Below, piece after piece: positions 1-59,504 of a DNA stretch of 59,504 nucleotides. The notes beneath the pieces are model-generated. The model was not told where the DNA came from and made no database searches. It saw nothing but the letters and a program-made list of their open reading frames with translations. Location: positions 1-59,504 of the IMG/VR virus record IMGVR_UViG_3300047157_000188. One strand, given 5' to 3'. Source of the stretch: a virus. The stretch's first letter is position 1. Each line of letters opens with the position of its first letter. Position numbers and translations under genes: made by a program.

Positions 1-92
1 ATCTTGATTGTTTGGGTTGGACACTCTAGCACAATAAGCTATATTTTTTTCTGCGTCTGAGTCACGCTTACTAATTTAATATTGTCAGTCAT
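1..92 (-). CDS. thyX: Flavin-dependent thymidylate synthase ThyX, N-terminal part (cut by window edge)
   Basis: The gene starts at an ATG whose first bases overlap the stop of the sulfotransferase-like gene and runs leftward out of the window. The reading is MTDNIKLVSVTQ, then after one missing base the diagnostic ThyX motif AYCARVSNPNNQ. ThyX makes dTMP from dUMP with FAD and methylenetetrahydrofolate; phages use it to supply nucleotides for replication. About 30 residues are visible, with one frame break at about 40-45 in a cag-acg-cag stretch, probably a lost G. The identification rests on this N-terminal motif only. Confidence 0.7.
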
Positions 93-743
93 TATAGTAT
101 AGTTCTTTTTCTAGGCTAGTCCATAAAGGATTGTTACTGTACATTGTTTCAAAACCTTTTTTAGTTATTTTAAAAGGTGAAGTTCCTTCAAACTTGTTAA
201 TTAAAGTATTATTCCCATGAAGATAGTTCAATATCATAATAAGGCTTTGCTATTATATTATTAAAATCTTTTAATAAGTATTCTTGACGAATAAAAGACG
301 GTTTATTATTTATTTGAGTAAACACATTCCAAAAATTATCAGCATACAGCCAATTCCAGCTATCATAAATATTGTACTCATTACCTAGTAAATTACATTT
401 AATAATTAATCCTTGATTAAGCTGTTTGTTAAGATGTCTTATATCTTTAGTGGATGTATATTTTTCTAAAAAAATGTTGATTTGCACAAGATATTAACCA
501 TGATGATAGTTTCCTAAAACCTAGAATAATAGACAAACTATCCACATGCTCACCAAAATATTTCTTTGCTGCAAAATAGTCATGGTGCTTGTCTGGGTCT
601 GCATTATGTTGTTCTTCATTTGGATTATAATTTTGATAAATAATACTGTTCTTAAAAACATTATTACTATTCATTAATTGAGTAAATTTATCTCCACCAG
701 TTTTACCTCTATGTAAGAAAACAAAATCATCTGTCACTATCAT
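85..743 (-). CDS. Sulfotransferase-like protein (broken by frameshifts)
   Basis: The N-terminus reads DDFVFLHRGKTGGDKF, which resembles the PAPS-binding loop of sulfotransferases (FLHxPKTGGT). It is followed about 75 residues later by GFRKLSSWLIS, at the place of the second PAPS-binding region. Joining three frames (breaks near 480 and 215) gives about 215 residues, ending NNPLWTSLEKELYYND, a normal size for a single-domain sulfotransferase. The family moves sulfate from PAPS to a sugar or other hydroxyl. It overlaps the small membrane gene upstream and thyX downstream, so it lies inside a translationally coupled run. The acceptor cannot be told from sequence; given the fucose genes elsewhere in the window, a glycan is possible (inference). 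Confidence 0.55.
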
Positions 744-845
744 TTTTATTCCACCATTTAACTAATCTATCCCATACTGGCCTAAAAAAAACAATACAAT
801 ATAAGCAACAACTGCTTCTATTGCTTTACCAATGATAGTAGTCAT
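727..845 (-). CDS. Small membrane protein (one frameshift in a T run)
   Basis: The ATG at 845 opens MTTIIGKAIEAVVAYIVLFF, a single hydrophobic helix. After a run of seven T the frame must shift by one to give a basic, tryptophan-rich tail (RPVWDRLVKWWNKN) whose stop overlaps the start of the sulfotransferase-like gene. The total is about 39 residues. This layout (short helix, then a charged tail) is common among small phage inner-membrane proteins. No function is recognised. Confidence 0.45.
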
Positions 846-875
846 GGTTATTGATTGTTTTTTAATTGTTTATCA

Positions 876-1139
876 TCACCAAGCTGATCTTTCATAATCT
901 ATTTCTTTCTGTAGTTGTTCTTGAGCATATCTTTTTTGATGTTCTATATGCTTGTTGTCAGTTATATCATTGTAAATATTCATAGCAATTTTACTCAAGC
1001 TATTTGTAGTGCCATGTCTTGCAGGGTCTTCTAATAACTTCCACTCATAATTATAAGGATTAGCTTCGTCGCCAGATTTCTCTCTGTCAACTTTATAACC
1101 CTTATCCTTAGCCCATCGTTTAATGTTAGTCCAATTCAT
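876..1139 (-). CDS. Hypothetical protein, 87 aa
   Basis: An intact frame starts at an ATG that overlaps the stop of the upstream 65-residue gene (ATGA-type overlap). The protein is charged and soluble (MNWTNIKRWAKDKGYKV...), with the sequence WAKDKGYKVDREK near the start and a helical C-terminal half. It lacks membrane segments and any motif I recognise. Its place in the overlapping series supports it as a real phage gene. Confidence 0.6.
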   Translation of the reverse strand: MNWTNIKRWAKDKGYKVDREKSGDEANPYNYEWKLLEDPARHGTTNSLSKIAMNIYNDITDNKHIEHQKRYAQEQLQKEIDYERSAW

Positions 1140-1333
1140 TTTTTATAACTCCTAGTCTCAGGATCATACTCCGTCATATCCTTATCATATCTTTTCCATG
1201 CTTCCAAGTGTTTAACCGCAGTCATTTGGGATTCTTGTCTTAGTTGTTGCAACATTTGATGCTCTATTAATTTATATAAATCTTCTATGTGTCCTCTAAC
1301 CTCATGGCAATTACCCATACCATCAAGTACCAT
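1136..1333 (-). CDS. Hypothetical protein, 65 aa
   Basis: I chose the internal ATG at 1333 (MVLDGMGNCHEVRGHIEDL) over the longer open frame, because it overlaps the stop of the upstream broken gene in the same style as its neighbours. The product is a small, helical, glutamine-rich soluble protein ending YDPETRSYKK. Its stop overlaps the start of the 87-residue gene downstream. No family is recognised. Confidence 0.5.
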   Translation of the reverse strand: MVLDGMGNCHEVRGHIEDLYKLIEHQMLQQLRQESQMTAVKHLEAWKRYDKDMTEYDPETRSYKK

Positions 1334-1651
1334 GAGATATATGCTGTTTAATATCTGGCTGAACACAAGCATACTTTAAAGGTAGCTTGTCATTCTTGCT
1401 CATTTGTTTATATTCTTCAGACAGGTCATTCTTTAATCTTGGATAAGACTCTAAAGCACTCCTGCAAGCATGTTATGATTTAAATAATTCTATACTCTGA
1501 GTATTAGTAATGTCTTCAATAGTATCTAATTGATCTATCATATGTTTAATAATATTATTATAACCCACTTGTATCTGCGAAGTCTTTATATGTCATTCTT
1601 AACATTAAGATATTCTAATTCTTTTCTGTCTTTATCGGATAACCTAGACAT
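1323..1651 (-). CDS. Hypothetical protein, about 108 aa (broken)
   Basis: A good ribosome binding site (AAAGGAAAGAAGG) precedes the ATG at 1651: MSRLSDKDRKELEYLNVKND. One base must be dropped near 1590 and an in-frame TAA passed near 1473 to reach the C-terminus (LPLKYACVQPDIKQHISHGT). The middle part is a long acidic helix. The gene overlaps both neighbours by a few bases. The breaks look like sequencing indels. Function unknown. Confidence 0.4.
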
Positions 1652-1983
1652 GAACCTTCTTTCCTTTGTATAAATAACCCCCATTAGGTTGACATACTTC
1701 TAATATATCATTGAAATCTCTTCCAGATTATATCTAGCATCTTTTGCTGGAGCGTTCCAAGTTGCTGCTTTGTAAATATCCAAAGTACTCATTTTTAAGA
1801 AATGCGTGAACACTATCACTACCATGATCTGTCTTAATAATTTTAGTATACTTCTTATTAATCTTAAAATGAAAGTATGTAGTCTTTTGATCTCTTAGAG
1901 TATTTACCATGCTGACATAGCAAATGCTTTACTGCTCTAATACCTCACACCATTCTTCTACAAAATTAATATTTGTCAATCAT
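1644..1983 (-). CDS. Hypothetical protein, about 113 aa (broken)
   Basis: GGAGGAC lies before the ATG at 1983 (MIDKY). Joining at least four short frame shifts recovers NFVEEWCEVLEQ, then TTYFHFKINKKYTKIIKTD and a C-terminus EVCQPNGGYLYKGKKVHV. The stop overlaps the start of the next gene. No known family is recognised; the FHFKINKKYTKI stretch suggests a beta-strand domain. Confidence 0.4.
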
Positions 1984-2009
1984 ATCAAGTCCTCCAAATT
2001 ATTAATTAA

Positions 2010-2243
2010 TTAAACCTGCGGTTTCTGGTCTGGGTCTACATTACTAGCAAATACTCGTTTTACTATTTCTAATTTAGAGTTATTAGATTCTAGGACAGAT
2101 ATATATTCATCTAGCACACCTACAATGTCAGGATGTTCTCCTACTCCAGCAGATCGAGTTAAATAGAGTTCTATTGTAGCAATCGACTCGTCGATCTTTG
2201 CCTGATACCTAGACTCTAATGCTTTTAAAAATTTTGCGCTCAT
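2010..2243 (-). CDS. Hypothetical helical protein, 77 aa
   Basis: An intact frame from the ATG at 2243 gives a small, mostly helical protein (MSAKFLKALESRYQAKIDES) with a GVGEHPDIV turn in the middle. Small proteins of this style, an N-terminal helix followed by an EHPDI turn, occur in marine phage genomes, but I cannot name a family. The stop of the preceding 42-residue gene overlaps its start. Confidence 0.6.
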   Translation of the reverse strand: MSAKFLKALESRYQAKIDESIATIELYLTRSAGVGEHPDIVGVLDEYISVLESNNSKLEIVKRVFASNVDPDQKPQV

Positions 2244-2368
2244 TTTTTTAAGTCCTCCGATATTACATAAGTAAAAGTAAATTCTTGTTGTTCTGCTGGT
2301 ATGTCGATATAATCTATTTTACCATTTGCATCACGTTTGTCAACATCTTTTTTTATATTATCGCTCAT
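2240..2368 (-). CDS. Small hypothetical protein, 42 aa
   Basis: A strong GGAGGACAA ribosome binding site lies before the ATG at 2368. The short acidic protein MSDNIKKDVDKRDANGKIDY ends SEDLKK and overlaps the next start (TGA within ATGAGC). It has no membrane segment and no recognised motif. Spacing and ribosome binding site make it a convincing gene despite its length. Confidence 0.6.
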   Translation of the reverse strand: MSDNIKKDVDKRDANGKIDYIDIPAEQQEFTFTYVISEDLKK

Positions 2369-2452
2369 AGATTTGTCCTCCAGAGTATTTTTACAAGTAG
2401 ATTACCTACAACTACAGCAATAAATATTTCTAATATATTTGATTATATCCAT
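2365..2452 (-). CDS. Tiny membrane peptide (one frameshift)
   Basis: ATG at 2452 (MDIIKYI), then one frame shift near an AAAT stretch, gives a hydrophobic helix IFIAVVVGNLLVKILW. The stop overlaps the ATG of the 42-residue gene. The total is about 28 residues. It is supported by hydrophobic pattern and gene packing only. Confidence 0.3.
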
Positions 2453-2456
2453 TATC

Positions 2457-2744
2457 TTACATACATAGGTTGATAGATACCATTGTACCTGTGGCTGATA
2501 AGTAATTGTGTCTTTCTCTTCTCAAAAACCAGCAGCGTCTTTCTGTTACTACCGGAACATTATAGTAATACGGAACCCAACTGTAAACTGCTGTCGGTTG
2601 TGGTACTGTATAAGTTACCGTAGGAACAGGAGTAGTTACCACCATTGGCGGTGGTGCAGGTGCAACTGGCACACTTGCTACCCACTCACCAGTATATCCG
2701 ATAGAACCCCACAATGCAACCGCTAAAAATAAAAACGTCCTCAT
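2457..2744 (-). CDS. Secreted proline/valine-rich protein, 95 aa
   Basis: The N-terminus MRTFLFLAVALWGSIGYTG is a typical Sec signal peptide. It is followed by a proline-valine-threonine-rich stretch with repeated PxPTV/VPQP units (about residues 25-55), then YYYNVPVVTERRC and arginine-rich residues. Short exported proteins with a VPYY...ERRC tail are familiar from planctomycetes, so a host origin is possible (inference). The ribosome binding site GAGGAATG lies just before the start. Function unknown; it may be a cell-envelope or lysis accessory protein. Confidence 0.55.
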   Translation of the reverse strand: MRTFLFLAVALWGSIGYTGEWVASVPVAPAPPPMVVTTPVPTVTYTVPQPTAVYSWVPYYYNVPVVTERRCWFLRRERHNYLSATGTMVSINLCM

Positions 2745-2776
2745 AACATTCCTCTTTCTTTGTTAAAATTTAAGTA

Positions 2777-3281
2777 TTACTTCCTTCTATTGCCCTTCAT
2801 CTCATCCCTGAGCCTCCAAGCCCTATCTGTTTCTCTACTATTTAAAGTACCTTCATTAATATATTTTGCTGATTTCTTCGTTTGTCATTGGAACCCTAGC
2901 TTCGTCTTCATAATAATATTCCCAAGGTTTCCATCTAATTCTGGTATGATCTATAGCAACCTGTTTGTATTACCGTATTTATCTGTATAACTATATTTAA
3001 CCCAATACCATTCTTCTGCTGCCACTGCCTCTTCTATAACTTTAAAGTTTTTAGGATAATTATTAAAGGCGCATATCTTCATCTGTCCTGTATTGTATAA
3101 GTATTGCAAGACTCCTTCATCTTCAAAATCTATAGGGAAAAAGGTATTGTATATTGAATGTATGAACAATAGGATACTTCCATCCTACATATTCTGCATT
3201 TAGTATAAACCCTATAGACAATCCTATAAACAATAAAAAGAACTGATAGAATACTGTCCTGCAAACAGTAATAAGTATCAT
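2777..3281 (-). CDS. Membrane-anchored hypothetical protein, about 168 aa (broken)
   Basis: Starting at the ATG at 3281, the first 35 residues contain one membrane helix (YQFFLLFIGLSIGFIL). Then follow a soluble domain (PIDFEDEGVLQYLYNTGQ, KYSYTDKYGNT) and a charged C-terminus (RLRDEMKGNRRK). Three single-base shifts, near 3135, 2965 and 2865, are needed to keep the frame. The order (anchor, then domain) suggests an inner-membrane or periplasmic protein. No family recognised. Confidence 0.4.
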
Positions 3282-3421
3282 AATAAAGCCTGTGGTGGTT
3301 AGGAGGGATTTATAATGGCATGATACTTATGTTTACACCTACCTATCATATCTGTTGAAATAATGATGCGCTGCTATTTCTATTCGCTATTAAGTAACAA
3401 CTACAAATATAAATAACTCTG

Positions 3422-3763
3422 TCATCTGTTTAGTTTGTTAATTATATTTAATACTCTTCTCGCCAGTGCGGCTTGTCCTACAATCCTACCGTCGTCGTAG
3501 TCATTATAATATCCTGATGTAGATTCGTGTTCGAATTGTTTCCTTGAATTTTTTCGTTACATAACTTTACAATTTCAGCTGATACTTTATTGTCTACCGT
3601 AGGATCATTCATCTTTATATTTACTTCTTGCATAATCCACAATTTGTCCGGCAGTAAACGGTACTGTATTACCCCCTAAATAATATTCAGCACACAATTT
3701 TCTGGCATCTCTAGTTATTTTTATATTACTGTATATATGATTGTATGCTGGTCTGTATTCCAT
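3422..3763 (-). CDS. Hypothetical protein, about 113 aa (broken)
   Basis: ATG at 3763 opens MEYRPAYNHIYSNIKITRD, then LCAEYYLGGNTVPFTAGQI. After a shift near 3615 it continues NDPTVDNKVSAEIVKLCNEK, and after another near 3545 SGYYNDYDDGRIVGQAALAR to the stop. The protein seems soluble and mixed alpha/beta. It overlaps the preceding broken gene. No family recognised. Confidence 0.4.
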
Positions 3764-4085
3764 TAAGAATATATGCTCTGACTTTAGCGGTAAATGAAGC
3801 TACTAATAATTCCGCTTTGCTTGTTTTACTTCAGATGATATTCGACGTTTGTTCTTTTCTTCCCGTTTTTTCTTTTCTTCATGGATTCAGTCCTAAGCAT
3901 AGCAACAATTTTATTAGCTGCTCCTATCTGTATCAATAATCCTCTATTACGAGAATCTTCTAAAATATCTATTAACTTTAGTCTCTTGATTCTTAGCAGT
4001 TTCCCTTAACGTTTCTTAAAGTACCTTTACCATAGGTAGTGTCGAGATATAAGGCAAAAACATTCTTTAGTAAAATGTATCAGTC
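3726..4085 (-). CDS. Hypothetical protein (heavily broken)
   Basis: Fragments in three frames line up into one basic protein: ALYLDTTYGKGTL, then TAKNQETKVNRYF, RGLLIQIGAANKIVAM, a lysine/arginine-rich helix, and AELLVASFTAKVRAYILNG before the stop at 3726. Four or more indels are needed, so the start near 4085 and the length (about 115 aa) are approximate. Function unknown. Confidence 0.3.
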
Positions 4086-4198
4086 ACTCGTCATCTAAAT
4101 CCTCTCCTATAAAGGTTCTTCCAGCAACTCATTACAAGTAGCACTAATTATACTATATGTATCGGTCTCTCTGTCAAACAGAATCTTTAGGTTGTATT
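4084..4198 (-). CDS. Possible small hypothetical protein (broken, start unclear)
   Basis: A short frame reads LKILFDRETDTYSIISATCN and, after one shift, RTFIGEDLDDE to a stop at 4084. I see no clear ATG; an ATA near 4195 may be a miscalled start. It fits between two other overlapping genes, which is the main support. Confidence 0.25.
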
Positions 4199-4371
4199 TT
4201 CTTGTTTTTCTTTGCAAAAAATAACTACATCTCCGATTTAAATGCCATAGTTATCAAAAGCTATAAATGGACTGCCGATTTAATAAAATATTCATTAAAC
4301 TTAAAATGAGAATTACAACAAGGACATTCAAGCACTAAAGACTGTTATATATTATTCGCAAAAGCAATCAT
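4187..4371 (-). CDS. Small CxxC-type protein, about 60 aa (broken)
   Basis: ATG at 4371 (MIAFANN), then one shift, gives LECPCCNSHFKFNEYF, a cysteine pair of zinc-ribbon style, followed by a second half AFDNYGI and VVIFCKEKQENTT. Only one clear CxxC pair is visible, so metal binding is a guess. It follows the DNA glycosylase gene directly. Confidence 0.35.
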
Positions 4372-4373
4372 TA

Positions 4374-4958
4374 CTAATCCAGTCTCCCACTCATCTCTGT
4401 CCAGATCATAAGGTCTGCTTGAGCCAATGTCAAGCCGGGATAATGTTGTTTCCATGAGATATTTACATAGTCCTGCATACTTGAGCATATTTTTCTGGAT
4501 TTTGTGGAGTATTCTTTAGGGGCATCTTTTATATCACACTTAACTCTCATCCAGTTAAGGATATGAGTATCTAAGAACAACCTCGTCACAAAATTCTCTA
4601 GTATGTAACAAGAAAAATCTTGCAGTTTTTGGCCCAACACCATGAATATCCATCAGGTCATCTCTTGTACAAGTTCTTAGGTCTAATCTTAGCAGAGAAG
4701 AATAAAGCCTTGCGTATTCTATCATACTGTCCCGTCTTATGTGCAGTTAAATAATTATGTAGTTCTGATAGTTTAAGACTTCGTAATAAATTCAAAGGGA
4801 GTTTTATCTCCTCTATTTTTTAATAGTTTTGTAACTAATCTTGAAGTAGTGTCACTGTTCTTTCCTGCAACAAGGATGCAGAATATCCAAAATGATTCTA
4901 GTTCTACATCTGTACGATTGTAATTAGTAATATCTTTAGGATCAATCAAAGTTTCCAT
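4374..4958 (-). CDS. HhH-GPD superfamily DNA glycosylase (broken by frameshifts)
   Basis: Joined frames give about 195 residues. The N-terminal helices contain LESFWIFCILVAGKNSDT. The middle carries a helix-hairpin-helix IHGVGPKTARFFLLH with the lysine expected at the active site, and then LDTHILNWMR holds the conserved aspartate. The C-terminus LTLAQADLMIWTEMSGRLD matches the end of the fold. Family members remove damaged bases (endonuclease III, OGG/AGOG types). No iron-sulfur cysteine cluster is seen, which favours an OGG/AGOG-like enzyme over Nth. Frame breaks lie near 4775, 4680 and 4585. A CGATA-type promoter sits about 70 bases upstream. In a phage it could protect or edit modified DNA (inference). 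Confidence 0.65.
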
Positions 4959-5027
4959 CGTTAAAATCCGTTATCCAAAGTAGTAAGATAGACCAAGACA
5001 AAAGCAATTATTGTTGCTGTTGTACTC

Positions 5028-5055
5028 ATTATACTACTTTATCGTCCACAGTCAA
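5028..5055 (-). promoter_or_regulatory. Sigma70-like promoter with CGATA box, upstream of DNA glycosylase
   Basis: Read on the minus strand: -35 TTGACT, 16-base spacer containing GACGATA, -10 TATAAT. This is the same arrangement as the promoters at 14.3-21.3 kb. A 22-codon hydrophobic frame starts inside the -10 box and is probably not translated. Confidence 0.6.
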
Positions 5056-5068
5056 TAGCAAACTTTAA

Positions 5069-5507
5069 TTATTTGCTACTTCGTGGATGTCCCTTTGGCA
5101 GTAAATCGTTGTCCTGCTTATATGCAGAATTTGCCGGTCTACCTGTTCTAAGTAAAGTTAAGAAAAGCATTTACTCTTGCCATTGCCCAACCATCTCTAC
5201 TCATTTTAGGAGCGTGAGAAGCTTGAGTAAGCACCAGCACCTCTTCTGTATACTGCCTTTAACATTCCTAAAGTGTAGCCTTGCTGCCTTTTCCTTTTTT
5301 ATTATGTTCACTAACTTTATTCTTTAACTTCTCTACAGTTTTTGCACTAAAACTAATCTTGCCCTTATCATCCTTAGCACTATCGGGCTTATTTTTCTTA
5401 CTACCTTTTTTCTGATCCTTTTTAGGTGCAGGAGTTCTACGAGGATCACTTTTCCCCGGCTTATCCGCTATTGCTTTTAGTGCTTCTAAATATTTGTTAG
5501 TTCTCAT
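5069..5507 (-). CDS. Phage protein with a DUF5824-like C-terminal domain (broken)
   Basis: A strong site (AAAAAGGAGAAAATATT) precedes the ATG at 5507. Residues 1-75 form a lysine-rich, low-complexity linker. After one shift near 5280 the protein reads YRRGAGAYSSSHAPKMSRDG, WAMARVNAFL, then after a second shift TGRPANSAYKQDNDLLPKGH. This ending (YRRGxGAxSxSHxP, WAMARVNxF, DNDLLPxxHP) is a conserved phage domain that I recall as DUF5824. It occurs alone or at the end of larger phage proteins and its role is not known. Length is about 145 aa. Confidence 0.5.
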
Positions 5508-5614
5508 AATATTTTCTCCTTTTTAAAAAGATACACCACAAATAACCATAAACATCTAGGAGTTGCTAACAAAAAATACAGAATACTTAATAAAAGTCTA
5601 ATTATTATGTTCAT
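5504..5614 (-). CDS. Small membrane protein, 36 aa
   Basis: An intact frame from 5614 (MNIIIRLLLSILYFLLATPR) holds one or two hydrophobic segments and a basic end (KKEKIL). Its start overlaps the ferredoxin stop and its stop overlaps the next start, so it is locked into the same coupled run. Function unknown. Confidence 0.5.
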   Translation of the reverse strand: MNIIIRLLLSILYFLLATPRCLWLFVVYLFKKEKIL

Positions 5615-5992
5615 TTTTTCTTACCTTTTAACTCCGCTATACCCTGTGCTATATCCACAAGTCTCTCCCAGTTTTCCTCAACATACTCTGGTGGGCCTCC
5701 CATTTTTGCCTGTGTCTGTGCTATTTCTTCCGTTGGAACCATCTCAATGGCATCCCAAGGACAAACCAGTACATCATAAATTTTACCTTTGTTACCGGGA
5801 ACATGAATACATTGCTCACAACCTATACAAGTAGACAGATCAATTTCACACCATTGAGTTACTCCATTTTTAATTTGGAATATACAATCAACAGGACATA
5901 CTTCTAAGCAGGCTTCACACCCAGTACAATTATCTGCGTTGAATGATTGCTAATTCTTTTGGTATCTTTTTTCTAACTTTTTTTTCTGCCAT
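5611..5992 (-). CDS. 2[4Fe-4S] ferredoxin of planctomycete type (one frameshift)
   Basis: Residues about 20-40 read NCTGCEACLEVCPVDCI, a full CxxCxxCxxxCP cluster motif. The second half has WCEIDLSTCIGCEQCIHVPG and later VCPWDAIEMVP, giving the remaining cluster ligands. Length about 126 aa. The C-terminal extension (MGGPPEYVEENWERLVDIAQ) matches, from memory, ferredoxins annotated in planctomycete genomes. It carries electrons in the cytoplasm; the partner is unknown. Its start overlaps the DUF1501 stop and its stop overlaps the next start, so it is translated with both. One base is missing near 5940. Confidence 0.75.
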
Positions 5993-7292
5993 TATGCTAT
6001 AATATCGTGTTGAATATTACCGAATACATCTGTCAATCTAAAATCTCTACCGCTGTATCTGTAAGTAAGTTTAGTATGATCAATACCCATTAGATATAAT
6101 ATAGTAGCATGTAAATCGTGCATGTCAATGAGTCTACTGCTTTATGTCCAAAATCATCAGTAGTACCGTATCTCATGCCACCCTTTACGCCACCGCCTGC
6201 CATCCACACAGTGAACCCACCATTATTATGGTCTCTTCCTGTAGCACCAGCCTTGATGCCCGGAGTACGACCAAACTCACTACCGAATAAAACTATAGTG
6301 TCCTCAAACATGCCAGAATCTTTTAAATCCTGTAGCAACGCACCAATAGGCTGATCAATAGCCGTTGCATTGTTTTTTAGTTTGTTGCCAATGTCTTGGT
6401 GCATATCCCAACCACCGTGACCAATCTCGACAAAACGAACACCAGCCTCACTAAACTTTTTTGCTAATAAACACTGCTTACCAAATTTAGCAGTTGCTTT
6501 ATTATTGATACCGTATTTCTCAAGAGTCTTTGGAGATTCATTTGCTATATTAATTGTGTTTGGTACACTTGTTTGCATTTTAAATGCCAACTCATAACTT
6601 TCAATCAACCCCTCAAGCCTACTGTTCTCACCTCTTAATTGTAGATGGTTCAGGTCACTGAGGAAATCCAGATTTTGCCTCTGTTCATCCCTACTAATTG
6701 GACTTTTAAGATTAGGTATTGCATTTGCCATGTTGCCAGCGTTTACTGCCGTACCCTGATAAATAGCAGGTAAAAATGCACTACCATAATTCTCAGGCCC
6801 AACATTAGCGTCGATAGTAATAAATCCCGGTAGTTCTTTGTTCTCTGTTCCTAGGCCATATAAAAGCCAACTACCCATACTTGGACGAGTAAATTGGAAA
6901 TTACCTGTATGAAGTAATTGTCTAGCCTGATTATGATTACCACTCTTACTCTTCATACCATTAATCAAACATAGATCATCAGCATGTTTTCTCAGGTGTG
7001 GAAAGTTCTCACTAATCTCAATACCACTTTCACCAGCAGGAGTCAATGGAACTGCGGGTTTAATAATCTTACGACCTTTACTTACTGGATCATCAGTACC
7101 GTCTTTCTCTACCATTAAAGGTTTATGATCAAAAGTATCTGTATGTGTCATCCCGCCATTCATGTACATGAATATAATCTTTTTATTACTCAGTGCTGCT
7201 TCTTCTGCAAGCAGTCCTTTGAGTGCAAGCATACCGAATCCAGCACTTGCTGTTTGTAATAAGTGTCGTCTGTTAAAATAGTTACTTAACAT
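5992..7292 (-). CDS. DUF1501 protein with twin-arginine signal (one frameshift near the C-terminus)
   Basis: The N-terminus [20 protein letters not shown] is a Tat export signal. The body shows DUF1501 landmarks: [18 protein letters not shown] near residue 42, a [16 protein letters not shown] region, [17 protein letters not shown] near 290, [12 protein letters not shown] near 335 and [21 protein letters not shown] base is missing near 6123; the restored end reads [20 protein letters not shown] and stops at 5992. Length is about 433 aa, normal for the family. DUF1501 is related to the alkaline phosphatase/sulfatase fold and is typical of Planctomycetes and Verrucomicrobia, where it is usually next to a PSD1 gene, as here. 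The exact reaction is not known. It overlaps the PSD1 end by about 11 bases and the ferredoxin start by 1-3 bases. Confidence 0.85.
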
Positions 7293-9774
7293 TTCTAAAT
7301 TCTCCTGTGCATATTAGTATTTGGATTAGGTTTGCGAGATTCTTTTCCATAATCTCATTCTTCTTTTTAATATCTACTTTACTTGTGTAGTCAACAAACT
7401 CTTCGCCTTCTGGAGTCTTGCCAACTCCTAAACCAATCTGCTCTGCTTGCTCTGTATCCTTCAGATAAAAAGTCATTGCTTTTTCAAATCTCTTCTTTAG
7501 ATGGTGGTCTCCCAAGAATCTTTTGCCATATACTATGAAGATTATTATGGTGCAATAACCTTGGCATAGTTCTACCCATCCTCATATTATTTTGCCACAT
7601 TTCTCTTGCCATTTCTTTTGCCAGAGCAATAATCTTTGGATTGTTCATTAGGAATAGTGCTTGTGTACTCACGGTAGTCACGTTCCTTTCTGCTGCCATA
7701 AGGCTGTTGTCTGGTCTGTCAAATGTATCCAAGACTTCTATTTTGTTGTCCCTCAAAGAAGGAATATAAATAGACCTAGACTTGGTTTCTCCAATATACT
7801 TTCTTAATTCTTTTCCCGGTGCTTTAATTCCTGTTTGGAAATCGCTTATGTTCTTATGCGACTCGTCTAGTTTGCCTGAGACAAACAACAGACTGTCCCT
7901 AATCTGTTCAGCCTCTAATCTTTTCTCATTCATTCGCCAAACATATACATTGTCTGGGTCAATCTCAAAATTTTCTTTATTAAAGTTACTGCTACGTCTG
8001 TAAGCATTACTCATAACAATAGTTTTAATTAATCTTTTGTTTGACAACTTGCCAGTAGTAAACTTACTGGAAAGATAGTTCATAAGTTTAAGATTAGTTG
8101 GCTCACCACCTAGTATACCAAAGTTATCGAAACTGTCAAGTATACCTTTGCCGAATAAATGTCGCCACACTCTATTTACATGAACCCTGTATGTCAAAGG
8201 ATTAGTTTTGTGTGCAATCCATTCTGCCAGTTGATAACGTCCACTGGTATTATCAAAGTTGAGATTAGGTCTGTCACTAAATATTTCTGGTAATCTTCTT
8301 GGTACTTCATCACCCAGATTATTTACTTCGCCTCTGATTGCTAATTTAATCTCAGACATTTTATCTTTATCTTTTACAGTCATTACAGGCTCAAGATATT
8401 CCAGAGTATTTTAAACTCTTCTTTCCTGTAATCTTTTTAAGTTCTGCCATCTTGTATCCAGAGTCTTTTGTCTCTTACCAAGTTCTCTGTTTAGTTGTTC
8501 TTCTGTCGCTCTTTTGTTCCATGTCTTAATGGATTCTATTTGAGTTTGCAAATTCTTTATATCACAAAGAAGGAACCATTCTTTTATTCTTTTTTGTTTG
8601 TATAAATCTTCTGTTTCTTTAGTGACTAAATAGCCATACTCACCAAGATAACCAGTGTTATTGTTTCCTCTATACAAACCATCAAGGTTCTTTGTATTGT
8701 TAAATAAACCAGCAACACCGTAGTAATCCTCTTGACTAAAAGGATCAAACTTATGATCATGACACCTTGCACAACTCAAAGTCATACCAAGAAAACCTCT
8801 GGTGATAGCATCTATCTGGTCATCATTGCGGTCTGCTTCAAACTGTCTAGTCTGTGCCTGTATATTTTTTGTGCCTATTGTCAGATAGCCTGTAGCAATT
8901 CTGTTCGTATTGTATTGCTCAAAAGTTTTATGTGGCAATAGATCACCAGCAATTTGTTCTTTTATAAATTCATCGAATGGTTTATCTTCATTAAAACTAT
9001 CTATAACATAATCACGGTATCTCCAAGCATAAGGACTAACTAAATTTCTGTCTTGTCCACTGCTCTCGCCATACCTTGCTACATCCAGCCAATGCCTTCC
9101 CCATTTCTCGCCAAATCCTTCATCATCAAGTAAAGTATCGACTAAATTTTCATAACGATTTTCACTCTTGTCCTGCATAAACTGTCTTATCTGTATCTCA
9201 CTTGGAGGCAATCCAATAAGATCAAAATATAATCTACGCATTATTGTATAGTCATCTGCTGGTTCCACAGGTTTGAGACCCTGCTTCGCCATCTCACGAT
9301 CAAGAAGACTATCTATTTCTGTACCATCTTCGTAACTAGCAACAGCAGGACGTTTAACCTGCTTGAATGACCAGAACTGTCTAGCCTGTCTAAGTTCTAT
9401 TGCTCTGTTCTCATGCTTGTAACGTGGATCAGGTAATCCCATTTTAATCCATTGTCGAAATAAGTCAACAGTCTTTTTATCTAATGGGTTATCTGGCGGC
9501 ATATCACCAGACTCTACATAATCAAACAGAGGGCTTTCTTCTGGCTTACCGGGAACCACACTTGGGCCAGAATCGCCACCCTGTAATACTCCCAGCCTAG
9601 TATCTATTGCAAATCCACCTTTAGTTTTTTCTGAGGCAGAAGAATGACACGAATAACACTGCGTCTGCAAAACTGGTAAGATATTATCATTAAAAAATTT
9701 AACACCACTTTTATCTTGAACTCACTTAACTCAACAGCAAAACTAGCCATATCATTAGTTACCACAATATACAA
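7282..9774 (-). CDS. PSD1-type planctomycete cytochrome protein (cytochrome C / DUF1549 / DUF1553; broken)
   Basis: Joined frames give about 820 residues in the usual order. First comes a planctomycete cytochrome C domain with heme motif CYSCH (preceded by ILPVLQTQ) and a GDMPPDNPLDKKTV segment. Then DUF1549 (MRRLYFDLIGLPPSE, WGRHWLDVARYGESSGQDR, SCARCHDHKFDPFSQEDYYG). Then DUF1553 (WIAHKTNPLTYRVHVNRVW, FDNFGILGGEPTN) and the closing [20 protein letters not shown]1 genes occur in many copies in planctomycetes beside DUF1501, exactly as here, and have been linked to use of complex sulfated glycans; the reaction is unknown. An in-frame TAA at 8411-8413, a shift near 7510 and one near 9715 interrupt it. 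The start near 9774 (TTG after AGGAG) and a short signal-like N-terminus are uncertain. Confidence 0.8.
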
Positions 9775-9776
9775 TG

Positions 9777-10172
9777 TTATACTCCTGTAGGTATTACAGT
9801 ATCGCAATTATTTGTAAAAACTATCCCTTTGTTTTCTGGTGCTGGAAATGGCTTATCAAATTTATATATTTGAGAAACTACCCAACCATATTTATCCTTA
9901 TTATCTTTCCAACCAAACCCACTATCTTTATCTACCTTATGTCTATTATAGTCAGATTCCCATTCTTGTATATTATTATATTTAAAACTATGACTGAATG
10001 TTATTGTTCCAATAATTCTAGCTTTAAACTTGCCAAATTTACCGGGAGTCTCAATTAATGCTAACTCTTCACCTTCGTATTTTTGTGGTAAGGGATACGA
10101 CCTCGTTTCAACACACTTATCTAAATTAATAAGTAATTCAGACCAAGGGTATTGAATATTAATTCCAATCAT
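9777..10172 (-). CDS. ASCH-domain-like protein, 131 aa
   Basis: The N-terminus (NIQYPWSELLINLDKCVETR followed by SYPLPQKYEGEELALIETPG) fits the ASCH/PUA-like pattern of PW-LL-xGxKxxE-R and a beta-strand with GKFKARIIGTI. ASCH domains bind RNA or modified nucleotides and are common in phages. The frame is intact. It overlaps the gene upstream by 14 bases and ends three bases before the proposed PSD1 start, with AGGAG inside its last codons serving PSD1. The family call is from motif memory. Confidence 0.5.
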   Translation of the reverse strand: MIGINIQYPWSELLINLDKCVETRSYPLPQKYEGEELALIETPGKFGKFKARIIGTITFSHSFKYNNIQEWESDYNRHKVDKDSGFGWKDNKDKYGWVVSQIYKFDKPFPAPENKGIVFTNNCDTVIPTGV

Positions 10173-10362
10173 ATTTTTGTAAATATTCCTGTATGGTATT
10201 CTTGAGTATGAGCAAATCCATTTTACTCATCGGATGCAAACTGTCAATATATCCCCAACTAATTTCTCCTGTTTCTGTAGTATACGGTCTATAAATTTGT
10301 ACCGATTTTACTTCTGGGTCTATCTCTCCATCGACCACTTTAAATTTTATTGACTGTTCCAT
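10159..10362 (-). CDS. Hypothetical protein, 67 aa
   Basis: Intact frame MEQSIKFKVVDGEIDPEVKS with alternating strand and helix pattern and a C-terminal helix (MDLLILKNTIQEYLQKY). It is soluble and slightly acidic. It overlaps the ASCH-like gene by 14 bases and is likely co-translated with it. No family recognised. Confidence 0.55.
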   Translation of the reverse strand: MEQSIKFKVVDGEIDPEVKSVQIYRPYTTETGEISWGYIDSLHPMSKMDLLILKNTIQEYLQKYDWN

Positions 10363-10418
10363 AATTAATAACCTTATTAGTTTTTAGATTATTAATCATA
10401 CACCGATATAATATATTA

Positions 10419-10616
10419 TTATTCCAATAAATCGTCATCAATCATAATGTCATCTTGCATCAACAAATCGCCAAATGCCTCAGTATTAATTTCCTTTTTA
10501 GTATGAACAATAGTAGGTCTTGCTGTATCTGGATCAAATAATATAGAACAAATTATACAAATACTACCCAACAAGAATAACAAAACAAAGATAACCGCCG
10601 CAATATTGCCTAACAT
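10419..10616 (-). CDS. Membrane-anchored acidic protein, 65 aa
   Basis: Residues 5-27 (IAAVIFVLLFLLGSICIICS) form one membrane helix. The remainder is a short cytoplasmic or periplasmic tail ending in an acidic run (MQDDIMIDDDLLE). Frame intact. Function unknown. Confidence 0.5.
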   Translation of the reverse strand: MLGNIAAVIFVLLFLLGSICIICSILFDPDTARPTIVHTKKEINTEAFGDLLMQDDIMIDDDLLE

Positions 10617-10645
10617 ATCTTAATTTCCATTTCATTTGTGGGTAA

Positions 10646-10831
10646 TTAACCCTTGATTATATTTTCATTTGCGAGTTTGGTGGGAATTTTACCCAATAAT
10701 GCTCTATCAATGATGTGTAGATTCTGTGCTTCTTTATGTTTTATTTGTGTCAAATTACCCTTGAGTTGAGCCTGTAACACCTTGCGTATAAGGTTTATTT
10801 CGCTTACAGTGAGAAGTACGGTTTTATACAT
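10646..10831 (-). CDS. Hypothetical protein, 61 aa
   Basis: Intact frame (MYKTVLLTVSEINLIRKVLQ) with predicted helices and a basic centre. A GGGGAAAA site lies just upstream and a TTGACA/TATACT promoter 45 bases further up. No motif recognised. Confidence 0.5.
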   Translation of the reverse strand: MYKTVLLTVSEINLIRKVLQAQLKGNLTQIKHKEAQNLHIIDRALLGKIPTKLANENIIKG

Positions 10832-10875
10832 TTTTCCCCTAAAATATTAACTTTTCTACTCTTATCAACCATACC

Positions 10876-10904
10876 AGTATATACCATAGCAACACGCCTG
10901 TCAA
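10876..10904 (-). promoter_or_regulatory. Sigma70-like promoter upstream of the 61-aa gene
   Basis: Minus strand: -35 TTGACA, 17-base spacer, -10 TATACT. A CGATA sits just upstream of the -35 here and not in the spacer. The sequence between it and the gene start can also be read as the end of a small broken frame. Confidence 0.5.
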
Positions 10905-11044
10905 TAGTATCGACTATAGCAGATATGATCCTTTAATAATTCCCTTCTTATACTCTATTTTTACCTCCGTTCCTTACAATAAGTAAAAAATTTAGATTTA
11001 TGCAGAGAAATAGGTAAAAATTATGGAAAAAACAAATAAAATAG

Positions 11045-11073
11045 TTGTAAAGTTGGATTGTTAGTGTTATAAT
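11045..11073 (+). promoter_or_regulatory. Possible plus-strand promoter of the 152-aa gene
   Basis: TTGTAA, 17 bases, TATAAT. The -10 box ends only 4 bases before the ATG at 11078 and no ribosome binding site is visible, so if this promoter is real the message would be leaderless or would start inside the first codon. Confidence 0.35.
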
Positions 11074-11077
11074 ATGT

Positions 11078-11536
11078 ATGAGAAAAGAGACAATAAGGGC
11101 AATAGTTGATATAATTGTTGCAGAAAATAAAAATATAATAGTATTAGAAGAAGAATACTGGGATGAAACTATAGATACTAAGTGGCATGTTGCTAGGTAT
11201 GAGAATAGGCATAATGAACTTGTTTATAAAATTATAGATAATAAGATATTTATTGATAGTAAGCCACTTAAAATACATGATTATATTATTGATATTAATG
11301 GTATATTAAGAATTGCTGATGGACACCCTTTAGGTTCCGAATTTCCTTATTGTGTCAATGGTGCAGGAAGATTGATAGTAGATAAATTAGGTATAATAAA
11401 ATATATTGATAATTGGTCTGGTCATTATAAACCCACCGAACAAGAATTTAATAATAGTTTAAAATTTTTAAATAATTTAACTATAGAACGAAAGTATATA
11501 TGGGATCATTCTTTATTTCCTATCTTCCCTGTATAA
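11078..11536 (+). CDS. Hypothetical protein, 152 aa, single plus-strand gene in the left arm
   Basis: Intact, strongly AT-rich frame. The N-terminal helix (RKETIRAIVDIIVAENKN) is followed by beta-rich sequence. The C-terminal part has GAGRLIVDKLGIIKYIDNWS followed by GHYKPTEQEF, a stretch I recall from small domains in phage and toxin-like proteins (xNxSGHYxP). It is the only gene on this strand between 1 and 27.3 kb and converges on the 64-residue minus gene, overlapping it by 24 bases. Such isolated opposite-strand genes are often late additions (morons); that is inference. Confidence 0.6.
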   Translation: MRKETIRAIVDIIVAENKNIIVLEEEYWDETIDTKWHVARYENRHNELVYKIIDNKIFIDSKPLKIHDYIIDINGILRIADGHPLGSEFPYCVNGAGRLIVDKLGIIKYIDNWSGHYKPTEQEFNNSLKFLNNLTIERKYIWDHSLFPIFPV

Positions 11537-11707
11537 ATTAGGTACTGGTTGATCTATTATAGGTAATAAACTAATAACCATAACTACCTCATCTAATTTC
11601 CTATTATCTTTAATATAATTATTAATTAATTTCTCTATCTTTTGGCACACAGATTCACAAGCCAAAGGTTCTTGAGTCTTAAATCCTATAGCTATTTTAT
11701 CTTCCAT
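11513..11707 (-). CDS. Hypothetical protein, 64 aa
   Basis: Frame MEDKIAIGFKTQEPLACESV, small and acidic, overlapping the end of the plus-strand gene. Upstream lies the repeated CAGTCAGTCA element. No ribosome binding site stronger than GGAAG. Modest support. Confidence 0.4.
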   Translation of the reverse strand: MEDKIAIGFKTQEPLACESVCQKIEKLINNYIKDNRKLDEVVMVISLLPIIDQPVPNLYREDRK

Positions 11708-11816
11708 ATTTTTGACTGACTGTCACCATTTCGCACAACCCGATTATATTAGAAAATACAAAAATTGACTGACTGTAACTATTTTGCAACTATCTCTATA
11801 GATTAGGAAAAACAAA
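11708..11816. repeat. Two partial copies of the intergenic GGCTGACTGT-type element
   Basis: On the plus strand TTGACTGACTGT occurs twice, near 11713 and 11764. The second copy is followed about 25 bases later by TAGATTAGGAAAAACAAATT. The same order (CTGACTGT, short spacer, TTAGG, ACAAA) recurs at 17.04, 18.64 and 21.56 kb between transcription units. Confidence 0.45.
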
Positions 11817-12332
11817 TTATGAGTTTGCTTCTAATAGTGCCTTCATAGATTCCATGAACTCATCGTCTGTCAACTCTGGTTCTGGGTCTGTACTACGCAC
11901 GACAGGATTATTGTGAGATGGTTTAGGAGATGCTGTTTTAGGTATATTACCAACAATAATATTACTATTTTTAGCTATATCTTTAATTGCTAAAATATCT
12001 ACATATTCTTTATCGAATTTAAAATCAAAGTATGCTCTAAGAAGATCAGGATTCTCACTACGTTCATAATAAGACCCATCACCTAACATCACCCAAAGAT
12101 CATATCCATGCTTTTTAGTTTCTTCCAGATCATTGCTAGGTTCGACTATTGAATACTTTAAAATCTGAGGGTCTGTAATATATTTAGACTTATGTTCTAG
12201 TTTAATCATAGGGCATCTTTCAATTAGTTCGCCCTGTTTAACATCAGTCTTTGCCATAACATGATACAGACCATCATGTTTAATAAGTTGTCGTCTTTTT
12301 CCTAATCCAGATAATACTACAAAATCCTTCAT
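11817..12332 (-). CDS. SET-domain-like protein, 171 aa
   Basis: The order of segments resembles a small SET domain: GLYHVMAKTDVKQGELIERC near residue 20 (GxxAxxxIxxGexIxxxP), LKYSIVE, an aromatic LGDGSYYERSENPDLLRAYF near 85 (GSxxNHSxxPN-like), and VDILAIKDIAKNSNIIVG (A-xDIxxGeEI). SET proteins methylate lysines using AdoMet, and small stand-alone ones occur in large phages. The NHS motif is not kept exactly, so activity is uncertain. The C-terminal 40 residues are a proline/acid-rich tail. Intact frame. Confidence 0.5.
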   Translation of the reverse strand: MKDFVVLSGLGKRRQLIKHDGLYHVMAKTDVKQGELIERCPMIKLEHKSKYITDPQILKYSIVEPSNDLEETKKHGYDLWVMLGDGSYYERSENPDLLRAYFDFKFDKEYVDILAIKDIAKNSNIIVGNIPKTASPKPSHNNPVVRSTDPEPELTDDEFMESMKALLEANS

Positions 12333-12385
12333 ATATTTTCCTTGTTCATTTTGTGAAAACTCAACCCTTGGTCATCACACTATAT

Positions 12386-12422
12386 AATAAAAAATCGCCA
12401 ACCTTTGGCAAGGTGACGATTT
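12386..12422 (-). terminator. Rho-independent terminator after the 89-aa gene
   Basis: Minus strand: AATCG, an ACCTT arm, GCC loop, AAGGT arm, CGATT, then six T. It lies about 25-60 bases after the stop of the 12446-12715 gene. Confidence 0.65.
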
Positions 12423-12445
12423 AATATGTTTTAAATTATTAAAAA

Positions 12446-12715
12446 TTAAATAGTTAAACCACTAGGAGTAGAATCTACAATTTCCAATTTGTCTGACTTA
12501 GAATTTAATTTAGCAAAACAACTATAAGATATTTGATTACCCTCTAATTGGGTTTCTGCATCAACCATATATCTGGTATAAACATTTATTCTCCATCTAT
12601 TATCATAAACATTCATAGCCTTACACATTACTAAATTTTTAGGTTTACCAATCTCTTTAATCAAAAGACTACATACCGGGCCGTCCACTTCCGTAGACTT
12701 AGGATTTATTATCAT
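12446..12715 (-). CDS. Hypothetical protein, 89 aa
   Basis: An excellent site AGGAGGTG lies 6 bases before ATG 12715. The intact frame has a beta-rich centre (NLVMCKAMNVYDNRWRINVY). No membrane segment; four cysteines without zinc spacing. A terminator follows. Likely a single-gene transcript. Function unknown. Confidence 0.6.
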   Translation of the reverse strand: MIINPKSTEVDGPVCSLLIKEIGKPKNLVMCKAMNVYDNRWRINVYTRYMVDAETQLEGNQISYSCFAKLNSKSDKLEIVDSTPSGLTI

Positions 12716-13252
12716 ATTTCACCTCCTGTAAAAATAAATTTTAATTTAACCAAAATAAATAAGACCAATTCTAATCTTGACAAAACGTAGTTCAGGATTA
12801 ATAATTATGCAGGTCGGTTGGTAGTAATATATACTATTTCAATATTAATATACCCCTTTCTAGTCTAAACAGAATACAAGTAAAATGAGAATTAAAACCA
12901 GCATAGGCTTGACTCTTTCTATTTATTAATTATAATAAAGTGGCTAATGTCTCTAGACCTCAACCCATCTAGTTCCATTATACCATATATATCGACCTCC
13001 ACAATCTCAGGAGTATTCTAAAATTACATACTCATAGCAATTATAATTCTGGCTGACTATAGACAACTTTAGCAAACCTTATTGATTAGCTAGTACAATT
13101 ATAATAATTATTAATATAATACTCTTTCTCTCCTGCATCACCGTATCACTATACCATTATATCGGACAGGTGCATCCATTACCATTAGAAAATATCTGTA
13201 AGTCCTTGTCAGTAAACAACTTAACTAATTTTCGCGGGCATCTTCTATGCCA
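12716..13252 (-). pseudogene. Gene-poor stretch with a broken small membrane gene and two CGATA boxes
   Basis: No long frame is present. From ATG 13138 the minus strand reads MQERKSIILIIIIIVLANQ, a membrane helix, then in the same frame past a TAA and a TGA: SIVSQNYNCYEYVILEYS and GRYIWYNGTRWVEV, stopping near 12951. It is either a decayed or a misread small gene. CGATA boxes lie at 13160-13164 (CCGATATAAT) and 12990-12994 (TCGATA, followed by TATAAT at 12977-12982). A CTGACTA element copy lies near 13050. Confidence 0.3.
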
Positions 13253-13297
13253 TAAAAGAAGGCAGGCCACTCCCCACCACAAGGAATGACCTGCCCG
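13253..13297 (-). terminator. Terminator after the DUF932 gene
   Basis: Minus strand: GGCAGG stem with inner pairs, loop, CCTGCC, then TTCTTTTAT. It begins 25 bases after the DUF932 stop. Confidence 0.65.
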
Positions 13298-13321
13298 ACG
13301 CACACCACGAAAGGAGAGCGA

Positions 13322-14269
13322 TTAGAGAGCGTTAGCGTACTCTGTAGCGAGTGCTAGTGCCCTGTTGTTAGCAGTACCGTTCTGACCGAACCACAGGCTT
13401 TCCATGCGGTTATTGGCGTTACGGCCTTTGTTATAATTTAGATACTCGTTGAAGCCATTGTAGGCTGCCCACCAAGTACCACGGACTCCCGGCATATCCT
13501 GCTTTGGCCCATGAATCGTAGAGAGAATATCATCGAGGACATTCTTAGTACGAGTCTTGAGGTCGTCGTCAGGAGTCTTGTCGATATTCAGCAGAACCTT
13601 GACGTATTTGCGAACGTCAGCCTGATTGAAGTCTCGACTAGCCAGAAAGCGGAACTGTTCCGCAGTTGCCTCGAACTGTGCATTGATATTGTCCATGATG
13701 TCACGAACATTATCAAGATTAGCTTGGGCACTCTTAGTATGTCGAATACGTAGTAGATTGCTTTCTTTGTGGGAATGAGCGAAAGCTAAGGTATTGACAC
13801 AAACAACACGGATTGGGGTGTAGCCCACACGAATAGCAGTTGTGCCATCGTGACTGTTGGAAAGCAGAATAAACTTCTGCACCTCGTCACCCTTGACAAT
13901 TTCGCTGGGGTCACGGTTTAATTGAGCAAGTGCCCAAACCTTCTGACCACCACTAAGCGAACCTCCCGTGTGGAGACTACACTCGCCAGCGTCTACGAAT
14001 GGCTGAAACCACTCGAAAGCATCTTTATTCTGAAGTGGTACGTATCTTGGGCCGACCACTCCTAGAATACTACCATCGCTTTTGCGATAGGTTGCTTTGG
14101 CAGGTACGTCATAACCATCTTTGGTTACGAGATCCTTGACGCCAACTTCCCAATCTAAACCAGATTTTTCGATGGCTTCGCTGATTGTTGGAGCATCTTC
14201 CAACTTCTCACCAAGACCATGCCAAGGTTTTGCTCCGGTGTAAAACATAGATTCAACATTAGCAGGCAT
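13322..14269 (-). CDS. DUF932 / phage-plasmid-like protein (TIGR03299 type), 315 aa
   Basis: Hallmarks are the start MPANVESMFYTGAKPWHGLG, DGSILGVVGPRYVPLQNKDA near residue 68, GGQKVWALAQL, IRVGYTPIRVVCVNTLAFAH and the C-terminal WWAAYNGFNEYLNYNKGR. The full length fits the family. DUF932 proteins are widespread on phages and plasmids; a role in replication or host takeover is suspected but no activity is established. It has its own CGATA promoter and terminator. Codons are richer in G+C than in the neighbouring small genes, perhaps reflecting selection for high expression or a recent origin. Confidence 0.85.
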   Translation of the reverse strand: MPANVESMFYTGAKPWHGLGEKLEDAPTISEAIEKSGLDWEVGVKDLVTKDGYDVPAKATYRKSDGSILGVVGPRYVPLQNKDAFEWFQPFVDAGECSLHTGGSLSGGQKVWALAQLNRDPSEIVKGDEVQKFILLSNSHDGTTAIRVGYTPIRVVCVNTLAFAHSHKESNLLRIRHTKSAQANLDNVRDIMDNINAQFEATAEQFRFLASRDFNQADVRKYVKVLLNIDKTPDDDLKTRTKNVLDDILSTIHGPKQDMPGVRGTWWAAYNGFNEYLNYNKGRNANNRMESLWFGQNGTANNRALALATEYANAL

Positions 14270-14308
14270 TTTAGTTCCTTTCGTAAGAGTAATGTCCTGT
14301 ATGCTTTA

Positions 14309-14336
14309 AGTATATCATATATATCGTCGCTGTCAA
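14309..14336 (-). promoter_or_regulatory. Promoter of DUF932 gene, CGATA class
   Basis: Minus strand: -35 TTGACA, 16-base spacer with GACGATA, -10 TATACT, about 40 bases before the start codon. Confidence 0.75.
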
Positions 14337-14344
14337 CGATAATC

Positions 14345-14408
14345 TTTAGTAAAATTTTTAATATCCGTAAGTCGTTACCCAGCAAGGGTTTACGCAGATT
14401 TTGCCCGC
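14345..14408 (-). terminator. Hairpin of the GTAA-CGACTTACG family with GCCCGC-type flank
   Basis: Minus strand: GCGGGC, then CGTAA, an ACCC arm, loop, GGGT, TTACG-like closing arms, then an A/T-rich tail. It sits between the phosphoribosyltransferase-like gene's stop and the DUF932 promoter. It has the same design as 17477-17505 and 21630-21665. The T run is imperfect. Confidence 0.45.
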
Positions 14409-14446
14409 TGGCTTTACCATAATTACCAAACCTTGCAGTTTAGGTA

Positions 14447-14935
14447 TTACAGATACGGTACGCCTAAGTCACGCTTACAGTATTCTGGCATAGTTCTGTA
14501 AGCACATTGATCTTTTATATAAGACCACACACCCATACATTTAGCTATAGGTATTTCTTCTTTAATATTTTTAATAATATGTTTTACTGTGCCACCAGAG
14601 CATACGAGATCGTCAATAATAATATACTGACGAGTACTAGCACCCTCAACCATAAAATCCGAATACCCATCTGTGTTTTTCCTTACCACAATGATATTCT
14701 TTTTTAATAATTCTGCTATCTGTGGAACCACCATTAATCCACTAGTTCCACAACAGGCGATAGCATCGTATGATCCGTCATACTTTTTTAAACCAGCATA
14801 AGTACTCATTACTACTTGATTACGATACTTATGGCTCAAAACCCTTGAAGTATGGCTACATCCCTGTATAACCTTACCATCTGGTGTTCTTCTGAACTCA
14901 TCTAGTTCTTGCTGTAATACGTTCATCTTGTCCAA
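14447..14935 (-). CDS. Phosphoribosyltransferase-like protein, 162 aa
   Basis: YIIIDDLVCSGGTVKHI near residue 104 is the PRPP-binding signature of type I phosphoribosyltransferases (hydrophobic strand, DD, then S/T-GGT). Before it GLKKYDGSYDAIACCGTSGL suggests the strand and loop that hold pyrophosphate. The substrate cannot be told; a role in nucleotide salvage or a modified base is possible. The intact frame starts inside the stop of the small lipoprotein-like gene. A TTGACA/TAGAAT promoter lies about 40 bases upstream, within that gene. Confidence 0.7.
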   Translation of the reverse strand: MDKMNVLQQELDEFRRTPDGKVIQGCSHTSRVLSHKYRNQVVMSTYAGLKKYDGSYDAIACCGTSGLMVVPQIAELLKKNIIVVRKNTDGYSDFMVEGASTRQYIIIDDLVCSGGTVKHIIKNIKEEIPIAKCMGVWSYIKDQCAYRTMPEYCKRDLGVPYL

Positions 14936-15090
14936 TCTCGGAACAATTCTAATCGAACACCCACATTCATTCTACCGTTGTCCGGTTGGCCTGTCAAGTC
15001 TATTGTCTTATTACACGTAACAGTTGCTCTAGTAGTCACACATCCACTACAAAATATTAAGAGTGCGACCAAACATAATCTATATACCAT
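14932..15090 (-). CDS. Small lipoprotein-like exported protein, 52 aa
   Basis: AAGGAGG precedes ATG 15090 by 6 bases. The N-terminus MVYRLCLVALLIFCSGCVTT looks like a lipoprotein signal with SGC as the cleavage site, although position -3 is C and not the usual L. A short mature part follows. The gene starts inside the 55-residue gene upstream in another frame and ends overlapping the phosphoribosyltransferase-like start. An Rz1-type spanin was considered, but the neighbour has no membrane helix. Confidence 0.5.
14969..14997 (-). promoter_or_regulatory. Sigma70-like promoter before the phosphoribosyltransferase-like gene
   Basis: Minus strand: TTGACA, 17 bases, TAGAAT. There is no CGATA box in this copy. 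It lies inside the coding sequence of the small lipoprotein-like gene. Confidence 0.5.
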
Positions 15091-15224
15091 TCGACTACCT
15101 CCTTGAGAGTAATATCGTCATCCTCAAGAATTTTCTTTACCTTATCTGTTTCAGATTGATTCATTACGCTCATTCTGTGATTTAAATAATCTAATACTGT
15201 TGTGATCTTTTCTTTTTTATCCAT
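15057..15224 (-). CDS. Hypothetical protein, 55 aa
   Basis: The ATG at 15224, three bases after the tRNA end, opens MDKKEKITTVLDYLNHRMSV. I prefer it to the longer open frame, which would read into the tRNA. Helical, acidic, soluble. The C-terminal VEWYIDYVWSHS overlaps the lipoprotein-like start. Function unknown. Confidence 0.5.
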   Translation of the reverse strand: MDKKEKITTVLDYLNHRMSVMNQSETDKVKKILEDDDITLKEVVEWYIDYVWSHS

Positions 15225-15226
15225 AA

Positions 15227-15298
15227 TAGCTCCGGCGAGAATCGAACTCACATTTGAGGTTTAGAAGACCACTGTTCTATCCGTTGAACTACGGAGCC
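15227..15298 (-). tRNA. tRNA-Arg (anticodon TCT)
   Basis: The 72-base cloverleaf on the minus strand has acceptor GGCTCCG/CGGAGCT with a G-U first pair, D arm GTTC/GAAC, anticodon loop CTTCTAA, variable loop of four, T arm GTGAG-TTCGATT-CTCGC and discriminator A. The anticodon stem has one mismatch (T-T). CCA is not encoded. It reads AGA, a codon that is very frequent in the AT-rich phage genes here, so it probably helps translation of phage mRNA. Confidence 0.9.
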
Positions 15299-15305
15299 AA
15301 AGGCC

Positions 15306-15348
15306 AGAACCGCAGGTCTTGGTTATCCCCATTGACGCCTGCGGCTCT
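15306..15348 (-). terminator. Hairpin between the 89-aa gene and the tRNA
   Basis: CCGCAGG and CCTGCGG arms enclose a 22-base loop. On the minus strand it follows the 15359-15631 gene; the tail (TTCTGGCCTTT) is only weakly T-rich. It could be a weak terminator or a processing site for the tRNA. Confidence 0.4.
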
Positions 15349-15358
15349 GACTTTTTGA

Positions 15359-15631
15359 CTACACTCCCTGTAGCAGAGCGTCAGCCTTAGCTGATTCGAC
15401 TACCAGAGTTGCCTTGTGAGCATCTCCTGCTTCCTTGACACCGATACCGAACTTACGGTTTCGTGCCACTTTCCACCCCTGTTCACAATACTCCTTGATA
15501 TCAGGCTTGCTGACAACACTAAGAGTTTCTTGTGGTAGACCATCGGTAAGTGCTTCCTTTATGATCTCTGTAACAACTTCTGTATCCAGATCAGATGCAG
15601 CAACACATACGTTAAAAGTAAAAGCCTTCAT
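15359..15631 (-). CDS. Hypothetical protein, 90 aa
   Basis: TTTGGAGAATAATA precedes ATG 15631, which I chose over the upstream ATG. The protein (MKAFTFNVCVAASDLDTEVV) has two helices and strands, with WKVARNRKFGIGVKEAGDAH in the second half. Soluble. Its promoter at 15673 has a CGATA box. No family recognised. Confidence 0.6.
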   Translation of the reverse strand: MKAFTFNVCVAASDLDTEVVTEIIKEALTDGLPQETLSVVSKPDIKEYCEQGWKVARNRKFGIGVKEAGDAHKATLVVESAKADALLQGV

Positions 15632-15672
15632 TATTATTCTCCAAAGTAAAAGTAAACCAAACGTGTAAACCA

Positions 15673-15701
15673 ATTATATTATATCTATCGTCATGCGTCA
15701 A
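15673..15701 (-). promoter_or_regulatory. CGATA-class promoter of the 90-aa gene
   Basis: Minus strand: TTGACG, 17-base spacer with GACGATA, TATAAT. Confidence 0.7.
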
Positions 15702-15717
15702 CTATAAACTTTACATT

Positions 15718-16230
15718 TTAATCCTCCAATTCTTGATAATATTCGTACATATCAAACTCATCGACTAATGCTTCTGGAAATTCTTTCCAATGACCCTCAT
15801 AATAATTATCCACACCATTATGCCATATTCCGGCAAAACTCATTCCTGGCTCAAAATAGGAGGCTTGTACGTCAAACCCTAAGACTACCAACCTCTCGTA
15901 GAAACCTAATGGTGGACTCCACGCACTATCGAACGTTACATTCAGTTCGTCGTCTACTCTAGTTGGCTCCAGACCATAGGCATCTTTGCAACCAATATCC
16001 CACTTTGTACCCCAGTTCCGTAAACGCCACAGATACCAGCTAGTGTTGACATTATCTTTATCGCTATAGGATCTGCCCTCGCCCATCAACTTTGTTGGAT
16101 CACCGGGATCTCTAGGAGTAGGATAGAAAGTTTCAATCGTCCAATCGTCACGATATGCTTTCTCGAACTTGTCCAGCATAGACTTATCATCGTGTGTAAT
16201 AGTCAACTTATTTATGCACCAGTTAGGCAT
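15718..16230 (-). CDS. DUF1281 / api92-like protein, 170 aa
   Basis: GAGGAGGTCTGTC precedes the ATG at 16230, and the start MPNWCINKLTITHDD matches the conserved MPNWCxNxLTI opening of the api92/YubB ferredoxin-like family (DUF1281). Further family landmarks are WYLWRLRNWGTKWD near residue 72 and FDSAWSPPLGFYERL near 105. This family is common on phages and plasmids; its role is not established. The longer frame upstream overlaps the preceding gene and is not used. It is coupled to the 132-residue gene by an 8-base overlap. Confidence 0.8.
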   Translation of the reverse strand: MPNWCINKLTITHDDKSMLDKFEKAYRDDWTIETFYPTPRDPGDPTKLMGEGRSYSDKDNVNTSWYLWRLRNWGTKWDIGCKDAYGLEPTRVDDELNVTFDSAWSPPLGFYERLVVLGFDVQASYFEPGMSFAGIWHNGVDNYYEGHWKEFPEALVDEFDMYEYYQELED

Positions 16231-16621
16231 GACAGACCTCCTCAAGTATGTGTACCCTGTTACCATCCGTGACCAGACTATCGAAGTCATAATCATCCCA
16301 ATCAAAATCACCGTCATCATCCTCACGCTTCCAACGTGGCTCGACTATAGGATTATACGATAATCTTTCTAAATTGTCAATAGGTATACTACCTTTCTCT
16401 AGTATATCAAAATTGTTACATTCTACCCAACCACAAACATCCTTCCTACCTGCTGCATGAACTTTCTTGGCAGCATTTTTCTTATTGATTAGTGTGCAGC
16501 CTCTCATCTCAATCTGATACTTTTGTGGATCGAGATACTTGACTGTACCATCCCATGCTCGAATCTGCCAGTGCATGTAGTGCTGACCACGTTGCAAGTG
16601 AAATCGTACTCTGTATTTCAT
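16223..16621 (-). CDS. Hypothetical protein, 132 aa
   Basis: AAGGAGAAGGAGATAGTT precedes ATG 16621. The protein starts MKYRVRFHLQRGQHYMHWQI, has a basic central segment with two cysteines (GRKDVCGWVECNNF) and an acidic stretch (REDDDGDFDWDDYDFD) near the end. Two-gene transcript with the api92-like protein under a CGATA promoter. No known family. Confidence 0.6.
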   Translation of the reverse strand: MKYRVRFHLQRGQHYMHWQIRAWDGTVKYLDPQKYQIEMRGCTLINKKNAAKKVHAAGRKDVCGWVECNNFDILEKGSIPIDNLERLSYNPIVEPRWKREDDDGDFDWDDYDFDSLVTDGNRVHILEEVCHA

Positions 16622-16639
16622 AACTATCTCCTTCTCCTT

Positions 16640-16668
16640 AGTATATCATATCGACATTATGATGTCAA
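16640..16668 (-). promoter_or_regulatory. CGATA-class promoter of the 16.2-16.6 kb pair
   Basis: Minus strand: TTGACA, 17-base spacer with GTCGATA, TATACT, about 20 bases before the start codon. It overlaps the last codons of the upstream gene. Confidence 0.8.
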
Positions 16669-16974
16669 TACCTTTAGCCAATCTTTCCATATTTGGACAT
16701 TCCAAGTAGATGGAAACGGAGCACCACGACTAGTATAAGCATTGTCAGGATATAGTTTATTCCTATCTTTATCTTCAAACCACCTAGCCTGCCTAATGGT
16801 AGTACCCATAAATTTAGACATATCTGACAACGTAATTTCTTCCACACCCATACTAGAAAAATGATCTAGCATCTCTATAATTTTTTGCTTCTTGTTGGGA
16901 CTGTTCACTCTCGTTTCTATAGTTTTGTAGGGTATTGGCATTACAGAACTATTGGTGTCATACTGAAAATACAT
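16657..16974 (-). CDS. Hypothetical protein with winged-helix-like C-terminus, 105 aa
   Basis: GGAAAGGAGACAATT precedes ATG 16974 (MYFQYDTNSSVMPIPYKTIE). Residues 35-75 (KQKIIEMLDHFSSMGVEEIT, LSDMSKFMGTTIRQARWFED) look like a helix-turn-helix or winged helix, so DNA binding is possible. Strong promoter directly upstream. The assignment is from pattern only. Confidence 0.55.
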   Translation of the reverse strand: MYFQYDTNSSVMPIPYKTIETRVNSPNKKQKIIEMLDHFSSMGVEEITLSDMSKFMGTTIRQARWFEDKDRNKLYPDNAYTSRGAPFPSTWNVQIWKDWLKVLTS

Positions 16975-16992
16975 AATTGTCTCCTTTCCCCT

Positions 16993-17021
16993 AGTATACA
17001 TTATCGGCATACTATTGTCAA
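16993..17021 (-). promoter_or_regulatory. CGATA-class promoter of the 105-aa gene
   Basis: Minus strand: TTGACA, 17-base spacer with GCCGATA, TATACT, about 20 bases before the start codon. It directly follows the repeat element that ends the candidate RNA. Confidence 0.8.
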
Positions 17022-17035
17022 TACTTTAATATTTT

Positions 17036-17413
17036 GGCTGACTGTAACCATCCTAAACTAATCTTACTAGATTAGGTAGAACAAACTGGCGTCTATACGA
17101 TGTTGGTCCAATCTTCCCCGGCCTAGCCGGAAGGTATAGAATCCTGCGTTGTTGGTCAATGCCTTCTCAGCGGATACTCTCCTCAGAGGTCACCAGTTGT
17201 TTGTATTGTAGGACTTAGGCGAAACCCGTTCTAGGGTAACACTTTCCCGTATAGCTATCAGGCTGCCTATGTGCTATACGCCTTATCCATCTTAATGTGC
17301 GGTCATGGACACTAGGGGTTCGCACCCTACAGACATTTCCGATTGCTATCGCCAGTACCTTGTCGAATCACAATCTCAGGTACGAATGTCTGGGTAACTA
17401 TTCCGTGCCATGT
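17036..17413 (-). ncRNA. Candidate structured non-coding RNA, about 375 nt
   Basis: No coding frame fits this stretch, and it looks visibly richer in G+C than the genes around it. A CGATA promoter (17420-17447) points into it. Pairings found by eye, plus-strand positions: 17330-17337 with 17385-17392 (8 bp), closing a junction that holds 17355-17360 with 17378-17383 and 17340-17343 with 17348-17351; 17313-17317 with 17325-17329 (7-base loop like a tRNA T-arm); 17248-17255 with 17273-17280 (8 bp); 17113-17133 (hairpin with bulge); 17085-17090 with 17193-17198 (closing a 100-base domain); 17059-17076 (7-bp hairpin at the 3' end). It does not match tmRNA, RNase P, SRP or group I intron cores that I can recall. 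The 3' end is uncertain. Confidence 0.55.
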
Positions 17414-17419
17414 ATCCTA

Positions 17420-17447
17420 AGTATATCATTATTATCGTCGTTGTCAA
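17420..17447 (-). promoter_or_regulatory. CGATA-class promoter of the candidate RNA
   Basis: Minus strand: TTGACA, 16-base spacer with GACGATA, TATACT. No start codon with a ribosome binding site follows for about 450 bases, which is the main reason to propose a non-coding product. Confidence 0.75.
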
Positions 17448-17458
17448 CACTATTCTTT

Positions 17459-17505
17459 AAAAAATATAAAAAAAAACGTAAGTCGTTACCAGTAAACAAC
17501 TTACG
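17459..17505 (-). terminator. Strong terminator after the 85-aa gene
   Basis: Minus strand: CGTAAGTTGTT, 7-base loop, AACGACTTACG (11-bp stem, one G-T pair), then nine T and more T-rich sequence. It lies directly upstream of the RNA promoter. GCCCGC lies just before it. Confidence 0.75.
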
Positions 17506-17530
17506 CCATACATGCGGGCCCGGTTTCCTT

Positions 17531-17788
17531 TCATTCCTCAAAATCTTTATCACGAGATTCGTCCAGGATGTGATAGCATTCTTCTAGTATATCCTCCGTC
17601 TCCCACACGGTTGTCTTCTTATCTGCACTAATATAGTCCTTACAACCACGTTCGTCTACATATACATATTCGTCTATCAATTCGCTCCCTGTCATATAAT
17701 CTAAAAACATTTTTATAACTATTTCTTTTTTGTTTAGATCCGTATTAAATACTTTCCTAAAATTTCCTGATGCTATGTATACCTTCAT
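17531..17788 (-). CDS. Hypothetical protein, 85 aa
   Basis: AAGGAGG lies 6 bases before ATG 17788 (MKVYIASGNFRKVFNTDLNK). It is acidic with a helical C-terminus (TEDILEECYHILDESRDKDF). In the raw sequence the frame of the GP88-like gene runs into this start without a stop; the ribosome binding site argues for a separate gene and for a lost stop upstream. A terminator follows. Function unknown. Confidence 0.55.
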   Translation of the reverse strand: MKVYIASGNFRKVFNTDLNKKEIVIKMFLDYMTGSELIDEYVYVDERGCKDYISADKKTTVWETEDILEECYHILDESRDKDFEE

Positions 17789-18556
17789 GCTGTCTGCCTC
17801 CTTCTTGAGAATCTTTAGTGCTTCCGCTGCTTTGCTACCCTTTGGCTGTACTCCGTGAATCAGTAGAGCAAAATCCTGATTTGCTTTGGTTGGATCGCAG
17901 GCATGACTATCATCGTTGATCGACTTCCAGACCTAGATCGTCTGCTTCTTGTTGGCTGAAAACTACTTTAGCAGATCGTAGACCATGCTCTGCAATCAGA
18001 TGATCGTCACGACCACCGTATGATGCAGTCAAACAAGATTGGCAGGCACAAGGTCACGACTACGAACCCAATACGTCAGAGACTTAGTGTAAGCATAGAA
18101 TAAAACATCAGGGTTACGCTCTGCGACTTTGATCCATGCCATGAAATACTTGTGACTGAACATATCACCAGACACATGAATACGAATAATTCTGGCGTCC
18201 TTGGGTAATGCTGCACACAATCCGTCTGCCATAGCGTCACTTGTTTCCAGACTATGTATAGCGTCGTGATTACGCTTGCGACTTTTGTATGTATTGGTGA
18301 ACAATACTTCTTGACTAGCAGAGAAGCAACGGAATTTGGTATGAGGACCGTCCTTAATTCTGCGACTACCGTCTGCCTGCTCTTCGGCTTGAGACTTGCA
18401 GTTATGGGCGAAAGGACAGTCTACTCCCGATAACAGATCGAAAGAATAAACTTTGGCAGTAGACCGTCCTATCTTCTGACCCAACCACCGCTTGAGTACA
18501 GTTGTTGCGAGCTTGTAGAGTTTTTTGAGTTTGGTGTTTGCTGCTGAAAATTTCAT
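17789..18556 (-). CDS. GP88-family phage protein, about 250 aa (frameshifts in the C-terminal third)
   Basis: GGAGACAACCACA precedes ATG 18556 (MKFSAANTKLKKL). Family-like landmarks are YSFDLLSGVDCPFAHNCKSQ near residue 37, GPHTKFRCFSASQEVLFTN, YKSRKRNHDAI and RIIRIHVSGDMFSHKYFMAW. After a shift near 18030 the chain continues TASYGGRDDHLIAEHGLRSA and, after another near 17910, DDSHACDPTKANQDFALLIH, GVQPKGSKAAEALK. The cysteine pair CPxxxNC and the HVSGDMFS stretch are typical of the mycobacteriophage gp88-like group. Role unknown. It is transcribed from its own CGATA promoter. Confidence 0.65.
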
Positions 18557-18592
18557 TGTGGTTGTCTCCGGTGTGATGTTGCTTGTCCCCTC

Positions 18593-18620
18593 AGTATACA
18601 ATATTATCGTCCTTTGTCAA
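18593..18620 (-). promoter_or_regulatory. CGATA-class promoter of the GP88-like gene
   Basis: Minus strand: TTGACA, 16-base spacer with GACGATA, TATACT, about 40 bases before the start codon. Confidence 0.8.
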
Positions 18621-18636
18621 CTATATTCTTGAGTTT

Positions 18637-18795
18637 TTTTGCTGACTGTTTTACATAAATTTAACCGAGTGGATAGGGTGAGACAAATAGCTGTAACTCT
18701 ATAGCTGACAACAACTTACAGCTACTGTGCGGGCACGACCGAACCTAAGTCATTGCTAGGCAACAACTTAGGCCGGTTCACACACACCACGGAAG
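18637..18795 (-). repeat. Intergenic hairpin pair plus GCTGACTGT element
   Basis: Plus strand: GCTGACTGT near 18642 and GGTGAGACAAA near 18680 form the repeated element. Then AGCTGTAA...TTACAGCT (8-bp stem) near 18690-18718, GCGGGC, and CCTAAGT...ACTTAGG with an inner TTGC/GCAA pair at about 18744-18772. No coding frame. The second hairpin follows the stop of the 18802 gene on the minus strand and may end its transcript. Confidence 0.5.
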
Positions 18796-18801
18796 AATAC
18801 G

Positions 18802-19185
18802 TTATGCCACGATGCTACCGAATAGCGGCTTGCGGCAATTCTTGACACGCTCACAGTAAAACTGTCGAATCTCACCGTCATGAGTCTGACAAGTTACCAA
18901 GTGATTAGTTCGCTTGAAATCCTTGTCATCTCTACGGTATGTAGACCGTCGATTCATCTGTCGTAATTCAGAATCTGAAAACTTGTAAGGCTTATCTAAT
19001 ACCCTTGCAAGTACACGTTTACTATCACCATTCAATGGTTGCAGGTATTCAAAATTATAAACCTGTCCCGGCTGTGCTTCGCACAAACTAGCACGACTAC
19101 CACCATACACAGAATAAATACCAAACATTACCAAGGCCGTTGCACTAATAACAACGATACCAACTGAAATCATCAAATTATCCAT
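18802..19185 (-). CDS. Membrane-anchored hypothetical protein, 127 aa
   Basis: CTAGGAGTTTTAAAG precedes ATG 19185 (MDNLMISVGIVVISATALVM), chosen over an upstream start. One N-terminal membrane helix is followed by a soluble domain with QPGQVYNFEYLQPLNGDSKR, YRRDDKDFKRTNHLVTCQT and RQFYCERVKNCRKP. The conserved look of the last block (YRRxDxxFxRTNHLVTCxT, QFYxxRVxNCR) suggests a family shared among phages, but I cannot name it. Confidence 0.55.
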   Translation of the reverse strand: MDNLMISVGIVVISATALVMFGIYSVYGGSRASLCEAQPGQVYNFEYLQPLNGDSKRVLARVLDKPYKFSDSELRQMNRRSTYRRDDKDFKRTNHLVTCQTHDGEIRQFYCERVKNCRKPLFGSIVA

Positions 19186-19222
19186 CTTTAAAACTCCTAG
19201 TGTGAAAAACCTAACTAAAACC

Positions 19223-19251
19223 ATTCTACCATAGACTTGACACCTTGTCAA
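19223..19251 (-). promoter_or_regulatory. Sigma70-like promoter of the 127-aa gene
   Basis: Minus strand: TTGACA, 17 bases, TAGAAT. No CGATA box in the spacer. It overlaps the last codons of the upstream gene. Confidence 0.6.
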
Positions 19252-19550
19252 GCCTTAATCGTCATTCCATCCTCAAAAGCTGCAATCCCATTTACATACC
19301 ATTCCCAATTTTCTTGACGTACATAAAAAGGACTAAACTTATTGATTCTGTCTTTTGTTGTGGGCGTCTTGTGTCCACCATGTCTCAGCGTTACGCTGTC
19401 GTCATCGTGAATAGTCACAACATCCGTACTGTATAACATGAAAGCCACGCTGCCATCCGGCTTTATTCTTACGGTAGTATTGTTTGCTACCTTGCGTTGC
19501 ATTCTGTTATTCTTTCCTAAAACCAATTTTGTTGCTTCTGCGTGTGTCAT
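19248..19550 (-). CDS. Hypothetical phage protein, 100 aa
   Basis: TTAGGAGGAAATAAT precedes ATG 19550 (MTHAEATKLVLGKNNRMQRK). The pattern of VANNTTVRIKPDGSVAFMLY followed by TDVVTIHDDDSVTLRHGGHK, TPTTKDRINKF resembles a small family found on many phages and plasmids (KxAxNTxLxxxxDGxIAVxLHxTDVV, GGxxTxTTKxRIN). Its role is unknown. Intact frame. Confidence 0.6.
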   Translation of the reverse strand: MTHAEATKLVLGKNNRMQRKVANNTTVRIKPDGSVAFMLYSTDVVTIHDDDSVTLRHGGHKTPTTKDRINKFSPFYVRQENWEWYVNGIAAFEDGMTIKA

Positions 19551-19578
19551 ATTATTTCCTCCTAAGTGTTATATCGAC

Positions 19579-19606
19579 ATTCTACCAGATAAACTTTAGC
19601 TGTCAA
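19579..19606 (-). promoter_or_regulatory. Promoter of the 100-aa gene, CGATA box downstream of -10
   Basis: Minus strand: TTGACA, 16 bases, TAGAAT, then GTCGATATAAC at about 19568-19578. Here CGATA lies just after the -10 and not in the spacer. Confidence 0.6.
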
Positions 19607-19682
19607 CAGAAAAAAATAAAAAAAATTTTTGGCATGAGGCGTGCGGGCCTCGTCGCTGTAAACTCTTATACAGCAACGAGTT
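19607..19682 (-). terminator. Hairpin terminator after the 188-aa gene
   Basis: Minus strand: CTCGTTGCTGTA, 8-base loop, TACAGCGACGAG (12-bp stem, one mismatch) at 19649-19680, then GCCCGC, a short GGCGTG/CATGCC region and a long T-rich run before the next promoter. Confidence 0.6.
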
Positions 19683-19691
19683 ATTTAAATT

Positions 19692-20258
19692 TTAAAAAAA
19701 GCTGTCAATTAGCTGTCCAGAAAATACGTTGCGTGTGAATAGATACCACGCATCATACGCTTTGTCAAGTGGTGGTCGAAACTTTTTTACAAAAGGTAGA
19801 TTCCAAGTATCTCCGGTCGTATTGTAATATTTAAACATTCTATCATCACAGTATACATCTGCTGGAATTAACAACCACATAACATGGTTACCCATCTTTC
19901 CTGAATTTATACTTCTCTCTTCTGAAGCCCAAGGCACACCAACAGCTACCAAATCCACATCTTCCCTAATATTAGATGCCGGTTTTGCAATCGTTGCACT
20001 TGTAGCTCTCTCTGGATCGTTTTTGGTTGGGCGTATCTGTGGAGTAGCAACTGTTATCTGTACAGTTTTAAAAATTTTCTCTCCGTTCTCTCCGTTAAAC
20101 ATTACGATCCGATCAATTCCTTTGTCGTTGGTAGCTTCAAAAGAATGAAACCCTCTTCTTACACATTCTTCGTCAAAAGTAATTTCTGCTCTTTTACCTC
20201 CTTGTCCACCGTTCTTACTGTTAGCTACTGCCTTACGTCTTTCGATAGTGATTGCCAT
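19692..20258 (-). CDS. Possible PD-(D/E)XK-type nuclease-like protein, 188 aa
   Basis: TTGGAGACAACA precedes ATG 20258 (MAITIERRKAVANSKNGGQG). Residues 20-75 follow a nuclease-fold pattern: a helix with FDEECVRRGFHSFEATND, then KGIDRIVMFNGENGEKIFKT and VQITVA, that is G-x-DxI followed by a strand ending in Q and a hydrophobic pair. The exact ExK is not clear, so the call is tentative. The rest has aromatic-rich strands (NHVMWLLIPADVYCDDRMFK). Intact, own promoter, own terminator. Confidence 0.4.
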   Translation of the reverse strand: MAITIERRKAVANSKNGGQGGKRAEITFDEECVRRGFHSFEATNDKGIDRIVMFNGENGEKIFKTVQITVATPQIRPTKNDPERATSATIAKPASNIREDVDLVAVGVPWASEERSINSGKMGNHVMWLLIPADVYCDDRMFKYYNTTGDTWNLPFVKKFRPPLDKAYDAWYLFTRNVFSGQLIDSFF

Positions 20259-20297
20259 TGTTGTCTCCAAAAAAAGTGGTGTTTGATCTTTCTCTTA

Positions 20298-20334
20298 TAT
20301 CGACAATTTTAACCTCTGAACTTTAATAAGTCAA
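20298..20334 (-). promoter_or_regulatory. Promoter region with TTGACT and a downstream GTCGATATAAG box
   Basis: Minus strand: TTGACT, about 15 bases, TTAAAA, then TTGTCGATATAAGAG. The -10 is weak; the CGATATAA box may be the working element. About 40 bases before the 188-aa gene. Confidence 0.5.
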
Positions 20335-20359
20335 CTATAAAAAGAGCAATATAAGAATT

Positions 20360-20416
20360 TTTTTTGGCATACGATATGCGGGCCCCGTCGCTGTAAGTTG
20401 TTGTACAGCAACGGGT
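20360..20416 (-). terminator. Hairpin of the CCCGTTGCTGTA family
   Basis: Minus strand: CCCGTTGCTGTA, 8-base loop, TACAGCGACGGG (20384-20415), then GCCCGCATATCGTATGCC. A run of A, not T, follows, so termination is less certain than at 17.46 or 19.6 kb. Nearly the same stem as 19649-19680. Confidence 0.45.
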
Positions 20417-20421
20417 TACGC

Positions 20422-20547
20422 TTATAAAAAGTTAGGTGGAGCTGCTGATCCTTCAGTCAGATGTAAACATATTGTAAGGATAATTCCAATGATAAACGCC
20501 ACTCCTAGAATTTTCATCGTTTCCTTTTGTTTTTCCGTCATCTTCAT
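20422..20547 (-). CDS. Small membrane protein, 41 aa
   Basis: ACGGAGA lies just before ATGAAGATG (20547 or 20541). MTEKQKETMKILGVAFIIGI, one membrane helix, short tail ending PPNFL. It overlaps the 64-residue gene in another frame. Typical tiny phage membrane protein; function unknown. Confidence 0.45.
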   Translation of the reverse strand: MKMTEKQKETMKILGVAFIIGIILTICLHLTEGSAAPPNFL

Positions 20548-20647
20548 TCTCCGTGTAAAATACTGTTTGAGTTAATGACCACATCATAGCTACGCCAACT
20601 GTATATCCTATTACAATCGACATGAAATCTAATTCTATAATATTCAT
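20453..20647 (-). CDS. Small membrane protein, 64 aa (C-terminal half may be out of frame)
   Basis: ATG 20647 overlaps the preceding stop (TGA within ATGAAT-type junction). MNIIELDFMSIVIGYTVGVA contains a membrane helix. The last 30 residues overlap the 41-residue gene, so one of the two ends may be wrong. Confidence 0.4.
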   Translation of the reverse strand: MNIIELDFMSIVIGYTVGVAMMWSLTQTVFYTENEDDGKTKGNDENSRSGVYHWNYPYNMFTSD

Positions 20648-20874
20648 TCTGCTGTATACTCCTCATAAGTAAAACTTTGAACGCCTCGACGATATTGCTC
20701 CTCTACAATACCTGAAATCGCTGCTATATTTTCTTGTCTGTTCTCTGCTGTGCTAAGATCAATCTTAGGTACTGCTACCATTATCGACAAATTGTCCTGC
20801 TCCTCTCCAGTATTTTCATCTACAATATTACTGCAATCGTAATATCTGAAATTTGGATCCATAGCTTTATTCAT
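20644..20874 (-). CDS. Hypothetical acidic protein, 76 aa
   Basis: I chose ATG 20874 (MNKAMDPNFRYYDCSNIVDE), preceded by AGGGAAGAAA and overlapping the upstream stop, over a TTG start at 20922. Soluble, helical second half (ENRQENIAAISGIVEEQYRR). Part of a coupled row from 21250 to 20422. Confidence 0.5.
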   Translation of the reverse strand: MNKAMDPNFRYYDCSNIVDENTGEEQDNLSIMVAVPKIDLSTAENRQENIAAISGIVEEQYRRGVQSFTYEEYTAE

Positions 20875-21055
20875 TTTCTTCCCTGTATCGTTGTAGTAAT
20901 TCTTTAGAACCTGATCGAACAATATTTTCCCAATCTGTTACATCATCTCCCCTCAACTTTGCTTTTGGAATCTCATTTCCTGCCCAACGAACCCACATCT
21001 GTATATCTTCAGTCGCAAATTCGTCAAAATAGTATGGCATGTCCATAGCTTAACC
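20867..21055 (-). CDS. Hypothetical protein, 62 aa
   Basis: The frame starts at 21055 (MDMPYYFDEFATEDIQMWVR) right after the stop of the acidic 66-residue protein and ends overlapping the next start. The sequence WAGNEIPKAKLRGDDVTDWE looks like a small folded protein. Function unknown. Confidence 0.5.
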
Positions 21056-21250
21056 CCAATCTTCATAGTTTTCATATGTTTCGTTATAGCAATCCCATTC
21101 TGTCCCGTATCCGTACAGGTCGTCACATTCTTGCATAAGGTCAGGCTGTCCGTCATCATACTGGTCATCTTCCATCATGTCAACAATGTCAAGGCCGTCA
21201 ACGTCGTCAAGATCGGATCGGTAAATGTTTTCAGCAGGTGTCATAATCAT
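21050..21250 (-). CDS. Very acidic small protein, 66 aa
   Basis: ATG 21250 (or the internal ATG two codons later) with GGAGAATGATT. Composition is dominated by D, E and Y (DDVDGLDIVDMMEDDQYDDG). Highly acidic small phage proteins often mimic DNA to block host DNA-binding enzymes (Ocr, Arn, anti-restriction); this is only a suggestion from composition. First gene after a strong CGATA promoter. Confidence 0.5.
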   Translation of the reverse strand: MIMTPAENIYRSDLDDVDGLDIVDMMEDDQYDDGQPDLMQECDDLYGYGTEWDCYNETYENYEDWG

Positions 21251-21278
21251 TCTCCAAGTGGTTAAGTGTTATATTCCA

Positions 21279-21306
21279 AGTATACAGTCATTATCGGCAT
21301 TGTCAA
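21279..21306 (-). promoter_or_regulatory. CGATA-class promoter of the acidic-protein row
   Basis: Minus strand: TTGACA, 16-base spacer with GCCGATA, TATACT, about 25 bases before ATG 21250. Confidence 0.8.
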
Positions 21307-21315
21307 GCGAAATCT

Positions 21316-21474
21316 TTATTCTTTTTCTAAGATTGTGTCCAAGTAAATTTCCTCCGGCGTAATAACATATCCGTACTCACAATTGGGGGTATACACTCCA
21401 AAATATACCTTACCATTATCATATCCTTCGAACCCTACCATGATACCAAATATAGTGTAGATTGTCAACATCAT
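21316..21474 (-). CDS. Hypothetical protein, 52 aa
   Basis: ACGGAGAAAA precedes ATGATG at 21474. MMLTIYTIFGIMVGFEGYDN, then KVYFGVYTPNCEYGYVITPE. A short strand-rich protein. The CGATA box at 21512-21516 lies 35 bases upstream. No family. Confidence 0.45.
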   Translation of the reverse strand: MMLTIYTIFGIMVGFEGYDNGKVYFGVYTPNCEYGYVITPEEIYLDTILEKE

Positions 21475-21499
21475 TTTTCTCCGTTGGTGATTGTTTCCC

Positions 21500-21660
21500 T
21501 TATATATATATTATCGGTTCACTCCGGCCATAACCTTAATAAAAATATTTTTTTACTGGCTGGCTGTTTCCATAATTACTAACCCGAAGGGTTAGGTAGT
21601 ACACATCCGTATACCCCCTCTTGCGGGCATCCCGGCCGTAAGTCGTTTACTGGTAAGGGT
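21500..21660 (-). repeat. CGATA box plus full copy of the intergenic element and hairpins
   Basis: Minus strand, from 21660: GTAAACCC...GACTTACG hairpin, GCCCGC, then TTCTACC-like and CTAACCC-TTCG-GGGTTAG hairpin (about 21582-21597), ACAGCCAGCC near 21560, T-rich tract, and a CCGATAATATATATATAAG box near 21500-21516. This copy shows all parts of the module. No good -35 is visible. I see no coding gene between 21475 and 21660. Confidence 0.5.
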
Positions 21661-21774
21661 TTACACTCGAAACACCATTCTGGTAAACATATAAGCGAAT
21701 AACAACACGTACCCCATCGAAACGATAGGGCCGTATTGTCGAATGATTGGCTCCAGGTCAACTAATGGCTGCAT
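21661..21774 (-). CDS. Small membrane protein, 37 aa
   Basis: GGAGGATAGC precedes ATG 21774 (MQPLVDLEPIIRQYGPIVSM), followed by one helix (GYVLLFAYMFTRMVFRV). It starts directly after the upstream stop. The clear ribosome binding site and one membrane segment support it. Confidence 0.5.
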   Translation of the reverse strand: MQPLVDLEPIIRQYGPIVSMGYVLLFAYMFTRMVFRV

Positions 21775-21775
21775 G

Positions 21776-22063
21776 CTATCCTCCGAATGGTGATTGTTCT
21801 ACAGTATTCTCATAGTGTGATCGTAAAGCCTCGAGCCTTTCACTACTCCCTGGCTTTCCTATAGGATTAATCATATTGTCTTTACTGCTCAGGTATCTAT
21901 CATCTACCTTAGTCTGTTCACTCTTTACAATCTTCCTCATAGCCTTTCTATTAAACTTATGAACCGTACCATCCTGCTCAACACCTTTCCATATCATTGT
22001 ACATTCATCCCAAGCCGCCGATAGGATAGGATATTTTCTCATTAGCTTTTCTGTATTACTCAT
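21776..22063 (-). CDS. Hypothetical protein, 95 aa
   Basis: Intact frame MSNTEKLMRKYPILSAAWDE with a basic middle (HKFNRKAMRKIVKSEQTKVD). It overlaps the preceding 52-residue gene by 8 bases. Soluble, helical. No family recognised. Confidence 0.55.
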   Translation of the reverse strand: MSNTEKLMRKYPILSAAWDECTMIWKGVEQDGTVHKFNRKAMRKIVKSEQTKVDDRYLSSKDNMINPIGKPGSSERLEALRSHYENTVEQSPFGG

Positions 22064-22214
22064 TTTTCAAGTTCCTCATGTAAAGTATATTTCCTGCTAC
22101 TCTCATTCCATCCTTATCATCTAATTCCCAACTGTTAACATAATATAGTTGTACCAAACGAGTTGTTAGCTTGTCAAGCGTAACATATAGGTTCTCTTCA
22201 ATTAGTTCGTTCAT
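22056..22214 (-). CDS. Hypothetical protein, 52 aa
   Basis: ATG 22214 (MNELIEENLYVTLDKLTTRL) overlaps the end of the 125-residue gene and its own end overlaps the next start. The last part has a DGMRVAGNILYMRNL strand pattern. A TTGACA sequence inside it is probably chance. Confidence 0.45.
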   Translation of the reverse strand: MNELIEENLYVTLDKLTTRLVQLYYVNSWELDDKDGMRVAGNILYMRNLKNE

Positions 22215-22575
22215 TGTAGCAATAGTCTCCTGTGTTGTAGTTTCTTATCTCTTGTAGTTTAGCAGCTACTTCGTGAAAGTCAAGCCATCCAAGAACATCT
22301 ACACAACCGAGAGCCTCATTGATCGGCGTGTCATAGATGATCTCGCTTGTTTGCTCAGGGTCCGTTCCGTGTTCATACTTCAGAATCGCCAATTCAAAAT
22401 AACCATGCTGACCACCATAAGTCCCATCATGCAAAGCGATACTTGCCCCAAGTCCGTTGCTGAAATAGTAGCGTTTAACATATCGACCTTGCTCCCTGTG
22501 TGCTTGTGTGTTGAATCGTGTACTGTTTAGTTTCAGTGGATTTACTTTGCAAGTTTTCAATTTACTACTCCTCAA
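22198..22575 (-). CDS. Hypothetical phage protein, 125 aa
   Basis: Intact frame with RYYFSNGLGASIALHDGTYG, GQHGYFELAILKYEHG and a C-terminal helix (LGWLDFHEVAAKLQEIRNY). The block HDGxYGGxxGxxELAIL followed by IYDTPI resembles a small family common in phages of many hosts. Role unknown. It overlaps neighbours on both sides. Confidence 0.55.
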   Translation of the reverse strand: MRSSKLKTCKVNPLKLNSTRFNTQAHREQGRYVKRYYFSNGLGASIALHDGTYGGQHGYFELAILKYEHGTDPEQTSEIIYDTPINEALGCVDVLGWLDFHEVAAKLQEIRNYNTGDYCYNERTN

Positions 22576-22735
22576 TATGTGAAAGTCTGAAAGGGATTAG
22601 AACGTGATGCTGTACGAGTTGACGGGCTTCTGATTCTGTCATAGCTCCGACTTCTCCGATCTTGTTGCCGTCCAGGTCATACACGACCCAAACATTTTTT
22701 CTGACTTTTGGCATGATGCAATTGTTGTAACTCAT
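22565..22735 (-). CDS. Hypothetical protein, 56 aa
   Basis: AAGGAGAAACGGAA precedes ATG 22735. MSYNNCIMPKVRKNVWVVYD, then LDGNKIGEVGAMTESEARQL. Beta hairpin plus helix, ending HIEE at a stop that overlaps the next gene. No family. Confidence 0.5.
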   Translation of the reverse strand: MSYNNCIMPKVRKNVWVVYDLDGNKIGEVGAMTESEARQLVQHHVLIPFRLSHIEE

Positions 22736-22747
22736 TTCCGTTTCTCC

Positions 22748-23188
22748 TTATCGGGTAGCTCTCAGTATACTCTCTACTTTACGCTTGTCAACTATTTTCT
22801 CCAGACGGTTACGGATGATGCAACCTCGGACATTGGCTTCCCGCCATGCCTTGACTAGACCCTCTAATCGTCGGACCTCAGCTTGTCGGACGTCTGCAAG
22901 TGTTTCAAGGAAGTCTGTTCTGGCTTGCATTACCTCAGCGTAATCACCAAACCCGTCGACAGGTGGACGGATCGCCAATTTGACTACGGTATTTTGCTTG
23001 CGATTATTGCAGACACTGCAAAGGGCTTGCAGATTGTCCAGACTGGCTTTCCCGCCCTTAGACTCTGGCACGATATGATCGGCTTGCAGGGCGTCACGGT
23101 CACCGATACCACAAGCACGGCATCGGCCATTGTCCCGGTCTATCACTTGCAATCGTAGGGCGGTGGGAATTGTTTTTTTGCGTCTCAT
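22748..23188 (-). CDS. HNH endonuclease, 146 aa
   Basis: CRACG, then QADHIVPESKGGKASLDNLQ followed by ALCSVCNNRKQ make a complete HNH fold with its two zinc cysteine pairs. The metal-binding histidine is in ADHIVP. A basic helical tail (residues 85-146) may bind DNA. G+C looks clearly higher than in the genes around it, which may point to recent entry as a homing-type nuclease. A TTGACA/TATACT promoter (22764-22791) lies in its last codons and serves the genes downstream. Free-standing HNH enzymes in phages nick or cut DNA for homing or packaging. Confidence 0.85.
   Translation of the reverse strand: MRRKKTIPTALRLQVIDRDNGRCRACGIGDRDALQADHIVPESKGGKASLDNLQALCSVCNNRKQNTVVKLAIRPPVDGFGDYAEVMQARTDFLETLADVRQAEVRRLEGLVKAWREANVRGCIIRNRLEKIVDKRKVESILRATR
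22764..22791 (-). promoter_or_regulatory. Sigma70-like promoter before the 22.2-22.7 kb row
   Basis: Minus strand: TTGACA, 16 bases, TATACT. No CGATA box. It overlaps the 3' end of the HNH gene. Confidence 0.65.
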
Positions 23189-23237
23189 GATTTTCTCGTG
23201 GTGGTGGTGGTGGTGAATGATCAGAGTCTAAAATAAT

Positions 23238-23242
23238 TATCG
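23238..23242 (-). promoter_or_regulatory. CGATA box upstream of the HNH gene
   Basis: Minus strand: TTGCAATTTGTCGATAATTATTTTAGAC. A TTGCAA could serve as -35 but the -10 is poor. About 50 bases before the HNH start. Confidence 0.4.
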
Positions 23243-23261
23243 ACAAATTGCAAGCGGAAGT

Positions 23262-23450
23262 TTAGCCCGCCCCGTAGAAATCTAGCATCGAATCGAAGTG
23301 TACCGATTCACAATCGTCGTAAACCGTGCAATCCTCAATAACCTCACAATGCTCGAGGCACGTAGGGCAGATTTGAGCGTCGGAGTGAACATATGCTCCG
23401 CAGCAATCGGAAGTGTAGCAGATCTCAAAATTTTGATTTACGTTACTCAT
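23262..23450 (-). CDS. Zinc-ribbon protein, 62 aa
   Basis: SDCCGAYVHSDAQICPTCLE followed by HCEV gives the CCGA...CxxC pattern of a small zinc ribbon, with further cysteines in an acidic tail (DCTVYDDCESVHFDSMLDFY). Likely binds nucleic acid or a protein. The CGATA box at 23488 and TATACT at about 23500-23508 lie just upstream. Confidence 0.6.
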   Translation of the reverse strand: MSNVNQNFEICYTSDCCGAYVHSDAQICPTCLEHCEVIEDCTVYDDCESVHFDSMLDFYGAG

Positions 23451-23714
23451 AATAAAAACCTTTCAAAGTGTAGTGTGTTATTTGTTATATCGGCATTTTA
23501 CAGTATATACTTTAGCGATGCAAGCAAAATCTTGGAAATTTTCAAATATAGTTTCATGCCAAACGAGCACAAAATTTTTTTTATTGTTTTTTATAATTTT
23601 ATAAGTGTATGGCATTCCGTTTGCTACGTTGCCATCACTGGCTGAGATAAAAACGCACCCAACTATACGTATGTTTAACTGTACATATATTCACATGTGA
23701 GCAAAATTCTAGAT

Positions 23715-23740
23715 ACCCCACGCAAGAGGGGTGTTTTTTT
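23715..23740 (+). terminator. Plus-strand rho-independent terminator without an upstream plus-strand gene
   Basis: ACCCC, 8-base loop, GGGGT, then seven T. The T run is on the plus strand only. Confidence 0.6.
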
Positions 23741-23754
23741 ATTTTCCTACGTTA

Positions 23755-23771
23755 TTGAGACTGAGTCTCAA
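23755..23771. promoter_or_regulatory. 17-base palindrome, operator-like
   Basis: TTGAGACT-G-AGTCTCAA, eight perfect bases on each side of one centre base. Its size suits a dimeric repressor. It lies between the two plus-strand hairpins, downstream of the sugar cassette. Confidence 0.4.
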
Positions 23772-23793
23772 AACGCCGGGGTGGTGCATACAC

Positions 23794-23834
23794 AACTGGC
23801 AACCTCTATATAAATTGGCCAGTTTATTTTTTAT
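23794..23834 (+). terminator. Second plus-strand hairpin with T run
   Basis: AACTGGC, 17-base loop, GCCAGTT, then TATTTTTTAT. It lies 5 bases from the end of the acetyltransferase gene. Read from the minus strand it has no T run, so it may serve both strands poorly. Confidence 0.45.
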
Positions 23835-23838
23835 AATA

Positions 23839-24264
23839 TTAGAGATACATATGAGCCCCTTGGTGCTTAAATCCTAATGAATCGTAAAATGGAATCACCG
23901 ATTCTTCGCAATTAAGCTTTACCTTATAGCAATCATTGTCTTTTGCTGCTTTGATACAATGTGCCACTATCATCTTTCCGTAACCTTTACCTCTATCCTC
24001 CACTTTTGTTGCCACATCTTCTATATGACAACACATCTTACTGTATCTTAATTTAATTTCTAATAATATTGTAGACGTCGCCACCACATTATCTTCTGCT
24101 ATTCCTAAGAACGTTATGATATTTTCTTTCCTGTATCTTAATCTTTCCCTTACATCCTCAACATTCTGCACCACACAGTCTGATTTATTTAAAACACTGA
24201 TACATTCCATATACTGTTTTATATATTTTTCGTCTGTATCTTTATTTAATATAATTATATTCAT
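23839..24264 (-). CDS. GNA1-type glucosamine-6-phosphate N-acetyltransferase (GNAT), 141 aa
   Basis: A GNAT fold with HIEDVATKVEDRGKGYGKMI (acetyl-CoA loop RGKGYGK) followed by DCYKVKLNCEESVIPFYDSL and GFKHQGAHMYL. The pairing HIEDV...RGKGxGK and CYKVxLxCxE..FY..xGF is that of the eukaryote-type GNA1, not of bacterial GlmU. It would turn glucosamine-6-phosphate into GlcNAc-6-phosphate. It overlaps the GlmS stop by four bases and so shares translation with the enzyme making its substrate, which strengthens the assignment. Intact frame. Confidence 0.75.
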   Translation of the reverse strand: MNIIILNKDTDEKYIKQYMECISVLNKSDCVVQNVEDVRERLRYRKENIITFLGIAEDNVVATSTILLEIKLRYSKMCCHIEDVATKVEDRGKGYGKMIVAHCIKAAKDNDCYKVKLNCEESVIPFYDSLGFKHQGAHMYL

Positions 24265-26078
24265 TCTACCGTAACACTTTTTGCTAAATTTCTAGGTTTA
24301 TCAACATTACATCCCCTACCTTCTGCACAATGTAAAGAAAACAACTGCAATGGTATTACTGACATAAATGGAGTAATTAATTCTTCGCAGTCAGGAACCT
24401 TAATATTATACTTTCCTATATTATCTTCATTACTGTGCTTTAGTATAGCTATTACCTGACCTCCTCTAGACTCTATTTCTATCTTATTATTTAAAATCTT
24501 ATTATATTCTTTATTATTGTTCGCTATAACTACCACAGGCATTTTATTATCTATTAAAGCTATAGGACCGTGTTTCATTTCTGCTGCCGGATATCCTTCT
24601 GCGTGTATATAAGAAATCTCTTTTAACTTTAATGCACCTTCTAAAGCTATTGGAAAATTATATCCTCTACCTAAAAATAAACAATTCTTTTTATGATAGA
24701 ATCTTTCCGCTAAATCCCTTAACTCTGCACAATCTTTAATAGCTTGAGATATTAGTATAGGTAAATCTTTAATACCACTAATAATTTTCTTTCTTTTATT
24801 TAAATCTGTATGATTCGTAGTCTGATCTATAAATAATGCCAGTAGTAACATACTTAAACATTGATTAGTAAAAGCTTTAGTACTAGCCACACCAACCTCT
24901 ATACCACATCTCGTATAAATCCCACATTCTGTCATTCTACTTATTTCAGAATTAACAGTATTACACACACCTATAGTAATTGCACCTTTCTCTTTCGCTA
25001 ATCTTAATGCTGCAATAGTGTCTGCTGTTTCTCCTGATTGAGATACTCCTATAACAATATCTCCATTTTCTATAACAGGATCCCTATATCTAAACTCACT
25101 AGCATATTCTACATTGACACCTACACCTGCTAGCTCTTCTATATAATATTTAGCTAACAATCCAGCATGCCAACTAGATCCACATCCTAATATAGTAATC
25201 CTTCTAGCTCTTATAAACATCTGCTTATTATCAAATCCACCCAACTTAACCTTATACCCATTTATTCTGCCCAACAAACATTCGCTAACAGCATTCGGTT
25301 GTTCATATATCTCTTTCAACATAAAGCTAGAGTAATTTTCTTTAGTAATTTCATATGCATTGTTATATATTTTTTCTATATTGCATTGTGTTACATTCTT
25401 TACATTGCTGTCATAATGTTCTACTTTATCTTTTGTAATTTTACTGATATATCCATCTTCTAACGTTATGACATGATTAGTATCTTTATTGAAAGCACTT
25501 ATATCACTAGCTACATAATAATTTCCATCATTTATTCCCACACATAAACTACTACCTTTTTTACCACATATCAAAGTATCTGGATTTTGCTGATCTAACA
25601 ATATAAAAGCATACGCACCTATAATCTTTTCTGTAGCCACTTTAACAGCACTATATAAATCCCCAACTTCTTGCAACACATCATATATTAGATATAGCAA
25701 TACTTCAGAGTCTGTATCTGAATTGATTGTATATTTATCCCTAAAACTATTCTTGATCTCTTTATAATTCTCTATGATTCCATTATGAACCAAGGCTAAA
25801 GAGTTATTATATGTAACATGAGGATGGGCATTTCTTTTACAAGCCTTACCGTGCGTAGCCCACCTAGTATGACCTATACCTATATTTCCATAAAGCTTTT
25901 TATTAACTTTCAGATCTTCTATGCTACCACTTTGCTTAATAGTCTTAATTTGACCAGTATCTTTCTCTATAAAGGATATTCCCACACTATCATATCCCCT
26001 ATACTCTAATCTCTTTAAGCCACCTATTAAAAAAGGTACAGCATTATTCTTACCTATATAAGCTACTATTCCGCACAT
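24261..26078 (-). CDS. glmS: Glutamine-fructose-6-phosphate aminotransferase, 605 aa
   Basis: Full length and intact. The start MCGIVAYIGKNNAV places the catalytic cysteine after Met1. LEYRGYDSVGIS and HTRWATHGKACKRNAHPH mark the glutaminase domain (1-220). Two SIS sugar-isomerase domains follow, with TILGCGSSWHAG near 300, VSQSGETADTIAAL near 350 and GRGYNFPIALEGALKLKEIS near 470. The ending KPRNLAKSVTVE is the canonical C-terminus. It makes glucosamine-6-phosphate from fructose-6-phosphate and glutamine, the entry step to UDP-GlcNAc. It is AT-rich like its phage neighbours. It lies four bases after the GDP-fucose synthase stop and overlaps the acetyltransferase, forming one sugar operon. 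Confidence 0.95.
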   Translation of the reverse strand: MCGIVAYIGKNNAVPFLIGGLKRLEYRGYDSVGISFIEKDTGQIKTIKQSGSIEDLKVNKKLYGNIGIGHTRWATHGKACKRNAHPHVTYNNSLALVHNGIIENYKEIKNSFRDKYTINSDTDSEVLLYLIYDVLQEVGDLYSAVKVATEKIIGAYAFILLDQQNPDTLICGKKGSSLCVGINDGNYYVASDISAFNKDTNHVITLEDGYISKITKDKVEHYDSNVKNVTQCNIEKIYNNAYEITKENYSSFMLKEIYEQPNAVSECLLGRINGYKVKLGGFDNKQMFIRARRITILGCGSSWHAGLLAKYYIEELAGVGVNVEYASEFRYRDPVIENGDIVIGVSQSGETADTIAALRLAKEKGAITIGVCNTVNSEISRMTECGIYTRCGIEVGVASTKAFTNQCLSMLLLALFIDQTTNHTDLNKRKKIISGIKDLPILISQAIKDCAELRDLAERFYHKKNCLFLGRGYNFPIALEGALKLKEISYIHAEGYPAAEMKHGPIALIDNKMPVVVIANNNKEYNKILNNKIEIESRGGQVIAILKHSNEDNIGKYNIKVPDCEELITPFMSVIPLQLFSLHCAEGRGCNVDKPRNLAKSVTVE

Positions 26079-26081
26079 ATA

Positions 26082-27014
26082 TTATTGAGAAACATACCAA
26101 TCGATAGTTTCTTTTAATCCTTGTTCTAATGGTGTGAACTCTTGATAGTCTATAAAACCATTCAACTGACTAGAGTCTACCAAACGTCTAGGTTGTCCAT
26201 TTGGCTTATCCGTTTGCCAATTAATATTCCCTTTATATCCTACAACCTTACATATATTATATACTAGATCCTTTATGCTCGTCTCTTTTTCAAAACCAGA
26301 ACCGATATTGCATATTCTATATTGACCTATTTCCCCCAAAGACTTTACTATTATTTCTGCACAATCCTTAACATACAAAAATTCTCTAGTAGCACTTCCA
26401 TCTCCCCAACAATCTACGCTATCGATATCATTATTTTTAGCATAAACTATTTTTTTAATAAGAGCAGGAATCACATGGCTACTTTTAGGATCAAAGTTAT
26501 CACCAGGTCCATATAAGTTACAAGGAACAAAGACCATACTATTAAAATTATATTGTTTACAATATCCTTCTAACATTGTATATAGCGCTTTTTTAGCTAT
26601 TCCATATGGGGCATTTGTTTCCTCTGGATATCCGTTCCACAAATCTGTTTCTTTGAAAGGTATGGGGCAAAATTTGGGATAGGAACAAACAGTTCCAACT
26701 TGGATAAATTCTTGAACATTATGAGTTCTAGAAGCTTCTATAATATTAACTCCCATAGCCATATTATCGTAAAAGAACTTTCCGGGGTTTTCCTTGTTTG
26801 CCCCTATACCTCCTACCCTAGCAGCTAAATGGATTACAGTATTAGGTTTATACTTATTTAAAAGTTTGCGGGTTTCATTTTGTTCTGTTAGATCAAAGTC
26901 CTTAGACCGAAATCTTATAATTTCATTTTCCTTATATCCATGATCTATCAGTTTTTTAAAAACCCACTGACCTAAAAATCCGTAGCCACCGGTAATTAAA
27001 ATAGTATTACTCAT
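26082..27014 (-). CDS. fcl: GDP-L-fucose synthase, 310 aa
   Basis: A short-chain dehydrogenase fold with NADP loop ITGGYGFLG (residues 7-15), HLAARVGGIGANKENPGKFF (the fucose synthase signature), Ser111 in GTVCSYP, and Tyr137/Lys141 in NAPYGIAKK. The length matches Fcl/WcaG. It converts GDP-4-keto-6-deoxymannose to GDP-L-fucose, the step after the Gmd gene at 28.9 kb, which lies on the other strand across the divergent promoter. It overlaps the small DNA-binding gene upstream by four bases. Intact. Confidence 0.9.
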   Translation of the reverse strand: MSNTILITGGYGFLGQWVFKKLIDHGYKENEIIRFRSKDFDLTEQNETRKLLNKYKPNTVIHLAARVGGIGANKENPGKFFYDNMAMGVNIIEASRTHNVQEFIQVGTVCSYPKFCPIPFKETDLWNGYPEETNAPYGIAKKALYTMLEGYCKQYNFNSMVFVPCNLYGPGDNFDPKSSHVIPALIKKIVYAKNNDIDSVDCWGDGSATREFLYVKDCAEIIVKSLGEIGQYRICNIGSGFEKETSIKDLVYNICKVVGYKGNINWQTDKPNGQPRRLVDSSQLNGFIDYQEFTPLEQGLKETIDWYVSQ

Positions 27015-27253
27015 ACAGTAGGTACATCCTCAACGTTGTCTGTAGGGTATTCTTCGACCTTTTTATTTTTTAAAGGTCTTCCACGAGGTTTGACCAGTTT
27101 AATCTTACGTCTTTGTCTTCGAATCATAGAAGTGCTGATATGTTCTCCAGTAATTTGGCTTAATTTTACAGCTAGTTCTTCATCGCAGACAGTAGCATGA
27201 TTATTGCGAATATATTCAATTTCGCTATTTGACCATTTTTTATAAGTAGCCAT
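27011..27253 (-). CDS. Small SANT/HTH-like DNA-binding protein with AT-hook, 80 aa
   Basis: YKKWSNSEIEYIRNNHATVC, then DEELAVKLSQITGEHISTSM and IRRQRRKIKLVKPRGRPLKN. The opening resembles a Myb/SANT-type helix set, the second part a helix-turn-helix, and KPRGRPLK is an AT-hook core. It is first in the leftward sugar operon and faces the divergent promoter, so it may regulate both arms (inference). Intact. Confidence 0.6.
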   Translation of the reverse strand: MATYKKWSNSEIEYIRNNHATVCDEELAVKLSQITGEHISTSMIRRQRRKIKLVKPRGRPLKNKKVEEYPTDNVEDVPTV

Positions 27254-27343
27254 ATATTCCTCTTTTGGTGTTATTAATTATTGACAAGTTGTAATTTGTT
27301 CATATTATATTATGAATTGGTAACTTTTATGCAAGGAGAAAAA
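27254..27343. promoter_or_regulatory. Divergent promoter region between left and right arms
   Basis: Plus strand: TTGACA near 27283, then 17-18 bases to ATTATATT near 27306, upstream of the rightward arm. Minus strand: TTGCAT near 27332 with TAATATAAT-like sequence about 16-19 bases on, pointing at the leftward sugar operon. Gene orientation changes only here. GCAAGGAGAAAAA serves the first rightward gene. Confidence 0.55.
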
Positions 27344-27529
27344 ATGACTAAACCTAGTTTTGATCATATAATTGGATCTATTTTAGATGTAGTAGATTCT
27401 AGCGGTATAGATGTAAGTGCAGATTTAAAGCTACCCGAAGGAAAAAGCATAGCCAGCTTACTAAATGACCAAGAAAAAAAAGACACAGAAGAAGACACAG
27501 AAGAAGACCAGTCCAAAAAAGCAGAATAA
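27344..27529 (+). CDS. Small acidic protein, 61 aa
   Basis: AAGGAGAAAAA precedes ATG 27344 (MTKPSFDHIIGSILDVVDSS). The C-terminus is an acidic/lysine run (DTEEDTEEDQSKKAE) made by the same bases that give the basic start of the sigma-like gene in the next frame. First gene of the late arm. Function unknown. Confidence 0.55.
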   Translation: MTKPSFDHIIGSILDVVDSSGIDVSADLKLPEGKSIASLLNDQEKKDTEEDTEEDQSKKAE

Positions 27530-28151
27530 TAAAGTAACAGATCAAGAATTTCTAGATGTTTTAGATAATATTAGTAAAAGACTATGTTATAAATTTAAGT
27601 TTGCATACCATGATATTAATGATATGAAGCAACAGGCTGCTATTTTTGCTTTAGAAGGACTAAAAAAATACGATGGCAAAAGACCATTGGAGAATTTTTT
27701 GTGGACACACGTTAGGAATCGTTTATTTAATTTTAAACGGAATAATTATCAAAGGCCCGATAAACCTTGTTTTAACTGTCCTTTGTTTGATAAATTATAT
27801 TCCTGTTCCGATAATCAATGCAAAGAATATAAGAATAAATCAGATTGCGAATCTTATGCTGCTTGGAGTAAAAGGAATGAATCTAAGAAAAATATAATAC
27901 AGCCATTATATATCGAAGATAATAATGTCAATGAAACCAATCAAGGTCTTTTAGAAAATATACAAAATAAAGAAATTTTAGATTTTTTAGACAAACACAT
28001 ACAATGTGACCATAGAGAATCTTACTTAAAACTAAAGCATGGTATTAAAGTGCCTAAGTTACAGCTAGATAAATTAAAGCAACACATATCAGATTTATTG
28101 AGGAGTGATGAATGGCATCAAAAAGACAGCCACGAAAACGAGGACAACTAA
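27465..28151 (+). CDS. Sigma-factor-like protein, 228 aa
   Basis: After a lysine-rich start, residues 35-90 (LCYKFKFAYHDINDMKQQAA followed by IFALEGLKKYDGKRPLENFL, WTHVRNRLFNFKR) match sigma70 region 2: a DIxxMxQxAxxxALxxLxxYDxxR core and an aromatic -10-reading helix. A cysteine cluster (CFNCPLFDKLYSCSDNQC) follows and may bind zinc. The C-terminal helices could be region 4, though that is not clear. Phage sigma factors such as T4 gp55 drive late transcription, and this gene is near the head of the late arm. The start overlaps the previous gene by 65 bases; no strong ribosome binding site is seen, so the exact start is uncertain. Confidence 0.65.
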   Translation: MTKKKKTQKKTQKKTSPKKQNNKVTDQEFLDVLDNISKRLCYKFKFAYHDINDMKQQAAIFALEGLKKYDGKRPLENFLWTHVRNRLFNFKRNNYQRPDKPCFNCPLFDKLYSCSDNQCKEYKNKSDCESYAAWSKRNESKKNIIQPLYIEDNNVNETNQGLLENIQNKEILDFLDKHIQCDHRESYLKLKHGIKVPKLQLDKLKQHISDLLRSDEWHQKDSHENEDN

Positions 28152-28951
28152 GCCTCGAAGAAGAACAATATATCAGAGAAAATGTTGAGAATCAATCTAT
28201 CGAAGAGATAGCAGAATCTTTGAATCGGACTGCGAGTCCTATTACCAGATATATTAAAGAGAATCAGCTATTACTAAATGAATCAGATAAAAGCATCAAC
28301 GAATTATTAAAACATAAATTACATAGCAAGACGTTTTGGAGCGAAATTGTCAGACAATTTGACTATGAAACAGGTGAGTTGCAATATTTCGAAGATACCT
28401 GGGTGGGACTAGTGAAGCAGTTTAGAGAGGACGTATTGCCAGCCGAGGAATTACAAATAAAACAATTTATTACAATTGACATACTTATTAATAGAAGTAT
28501 GAAAGAAAGGAAAAGACATATCGCAGAAACGGAGAAATTACAAAAACAAGTAGATGCGGAATATGTTTTACCAGAGGATGACCGAGATATAGCGAAGCTA
28601 ACTAATTTAGAAACTCAGTTGAGTTTTGCTCGTAATAGTATAGCTAACTATACTAACGAGTATACTAAATTATTAAACGAGCAACAAAAAATTAGTAAAG
28701 ATTTAAAAGCTACCAGAGAACAGAGAATCAAAAGAATAGAAGATGGTAAAAGCAGTTGGACCGGATTGATAAGAATGTTAGAAGACGAAACGACTAGAGA
28801 AAAAGAAGGCAGAGAAATGGAAATTCTTAAGATGGCATCAAAAAAATTTAAATCAGATCTACAGGACTTACATACATATCAAGATGATGCTGTGGATAGA
28901 CCTTTTTTAATTCCAGAAGATACAGAAGGACAAAATAATGACAACGAATAA
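28112..28951 (+). CDS. HTH and coiled-coil protein, possible small terminase, 279 aa
   Basis: Residues 12-55 (LSLEEEQYIRENVENQSIEE, IAESLNRTASPITRYIKEN) form a helix-turn-helix. The rest is helical, with coiled coil from about 125 to 260. The order DNA-binding head, then oligomerising coil, three genes before the large terminase, suits a small terminase subunit, but a transcription regulator is also possible. It overlaps the sigma-like gene by 40 bases and Gmd by 14. Intact. Confidence 0.45.
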   Translation: MASKRQPRKRGQLSLEEEQYIRENVENQSIEEIAESLNRTASPITRYIKENQLLLNESDKSINELLKHKLHSKTFWSEIVRQFDYETGELQYFEDTWVGLVKQFREDVLPAEELQIKQFITIDILINRSMKERKRHIAETEKLQKQVDAEYVLPEDDRDIAKLTNLETQLSFARNSIANYTNEYTKLLNEQQKISKDLKATREQRIKRIEDGKSSWTGLIRMLEDETTREKEGREMEILKMASKKFKSDLQDLHTYQDDAVDRPFLIPEDTEGQNNDNE

Positions 28952-29939
28952 ACTAGCATTAGTTACAGGAGTTACAGGACAAGACGGATCTTATTTAGCA
29001 GAATTACTATTATTAAAAAACTATACAGTAATAGGATTAAAAAGAAGATCTAGTACTAATAATAATTATAGAATAGAACATATTTTAGATGATCCAAATT
29101 TCACACTAGAAGAATTTGATTTAACAGATCCTACTAATGTTATTAAAACTATTGATAAATATCAGCCAGAAGAATTTTATAATTTAGCTGCACAGAGTCA
29201 TGTCAAAACTAGTTTTTCTCAACCGACTACTACAATATGTATTAATACCTTAGGTGTGATTAATATCTTAGAAGCTATAAAAACTTACTCTTCTACTACT
29301 AAATTTTATCAAGCCAGTACCAGTGAAATGTTTGGTATGAATTATGATGTGGATGATAGTGGAGATAAATATCAAGACGAAAATACAAATATGTTACCAC
29401 AAAGTCCATACGGAATTGCAAAGTTAGCAAGTCATCGAATGTTACAAATTTATAGAGAAAGTTATGGCTTGTTTGCTTGTAGTGGTATTTTGTTTAATCA
29501 TGAAAGTCCTCGTAGAGGTGAAAATTTTGTTACTAGAAAAATTACAAAGTATATAGGAGATTTGATGTCTTCTAAAACTAGTGAGACATTGAAGCTAGGT
29601 AATCTATCAGCTAAAAGAGATTGGGGTCATGCTAAAGACTATGTAGAAGCTATGTATTTAATGCTACAACAATCTTCACCAGATGACTATGTTATTTGTA
29701 CAGAAGAAACTTGGAGCGTTTTAGATTTTGTAAAGAAAGCCTTTGATCATGTAGGATTAGATTATCGTTCTTACGTTGAGATAGATCAGTCTTTATATAG
29801 ACCTTGTGAGGTAGACTATTTAAAAGGTAAAAATAGTAAAGCTAGAAAACAATTATCTTGGGAACCTAATACATCTTTTGATGAATTGATAGGAGATATG
29901 ATTGATTCAGATATAAAGGCAGCCGCTATTAATGTTTAG
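28938..29939 (+). CDS. gmd: GDP-mannose 4,6-dehydratase, 333 aa
   Basis: NADP loop VTGVTGQDGSYLAELLLLK (residues 9-27), YNLAAQSHVKTSFSQP near 81, QASTSEMFG with Thr128-Ser129-Glu130, Tyr158/Lys162 in SPYGIAKLAS, and FNHESPRRGENFVTRKIT near 186. These are all Gmd hallmarks. It makes GDP-4-keto-6-deoxymannose, substrate of Fcl at 26.1 kb. It sits among terminase-side genes and overlaps both neighbours, so it is part of the phage late arm. Intact and slightly shorter than typical bacterial Gmd. Confidence 0.93.
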   Translation: MTTNKLALVTGVTGQDGSYLAELLLLKNYTVIGLKRRSSTNNNYRIEHILDDPNFTLEEFDLTDPTNVIKTIDKYQPEEFYNLAAQSHVKTSFSQPTTTICINTLGVINILEAIKTYSSTTKFYQASTSEMFGMNYDVDDSGDKYQDENTNMLPQSPYGIAKLASHRMLQIYRESYGLFACSGILFNHESPRRGENFVTRKITKYIGDLMSSKTSETLKLGNLSAKRDWGHAKDYVEAMYLMLQQSSPDDYVICTEETWSVLDFVKKAFDHVGLDYRSYVEIDQSLYRPCEVDYLKGKNSKARKQLSWEPNTSFDELIGDMIDSDIKAAAINV

Positions 29940-30207
29940 AAATTTTAAAGATCCAGAATACAAAAAATGGAGAAAAGCAGTATACAAGAGAGATGGATAT
30001 AAGTGTCAGTGGCCAGGATGTAATATGGGTAAAAAGCTTAATGCTCATCATATTAAACGGTGGGCTGATTATCCTGGTTTAAGATTTGAAGTTAGTAATG
30101 GTGTTACGTTATGTAGACATCATCACGACATGATTAAAGGAATGGAAGACAATTACGAATCAATTTTTTTAAAGATAGCACACGCCAATGCCAGACATAA
30201 AAGATGA
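29932..30207 (+). CDS. HNH endonuclease, 91 aa
   Basis: YKRDGYKCQWPGCNMGKKLN, then AHHIKRWADYPGLRFEVSNG and VTLCRHHHDMIKG: a complete HNH with zinc cysteines, HH, N and final H. Its place a few genes before the large terminase fits the HNH proteins that assist DNA packaging in many phages. It overlaps Gmd and the ERCC4 gene. Confidence 0.85.
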   Translation: MFRNFKDPEYKKWRKAVYKRDGYKCQWPGCNMGKKLNAHHIKRWADYPGLRFEVSNGVTLCRHHHDMIKGMEDNYESIFLKIAHANARHKR

Positions 30208-30676
30208 TTTTACTGTTATTGTAGATACTAGAGAACAGCAACCTTGGTCTTTTACCAAGTACGCTACGGCTAGTAAAAAACTAGATACTGGAGACTATAG
30301 TATAGAAGGATTTGAAGATATTTTAGCTATAGAACGTAAGAAGAGTATTAATGAAGTAGCTAATAACATTGTAGAATCAAGGTTTGTAGATGTTATTGAT
30401 AGAATGAGTAAATATAAGTATGCATACTTCTTATTAGAATTTAATATAGGTAATGTATTAGATTATCCTATAGGTTCTAGTTTACCTAAGCGTATGTGGA
30501 ATAAAATTAGAATTAAACCAGCTTTTATAATGAAACACATTTTAGATTGGCAGTTAAAATATAATATACAAGTATTATTTTGCGATTCTTCTGAAAATGC
30601 TGCTAGAACTGCTGAGTATATCATGAAGAAGATTTTTTATATGGAAATTAATCAAAAACTTAAAAAGGAGAAGTAA
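30188..30676 (+). CDS. ERCC4-type nuclease, 162 aa
   Basis: FTVIVDTREQQPWSFTKYAT (VxDxREQ), KKLDTGDYSIEGFEDILAIE and RKKSINEVANNIVESRF give the XPF/ERCC4 catalytic pattern (D, GDY, ERKxxxE/D). Such nucleases cut branched or flapped DNA and may resolve replication or packaging intermediates. Intact, overlapping the HNH gene by 20 bases. Confidence 0.8.
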   Translation: MPDIKDDFTVIVDTREQQPWSFTKYATASKKLDTGDYSIEGFEDILAIERKKSINEVANNIVESRFVDVIDRMSKYKYAYFLLEFNIGNVLDYPIGSSLPKRMWNKIRIKPAFIMKHILDWQLKYNIQVLFCDSSENAARTAEYIMKKIFYMEINQKLKKEK

Positions 30677-30678
30677 AT

Positions 30679-31272
30679 ATGAAACTTTCGCAACCAATTA
30701 CTTTACAGAAGCCTCCAGAAACAGATGCTAAAGGTAATAGGCTTGAACACGCACCCTTTACTGTAGATGAATTAAATCCGGTTTTTCAAATTAATTTACA
30801 GCATAATTATGTTTCAGTATTTTTTGAAGCGAAAAGTCCTGCTGAAAGAATTGAAGGAAATATGATTGTTGTTTCTGGTAATCAATTTACAGATGATTCT
30901 GTATTTACCCCTAGCCAGCTACAGATTAAATTATTAGAAAAATTAGGAGATGATCCTCAAGCAACATTGCAAGGACTGTTTCCAAAAACAGTAGAACAAG
31001 ATCCTGATGGACCTGGAGCTATTTTAACAAATATGATTAAGAGCATAGGTATTGTTAGCTCTTCTAGTTGCTCTTGTCGTAGACACGCTATTGAGATGAA
31101 TGAAAAAGGCAGTGATTGGTGTGAAGAGAATATGTCAACGATTTTAGGTTGGCTTAAAGACGAAAGCAAGAAACGCAACTTACCTTTTGTTGAAACTGTA
31201 GCTAAAATGATTGTTAATCGAGCTATTAGCAAGTCTCGTAAACTTAAAGCACAAAAAACAGCAACAGCTTAA
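30679..31272 (+). CDS. Hypothetical protein with cysteine cluster, 197 aa
   Basis: AAAAAGGAGAAGTAAAT precedes ATG 30679. The centre reads SSSCSCRRHAIEMNEKGSDW followed by CEENMSTILGWLKDES, and the C-terminus is a basic helix. The cysteines (CSC, later WC) may bind a metal. It ends one base before the large terminase start, so a packaging or head role is plausible, but no family is recognised. Confidence 0.55.
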   Translation: MKLSQPITLQKPPETDAKGNRLEHAPFTVDELNPVFQINLQHNYVSVFFEAKSPAERIEGNMIVVSGNQFTDDSVFTPSQLQIKLLEKLGDDPQATLQGLFPKTVEQDPDGPGAILTNMIKSIGIVSSSSCSCRRHAIEMNEKGSDWCEENMSTILGWLKDESKKRNLPFVETVAKMIVNRAISKSRKLKAQKTATA

Positions 31273-31273
31273 T

Positions 31274-33301
31274 ATGAGTGATAAAATTACTGGATTTGAC
31301 AATGCATGGCTGGGATTAGGTGATCTTGATAGTATATCTATCGACCAAAACCTAATGATTAATAGAAACCAAGATGACATAGAGAATCCAGATAAACATC
31401 TTATTAAAATTTTTAGAGATACTGAATACATAGGATCAACTTGCAAGCTATTATTTGGCATAGAACTACATCCTATACAAATAGCTATATTACAAGAGTT
31501 TTGGATTCGTCCATTTCCTATGTTTGTAGCTTCTCGTGGTTTTGGTAAATCTTTTTTAATGAGTCTATATTGCATACTAAAATGCACTTTTGTTCCTGGT
31601 ACTAAAATTGTTGTTGTTGGTGCTGGTTTCAGACAGAGTAAAATTCTTTTTGAGTATATGGAAAATATGTGGCGCACTAGCCCTATACTAAGAAGTATAT
31701 TTAATGGTAATGACGATGGTCCTAGAAGAGATGTAGATAGATGTACTTTAAGATTAGGAGATAGTTGGACTATTGCTATTCCTATGGGTGATGGTAGTAA
31801 GATTAGAGGCTTACGTGCTCATATCATTATTGCTGATGAATTTGCGTCTATGTCTCCAGATATATATGAGACTGTTGTTGCTGGTTTTGCTGCTGTGTCT
31901 GCTAGTCCTATTGAAAACGTAAAAGAACAAGCAAAAAAGCAAGCTATGATAGATGCTGGTATTTGGAATGAAGAATTAGAAGCATTATCTAAAAAGAATA
32001 GTAATCAAGCTATAATTTCTGGTACAGCAGATTATGGTTTTAAACATTTTGCACAGTATTGGAAAAGATACAAGTCTATTGTAGAAAGTGGTGGAGATAC
32101 TATAAAGTTACAAGATATCTTTAATGGAGAAGTTCCTGAAAATTTTAACTGGAAAGACTATAGTGTTATTAGAATACCTTATGAATTAATCCCTAAAGGC
32201 TTTATGGATGACAAGCAGGTAGCTAGAGCTAAAGCAACCATACATTCTGGTATATACAATATGGAATATGCTGCTTGTTTTATTAATGATAGTGAAGGTT
32301 TTTTCAAGCGTAGCCTACTAGAAAGCTGCGTAGCTTCAGAATCTAATAATATTAATATCAATGGTAAAAATGTTATATTTGAAGCTAGAGTAGAGGGTGA
32401 CGCTAATCTTGGGTATGTGTATGGTATTGATCCAGCGTCAGAAAAAGATAATTTTAGTATTGTTATATTAGAAGTTCATCCAGACCATTCTCGTATCGTT
32501 TATTCTTGGACTACAAACAGATCTAACTTTAAAGTTAGGCAAAAAGCTGGATTAAGTGATGAGCATGACTTTTATAAATTCTGTGCTAGAAAAATTAGAA
32601 ATCTAATGAAACTATTCCCTCCTATTAGGATAGGTCTTGATGCTCAGGGTGGTGGTGTTGCTATTGAGGAAGCTTTACATGATCCTTCTAAGCTAGAAGA
32701 AGGAGAAGTTTTGATTTGGCCTGTGGTAGAAGACAATAAAGTAAAGGACACGGACAGTCAACCAGGACTACATATTTTAGAATTAGTGCAATTTGCTAGA
32801 GCGGATTGGACAGCACAAGCTAACCACGGTTTAAGAAAAGACTTAGAGGATAAAGCTTTGCTATTTCCTAGATTTGACAACTTAACACTAGGTCTAGCTA
32901 TGGACAAAGAAGGTCAAGATATTTTAGAATCAGATTTAGACCCTATATATGACAGCCTTAGCGAATGTATATTAGAAATAGAAGAACTAAAAAATGAACT
33001 GACTACTATTGTTATGACACAAACCAGCACAGGTCCTAATGCGAGAGATAGATGGGACACTCCTGAAATCAAGTTAAATCATGGAAAAAAAGGCAGATTA
33101 AGAAAAGATAGATATAGCTCTTTAGTCATGGCAAATATGATAGCTAGACAGATGAGGCGTTCGTTAAAGCCAGTAGGATACGATGTTGTTGGAGGTAATC
33201 TAAGGGATATAGTAAAAAATCAGGGAGAGTTGTACAAAGGTCCTGAATGGTTTACTTCAGCTGTAAATGATGATATATATAAAGGAATTTACAGAAAATA
33301 G
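31274..33301 (+). CDS. terL: Terminase large subunit, 675 aa
   Basis: I chose ATG 31274 over the longer open frame, as it follows the previous stop. ATPase domain: Walker A ASRGFGKSF (Lys92), Walker B IIIADEF (Asp188, Glu189), and a SGTAD coupling motif near 255. Nuclease domain: YVYGIDPASEKDNFSIVILE near 390 and RIGLDAQGGGVAIEEAL near 455, the RNase H-like metal site. It pumps DNA into the prohead and cuts concatemers. Intact and of normal length. Confidence 0.92.
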   Translation: MSDKITGFDNAWLGLGDLDSISIDQNLMINRNQDDIENPDKHLIKIFRDTEYIGSTCKLLFGIELHPIQIAILQEFWIRPFPMFVASRGFGKSFLMSLYCILKCTFVPGTKIVVVGAGFRQSKILFEYMENMWRTSPILRSIFNGNDDGPRRDVDRCTLRLGDSWTIAIPMGDGSKIRGLRAHIIIADEFASMSPDIYETVVAGFAAVSASPIENVKEQAKKQAMIDAGIWNEELEALSKKNSNQAIISGTADYGFKHFAQYWKRYKSIVESGGDTIKLQDIFNGEVPENFNWKDYSVIRIPYELIPKGFMDDKQVARAKATIHSGIYNMEYAACFINDSEGFFKRSLLESCVASESNNININGKNVIFEARVEGDANLGYVYGIDPASEKDNFSIVILEVHPDHSRIVYSWTTNRSNFKVRQKAGLSDEHDFYKFCARKIRNLMKLFPPIRIGLDAQGGGVAIEEALHDPSKLEEGEVLIWPVVEDNKVKDTDSQPGLHILELVQFARADWTAQANHGLRKDLEDKALLFPRFDNLTLGLAMDKEGQDILESDLDPIYDSLSECILEIEELKNELTTIVMTQTSTGPNARDRWDTPEIKLNHGKKGRLRKDRYSSLVMANMIARQMRRSLKPVGYDVVGGNLRDIVKNQGELYKGPEWFTSAVNDDIYKGIYRK

Positions 33302-33348
33302 TGTATAGTACAATTGTAATCTAATTGCAATCCCAATAGAAGGATATC

Positions 33349-35517
33349 ATGACAAAAAAATATAATAATTCTGATGAAATAAAAAATGCTGAAACTGTTA
33401 ATCACGAAGCATATGTTACATGGGGAGAGGATTTATCTAGTAAACAAGAAGCTCTTAAAAAGTCTTCCGAGTCCTTAGAGGAATATACTGGTATCCAAAA
33501 AGCTTCTGCGGGACGAAGACATGATTTTTCTGGATTAGATACTAATACTTCTGGCAGACCAGGCTTAACCAGATCAGATTACGATTACTTCAGGCCAGAT
33601 GAAGCAGTACCTCGACGTAGCATGAAGATGATCATGCGTAGAGCAGAAGATGTTTACCAAAGAGTGGGTTTGGTCAAAAATGTTATTGATTTAATGAGTG
33701 ACTTTGCGGTTCAAGGAGTTCGGGTTGTACATAAGAACAAAAGAATAGAGAGGTTTTTCCAACGATGGTTCGATGAAGTGTCAGGCAAAGATCGTAGCGA
33801 AAGATTTCTTAATAATTTATACAAAACAGGCAATGTTATCGTTAACAGACAAACAGGTAAGCTAGGAATTAAGTCAGTAGACCAGTTATACAAAACCAGA
33901 GGTGGTGCTGATTTAAAAATTATTGATATTAATCAAAACTCTGTAGAGAAAAAAGAAATTCCTTGGAAGTATACTTTCTTAGATCCTGTGTTTGTTGATG
34001 TTACTGGAGGTGCTTTAGCCTCATTTGTACATAATAAAAAATATGAATTAAAAGTACCTAGTCATCTTAAAAAAATTATTAGTTCACCAAAAACAGATGC
34101 AGAGAAACAATTGGTTGCTAGTTTACCTGATTCTGTGTTAGAAGCAGCTAAAACTAAAAAAGGTTATCCTTTAGATCCTAATAAAGTTTCTGTTTTTCAT
34201 TATAAAAAAGACGATTGGCAGTCTTGGGCTTTTCCTATGATATATTCAATTATGGATGATATCAATGTAATAGAAAAATTAAAGTTAGCAGATATCGCAG
34301 CTTTAGACGGTGCTATTTCTAATATTCGTATTTTTAAATTAGGTAGTCTTGAACATAAAATTGCTCCTACAAAAGCAGCTACTTCTAAGCTAGCACAAAT
34401 TCTAGGGAATAACGTTGGTGGTGGTACAATGGATTTGGTTTGGGGTCCTGATATTGAATTGCTAGAATCTAAAACAAATGTCCATCAGTTTTTAGGAGAA
34501 GGCAAATACACTCCTCATTTAAATAGTATTTATGCAGGCTTGGGTATTCCTCCTACTTTAACGGGTACATACGGTGCTGCTGGTACTACTAACAATTTTA
34601 TTAGTTTAAAAACTCTAACACAAAGATTGCAATACGGTAGAGATATCTTAACTAGATTTTGGCAGCAAGAAATTAATTTAGTTCAAAGAGCTATGGGATT
34701 TAGATTTCCAGCCAAGATAGAATTTGATAGAATGGATCTTAGTAATGAAGAATCAGAAAAGGCATTATTGCTACAGCTAGCTGATAGAAACATAGTTAGT
34801 GATGAGTTACTACAAAGAAGATTTGGTTTTGATCCAGATATGGAAAAATCTAGACTTAATCAAGAACAAAGAGAAAGAAACAGTAACAGGATGGTAGAAA
34901 AGTCTGGGCCTTATTATGATCCTCAACCGGAAAATACGCTGAAAAAAATAGCGCTACAAAACGGTATAGTTACTCCGGGAGAAGTGGGATTAGAACTAGA
35001 GTCAAAAAAACCCGGTGAAAAGACTGGTCTCGAAATGAAGGTACCTAAGCCATTAACGAAGTTGGCTAACGATCCGTCTTCGGAATCGTTGCCTAGAGGA
35101 AGACCAGGTGAAGGAAGGCCAAAGCTTTCAAAAGATTCTAAAAAACGAAAAGAAAAAGAATTTGCACCCCAGACGGGAGCTAAAATGATAATATGGGCGA
35201 GTACAGCTCAAGAGCAAATTAGTACAATCATTAATCCAATTATTTTAGAATACTACCAAAAGAAAAATCTACGTAGTCTATCTAGCTCAGAATATGAAAA
35301 TTTAGAAAAGGTAAAAACTAAAGCGCTTTTATCTCTAAGACCTTTTGCAAAAATAGACAAAGGAATTATTGATAGTGCTTTTGATAATTCTACTAATGCT
35401 AGCGTAAATACATATAATAACTGGCTAAAAGACCTAAAAACTTCATTTGACAGAGACTTATCTGTAGAAGAAATAAAACAAGCTAAGGCTTCTTTTTATT
35501 CTGAGGTGTATAGCTAA
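33349..35517 (+). CDS. Portal protein, 722 aa
   Basis: The position between large terminase and prohead protease is the standard portal slot. Typical features are an N-terminal VGLVKNVIDLMSDFAVQGVR, a clip/stem region, IYSIMDDINVIEKLKLADIA and GLGIPPTLTGTYGAAGTTNN near residue 405, which matches the conserved portal turn. A proline/lysine-rich segment (575-605) joins an extra C-terminal helical domain (SSEYENLEKVKTKALLSL). A GTGTATA box lies 48 bases upstream. Intact. Confidence 0.85.
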   Translation: MTKKYNNSDEIKNAETVNHEAYVTWGEDLSSKQEALKKSSESLEEYTGIQKASAGRRHDFSGLDTNTSGRPGLTRSDYDYFRPDEAVPRRSMKMIMRRAEDVYQRVGLVKNVIDLMSDFAVQGVRVVHKNKRIERFFQRWFDEVSGKDRSERFLNNLYKTGNVIVNRQTGKLGIKSVDQLYKTRGGADLKIIDINQNSVEKKEIPWKYTFLDPVFVDVTGGALASFVHNKKYELKVPSHLKKIISSPKTDAEKQLVASLPDSVLEAAKTKKGYPLDPNKVSVFHYKKDDWQSWAFPMIYSIMDDINVIEKLKLADIAALDGAISNIRIFKLGSLEHKIAPTKAATSKLAQILGNNVGGGTMDLVWGPDIELLESKTNVHQFLGEGKYTPHLNSIYAGLGIPPTLTGTYGAAGTTNNFISLKTLTQRLQYGRDILTRFWQQEINLVQRAMGFRFPAKIEFDRMDLSNEESEKALLLQLADRNIVSDELLQRRFGFDPDMEKSRLNQEQRERNSNRMVEKSGPYYDPQPENTLKKIALQNGIVTPGEVGLELESKKPGEKTGLEMKVPKPLTKLANDPSSESLPRGRPGEGRPKLSKDSKKRKEKEFAPQTGAKMIIWASTAQEQISTIINPIILEYYQKKNLRSLSSSEYENLEKVKTKALLSLRPFAKIDKGIIDSAFDNSTNASVNTYNNWLKDLKTSFDRDLSVEEIKQAKASFYSEVYS

Positions 35518-35540
35518 GTTAGCCTAAAAAGGAGTAAATT

Positions 35541-37184
35541 ATGCAAATATTTGATAGTGAAAAAAGTGATGGTCTGGAAGAAATTTTAAAATCTTCTGCA
35601 TCATTATCTTATGCCTCTTTGGTAGAACCTTGTCAGTCTACTTTGAAGCCAGATACTAAACATATTAAAAGTATCGCTGCTGTGGATGATAAGGATTTAT
35701 ATTATGTTCAATCTATTTTGGTCACATCTTCATGGAATAAAAATGATGATGTTTTTAATAAGGCTGAAATTTGGAAAGCTAGAAGCTCTCCAGAAGATAA
35801 GCCTACGAATTTAGAACACGACGAAAATGTTATTATTGGACATATTACTTCTAATTGGCCAATTACTGTAGACGGTATATTAATTGATACAGAAACTCCT
35901 ATTGATAATCTTCCAGATAAATATCATATTTTAACTGGTTCTGTTATTTATAGAGGATATAGCTCTCCAGAATTACGTGCAAGATCCCAGAAATTAATTG
36001 ATGAAATTGAAAATGGGTCAAAGTATGTGAGTATGGAATGCTTTTTTAAAGGATTTGACTATGGCTTATTTAGAGAAGATAATAATGAATTTAAAGTTTT
36101 AGCTAGAAATGCTGACACATCATATTTAACTAAGTTTTTAAGAGCATATGGTGGTGATGGCAGACATGGAGAATATAAAATTGGTCGAGTTTTAAAGGAT
36201 ATTACTTTTAGTGGTAAAGGTTTTGTAGATAAACCCGCTAACATTGAAAGTATAATTTTTCAAAAAGAGATTTTTTCAGAGCAAGAAAAAAATGACGAAA
36301 TTTCAAATTCAGGTGTATTTATTTCACAGTTAGAATCTAATTCGGAGAATAAAACTATGAGTTCAGAAAAAACAAGTGTTAACGAAGAAGCTGTTGTCGA
36401 AACTGACTGCTCTCAAGCAGCAGAAAAGGCTATTACTTTAGCTACGGATCTAACTGCTAAAGTTGCAGAACTTGAACAAACCAATGAAAAACTTTTAACA
36501 GAAGCGAGTGAAAATATGAAAGAGCAAGAAAAAACTGTAAGCGATTTACAAATTAGCATCGACGAACTCAAGTCACAATTAGATGCTGCTAAGGCAGAAA
36601 TCGAAGCTAGCAAAACACAGCTTGAAACTTCTACTTCAGATCTAGAAGCTGTTAAAGCTGAATTAGAAACTTCTAAGTCAGAATCCGAAGAAATTAAAAG
36701 ATCTTTAGAAACAGCTGACGAAACCATTGCTGGTTATAAGAAGAAGGAAGAAGCAGACATGCTAGAAAAGAAAATGATGAAGAGAAAAGCTTCTCTAGCT
36801 GAATGCGGTTTTGAAGAAGAAGAAATTGAAGAATCTTTGGCCGCTTACGACGCTCTTGACGATGAAGCATTTGATAAAATTATATCAACAATGACCAATC
36901 GTATGGTTAAGAATAAAAAGAAGATGGAAGAAGATAAAGATGCTGAAGCAGCAATGCCACCAGCTCTTAAAGAGGCTCTAGAGAAGAAAAAGAAGAAAGA
37001 GTCAGAAGCTGCTGCAGACGAAGCAGAAGCTGAAGAAGCAGAAGCAGCTGATGAATCTGTTTTAGACGAAGTTGAAGTTGAAGAAGAAGTAAATTTAAGT
37101 GTTGGAAGTGACAATGAGTCTGAAGAAGATTCAACTCAGGCCGCTTTAGTAGAATTCGTTCGTAGTAGACTAACTCACAAGTAA
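35541..37184 (+). CDS. Prohead protease-scaffold fusion, 547 aa
   Basis: Residues 1-240 look like a prohead serine protease: ILVTSSWNKNDDVFNKAEIW, TNLEHDENVIIGHITSNW with a candidate catalytic His, KYVSMECFFKGFDYG with a candidate Ser, and FSGKGFVDKPANIESIIF closing the domain. From about 275 a long coiled coil follows (repeats of ELETSKSESEEIKRSLETAD type), then a very acidic end (EAEAEEAEAADESVLDEVEV). That is scaffold-like and would be removed on maturation. AAAAAGGAG precedes the start. Intact. Confidence 0.8.
   Translation: MQIFDSEKSDGLEEILKSSASLSYASLVEPCQSTLKPDTKHIKSIAAVDDKDLYYVQSILVTSSWNKNDDVFNKAEIWKARSSPEDKPTNLEHDENVIIGHITSNWPITVDGILIDTETPIDNLPDKYHILTGSVIYRGYSSPELRARSQKLIDEIENGSKYVSMECFFKGFDYGLFREDNNEFKVLARNADTSYLTKFLRAYGGDGRHGEYKIGRVLKDITFSGKGFVDKPANIESIIFQKEIFSEQEKNDEISNSGVFISQLESNSENKTMSSEKTSVNEEAVVETDCSQAAEKAITLATDLTAKVAELEQTNEKLLTEASENMKEQEKTVSDLQISIDELKSQLDAAKAEIEASKTQLETSTSDLEAVKAELETSKSESEEIKRSLETADETIAGYKKKEEADMLEKKMMKRKASLAECGFEEEEIEESLAAYDALDDEAFDKIISTMTNRMVKNKKKMEEDKDAEAAMPPALKEALEKKKKKESEAAADEAEAEEAEAADESVLDEVEVEEEVNLSVGSDNESEEDSTQAALVEFVRSRLTHK
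36357..37184 (+). CDS. Probable internal start giving scaffold alone
   Basis: Codon 273 is ATG in frame and is preceded at 9 bases by GGAG (36344-36347). Translation from it would give a 275-residue coiled-coil scaffold without the protease, like the nested scaffold genes of lambda (C/Nu3). MSSEKTSVNEEAVVETDCSQ is the new N-terminus. Confidence 0.5.
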   Translation: MSSEKTSVNEEAVVETDCSQAAEKAITLATDLTAKVAELEQTNEKLLTEASENMKEQEKTVSDLQISIDELKSQLDAAKAEIEASKTQLETSTSDLEAVKAELETSKSESEEIKRSLETADETIAGYKKKEEADMLEKKMMKRKASLAECGFEEEEIEESLAAYDALDDEAFDKIISTMTNRMVKNKKKMEEDKDAEAAMPPALKEALEKKKKKESEAAADEAEAEEAEAADESVLDEVEVEEEVNLSVGSDNESEEDSTQAALVEFVRSRLTHK

Positions 37185-37211
37185 TTTAAATTTTTAAAGG
37201 GAGAAATTAAT

Positions 37212-37703
37212 ATGGCTCTAAAACCTGATCGTATCGAAACGCAAACTGATGTCTCATTCTTCATGAGCACTACCGCAGAAAGAGGCGGTGTTGTTTCTGT
37301 GACTGGCTCTATCGGTGGCTCTGGAGTATCTATGGACGACGGCTCTGCTGTCGTAGCTTACAATACTGCTGCTAGTGGAGCAAGACCAGTGGGCGTATTA
37401 CTAAACGATGTTGTTAATCTAGATTTAACAAGACAACACATCAATTTTATGAAAGATGAAGTGCAAGTCGGTGGCAAAGTTACTTTGCTACAAGTTGGTC
37501 AAGTTACTACCGACAAAGTTACCGGAACCCCTAAGGCTGGTGACGTTGCTTATCTAGGAGCAAATGGTGTTTTCAGTGCAACTATCGTCGATGACGATGC
37601 TGCTGAAGCTGATAACTCTGTTGCTGCTAAGTATGCAGTTGGTAGATTTTTGAGTGCAAAAGATGAAGATGATTATGTCAAAGTAGCAGTTAACATTGCC
37701 TAA
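37212..37703 (+). CDS. Head decoration/stabilisation protein, 163 aa
   Basis: AAAGGGAGAAATTAAT precedes ATG 37212. The protein is small, alanine/glycine/valine-rich and beta-rich (GGVVSVTGSIGGSGVSMDDG, DEVQVGGKVTLLQVGQVTTD, KYAVGRFLSAKDEDDYVKVA). Its place just before the major capsid gene and its favoured codons suggest a highly made virion protein, probably a capsid decoration protein of the DUF2190-like kind. No firm family match. Confidence 0.6.
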   Translation: MALKPDRIETQTDVSFFMSTTAERGGVVSVTGSIGGSGVSMDDGSAVVAYNTAASGARPVGVLLNDVVNLDLTRQHINFMKDEVQVGGKVTLLQVGQVTTDKVTGTPKAGDVAYLGANGVFSATIVDDDAAEADNSVAAKYAVGRFLSAKDEDDYVKVAVNIA

Positions 37704-37727
37704 ATAACACAAAGGGAGAAAATTAAT

Positions 37728-38735
37728 ATGTCAGAATCCAAAGTTTTTCAACCGACTCCAGAATTAACCGACCTATTGGTTCGTTCTGGGTCCGCTCAGA
37801 GAGAAGTAGCTACTGCTGCTAATGCAGAGTTTGCAAAAGCACTTGAGCTACCACTTCGTCAAGGTTTGTTAAGCGGAGATATTTTGGATGGTATCTTTGA
37901 GCCAGTTAGACTTGCTCCGGGTGCTACTCCAGAATTTCCTCTTGACTTTTTAGCTCCAGGCACCGAAAAAGATTTCGTTGCTTACACTATTCCTAATCAC
38001 GGATATATTCCAGAACGTCACGTTGAAAGTGATTACGTCATGGTTCCAACCTACGACGTAGGCGCTAGCATTGACTATCTCTTGAAGTATGCTCGTGATG
38101 CTCGTTGGGATGTTGTAGGTCGTGCTATGGAAGTTCTCGAATCCTCATTTGTTAAGAAGATGAATGATGATGGCTGGCACACTATGCTTGCTGCTGGTGT
38201 TGACCGCAACGTTGTGGTTTACGACAGCGATGCTAATGCTAGTCAGTTCACTAAACGTCTTGTTAGTCTTTTGAAGACTGTCATGAGACGTAATGGTGGC
38301 GGTAATTCTGCTAGTAACAATCGTGGTTTACTAACAGATCTCTATGTTTCTCCCGAGGCTATGGAAGATATCCGCAACTGGGGTGTTGATCAGGTCGACG
38401 AAGTCACTCGTCGTGAAATTTACACCGCTGCTGATGGTGCTATCAACCGTGTGTTTGGGGTTAATTTAAATGACCTAGATGAGCTTGGTGTTGGACAAGA
38501 ATATCAATTATTCTACAGCAACACTTTAGGCGCCAGTATGCCAAGTGGTGACACTGAAATCGTAGTTGGTCTTGACCTTCGTAAGCGTGACAGCTTTATT
38601 ATGCCTGTTCGCCAAGAAGTACAGATCTTCGAAGATGAAAGCTTGCATCGCCAGAAGAGAGCTGGTTTCTATGGTTGGGCCGAGCAAGGCTTTGCTGTTC
38701 TTGATAACCGCAGAGTAATTATTGGTTCTCTATAA
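37728..38735 (+). CDS. Major capsid protein, 335 aa
   Basis: AAAGGGAGAAAATTAAT precedes the start. It is directly downstream of protease, scaffold and decoration genes. HK97-like order: N-terminal arm, IFEPVRLAPGATPEFPLDF, a spine helix region (DARWDVVGRAMEVLESSFVK), then RNGGGNSASNNRGLLTDLYV and a C-terminal VRQEVQIFEDESLHRQKRAG. Codon choice is richer in G and C than in its neighbours, as expected for the most abundant virion protein. A strong terminator follows. Confidence 0.85.
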   Translation: MSESKVFQPTPELTDLLVRSGSAQREVATAANAEFAKALELPLRQGLLSGDILDGIFEPVRLAPGATPEFPLDFLAPGTEKDFVAYTIPNHGYIPERHVESDYVMVPTYDVGASIDYLLKYARDARWDVVGRAMEVLESSFVKKMNDDGWHTMLAAGVDRNVVVYDSDANASQFTKRLVSLLKTVMRRNGGGNSASNNRGLLTDLYVSPEAMEDIRNWGVDQVDEVTRREIYTAADGAINRVFGVNLNDLDELGVGQEYQLFYSNTLGASMPSGDTEIVVGLDLRKRDSFIMPVRQEVQIFEDESLHRQKRAGFYGWAEQGFAVLDNRRVIIGSL

Positions 38736-38765
38736 TTAGCTCCAAATGAGTGCTGTTAATTTAAG

Positions 38766-38793
38766 GGCTGGCCTAACGGCCAGCCTTTTTTTT
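38766..38793 (+). terminator. Strong terminator after the capsid gene
   Basis: GGCTGGCC, TAAC loop, GGCCAGCC, then eight T. Confidence 0.9.
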
Positions 38794-38833
38794 AGGTGTA
38801 TTTAAATAATAGAAAGCAACACGGAATTATACT

Positions 38834-39238
38834 ATGGCAGCATCAAAACACGACTTTACTATTGAGCAAGGTTCTTCTTTTAAATTTGCTATTACTTACA
38901 AAGATAGTAATGGTGACCCCATAAATATTACAGATTGGTGTGCTAGATTAACATGGAAAACAAATAAAAATATTGTACAAATATTTAATTCTGGTAATAT
39001 AGACACTAGTATTTATAAATTCACTATAGATGGAGCAAATGGAAAATTAGAATTATTGTTCCCTTCTGCTACTACTAATAATTTTGATTTTAGTACAGCT
39101 AAATATGATTTAGAATTACAGTCTAATAATGACCATTATACCGGCGGTGGTAAATATACTATCAGATTGCTATTCGGAACAATTAGTATTCAAGAAAGAT
39201 TCAGTAAATCAGATACAGCATTGGGATGTAATACATGA
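38834..39238 (+). CDS. Virion structural protein, 134 aa
   Basis: Starts MAASKHDFTIEQGSSFKFAI, then YKDSNGDPINITDWCARLTW, a beta-sandwich-like pattern. The same opening (FTIEQGSxF, Y-D-N) begins the larger protein at 45150, so the two share a domain. It ends overlapping the 76-residue gene. Likely a head or neck fibre component. Confidence 0.6.
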   Translation: MAASKHDFTIEQGSSFKFAITYKDSNGDPINITDWCARLTWKTNKNIVQIFNSGNIDTSIYKFTIDGANGKLELLFPSATTNNFDFSTAKYDLELQSNNDHYTGGGKYTIRLLFGTISIQERFSKSDTALGCNT

Positions 39239-39465
39239 GTAATATTATAGACATTACGGCTACAAGCAACATTATAGAAGTTGAAACTGTCACATCAAGT
39301 TGCACTAACTCGGTGGAAATTACTAGTTCAACTACAGATACAGTAGAAGTTAAAACAGGTTCTTCTACTTCAGATACTTTAGTTTATGCTGGTGATGTTA
39401 TAGGTCTTGGTACATTTATAGGTAATTACATAGATAGTTATACAATCGACTGTGGAACTCCATAA
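39235..39465 (+). CDS. Small Ser/Thr-rich protein, 76 aa
   Basis: Intact frame overlapping the previous stop. MSNIIDITATSNIIEVETVT with repeated short Val/Thr/Ser strands and a GDVIGLGTFIGNYIDSYT end. It looks like a short fibre or repeat-beta protein. Function unknown. Confidence 0.5.
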   Translation: MSNIIDITATSNIIEVETVTSSCTNSVEITSSTTDTVEVKTGSSTSDTLVYAGDVIGLGTFIGNYIDSYTIDCGTP

Positions 39466-39480
39466 TAAAAGAGGTTAATA

Positions 39481-40641
39481 ATGGCAGTACAAACTTTAAT
39501 ACAGGTTAGAAGAGGTACAGCAACTGAGTGGACAGCTGTAAATAGTCCTAACGGACCTACCTTATCTGCTGGTGAAATTGGATTTGATACTACAAATAAA
39601 AGAATTAAAATTGGAGATGGAACTACAGCTTGGGCTAGTCTAGATTATATAGGATCTAGCGAAGAACAAATAGAAGATGTGGTTGGAACACTTATATCTG
39701 GAGCTAGCGGAATTAGTGTAGACTATCAAGATAGTAACGGCTTATTTTATATTAATGTTAGTGGTATAGCTAGTTCTCAAATCAATGATTTTAATAGTGC
39801 TGTAGACGCTCGTGTTACAGCTGCTTCTGTTAGTGCAGAAGAAGTTATGGATATTGTAGGTGGAGCAAATGGATTATTTGGCGGTAGCGGTATAAATATA
39901 GATTATCAAGATGGTAATGATAAGTTACATATTAGTGTTACAGGTATAGGACTATCAGAAGTTACTGATGTTACAGCTAGTGCTGCTGAAGTTAATGTTT
40001 TGGATGGGGTTAGTGCAGGTACTGTTTCTGCTAGTAAAGGGTTGGTTGCAGATAGTAATAAGGACATAACTGGACTAAGAAACTTATCTATAGAAGGTAA
40101 TTTAACTATTAATGGTACGACTACTACTGTTAATTCTACTACGACTACTATTGAAGATCCTATCATTGTTTTAGGTAGTGGTAGCCCTGGTAGTGATGAT
40201 AATAAAGATAGAGGAATATCTTTTAATTATTATGATGGATCAGCAAAGGTCGGATTTTTTGGATATGACGATAGTTTAGGCAAGATGATTTTTGTTCCAG
40301 ACGCTAGTATTAGCAGTGAAGTAGTAGCTGGTTCTTCGGGAACTATAGTTGCTAACTTACAAGGTAATGCTGATACTGTAACTAATGGAGTTTATACTAC
40401 AGATACTGGTAGTGTTACTAGCCTTATGATTGCTAATGACACTATTGTAAATACAGATATAAAAACTAATGCAGCGATTGATGTAACGAAATTAGCTGCC
40501 AGTGGATTTACTATTGGTACTACTGTTATTAATCTTAGTGACACATCTACTGTATTAGATGGATTAACCAGGATTAGTGGAGCTAGTGCAGGAAGTCCAA
40601 CTTACATACATAATGCTGTGCTTGATGGTGGTTCTCCATAG
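39481..40641 (+). CDS. Tail fibre-like protein, 386 aa
   Basis: The N-terminus TLIQVRRGTATEWTAVNSPN with LSAGEIGFDTTNKRIKIGDG is the tropism-determinant N-terminal repeat found at the base of many phage fibres (RRGT-xxxW, GExGxDT, KIGDGxTAW). Then come repeated short beta segments (EEVMDIVGGANGLFGGSGIN, GISVDYQD-type) and NLSIEGNLTINGTTTTVNST. The protein is intact and ends with glycine-rich sequence. It binds host surface or joins fibre parts. Confidence 0.75.
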   Translation: MAVQTLIQVRRGTATEWTAVNSPNGPTLSAGEIGFDTTNKRIKIGDGTTAWASLDYIGSSEEQIEDVVGTLISGASGISVDYQDSNGLFYINVSGIASSQINDFNSAVDARVTAASVSAEEVMDIVGGANGLFGGSGINIDYQDGNDKLHISVTGIGLSEVTDVTASAAEVNVLDGVSAGTVSASKGLVADSNKDITGLRNLSIEGNLTINGTTTTVNSTTTTIEDPIIVLGSGSPGSDDNKDRGISFNYYDGSAKVGFFGYDDSLGKMIFVPDASISSEVVAGSSGTIVANLQGNADTVTNGVYTTDTGSVTSLMIANDTIVNTDIKTNAAIDVTKLAASGFTIGTTVINLSDTSTVLDGLTRISGASAGSPTYIHNAVLDGGSP

Positions 40642-40667
40642 TTTTAAATTCATAAGGACTAAATTTA

Positions 40668-43600
40668 ATGGCTGTAAATAATTTAATTAAGTTAAGAAGA
40701 GGTAGTGACTGGAGCAGTAATCCTACTTTAGCAGAAGGTGAACCGGGTTTTGATACTTCTACTAATACCTTAAAGATAGGAGATGGTTCAACAGCATGGA
40801 ACCTTTTGCAGCCTGTCAATAGTGGTTTAGTGCATCCTATCATAGCTGCTGCAAGTTCTTCTGATAATAGTAGTAATACATTTATTCAAGATTTGTTATT
40901 AGACGATAATGGTCACGTTACAGGTATTGCTGTTGGTACCGCTAGTGAAGGAGGTGGCGGAGGAATATCTAATGTCGTAGAAGATACAACCCCACAGCTC
41001 GGTGGTAATTTAGATCTTAATTCTAAAAATCTTACAGGTACTGGTCATATAGACATAGCTGGTTCTGGACATTTTTCTTCTAATATTACTGCTAATAGTT
41101 TTATTAAAGACGGCGGAACATCTAGTCAGTTTTTAAAGGCTGATGGGAGTGTTGATACTAGCACATATTCTACTACAGACACACAGCTTACCGAAGAACA
41201 GGTAGAAGACTTTGTTGGTGCTATGCTTACAGGAAATACAGAGACAGGGATTGCTGTTACGTATCAAGATGATGATGGAACTATAGACTTTGTAGTAGCT
41301 AGTCAAACAGATGAAAACTTTACCACTGCAGACCATAGTAAATTAGACGGTATAGAAGCTTCTGCTGATGTAACTGATGCGACTAATGTTGATGCAGCTG
41401 GTGCTGTAATGAATAGCTAGATGGTATTGAAGCATCTGCTGACGTTACTGACACAGCTAATGTTACCAGTGCCGGTGCTTTAATGGATAGCGAATTGACA
41501 GATCTAGCAGGCGTTAAAGGTGTTACAATTTCTACATTGCAAGTTAAACCTTCAGAGGGTGCTTTTGCCGATGGAGACAAGACAAAGCTAGATGCAATTG
41601 AGGCTTCTGCAGACGTAACAGATACAGCTAATGTAACCTCAGCCGGTGCGTTAATGGATAGCGAATTAGCAAGTATTACTGATGTTAAAGCACTAGACCA
41701 ATCAGTAATAGCTGGAGCTTCGCCTAATCTCGTCACTACAAATATGACAGATGCATCTAATAAAAGATTTATGACAGATGCTCAGGAAACTAAATTAGAT
41801 TCAGTAGAGAGTAGCGCGGATGTGACTGATACTGCAAACGTTACTAGCGCCGGTGCATTGATGGATAGTGAATTAACTGACCTTGCAGGTGTTAAAGGCG
41901 TTACTATTTCTACCTTACAAGTCAAGCCATCAGAAGGTGCCTTTGCCAACGGAGATAAAACTAAGTTAGACGCTATTGAGGCTTCAGCAGATGTAACTGA
42001 TGCAACTAATGTTAATGCTGCTGGTGCTGTAATGAACAGCGATAGCACTACCGCTGGAATGAGTTTTGTTGTAGATGAAGATAATATGTCCTCTGATTCA
42101 GATACTAAGGTTCCTACTCAACAATCAGTAAAGGCTTACGTAGATGCAACCATCGTTCCTGCACTAACAACTGAACAAGTTCAAGATATAGTAGGAGGAA
42201 TGGTTGATGACACAGAAACAGGCATTTCTGTTACTTATGATGATACTAATGGTAATTTAGAGTTTGTAGTAGATCATGATGCAGCCAATAATTTTGTAGC
42301 CAATGAACATATAGATCATACAAGTGTTACTTTAACTGCTGGTGATGGCCTTACTGGTGGTGGGGATATTAGTGCCAATAGAACATTTGCTGTTAGCGTT
42401 GATGATAGTACTATAGAAATTAATAGTGATGCTTTAAGAATTAAAGATGCAGCTATTACTCCTGCTAAAATAGGAGTTGGTACATTTGTCTTCAATGAAG
42501 CTGGAGCAAATTACGACTTTAGAGTAGAAGGTGATACTGATGCAAATCTACTATTCTTAGACGCAAGCAAAGACTCTATTCTAATTGGAGCCACTACAGA
42601 TGGAGGCGTTAATTCTAAACTACATGTTTATGAGGGTAGCCAATACAAATACTACATACTCTAGAACTATCAATGTTCTTGGAAGAGGTTATTCTAGTAC
42701 TGATGGAAACATATTATCATGTAGGTAACAGAGCATTAGGGCAGAGAAATATTTAAGCGCAATCAACTACTGATGGCGGATATGCCATAGGAGTTAATGC
42801 TGCTCCTGTTATTTATTCTCCAGATGGAACCCAATGTTTTAGAGCTGAGGTAACAGCTTTTCGATGCAACCCGTCTATTAACAGTGCTGCTTCTAATGTT
42901 ACTGTTACAAACGCATACGATATTAAGACTGTTCCTCACTTTGCAGGAACAAACAACACGGTTAACAAATCACTATGGGTTATATTTAGGTGATGCTGGT
43001 GCTGGTGGAACAACTCCGACAAATGAATATGGTGTTTATCAAGTCAATACGGCTGCTACAAATTATTTTGGTGGAACATTAGATGTTAGAGGAGCGGCTG
43101 TATTTAAATGAAGGTGGAGCAGCTGTTGATTTTAGAGTTGAAGGTGACACAGATATTGACTTGTTGTTTGTGGATGGCAGTGAAGACACTGTGCAAATTG
43201 GCAAACTAAATATCAATGGTGCATTCACTTTCCCTAGCAGCAGATGGTCTGCAAATCAGATCTTAAAAACTGATGGTAATGGTGCTGTCTCCTGGGCTGC
43301 TGATGGTGGAGGTGGAGGTGGTGGAAGCATGACAACCGTTAAAGCCAACGGTAGTCAAGTTGGTGGTGCAGACATTGTTTACTTTAGATTTGCTACTGAC
43401 TTTACTATTGGAGAAACTCCAGATACAGAAATTAATATATCTATCGCTGATGGGTGCTATTACTTCTGCTAAGATGACTACATCTACGCTAGTATTGAAT
43501 GAGGCTGGAGCAGCTGTAGACTTTAGGGTTGAAGGTGACACTGATACTCATTTACTGTTTGTAGACGGCAGTGCGGATAAAGTAGGTATTGGTACAGATT

Positions 43601-44219
43601 CTCCATCATATACTTTGCATGTAGACGGTAATATAGGATTAACAAATGAGGGTTTTTATGCTGCTTCTACTGGCGTAATATTAGGTGTTGATGGTTGGAT
43701 ATATAATGATGGGTGGCATATCTATGTCTCATGGTAGATTTGCAGCCGATGGAGATGCTCAAAATACCACTTATATTTTAAGAGGAGCTACTACTAATGC
43801 TTCTTTTACCACAATACAAAATAATGGAGCTAATGTTGTATTAGCCTCAAATAGAACTATGATGTTTACTGCTAATATAGTAGGTAGAAGAACAGATCAA
43901 GTTAATGCTTCTAATTCAGATAACGCAGCATACGTAATTAAAAGAGCTGCTTACACAATGATGGTTATGGAGCAGCATTGGTGGGTAGTGTTTCTAAAAC
44001 TGTTATAGCAGAGACGGATAGCAGCTGGGATGTTCAAGCTACTGTAACAGGGGCTGGGGCTGGCGGAGCAGATCAAATTAATATACAATGCAAAGGTGCA
44101 AATTCTAAAAATGTTAATTGGGTTTGCTAAATTAGAAATTGTTAGAAGTCGGTGGTAGCGTACCTAACTATACTGAATCTAATATATTGAATACTTTTCA
44201 GAACGAGATAATACCATAA
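40668..44219 (+). CDS. Long tail fibre protein, about 1180 aa (broken, repeat-rich)
   Basis: The start NLIKLRRGSDWSSNPTLAEG followed by EPGFDTSTNTLKIGDGSTAW repeats the base domain of the preceding fibre. A set of tandem repeats follows (41.33-42.05 kb; units with KLDAIEASADVTDTANVTSA and GALMDSELTDLAGVKGV). Then there are at least three copies of EAGAAVDFRVEGDTDTHLLF followed by VDGSADKVGIGT-type units (42.5-43.6 kb), as found in chaperone-trimmed fibres of marine phages. Breaks are near 41420, 42660, 42960, 43110, 43470, 43740 and 44130. The end SVPNYTESNILNTFQNEIIP stops at 44219. Likely receptor-binding. Confidence 0.65.
41330..42050 (+). repeat. Tandem coding repeats in the long tail fibre
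   Basis: Four copies of a KLDxIEASADVTDxxNV segment near 41340, 41425, 41585 and 41965, plus KLDSVESSADVTDTANV near 41800. A second motif (DLAGVKGVTISTLQVKPSEG) occurs near 41500 and 41880. Copies differ at third positions, so they are old, not an assembly echo. A frame break falls inside the first repeat at 41420. Confidence 0.75.
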
Positions 44220-44230
44220 AGGAGAAAAGC

Positions 44231-44524
44231 ATGTCTTTACCAATTTTATCAGCAGCATCACCAACCACCGTACCTGAAAAAGTATACGATAGAGTATGGG
44301 TAGAAGAAATTGTTATTAAGGGTCCAGATCCTAATGGTGAGGTATCTGGAGAAGTCAAATTACATAAATATGGCATGTTTGATGGACTTGCAGAGTTAGA
44401 ACCAGATGGTGGTCAATGGATTAGAATAGAAAACATGTTAGCAGAATCAGATACAGATGCTGACTTAGCAGTAGCCATGGGTTTCTTTAATAGCATATGT
44501 CAACAAATTAGGCCAGCATCATGA
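44231..44524 (+). CDS. Hypothetical structural protein, 97 aa
   Basis: AAAGGAGAAAAGC precedes ATG 44231. Beta-rich with a helix at the end (KVYDRVWVEEIVIKGPDPNG, AVAMGFFNSICQQIRPAS). Position between fibre and connector genes suggests a head-tail or fibre accessory. Intact. Confidence 0.5.
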   Translation: MSLPILSAASPTTVPEKVYDRVWVEEIVIKGPDPNGEVSGEVKLHKYGMFDGLAELEPDGGQWIRIENMLAESDTDADLAVAMGFFNSICQQIRPAS

Positions 44525-44609
44525 TATTATATCGTCTTAATTAGGAGGCGGTGTATACAACAAATAGATTCATTTGCGAATATTACTTTTTTAAATAGGC
44601 TAAAATATT

Positions 44610-45140
44610 ATGTCATGGAATGTAGAAATACCTTTGATTGTTAGATCCTGGATAAATGATTTGTCAGATAAATCCTACTTATTTCTGACGATAGAATCCA
44701 GCAGTTGATAGTAGTAGCAGCACAATACGTTACTACAGAAATTAACTTAAATAATACATATACTGTTGATGTTATAAATCCTTCGATCACCCCCGACCCT
44801 AGTACTTTATCTACTAAAGACCATAGACTTTCATAGGTTTTGTTGCGCTTAAATCAGCCTGTATGTTAGATCAAAGTACTTTACGTACTAGAGCAGCTAT
44901 GGAAGGTATTAAAGCAGCACTCGGTCCAGCACAATTGTCTGTAGGAGGTAATTTAAGAGGATATGAAGTAATATTGAAAGAAGGTCCTTGCGCTCTTTAT
45001 GATAAATTAAGAATGGAATATGAGGTAGGTAATGCCAACGGTATTAAAAGCTATTCTTAGTCCTTTTGTTGGTAATAAATTTGATCCAACTTTTTTTACG
45101 AGATCCTGCCAATCATCACGATAGAGACTTTTACACATAG
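44610..45140 (+). CDS. Head-tail connector-like protein, about 177 aa (broken)
   Basis: Joined frames: MSWNVEIPLIVRSWINDLSD, YSDDRIQQLIVVAAQYVTTE, FIGFVALKSACMLDQSTLRT, GIKAALGPAQLSVGGNLRGY, and ILSPFVGNKFDPTF. An N-terminal helix set (DRIQQLIVVAA) and the helix ALKSACML resemble head completion/adaptor proteins. Two to four indels. A GTGTATA box lies about 55 bases upstream. Confidence 0.5.
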
Positions 45141-45149
45141 GAATAAATA

Positions 45150-46162
45150 ATGCCCGCAGCTAATTTAAATTTTACTATAGAACAAGGTTCTGATTTTAAT
45201 ATTATTGTGCAATATAACGACAATAATAATAATGGTATAGATTTGTCTTCTAAATGTGTTGTTGTTAGATGGAAAGATGAGGAGTAATAATATAAAAGTT
45301 TTTACTAGTCAATCTAACTCTAGTTTAGATCCTAATAATGGAGGATATGTTTTTATCTGGTAGATAATACAGGTTCTATTAATTTTACAATTAGTTCTGA
45401 AGTTACTAAAAAACTATAGTTTTTTCTACTGCTACTTATGACTTAGACATTTTAGAAAGCTATAGGTTCTGGTGAACAAGAATACTAGATTACTAACTGG
45501 TGATTATAGCATTAGTTTTAAGAAATTTTGATGTTATCACAGATTGTTCAGTAATATCTTCTGACATCAGATTCTCTTAATATAGATGAAGAAACATCAG
45601 AGACCAGTACGGATGTTACACCGACGCCAACACCGACGGAAGTAACTGATTTATGTTTGCCTGAAGATTGTATAGAGCTTGATGTTTATTCTGTTGTTTA
45701 TACGGGTAGCGGTATTAATATTGAAGACAATTCTGAAGTTAGTGGCTATGTAGAAGTTAATGATTCTAGAAATATTACAAATGTAGAACTAGCAATTAAT
45801 AATTTAAAAACATAGTGGTGTTCAAGATTTAGCATTATTACTAGCCCCTCCTTCTGGAGATAAAATCTTACTGTCTGCTCATGATAAGATTACAAATTAC
45901 AATAATAACTTTAGTTTTATGTTTTCTAATAAAGCGTTAGTTAGCCAGACATTAAATAATGTAACACAATGGTGGTATCTGTAATATTACTGATAGAACA
46001 GATAGATATGAATTATAGTAGTGAAAAATTTAAATGCTAGTTTTAATCACTTGTTTGGTCATGCCGTAAATGGTGATTGGTATTTACTATATCAGAGATG
46101 ATGATATTGGAGCTTCAGGCTCTATAGGTTCGTGGAAACTTATTATTACTTATGAGCCATAA
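45150..46162 (+). CDS. Virion protein with a proprotein-convertase P-like domain, about 335 aa (broken)
   Basis: The N-terminal domain (NFTIEQGSDFNIIVQYNDNN) repeats the 38834 protein. A Thr/Pro linker follows (TDVTPTPTPTEVTDLCLPED). The C-terminal part, SRNITNVELAINNLKHSGVQ, DLALLLAPPSGDKILLSAHD, then after shifts FNHLFGHAVNGDWYLYIRDD and SGSIGSWKLIITYEP, follows the P-domain pattern (hydrophobic strands, L-L-x-P-x-G, G-xW-L-x-x-x-D, G-x-L-x-x-W-x-L-x-I). At least seven indels. P domains stabilise or bind proteins and glycans; in a virion this could be an adhesion tip (inference). Confidence 0.5.
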
Positions 46163-46164
46163 TT

Positions 46165-46413
46165 ATGTCTGTTATCAATCAACTTTTAGACACTCAAGAA
46201 GAATCTAAATTAACAATATTTTACCCTACTATAGCCAAGATAGATCAGGATGACACTAGGATATAAATATTATTAAAGACCAGATATTACAAACACAAAG
46301 ACTGTTTTCAAGCACCACAGTCAATGACGGCTCAGAAGAAAACATATTTTAGTTCCAATATAAAAATAATAGAAGACGAAACCATAACAACTACAATTAA
46401 AAACAATGAGTAA
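46165..46413 (+). CDS. Small hypothetical protein, about 83 aa (broken)
   Basis: MSVINQLLDTQEESKLTIFY, DQILQTQRLFSSTTVNDGSE and IKIIEDETITTTIKNNE in three frames, ending over the next start. Probably a small neck or fibre accessory. Confidence 0.35.
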
Positions 46414-46938
46414 TCCTTTTGACAATATAATTTCTAAAGAATTTAAAAAGTTGTATACAGATGCTATAGATGGTATTTTATCTGACAGCGGACTAACTGT
46501 GCCTTGTAAATTCGAATACAGCGGCCAAGATAATGCTTTCATTTTGTGAAAATTGTATATATGACCCTATTTTCCAAACTATCTACTAATATCTATAACG
46601 GTACTGGCCCAGCACCTTTCACAGAGGGTACGATGTGTCCTGTTTGGTTTAGGTATGGGAGCAGTTAAGACTGACTCTAATGAAATTATTAATATGGCTG
46701 TAATATTTGATAGTAAATATTTCTTGAATTATTCTTCAAACGCCGTTAATATTTCTGATGGAATGGCACAAACTATTTGTGATATTAGCAAATTACCTAA
46801 ATACGTAATGCTAATTCTGTTGTGTTTGATACCGATATTTCTGCATCTGGTAATTATGTATACTATCGAGCAGGAGATCCAACTCCTGTAGGATTAGGTC
46901 AAAATAAATATGTAATTACAATGTGGAAAAAAACAATG
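46406..46938 (+). CDS. Structural/neck protein, about 177 aa (broken)
   Basis: MSNPFDNIISKEFKKLYTDA, IDGILSDSGLTVPCKFEYSG, CENCIYDPIF, MGAVKTDSNEIINMAVIFDS, KYFLNYSSNAVNISDGMAQT and GNYVYYRAGDPTPVGLGQNK. The pattern (helix, then PCKxxY, CxxC and a beta-rich end) looks like a phage head-closure protein. Several indels; the stop overlaps the next ATG at 46936. Confidence 0.4.
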
Positions 46939-47580
46939 AGAATCACTGCTAAATTATTAGAAAGCGATGCTGAGATAACCAGATCTATTATGTCTGGCTT
47001 GCGCAATCATTTAAATGCATCTATTGCTAAAGCTGTTCCTAAAATAGCTTCTGATATTAAAGTAGCGGTTAAAGAAGCCTTGATACAAGAACCAGAATAC
47101 ACCTCATTAACCTCTGGCACACTTAAAATAGAATTTGGTATACCAGACGCTTCTCAAGTTGGCGAAGTGGGTTGACGCTTTAGTAAATACTATACAGTTT
47201 TAAAACAAAATAAAATTATTGCCTCTAGCAGATCTCTATCTGGTGGGTTTACCTTAAACATGATGAAATCTGATGATTTGTCTGGTGTTATATATTCTAG
47301 TCCGGCTATTGTAGTAACGTCTAAAGGAGCAACATTACCATGGCTTGAATGGCTTTTACTTAAAGGTAATGCGCCCATTGTCAAAAAGTACGACGTAAAG
47401 TATACATCTAGTGGTAGGTCTAGATCCGGGCTTGGTGTAATGATACCTAGTGAGGGAGATTGGAGAGTTCCTCCTTTGTTCATAGGTAAAGAAGAAAATA
47501 ACTGGACTACTAGAGCAATTGACAGAACAGAATCTAAAATTTATGCAATTATTAAAAAACGTATAGAGGAAAGTTTATGA
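46936..47580 (+). CDS. Tail completion/neck protein, about 214 aa (broken)
   Basis: MRITAKLLESDAEITRSIMS, GLRNHLNASIAKAVPKIASD, then after shifts near 47172 and 47205 SLSGGFTLNMMKSDDLSGVI, LPWLEWLLLKGNAPIVKKYD and a C-terminus WRVPPLFIGKEENNWTTRAI. The last block (W-x-VP-x-x-F-x-G, NNW-TRA) is common in neck proteins of large marine phages. It overlaps the next gene by four bases. Confidence 0.5.
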
Positions 47581-48500
47581 GTAGCACATTCTTAAATACT
47601 AATAAAATAGGTCAAAGAGGCGCTATATCTAATCTAGAGGATAATCTTAAAAGATTTTTAGATTGGTCTTTTTTAAATGTTGATGGTTATGTGAATGTTA
47701 ATATACCTACTTCTGGACTTTATAGTAATGATTTTCATAAACTAAAACCGGTCTCAGATCCTTCACAAACAACAAAAGTGTGGGAATCTCCTAGAAAAGA
47801 CTGGGTTTACGAAACTGGTATTGGTTCGCCTGTAGAAATTAGTGGATTATATTTAAATAACACATTCTTACCTGCTCCTACAGGGAGTGGTAATTATGGC
47901 TATACAATAGACTACAGATTAGGTCGTATTAATTTTAATCGAGTAGTATCTAGTACAAGTAAAGTAGAGATGGGATATTCGTATAGATATGTACAAACAT
48001 ACAAAGCTAATGAATCTTCTTGGTGGAAAGAAGTACAGCAATATACATACAGTAATCCAGTAAAACCTAATGGGGATAATAGTATCACTGCTAATCACAG
48101 AATGCAACTTCCGTCTATTATGATAGAAACTATACCTAGAAATTTTCAAATTCCAGCAGAGCTTGGATCTTCAGATAACCATATAGTACAAGATGTCTTT
48201 CTACATATATTTGCTGAAAATCCAACAATTAGATCTAATTTAGTAGATATCTTAATACAACAAAAAGATAACTTCATAGCCCTGCATGATATTACTAAAA
48301 TAACTAAAGATGACAAAAATCCTTTAGATAAATATGGTCAAATTAATCCTAACGGTCAATATTATGGTCAAATTTATGGGGATTCTAATTACGTTCAAAA
48401 TCAATGTCATATTGTCAATAGTACTCTTTCTGAGATGAATAATTTAAGTAATAATTTATTCAATGCTATTGTTCGTTGGAGTCTACAAATTTTTAAATAA
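47577..48500 (+). CDS. Virion structural protein, 307 aa
   Basis: Intact frame. FLDWSFLNVDGYVNVNIPTS, then beta-rich segments (YGYTIDYRLGRINFNRVVSS) and a helical second half (IVQDVFLHIFAENPTIRSNL). It lies between neck genes and the tail tube, so it is probably a head-tail joining or tail terminator protein. No sheath signature seen. Confidence 0.6.
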   Translation: MSSTFLNTNKIGQRGAISNLEDNLKRFLDWSFLNVDGYVNVNIPTSGLYSNDFHKLKPVSDPSQTTKVWESPRKDWVYETGIGSPVEISGLYLNNTFLPAPTGSGNYGYTIDYRLGRINFNRVVSSTSKVEMGYSYRYVQTYKANESSWWKEVQQYTYSNPVKPNGDNSITANHRMQLPSIMIETIPRNFQIPAELGSSDNHIVQDVFLHIFAENPTIRSNLVDILIQQKDNFIALHDITKITKDDKNPLDKYGQINPNGQYYGQIYGDSNYVQNQCHIVNSTLSEMNNLSNNLFNAIVRWSLQIFK

Positions 48501-48596
48501 TACGATTATTGGTGTATACAAGTTATGTTACAAAAATTATATAATACCAACTAAAATATCTAAGTCTAATTTAAACCAACACCGGAGTCTTTTATT

Positions 48597-49721
48597 ATGG
48601 CAGCAATCAACAGAGTATATTTTGCTACACAAGCAGTAAATTTAAAACCACAGAATTCAGATGGAACATCGACTTTCTCCACTTTTTATTCGCCTAAAGG
48701 TGTACAAAGTGTTGGTATGACCACTAATTTCAATCTTGAACAGTTATTCCAATTAGGTCAGTTGGAAGTTTACGATCAACCAGAACAGACTCCTGACGTA
48801 GAAGTTACAGTCAGTAAGTTAATGGATGGTACGCCACCACTATATCTAATGTCTATGGGTGGTTCTGATGGTATTACTGGTGCTGTTGGTAAAACTTTAG
48901 CAAACTTAGGTAACAATAGAGTAAACTTTAGACTTGGTATTTTTGCTGATGATCATAGTAATGCTACTGGAGCACCTGATCATTACGTAGATTGCTCTGG
49001 TATGTACTTGTCTTCATTTACTTATACTTTTCCTGTAGACGGAACAGCTACAGAAGACATTACTCTTGTTGGAAATAATAAGTTATGGGGTAGTGGTGTA
49101 ACTGGAGCTCCTGGCTCAGCCCAGAATGATTTCGGATTCACTGGAAGTGGTAGTCCTGTTACTCCTATTCGTAGATTTAATATTGATTTCACTGAAACCG
49201 TATTGCCAACTGGTGATGGTGGTATTCGTGTACCACGTGATGCTTCCGGGCCCGGTGGCTTTAGAGATCCTAAGCGTCCTTATGTTCAAACTATTACTGT
49301 TAGTAGTGACCTTGGTCGTGAGCAGATTAACGAATTCGGTGCTTTTGCTCCTTATCATCGTTATATTAACTTCCCAGTTGAAGTAACTAGTGATTACGAA
49401 GTTGTCGCTAGTGATGGTGACCATATCGAAGCTAATGACTTTGCTAGTGTTGCTGGTAGTTGCGGTACAACATATACTAATGTTAGCAATAAGCCAGCTA
49501 GAATTACAGTTTGTACTACTGGTAGTGCCAAATGTCAGCTCGATTTAGGCAACAAGAACAAGCTATTAAGTGTTAACTATACTGGTGGTGATGCTACAGG
49601 CGGAAACGCTACAATCACTTACAGTTTTAGAAACTTTAACGACTTTGTTATGAATGCTAGTGGTAGCTGGGTTGACGCAGGTTTTGTAGATGCTACAGAC
49701 GATGCTGACCTAGAAGACTAG
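48597..49721 (+). CDS. Major tail (tube) protein, 374 aa
   Basis: AINRVYFATQAVNLKPQNSD, GVQSVGMTTNFNLEQLFQLG, VYDQPEQTPDVEVTVSKLMD and DCSGMYLSSFTYTFPVDGTA fit tail tube proteins of large siphophages and myophages. Codons are biased like those of the capsid gene, pointing to high expression. No adjacent sheath gene is seen. A GTGTATA box lies 85 bases upstream. Intact. Confidence 0.7.
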   Translation: MAAINRVYFATQAVNLKPQNSDGTSTFSTFYSPKGVQSVGMTTNFNLEQLFQLGQLEVYDQPEQTPDVEVTVSKLMDGTPPLYLMSMGGSDGITGAVGKTLANLGNNRVNFRLGIFADDHSNATGAPDHYVDCSGMYLSSFTYTFPVDGTATEDITLVGNNKLWGSGVTGAPGSAQNDFGFTGSGSPVTPIRRFNIDFTETVLPTGDGGIRVPRDASGPGGFRDPKRPYVQTITVSSDLGREQINEFGAFAPYHRYINFPVEVTSDYEVVASDGDHIEANDFASVAGSCGTTYTNVSNKPARITVCTTGSAKCQLDLGNKNKLLSVNYTGGDATGGNATITYSFRNFNDFVMNASGSWVDAGFVDATDDADLED

Positions 49722-49766
49722 TATAGATTAATTGTAGAAGCAGGATTGATAGACAGGACTAGGAAT

Positions 49767-49916
49767 ATGAATGAAAATGACCTATATAGTATTATAGGTA
49801 GAATGTATGTGGATATCTCTAACACTCAAAAGGTGTTGGAGATGCTACATAACAAAATAGAAGAAAAAGATAAACTTATTTTGGAATTAGAAAAATCTAG
49901 GACGAAGGATGACTGA
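49767..49916 (+). CDS. Small coiled-coil protein, 49 aa
   Basis: MNENDLYSIIGRMYVDISNT followed by a heptad helix (VLEMLHNKIEEKDKLILELE). AGGA lies 8 bases upstream. It overlaps the next start by eight bases. Position suggests a tail assembly helper. Confidence 0.5.
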   Translation: MNENDLYSIIGRMYVDISNTQKVLEMLHNKIEEKDKLILELEKSRTKDD

Positions 49917-50955
49917 TGCTGATATTGAATTCTATATACACAGGATAATATCTGGTAATCTACTATTTACTTATAATGATAGTGAATACGAATTACATGC
50001 TCCGTCTTCTTTGATTAGATACAAAGCTAATTTATTGTACAGTAAAGTTATAGAACAAGAGAAGTATAATGATTGGTTTAGAGAAGAAAATTTAATACCT
50101 ATTATTATACACTTAGGATTATGGCCTAAAGATGCATTAGATATGATTAAAAAACTAGAAAAAAAAGTAGACGATCAAAAGTTAGAATTATATAAATCCA
50201 GAGACATGAAAAGTAGAGTACAGTTTGCTAGAAAAAATCTGCAGTTTAGTAAAAATCAATTAAACAAATTACTTTCAACAAAAAGTGACTTTTATAGTAA
50301 TACTCTAGAGGGTTATGCTTCTTCTATTAAAAATGAATATATTATCTCTAAAACTTTATATTCCGATAATCGTCTTGTTTTTAAAAACCAAGAACAAAGC
50401 GATAAATGTTCTTATCAAAAATTTATAAAGTTAGTTAATGTGATTAATAGTAATATTATAAATTACGAGACACATAAAGCTATTGCTAGAAGTGCTTTTT
50501 GGAGAGCATACTGGAACTGCAACAAGTCACAAGTATTTAAAGGTTGTGTTTCAGATTGGACTGATGAGCAAAGAACATTAGTTGGTGTTTCGCAAATGTA
50601 TGATAGTGTCTATGAACATCCAGAATCTCCTCCTGAAACTGTAATACAAGATTCCGATATGCTAGATGGATGGATGATTTATCAGAGAAGAAAAGTAGAA
50701 AGAGAAAAGAAACAACAAAATATAGATAGTCAAAATTCTAAACTAGCGAATGCTAGTGAAGTCTTTTTAATGGCTGGTGAGGATGGAATGAGCAAAGAAG
50801 ATATTTTAGACTTAAATGATGCTGGTGCCAGAAACAGAATGAAAGAAAAATTCAGTTATATTAATCAGCATGGACAGGTAACAGAAAGCGAGTTACCGGA
50901 AACAAAACGAGAGTTAATGAACCAACAAGCAGAACTTCTGAAAAGTAGGAAATGA
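49909..50955 (+). CDS. Hypothetical tail-assembly-region protein, 348 aa
   Basis: Intact, mostly helical and charged (DMIKKLEKKVDDQKLELYKS), with a mid-part WRAYWNCNKSQVFKGCVSDW. It lies between tail tube and tape measure where tail assembly chaperones are found. No family recognised. It overlaps the next gene slightly. Confidence 0.55.
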   Translation: MTDADIEFYIHRIISGNLLFTYNDSEYELHAPSSLIRYKANLLYSKVIEQEKYNDWFREENLIPIIIHLGLWPKDALDMIKKLEKKVDDQKLELYKSRDMKSRVQFARKNLQFSKNQLNKLLSTKSDFYSNTLEGYASSIKNEYIISKTLYSDNRLVFKNQEQSDKCSYQKFIKLVNVINSNIINYETHKAIARSAFWRAYWNCNKSQVFKGCVSDWTDEQRTLVGVSQMYDSVYEHPESPPETVIQDSDMLDGWMIYQRRKVEREKKQQNIDSQNSKLANASEVFLMAGEDGMSKEDILDLNDAGARNRMKEKFSYINQHGQVTESELPETKRELMNQQAELLKSRK

Positions 50956-50957
50956 TT

Positions 50958-51248
50958 ATGAGTAATCCCGATGTAGATCAATTAATAAAAAATTTAGAAA
51001 AAAAATTCCAAACAACTATGATTGGTTCTTTAGCCAGATTTGAAGAAGCATTTGCTTTTTTGTGGGAAGACGAGCATCCAGATAGATTAAAATTTGAAGA
51101 CAAGTGGGAATACACTAGAAACAATATATTGAATAACGGAAATAAACAACTTAGGGGTGCGATTAACGATATTTTAAAATTTTTAAATACTAAACAAGTG
51201 GATACCAAATATCACTATAAATTCTATTTTAATCAAGATGAAGACTAG
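50958..51248 (+). CDS. Hypothetical protein, 96 aa
   Basis: MSNPDVDQLIKNLEKKFQTT, helical, followed by FEEAFAFLWEDEHPDRLKFE. Same slot as tail assembly chaperone genes. Start at the second ATG (50958), as ATGATTATG offers two. Confidence 0.5.
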   Translation: MSNPDVDQLIKNLEKKFQTTMIGSLARFEEAFAFLWEDEHPDRLKFEDKWEYTRNNILNNGNKQLRGAINDILKFLNTKQVDTKYHYKFYFNQDED

Positions 51249-51256
51249 GAGAAACC

Positions 51257-52150
51257 ATGAAGACTAAGACTTTTACTATTAATGTAGACGATAAAGATAA
51301 AGAGTTTTTAATCCAAACACCTTCTTTAGAACAGCAAAGAGAAGCACAAAAGGTTTACAATCAAGCTTTCACCGATGCTATAAAGAGCAAAAGTGTAGTA
51401 CGAGCCAAGTTAGATGACCTGCTCAAAGACCAGGGGTTGTGGGATGATGAGAAGCAAGCACAATTCGATACACTACAGAGAGAGATCTCAGACGGCGAGA
51501 AAAGGCTGGCTAAAGGCGGTTTTGGTTTAAAAGAAGCCCGAACCCTAGCTGTTAAAATGAGACAATTAAGAGATGATATGAGGGATTTAATTAGTGTAAG
51601 AACTAGCTTGGATAACCATAGTGCAGAAGGACAAGCTGATAATGCTAGATTTAATTATTTAGTTAGTGTTTGTGTGGTGTATAATGATTCTAAACAGCCC
51701 TATTTTAGCAGTATGGAAGACTACCTTAACAGATCTACTGATCCAGTAGGTTTATTAGGTGCTCAGAATTTGGCCAATATGATGTATGGTTTGGATAATG
51801 ATTATGAACGTAATTTACCAGAAAATAAATTTTTACAAAAATATAAATTTATAGACAATGATTTACGTTATGTGGATAAACAGGGTAGACTAATTGATGC
51901 TGATGGAAGATTGATTAATGAAGAAGGAAGATATATTAATGATGATGGTAAGTTTGTAGATAAGTTTGGCAACTTAATCGATGATGAGGGAGATTACGTT
52001 GTTGAAAGCGAGCCGTTTTTAGATGATGAAGGCAATCCTGTAATTTTAGATGAAACACCACAAGAAGACAAAGACCAAGATGAAGAAGCAGAAGCATCAG
52101 AAAAACCTACCACTCCTAAGAGGAAAAAGACTGCCTCAACTAAATCCTAG
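51257..52150 (+). CDS. Tail-region protein with DG-type repeats, 297 aa
   Basis: AGGAGAAACC precedes ATG 51257. Residues 1-200 are helical and charged, with a conserved look (FLIQTPSLEQQREAQKVYNQ). Residues 205-270 hold about seven short repeats of the form DxxGRLIxxDG: VDKQGRLIDADGRLI, NEEGRYINDDGKFVDKFGNL, IDDEGDYV. The end is acidic then basic (EAEASEKPTTPKRKKTAST). The helical first part resembles tail assembly chaperones of large phages. The repeats resemble calcium-binding D-x-D-G loops. A terminator follows. Confidence 0.55.
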   Translation: MKTKTFTINVDDKDKEFLIQTPSLEQQREAQKVYNQAFTDAIKSKSVVRAKLDDLLKDQGLWDDEKQAQFDTLQREISDGEKRLAKGGFGLKEARTLAVKMRQLRDDMRDLISVRTSLDNHSAEGQADNARFNYLVSVCVVYNDSKQPYFSSMEDYLNRSTDPVGLLGAQNLANMMYGLDNDYERNLPENKFLQKYKFIDNDLRYVDKQGRLIDADGRLINEEGRYINDDGKFVDKFGNLIDDEGDYVVESEPFLDDEGNPVILDETPQEDKDQDEEAEASEKPTTPKRKKTASTKS

Positions 52151-52183
52151 TTTAGATCTTTGGTATTATATAATCTCTGAGAG

Positions 52184-52212
52184 TCCTCGTCTGTTATCGG
52201 ACGAGGATTTTC
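52184..52212 (+). terminator. Terminator before the tape measure gene
   Basis: TCCTCGTC, 8-base loop, GACGAGGA, then TTTTCTATTT. It lies 21 bases before the tape measure start, so it may act as an attenuator. Confidence 0.75.
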
Positions 52213-52232
52213 TATTTACAAAGGTATTATAA

Positions 52233-55200
52233 ATGGCATCAGCATTTAATCTAACAGCTGAATTGAATTTACGTGGACCAACTAACGTTAGACAAGTTGT
52301 TTCACAGATCAGGAAACAGATAGGTACTATTGATGCTACTGTTAATGTCAAAGTCAATGCTAATACTACAAGAAATGTTACGCAACTCAATGCCTCTTTG
52401 GTTGCTTTAAATAAAAACTTAAAAAATGTTAAAGGTTCTGCTTCTGCCGCCGCTAGAGCTATGCAGCAATTTAGTCAGGCTGCTGGTGGTAGATCTGTTG
52501 GTCAAGCTTCTCAACAGATTAATCAGGTAACACAATCTTTATCGAATGTATCTAGTAGTACAGGTAATGCTGCTCGAAATTTAAAAGTTGCTACTTCTCA
52601 AATGGAAGAGTTTGGTAAACAATCAGCTTTAGCTGTTAGAAGATTTGCCGCTTTTAGTTTAGTTACAACAGGTATATATGCTTTAAACAATGCTTTAGTT
52701 CGTGGTATATCTTCTTTTATAGATTACAACAAAGAGATTATTAGATTACAGCAGGTTACTGGTGATGGAGCTAATGCTATAGGTAAGCTCGAAGCAAGAA
52801 TTAGTAATCTGGCAACTTCATTAGGTGTTAGTTCTAGTGAGTTAACTAAAATATCTGTTACTTTAGCACAGGCTGGTCTAAGGTCTCGTGAAGCTAGTCA
52901 AGCATTAGACGCATTGGCTAAAAGTGCCTTAGCTCCTACCTTCGATGACTTGAACAGAACGGTTGAAGGTAGTATTGCCTTAATGAGACAGTTCGGTATA
53001 GGTGCTGATCAACTAGAAAGTGCTCTTGGTAGTATTAATGCTGTTTCTGCTAAGTTTGCTGTTGAAGCCGGTGACATTATTGGTGCTGTTCAGCGTGCCG
53101 GTGGTGTGTTCGCTTCTTCTAGTAAGGGTGTTAGTCAAGGTATAGATGCATTACAAGAATTTATAGCAGTATTTACTAGTGTTCGTGCTACTACTCGTGA
53201 AAGCGCTGAAACTATTTCTACTGGTTTGAGAACTATTTTTACTAGACTGCAAAGAGAAAGCACTATTACAGCACTAAAAGAGTTTGGTGTTAATCTACAA
53301 GATACCGAAGGCAAATTTGTTGGTGTTTATAAAGCTGTTGAATTATTAAGTAAAGGACTAGGTGGTTTAGATCCTAGAGATATTAGATTTAGTAAAATTG
53401 TAGAAGAGTTGGGTGGTTTCCGTCAAATTGGAAAGGTAATTCCTTTACTACAACAGTTTACCACTGCTCAAAACGCTTTATCTGTCGCCCAGCGAGGACA
53501 AGGGTCACTAGCTAAAGACGCCGCTCTTGCTCAACTTAGTTTAGCTAATCAAATATCTAAAGTGCGTGAAGAATTTTTAAGTCTTGTTAGAGAGATTGGT
53601 GCCACAGATAGTTTTCAAGTTTTAGTAAAAGGAGCCCTTAGTGTTTCTAGTGCTATGATTAGCATTGCTGATAGTGTTAAAGGATTGATTCCTATACTTG
53701 GATCTGTGTTAGCGTTTAAAGGTATTGGAGCATTAGGTAATTTCGCCAAGGGTTTTGGTGGCGGATTACGAAGAAACGCAGCAGGAGGTGCTATACAAAA
53801 ATATGCTAGAGGTGGTGTGGTTGGAGGTTCCGGTAGTGGAGATACTGTACCCGCAATGCTTGAGCCCGGCGAATTTGTAATTAGGAAAAAAGCCGTACAA
53901 GCTGTTGGTATGCAAAATTTATCTCGAATGAATAGATATGCTCAAGGTGGAGTTGTTGATATTCCATCATCAAAGCCTTATGTTAAAAATGTAAGAACAA
54001 CTTTTGATAAAAAGAGAAATACTCTTATCTCAGAAGCTGTAGCATCAAGTCCTCCTTTGGTTCTTAATAGAAAAGACAAAGTACATGCTAATATCGAACG
54101 TGTGCAAATTGACCCTAACTCATTAGGTTTACCAAAAAGTAATAAAAATTTACAAGACTATAATAAAGCTTTCAATTCACAAGCTCATAAAGCTAGAGGA
54201 TTAGCTTTTGAACAAGTTTTGCTTGATTCTAAGAAAGTTGCTAAGCTCGCCGAAAGAGGTGTTGGTGGAGGAGGCGCTTCTACATCTAGACTAGATGGTA
54301 TGATTAGCAATATTGACTTTGCAGAGATAAAAAGCACACAAGAACAAGTTTCTACATCTCATTTACTAGATAAAGTAGCTGGCTCTATTTTTAGACCAAG
54401 AAGTGATATCGATCGTACTGCTTCAAGTGTAGCTTCTAAAAAAGCTTTATCTAATAAACCTGATACTCTGAGTATAGGTGATTTAACTGTTCTTGAAGAC
54501 GCTGGAAGATTAAAGCAATCTGGTAAAACATCTCGCACACAAGCAGAAATAGAAAAAAATGAACAAAAAAATCTCAGACGTAGCAAAAATTATTTTGGAG
54601 GTACTATCAGAAGATTTGCTACAGGTGGCAGTTCAGAAGACACAGTACCTGCATTACTAACTCCTGGTGAATTTGTAGTTAATAAAAAAGCTGCTAAGAG
54701 TTTAGGAGCAGCGAAACTGAATAATCTTAATCGTGCTGATAGAGTTAAAGGATATAATAAGGGTGGTTTTGTTGGCGTTCAAAAATTTAATACGGGTGGA
54801 GGAGTAGATCCTGAAATAGACAAATTTGCTACTCAATCTCTAAAGCAAGGATCAGCTACCGGTCCTAGTATTGATTTACAAAAATTAGAAAAAAGTATTA
54901 CAGGTATAGGTAAAGCAACTATACTAACAACAGGACGCTTACAAAAATACACTAGCACACTTTCTGTGAGTGGAGATTTATTAAATGATGTCTCTAATAG
55001 ATTAGGAAAGAATAATACTCAATTTGATTTATTAAGACAAAAGGCTAATGGAGCAGCTCTTTCTTTTGAACAAGTAGAGTCTGCTATTATGGGTGATATT
55101 CAGGCACTAAAAAGACAAGGTGCTTCTCTTATTGAAGTGCAACAGAAAGAAGATGCACTAGCTAGACTTAGAGATACTAAGAGTGCAGCTACAAATAGAT

Positions 55201-58200
55201 TAGTTGAGCAACGATCAGCAATACTATCAAACACTATTGTAAATAGCATTAAACGTGCTGGTGATAGAATTAGCTCTATACCTTTAGTTGGTGGTTTTGG
55301 TAAAAAATTAGCTAATGTAGGTAGAGGTATTTCTGGTCAGGCAGGATTTTTTGCTGGTAGTGCCATATCTATGTTAGGAGGAGCTGGAGAAAGTATTTTT
55401 GGGGATAGAGAAGGTTCGGAAGCAAACGCTCGAAATGTTACAGGTTTTGAGAGAGCAACTACTCAAGCAGGAACAGGTTTGGCTATTGCTGGTCAAGTTG
55501 CTATGATTCCTGGTATAGGTCCAGCTGCGGCTGGAGTAATCGCATTCGGTACTGCGATTTATGCTGCTGCTGATTTTGTTGGTGATTTTAGTGATGCTCA
55601 AGAAGAAGCTGCTAGAGAATTAAGAAAAGCTAAAGCTGGTGAAGATCTAGAGAAAGCCACCAAAGGTGTTAAGCGAGCACTGTCTAATTTTGAAGCAGAT
55701 ATCGATGATATTGGTTTAGAGTCTAGATTAATTGATGCTTTAGCGGCTCAAAATCCCGCATTAGCTGCCTCTGCCTCAACAAGTTTTGAAGAATTACTTA
55801 GTAAAACAAGAAACCAAGAACTCGAAAGTGGCACATTTGCAGAACGTGTAGGTAGATTTGTTACCCTTGGAATTGGTACATCACGAAGCAATACTTTAGG
55901 AGCTCCTGAACTTAAAGAGTTTGCCGCAACACAAGCTGCTGCTGCCAGAGAAAGCGCAGTTGCTGCACAACAAGTTATGCTAAAACAAATGAGAAGAGGA
56001 GAAGCTGTTGACTCTACCGTAGAAAAAACGATAGCAAGAACAGATCAGTCAGTACAGCTTCAAATGGCTATCGCTTATAATAAAGCTTTGGAAGAGGGCA
56101 AAAGTGAAACAGAAGCTCGTGCAGCAGGTGAAGCTGCGCTAACAAAAGCTATGGCAGAAGGAGGAATAGCTGCTGTTGAAGCTGCTCAGAATCAATCTGA
56201 TATGACGATCAAGATGGAAGAAGCAGCTAAAGCCACAATGAGGCTATCTTTCTCTCTTAATAAATTAACACAAACTGTGAGTGATGCTGTTAATAGATTT
56301 ATGTTCGAAACTGATCGGGCTAGAAATGCTAGATCCGTTAGAGCAGATAGACTTGATGGTAACGCTTCTATGCGAGATACTCGTTTTAGAGCTAATAATG
56401 TTTTAGAAAATCCTGGAGTATATAGTCGCAGAGATATTATAGATTCTGCTAGTTTTGCTAGTAGTTTTATTCCTGGTCGAGCTGGAAGATCAGCCCGTAA
56501 CACAGCTATAGCTGGTTCATTTATAGAAAGAAATCCAAATCTTACTGTTCAAAGCGCTATGGTTGGACAGGGGGATATAGGTGGTGATTTACTTGCTGAT
56601 AGGCTGAGGACCAGACAAGCCACTGCCTCTGCTAGAATCAGAAACCCGGAACAAAAACAAGTATTTGATGACATAATGACAACCGCAATTCAAGCGGGGC
56701 AAAGTGCAGCCGAAGCAAGCAGAGCACAACCTGGCTCCGACAAAGCATCCGAAAGACTAGCTTTTGAAGATGCTTTTAATAAATCTTTAAGAGAACAACA
56801 AGAAAAAGCCTCATCACCATTACTACAAATCTTGAATGCATTAGAAAAAGAATTAAATGCGTTTAGTAAAGAAGTACAAGCTAGTGGGAAAAGATTAGAA
56901 GAAGCTAGAAGATTTAGACAAAAAAGCTGATGATATTGGTACTGACTTTGAGTTAGAATTAAGAAAGGTAATGACCGGCGTTGATGCCAGCTTTGGTGAA
57001 ACAGCACTAATCTCTGCTCGTAGAACAGGTAGAGACACAGGAGGTCGAACAGATCCTTTTGCTATTTTAGAAAATATAGAAAGACTTAATAAAAAATCAG
57101 AAGACTTAGAGCTTAAAAGAGATAGGGCAGCAACTACCGATACCGATGCTTATGCTAAACATACTTTAGAACTAGATGAAAAACAATAGAGAATTAGCAC
57201 GTAATAAAGCAGCTTTAGAAAGACTCGCAGCTAGTGGAGAATTAGCAGCAGCTGCATTAAGAGACTTGTCTGAGATTAGAGCATTACAAGATCAAACTAT
57301 TAATCAAGCTAAAGGTATATTAACAAGAAGTCCTGAAGAAAACTTAAGAAACTTTAGAGCTGATCAGAGACTAGCACAATTTCAACAAACAGGCAGATTA
57401 GAAAGCAACACTCCTGAAGCCAGAGCAGCTGCTAGAGACGCTTTCCAAAGAAGTGGTGGTGACCCAAGACAAGCTAGATTAGCATTTGAAAATGTTAGAG
57501 CTCAACAAAGAGGAGAAATGTTTGATGCACTAGATCGTCAGCGTGCTTCTAGAGAATTAAATAAAAGAAATGAACGTGCTGATTTCATAATGGATAGAAG
57601 AGAAAAGTTAGGTATAAAAGATCGTCCATTAACAGCACAGGAAAGAGCAGACGAACAAAAGGCAGTTAAAAATGCTGAATTAACAGACGAACAAATACGT
57701 GAAGACTTCAACAAAGAACAAGCTGGCTTAATGAGACAAATGGGTGCTCAAATGGGATTAACCCCAGAAAATGCCCCAGAGTTCTTTAGGGCTATTAAAC
57801 GCTTAGAAGATCCTAGTACAGATTCTGCTGCAAGACTAGCTGAACAAGAAGCTAGAGACGCATCTGAAATGCAACGACAAGCTAACGAAGCTATGGCCCA
57901 ATTGAACGAAAATATGGCAAACCTTCCTGCTGTATTAGAAAGTCTTTCTACTTCTATAGCTAATTTAGAGGGGTATTTAGCATCACAAGGACAAGGACAG
58001 GGTCGACAGCCGGTTCAAAGTCGTCCAGCCCCAGGTAGCGGTCAACCAATAGTGGCAGCGGCAAGCGGTGGTGTTATCAAGCCTGTATATGCTCAACAAG
58101 GCACATATGTAAAATATGAACCTAAAGGTCCAGATAGAATTCCTGCTATGTTGGCAGATGGCGAGTATGTCTTAAAACAGGATGCTGTATCTCAAATTGG

Positions 58201-59504
58201 TATTAGAAACTTAGATATTTTAAATAAAACCGGTTCGTTATCTCAAGCTATGTATGGAAATAAAGGAGGCTTGATTAAAGCTAAAGGATTTGTACGAGGT
58301 GGTCTTGCAATGATGGATTTCGATAATGATCAACAAGGTAGAATGCTTATTGCTTCAACAAATGGTAGAGCAAAAGCAATGGCTGAATCAGAATCTGAGA
58401 GGCATTTTGCTGAGACAGGAGATAGAGAAGCAGCTAATCAAATTTATAAAGATAGCTATAGTAAATATGGTGGATACGATATGAGTAAGCGTATCGATCC
58501 TGATCAGGTATACAATTCAAACAACGAGTACAGAAACTTAATGCTTCAGTCTTCAGAAGAAAGACGCATGCATCATGAAGAAATGCAGATGCATAAAGAA
58601 GGTATGGCGTTTAGTAGAGACCAACTGAGTATGGCTACTACTGCAGAACAAAAAGAGAATCATAAAAGAAGTTTGGCTGAAAGTAGAAACGAGTACATGA
58701 GACTGCATAAAGAAGGTCCTCGCACTACAGCATATGATGAGATGTTTACTGCTGAAGCTAGAAAAGCTAGAGAAAAACAAGCTAATAAAGATTATTTAGC
58801 AGGAGCGAACTTTGCACAAACACAAGCAGCAAAACAAAAAGAAGCAGAACGTATTAAGACTGAACAAGCGGCAGATGCAGCAAATGATGCTCGTTTAGCA
58901 CAAGCTAGTGCTGATTATAATCAGGCGCAAGCTGAACGTAAAGCCAGAGAGCAAAATGCTATCAAGCAAGGATTCATACAACCTGATCAAATATCTGGCG
59001 TACAAACTTTTTATACTGACAGTGGACACAGTAGACATGGAAGTTTTCATAAATATGATCCTGAAACAGGATTGATACATTTTGATACAAGAGATCCAAA
59101 AACTTTAGAAATTACTGGTTCTGCTACTGTTCCTTTTGATAGATTAGACAAAGATAGCTATAGGCGTGTTTATGAACAGTATGAAAAACAACAAGAAAGA
59201 TTAGCACTAGAACAATATCATAGAGACGAAGAAAGAAAACGACAAGAAGCTCAGATTAGAGAAGGCGTAGGACAGATGATGGAAATGCTGCCATCTGTAC
59301 CTGGTATGATGTATGATAATTTTATACAGAAGCCGATGGATGCTGGAGCACAAATTTATGAAAATATGAAACAAACTGCAGCAGCTCAACAAAAAGCAAA
59401 AGAAGAAAAAGCAGCGGCCAAACAAGCTGAAATAAATAATGCTGTAGTGCCTGGTATGTTCCGAACAACAGCACCAGCACCACCAACAGCAACTGCTCCT
59501 TTAT
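52233..59504 (+). CDS. Tape measure protein, at least 2,400 aa (two frame breaks, runs off the window)
   Basis: Residues 120-420 are a TP901-type tape measure core (ALNNALVRGISSFIDYNKEI, ATSLGVSSSELTKISVTLAQ, AGLRSREASQALDALAKSAL, TISTGLRTIFTRLQRESTIT). Then come membrane-like glycine/alanine segments (IPILGSVLAFKGIGALGNF, FFAGSAISMLGGAGESIFG) and three copies of a GDTVPAMLEPGEFVIRKKA motif near residues 535, 810 and 1965. Between the first two lies a nuclease-like insert (see findings). Coiled-coil regions fill 950-1900 and the end. One base must be shifted near 56905 and one near 57190, after which the frame is open to the window edge. The protein sets tail length and enters the cell with DNA. 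Confidence 0.88.

Follow-up and report, generated by a model that had tools for sequence, protein, structure and literature searches.

A previously uncatalogued RNA family of about 375 bases, absent from Rfam 15, was found in uncultivated phages. The window, i.e. the whole 59,504-nucleotide stretch analysed here (IMG/VR virus record IMGVR_UViG_3300047157_000188), carries one member, and seven further non-identical IMG/VR phage loci hold homologues. Judging from their comparison, this is almost certainly a real, conserved structured RNA. The initial annotation had proposed a structured, promoter-driven non-coding RNA at this place; the promoter and the structure were upheld and the helices proved to covary, while the strand had to be corrected to minus.

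Location and boundaries of the RNA gene

The following features were recognized at the locus:

17044–17413, minus strand: non-coding RNA gene; 5' end placed from promoter spacing, 3' end uncertain (17058–17044)
17420–17447, minus strand: promoter TTGACA-16-TATACT with CGATA box, sigma70-type, near-consensus
17475–17507, minus strand: intrinsic terminator of the upstream gene, separating that gene from the RNA
17531–17788, minus strand: upstream gene
16657–17010, minus strand: downstream gene with its own promoter (17021–16993)
17058–17075, minus strand: terminal hairpin CUAAUC-UAGUAA-GAUUAG; no U-run behind the hairpin
15226–15299, minus strand: tRNA-Arg(UCU) gene, a neighbour outside the RNA

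Because the upstream gene ends in a terminator and both the RNA and the next gene have promoters of their own, the RNA forms a separate minus-strand unit, with approximately 370 nt from its promoter to the next gene. The CGATA promoter, already noticed in the initial annotation, was located at 17447–17420 and is one of ten such promoters in the window, ten on the minus strand and none on the plus strand (positions 21306, 18620, 17447, 17021, 16668, 15701, 14336, 8139, 5055 and 4177). In these promoters the -35 and -10 boxes flank a spacer that contains the CGATA box, which is possibly a common operator or an extended promoter of the ten genes. Nearest in sequence to the RNA promoter is the one preceding the DUF932 gene (14336).

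The absence of a coding frame was confirmed: the RNA strand has no ORF of at least 60 aa, and the longest ORF lying wholly within the RNA has 36 aa. Of the extent originally given (17036–17413), the 5' side at 17413 was retained, while the last bases, AGTCAGC (17043–17037), belong to a repeated intergenic motif, so that the 3' end of the RNA is probably near 17058–17044. This motif, followed by an A-rich stretch, occurs between genes on the minus strand at 18647, 17043 and 13058, is present also in related phages, and twice stands immediately upstream of a CGATA promoter.

Homologous loci and database searches

The homologous loci were reached through two neighbour proteins and DNA patterns in IMG/VR and comprised L002 (= L003; compared through L030, the same contig), L004 (= L011, L032), L006, L010, L013, L028 (= L014, L017, L027) and L033; the sample thus consisted of eight distinct sequences, some of them close kin. 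The DNA identity of the homologues was 78–80%, and in each homologue read the RNA lay between genes. A comparison of the window with L002 gave 78% identity for the RNA and 97% DNA identity for the next gene, which indicates a fast turnover of the primary sequence of the RNA; nearly all of its helices are kept via compensatory changes, and the gap lengths of 1, 1, 1, 1, 14 and 1 bases exclude protein coding.

The tRNA gene pointed out near the RNA was identified as tRNA-Arg(UCU), and a tRNA gene is likewise present downstream of the RNA in L010, L030 and L032. The downstream neighbours differ, being a gene for 117 aa in the window and L002, a gene for 132 aa in L010 and a GP88 gene in L028, and in all four phages this gene is served by a promoter of its own. 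It is therefore improbable that the RNA is a leader or 3' UTR element acting in cis on a neighbour gene, even though the RNA lies directly behind a DUF7249 gene in L013 and L028 and the window has no U-run terminator between the RNA and the next gene; the RNA very probably acts alone and in trans. A GP88-family gene (Pfam PF17338) is also present in the window (17800–18601, minus strand), where its frame stops early, at 18029, and looks broken; its counterpart in L014 has an intact frame of 256 aa. At 24261–27014 of the window, a 605-aa glutamine amidotransferase/aminotransferase-like protein adjoins a nucleotide-sugar epimerase (PHROGs). The terminase relatives among cultured phages have 25% identity.

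Covariance searches of Rfam with the RNAs of the window, L033 and L028, both at the gathering threshold and at E = 10, gave nothing meaningful, in agreement with the initial annotation, which had named no matching family. The best tRNA-like match was Tymo_tRNA-like (RF00233) in L028, with an E value of 1.1, below significance. The RNA was not found by BLASTN among cultured phages and plasmids. Of two exact-pattern scans of 84,980 prokaryote genomes, the first gave zero matches, while the second gave group II introns and chance matches and zero true members. The matches of the last viral pattern scan were mostly chance or coding, the real ones being the known loci and L033 only. Searching the whole records of other GP88-bearing phages (L031, L034–L038) with model R1 produced zero matches, so the RNA is not universal among them, though these records may be fragments. 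The pattern GGGTGCAAGTCCC followed by GGAYAWGG also selects bacterial group II introns (L075–L087, recognized by eye), which looks like a convergence on the T-arm described below.

The folding energy of the single sequence was unremarkable against shuffles (the RNA strand had a z of -0.98, its complement one of -0.82), and helices picked by eye are thus by themselves no evidence. The alignment of related phages, a check already suggested in the initial annotation, did reveal compensatory changes in the helices, with covariation above shuffles.

The tRNA-like module

The first 110 bases of the RNA fold into a four-way junction, linker-free in the window, with the following parts:

17304–17412, minus strand: tRNA-like four-way-junction module, compared in seven homologues; P1 is 17412–17405 with 17312–17304
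17393–17404, minus strand: P2, a short arm placed like a D-arm; L033 lacks it, and it is weak in L002 and the window
17330–17392, minus strand: P3, 17392–17385 with 17337–17330, enclosing a nested double pseudoknot
17383–17379/17359–17355 and 17375–17371/17345–17341, minus strand: pseudoknot strands a and b; c has only 3 bp in the window
17313–17329, minus strand: P4, T-arm of 5 bp that joins P3 and P1 directly; loop of 7 bases, UGCGAAC
17300–17303, minus strand: ACCG right behind the acceptor-like stem; R-C-C-R in 6/7 homologues, not in L033

The 8-bp junction helix (P3) and the tRNA-type T-arm (TAGGG-TGCGAAC-CCCTA, 17329–17313) had both been noticed from the sequence alone, while the larger tRNA-like module to which the arm belongs had gone unseen. 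In the window P1, an acceptor-like stem of 7–8 bp, is CAUGGCAC/GUG(U)CCAUG, P3 is CAGACAUU/AAUGUCUG and the T-arm is UAGGG-UGCGAAC-CCCUA. Across seven homologues standard pairs were found in 50/51 cases in P1, whose sequences differ at most positions (AGUGGCG, UGUGGCG, CAUAGAG and GUAGCAG, each with a matching partner), in 49/49 in P3 (UAGGCGU, UAGACGU and CAAGUAU, again with matching partners) and in 35/35 in the T-stem. In all seven the acceptor-like stem is stacked on the 5-bp T-arm with a 7-base T-loop, with a 3-nt linker in L033. P1 begins 5–7 nt past the -10 box in each of the six genomes where the RNA has its own promoter, i.e. where the start of transcription is predicted.

The position of the anticodon arm is taken by the double pseudoknot, and a 7-base anticodon loop is absent. 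Inside P3 the strands are arranged as a b c a' c' b' in six homologues; an automatic search for this order gave a summed score of 214 for the six sequences, whereas 200 shuffles averaged 154.5 and peaked at 179.5, and each homologue tested scored above its shuffles, with strand b being weak in L002. The module resembles tRNA and tmRNA in that an acceptor-like stem of 7–8 bp, behind which R-C-C-R usually stands, is stacked on a T-arm of 5 bp with a loop of 7 bases, and differs from them in the short or absent D-arm and in the double pseudoknot replacing the anticodon loop; tRNA models and ARAGORN did not match the module and reported true tRNA genes only. With the tRNA-like structures of plant viruses (Tymo_tRNA-like) it shares a viral origin and a T-arm of the type GGGUGCAA-UCCC, but theirs is 3'-terminal, while here it is 5' or internal, and the model match is not significant. 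An identity as tmRNA was rejected, since there is no tag reading frame together with a tRNA-like domain closed by both ends, and the model did not match. A true tmRNA is encoded elsewhere in the 159,659-base record of L028 (20320–20661; Rfam RF00023, 109 bits), with the tag ADTSVLALAA according to ARAGORN.

In a tRNA, the acceptor/T stack with its T-loop is what RNase P measures and RNase Z clamps. A decoy in anti-defence or regulation, whose tRNA mimicry would soak up a host tRNA-targeting nuclease, a toxin or a regulatory RNA-binding protein, would fit this stack and the site among small promoter-driven phage genes; it is nevertheless unlikely, as the module has a double pseudoknot instead of an anticodon-like loop and zero defence genes were linked to the RNA.

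The conserved core

Behind the module in the window follows a core of two parts:

17207–17298, minus strand: core part I, with a tetraloop-receptor-like loop at its base, GGA-UAA-GG (17288–17281) with CC-UAAG-UCC (17219–17211)
17280–17248 and 17236–17225, minus strand: hairpins of core part I, the first of 8 bp
17080–17201, minus strand: core part II, a four-way junction with AACAACUGGUG/CGCCAGUUUGUU as its closing helix
near 17174–17142 and 17140–17092, minus strand: arms of core part II, including UUGGACCAA (17111–17103)

In the alignment of core part I (A3, eight members) 92.9% of the cells of the named pairs were paired, against 87.4% in shuffles, and sliding the partners by one column lowered the pairing to 33–49% (at most 48.6%). 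Eight pairs were altered on both sides versus 2.4 with shuffled partners, and the covariation score was 0.253 versus 0.142 in shuffles, 0/500 of which reached the observed score. The 8-bp hairpin at 17280–17248, present as previously annotated, is CGUAUAGC/GCUAUACG in most members, CGUAUACC/GGUAUACG in L002 and UGUGAGAC/GUCUCACA in L033. A covariance model (R2) built from seven core sequences with L033 left out was run over 165 kb of sequence, made up of L033 and eleven other loci, and its sole match was L033 8933–9028 (40.2 bits, E 1.6e-9 for 165 kb). L033 is the most diverged homologue, and the match sits immediately behind its tRNA-like module, which had been found independently by BLAST.

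The pair UAUGG/CCUAAG in core part I, which we take to be the 11-nt GNRA tetraloop receptor motif, is exact in L006 and L028, while the window and others have UAAGG, one base off. GGGAAAG and CCTAAGTCC had hinted at the core of a group I intron, an idea that was dropped, as the likeness is due to this motif. Receptors of this kind are common in introns, the T-arm hairpin GGGTGCAAGTCCC is found in group II introns too, and the strands of the pseudoknot follow one another (a b c a' c' b') much as in the HDV topology; all this would suit a degenerate intron or ribozyme, whether group I, group II domain I or HDV-like. Such an origin is very improbable, as the Rfam models of group I, group II and HDV were unmatched even at E = 10, an interrupted gene is absent and domain V was not seen. 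An HDV-like ribozyme in particular was rejected because its strand order is the same but the arms here are too short.

Core part II was compared without L033, for which a confident alignment was lacking. Its closing helix, the long-range helix of the initial annotation, lies at about 17196–17191/17091–17086 and varies as CUGGUG/CGCCAG, CUGGUG/CACCAG and CCAGUG/CGCUGG; the long arm is either UCUAUAC/GUAUAGA or UCCAUAC/GUAUGGA, and CCGGC/GCCGG is replaced by CCAGC/GCUGG in L013. The self-complementary UUGGACCAA becomes UCGGGCCGA in L013 and UUGGGCCAA in L028 with its self-complementarity kept, which is suggestive of the main alternative, a self-assembling ornate RNA forming a homo-oligomeric scaffold by kissing through this loop, with the tRNA-like shape as a building block only. 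GOLLD and ROOL, both phage RNAs whose function is not known, build nanocages made of RNA only with kissing loops, and GOLLD is an ornate RNA often near tRNA genes that varies in its 5' part and is conserved in another (PMC12286853). The RNA described here shares with GOLLD the phage origin, the ornate fold, a nearby tRNA gene and the combination of one conserved and one variable part, and with ROOL the phage origin, the multiple helices with pseudoknots, the vicinity of tRNA genes and the lack of a known function; in GOLLD, however, the variable part is 5', while here it is the tRNA-like module, which can also lie on the 3' side. A relationship with these RNAs, to which the initial annotation had likened the RNA in style, was not supported: neither was matched by sequence or by its Rfam covariance model even at E = 10, and at about 370 nt the RNA is roughly half their size (many GOLLD exceed 800 nt; ROOL, whose nanocage is octameric, has about 659 nt), so membership in either family was rejected. 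A simple 3-bp hairpin also explains the covariation of the loop equally well, and the scaffold reading is on the whole rather doubtful.

Modular organization

The cores of the window and L010 are 97.7% identical, while their first 100 bases cannot be aligned by BLAST and yet have the same fold. In L028 the order is the core, then the tRNA-like module, then an extra hairpin domain, all right behind the DUF7249 gene; the core is likewise behind the DUF7249 gene in L013, where the contig stops. Taken together, the module swap between the window and L010 and the permutation in L028 mean that the two modules are exchangeable and permutable, suggesting that the ends of the fold are close together and that each module acts alone. 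The extra domain of L028 (9740–9860) is a long hairpin (ACGGTAAAGGGGC ... CCCCTTTGCCGT) not seen in the window. L028 also has a duplicated 70-base element (7559–7628 and about 9844–9913, 98.6% identical), one copy of which lies behind the RNA.

Possible function

The explanation tentatively preferred, at somewhat less than an even chance, is a stand-alone, trans-acting phage RNA of two modules, in which the tRNA-like module engages the host tRNA machinery and the core is the effector. The RNA and the small phage genes around it would share one class of promoter. Its acceptor/T stack might then be recognized by host proteins that bind the end or the elbow of tRNA, such as RNase P, RNase Z, the CCA enzyme and EF-Tu, and the module could either signal processing and end protection of the core or act as a decoy, with the core presumably being the effector part. 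The contact with the tRNA machinery, taken by itself, is conceivable but questionable. Several observations weigh against this two-module explanation: tRNA models and ARAGORN leave the module unmatched, some members have a weak P2 or none, L033 has a 3-nt linker and is without R-C-C-R, a start at the RNA's own promoter leaves RNase P hardly any 5' leader to cut off, and visual judgement played a part in choosing the pseudoknot strands and the helices of core II. Of the features of an RNase P substrate, the RNA shows no more than the acceptor/T stack and R-C-C.

Among abundant phage non-coding RNAs are lnc001 and lnc002 of phage K, transcribed from their own promoter, and an RNA of approximately 800 nt in ICP1 (PMC9241854, PMC7567579). 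As a predicted phage non-coding transcript, the RNA described here is similar to these in kind.

In its most specific form, which is on balance unlikely, the proposal is that an exchangeable, permutable and pseudoknotted tRNA-like cassette recruits the host machinery of tRNA maturation or delivery, by which the effector core would be matured, protected or delivered. To our knowledge, a tRNA mimic of such a cassette kind has not been described in DNA phages.

The large phage RNAs GOLLD and ROOL have been known for years and still lack a function. The present family adds a new structured RNA beyond Rfam 15 that is compact and modular, with natural module swaps and a permuted form, and its tRNA-like element points to host partners that can be tested.
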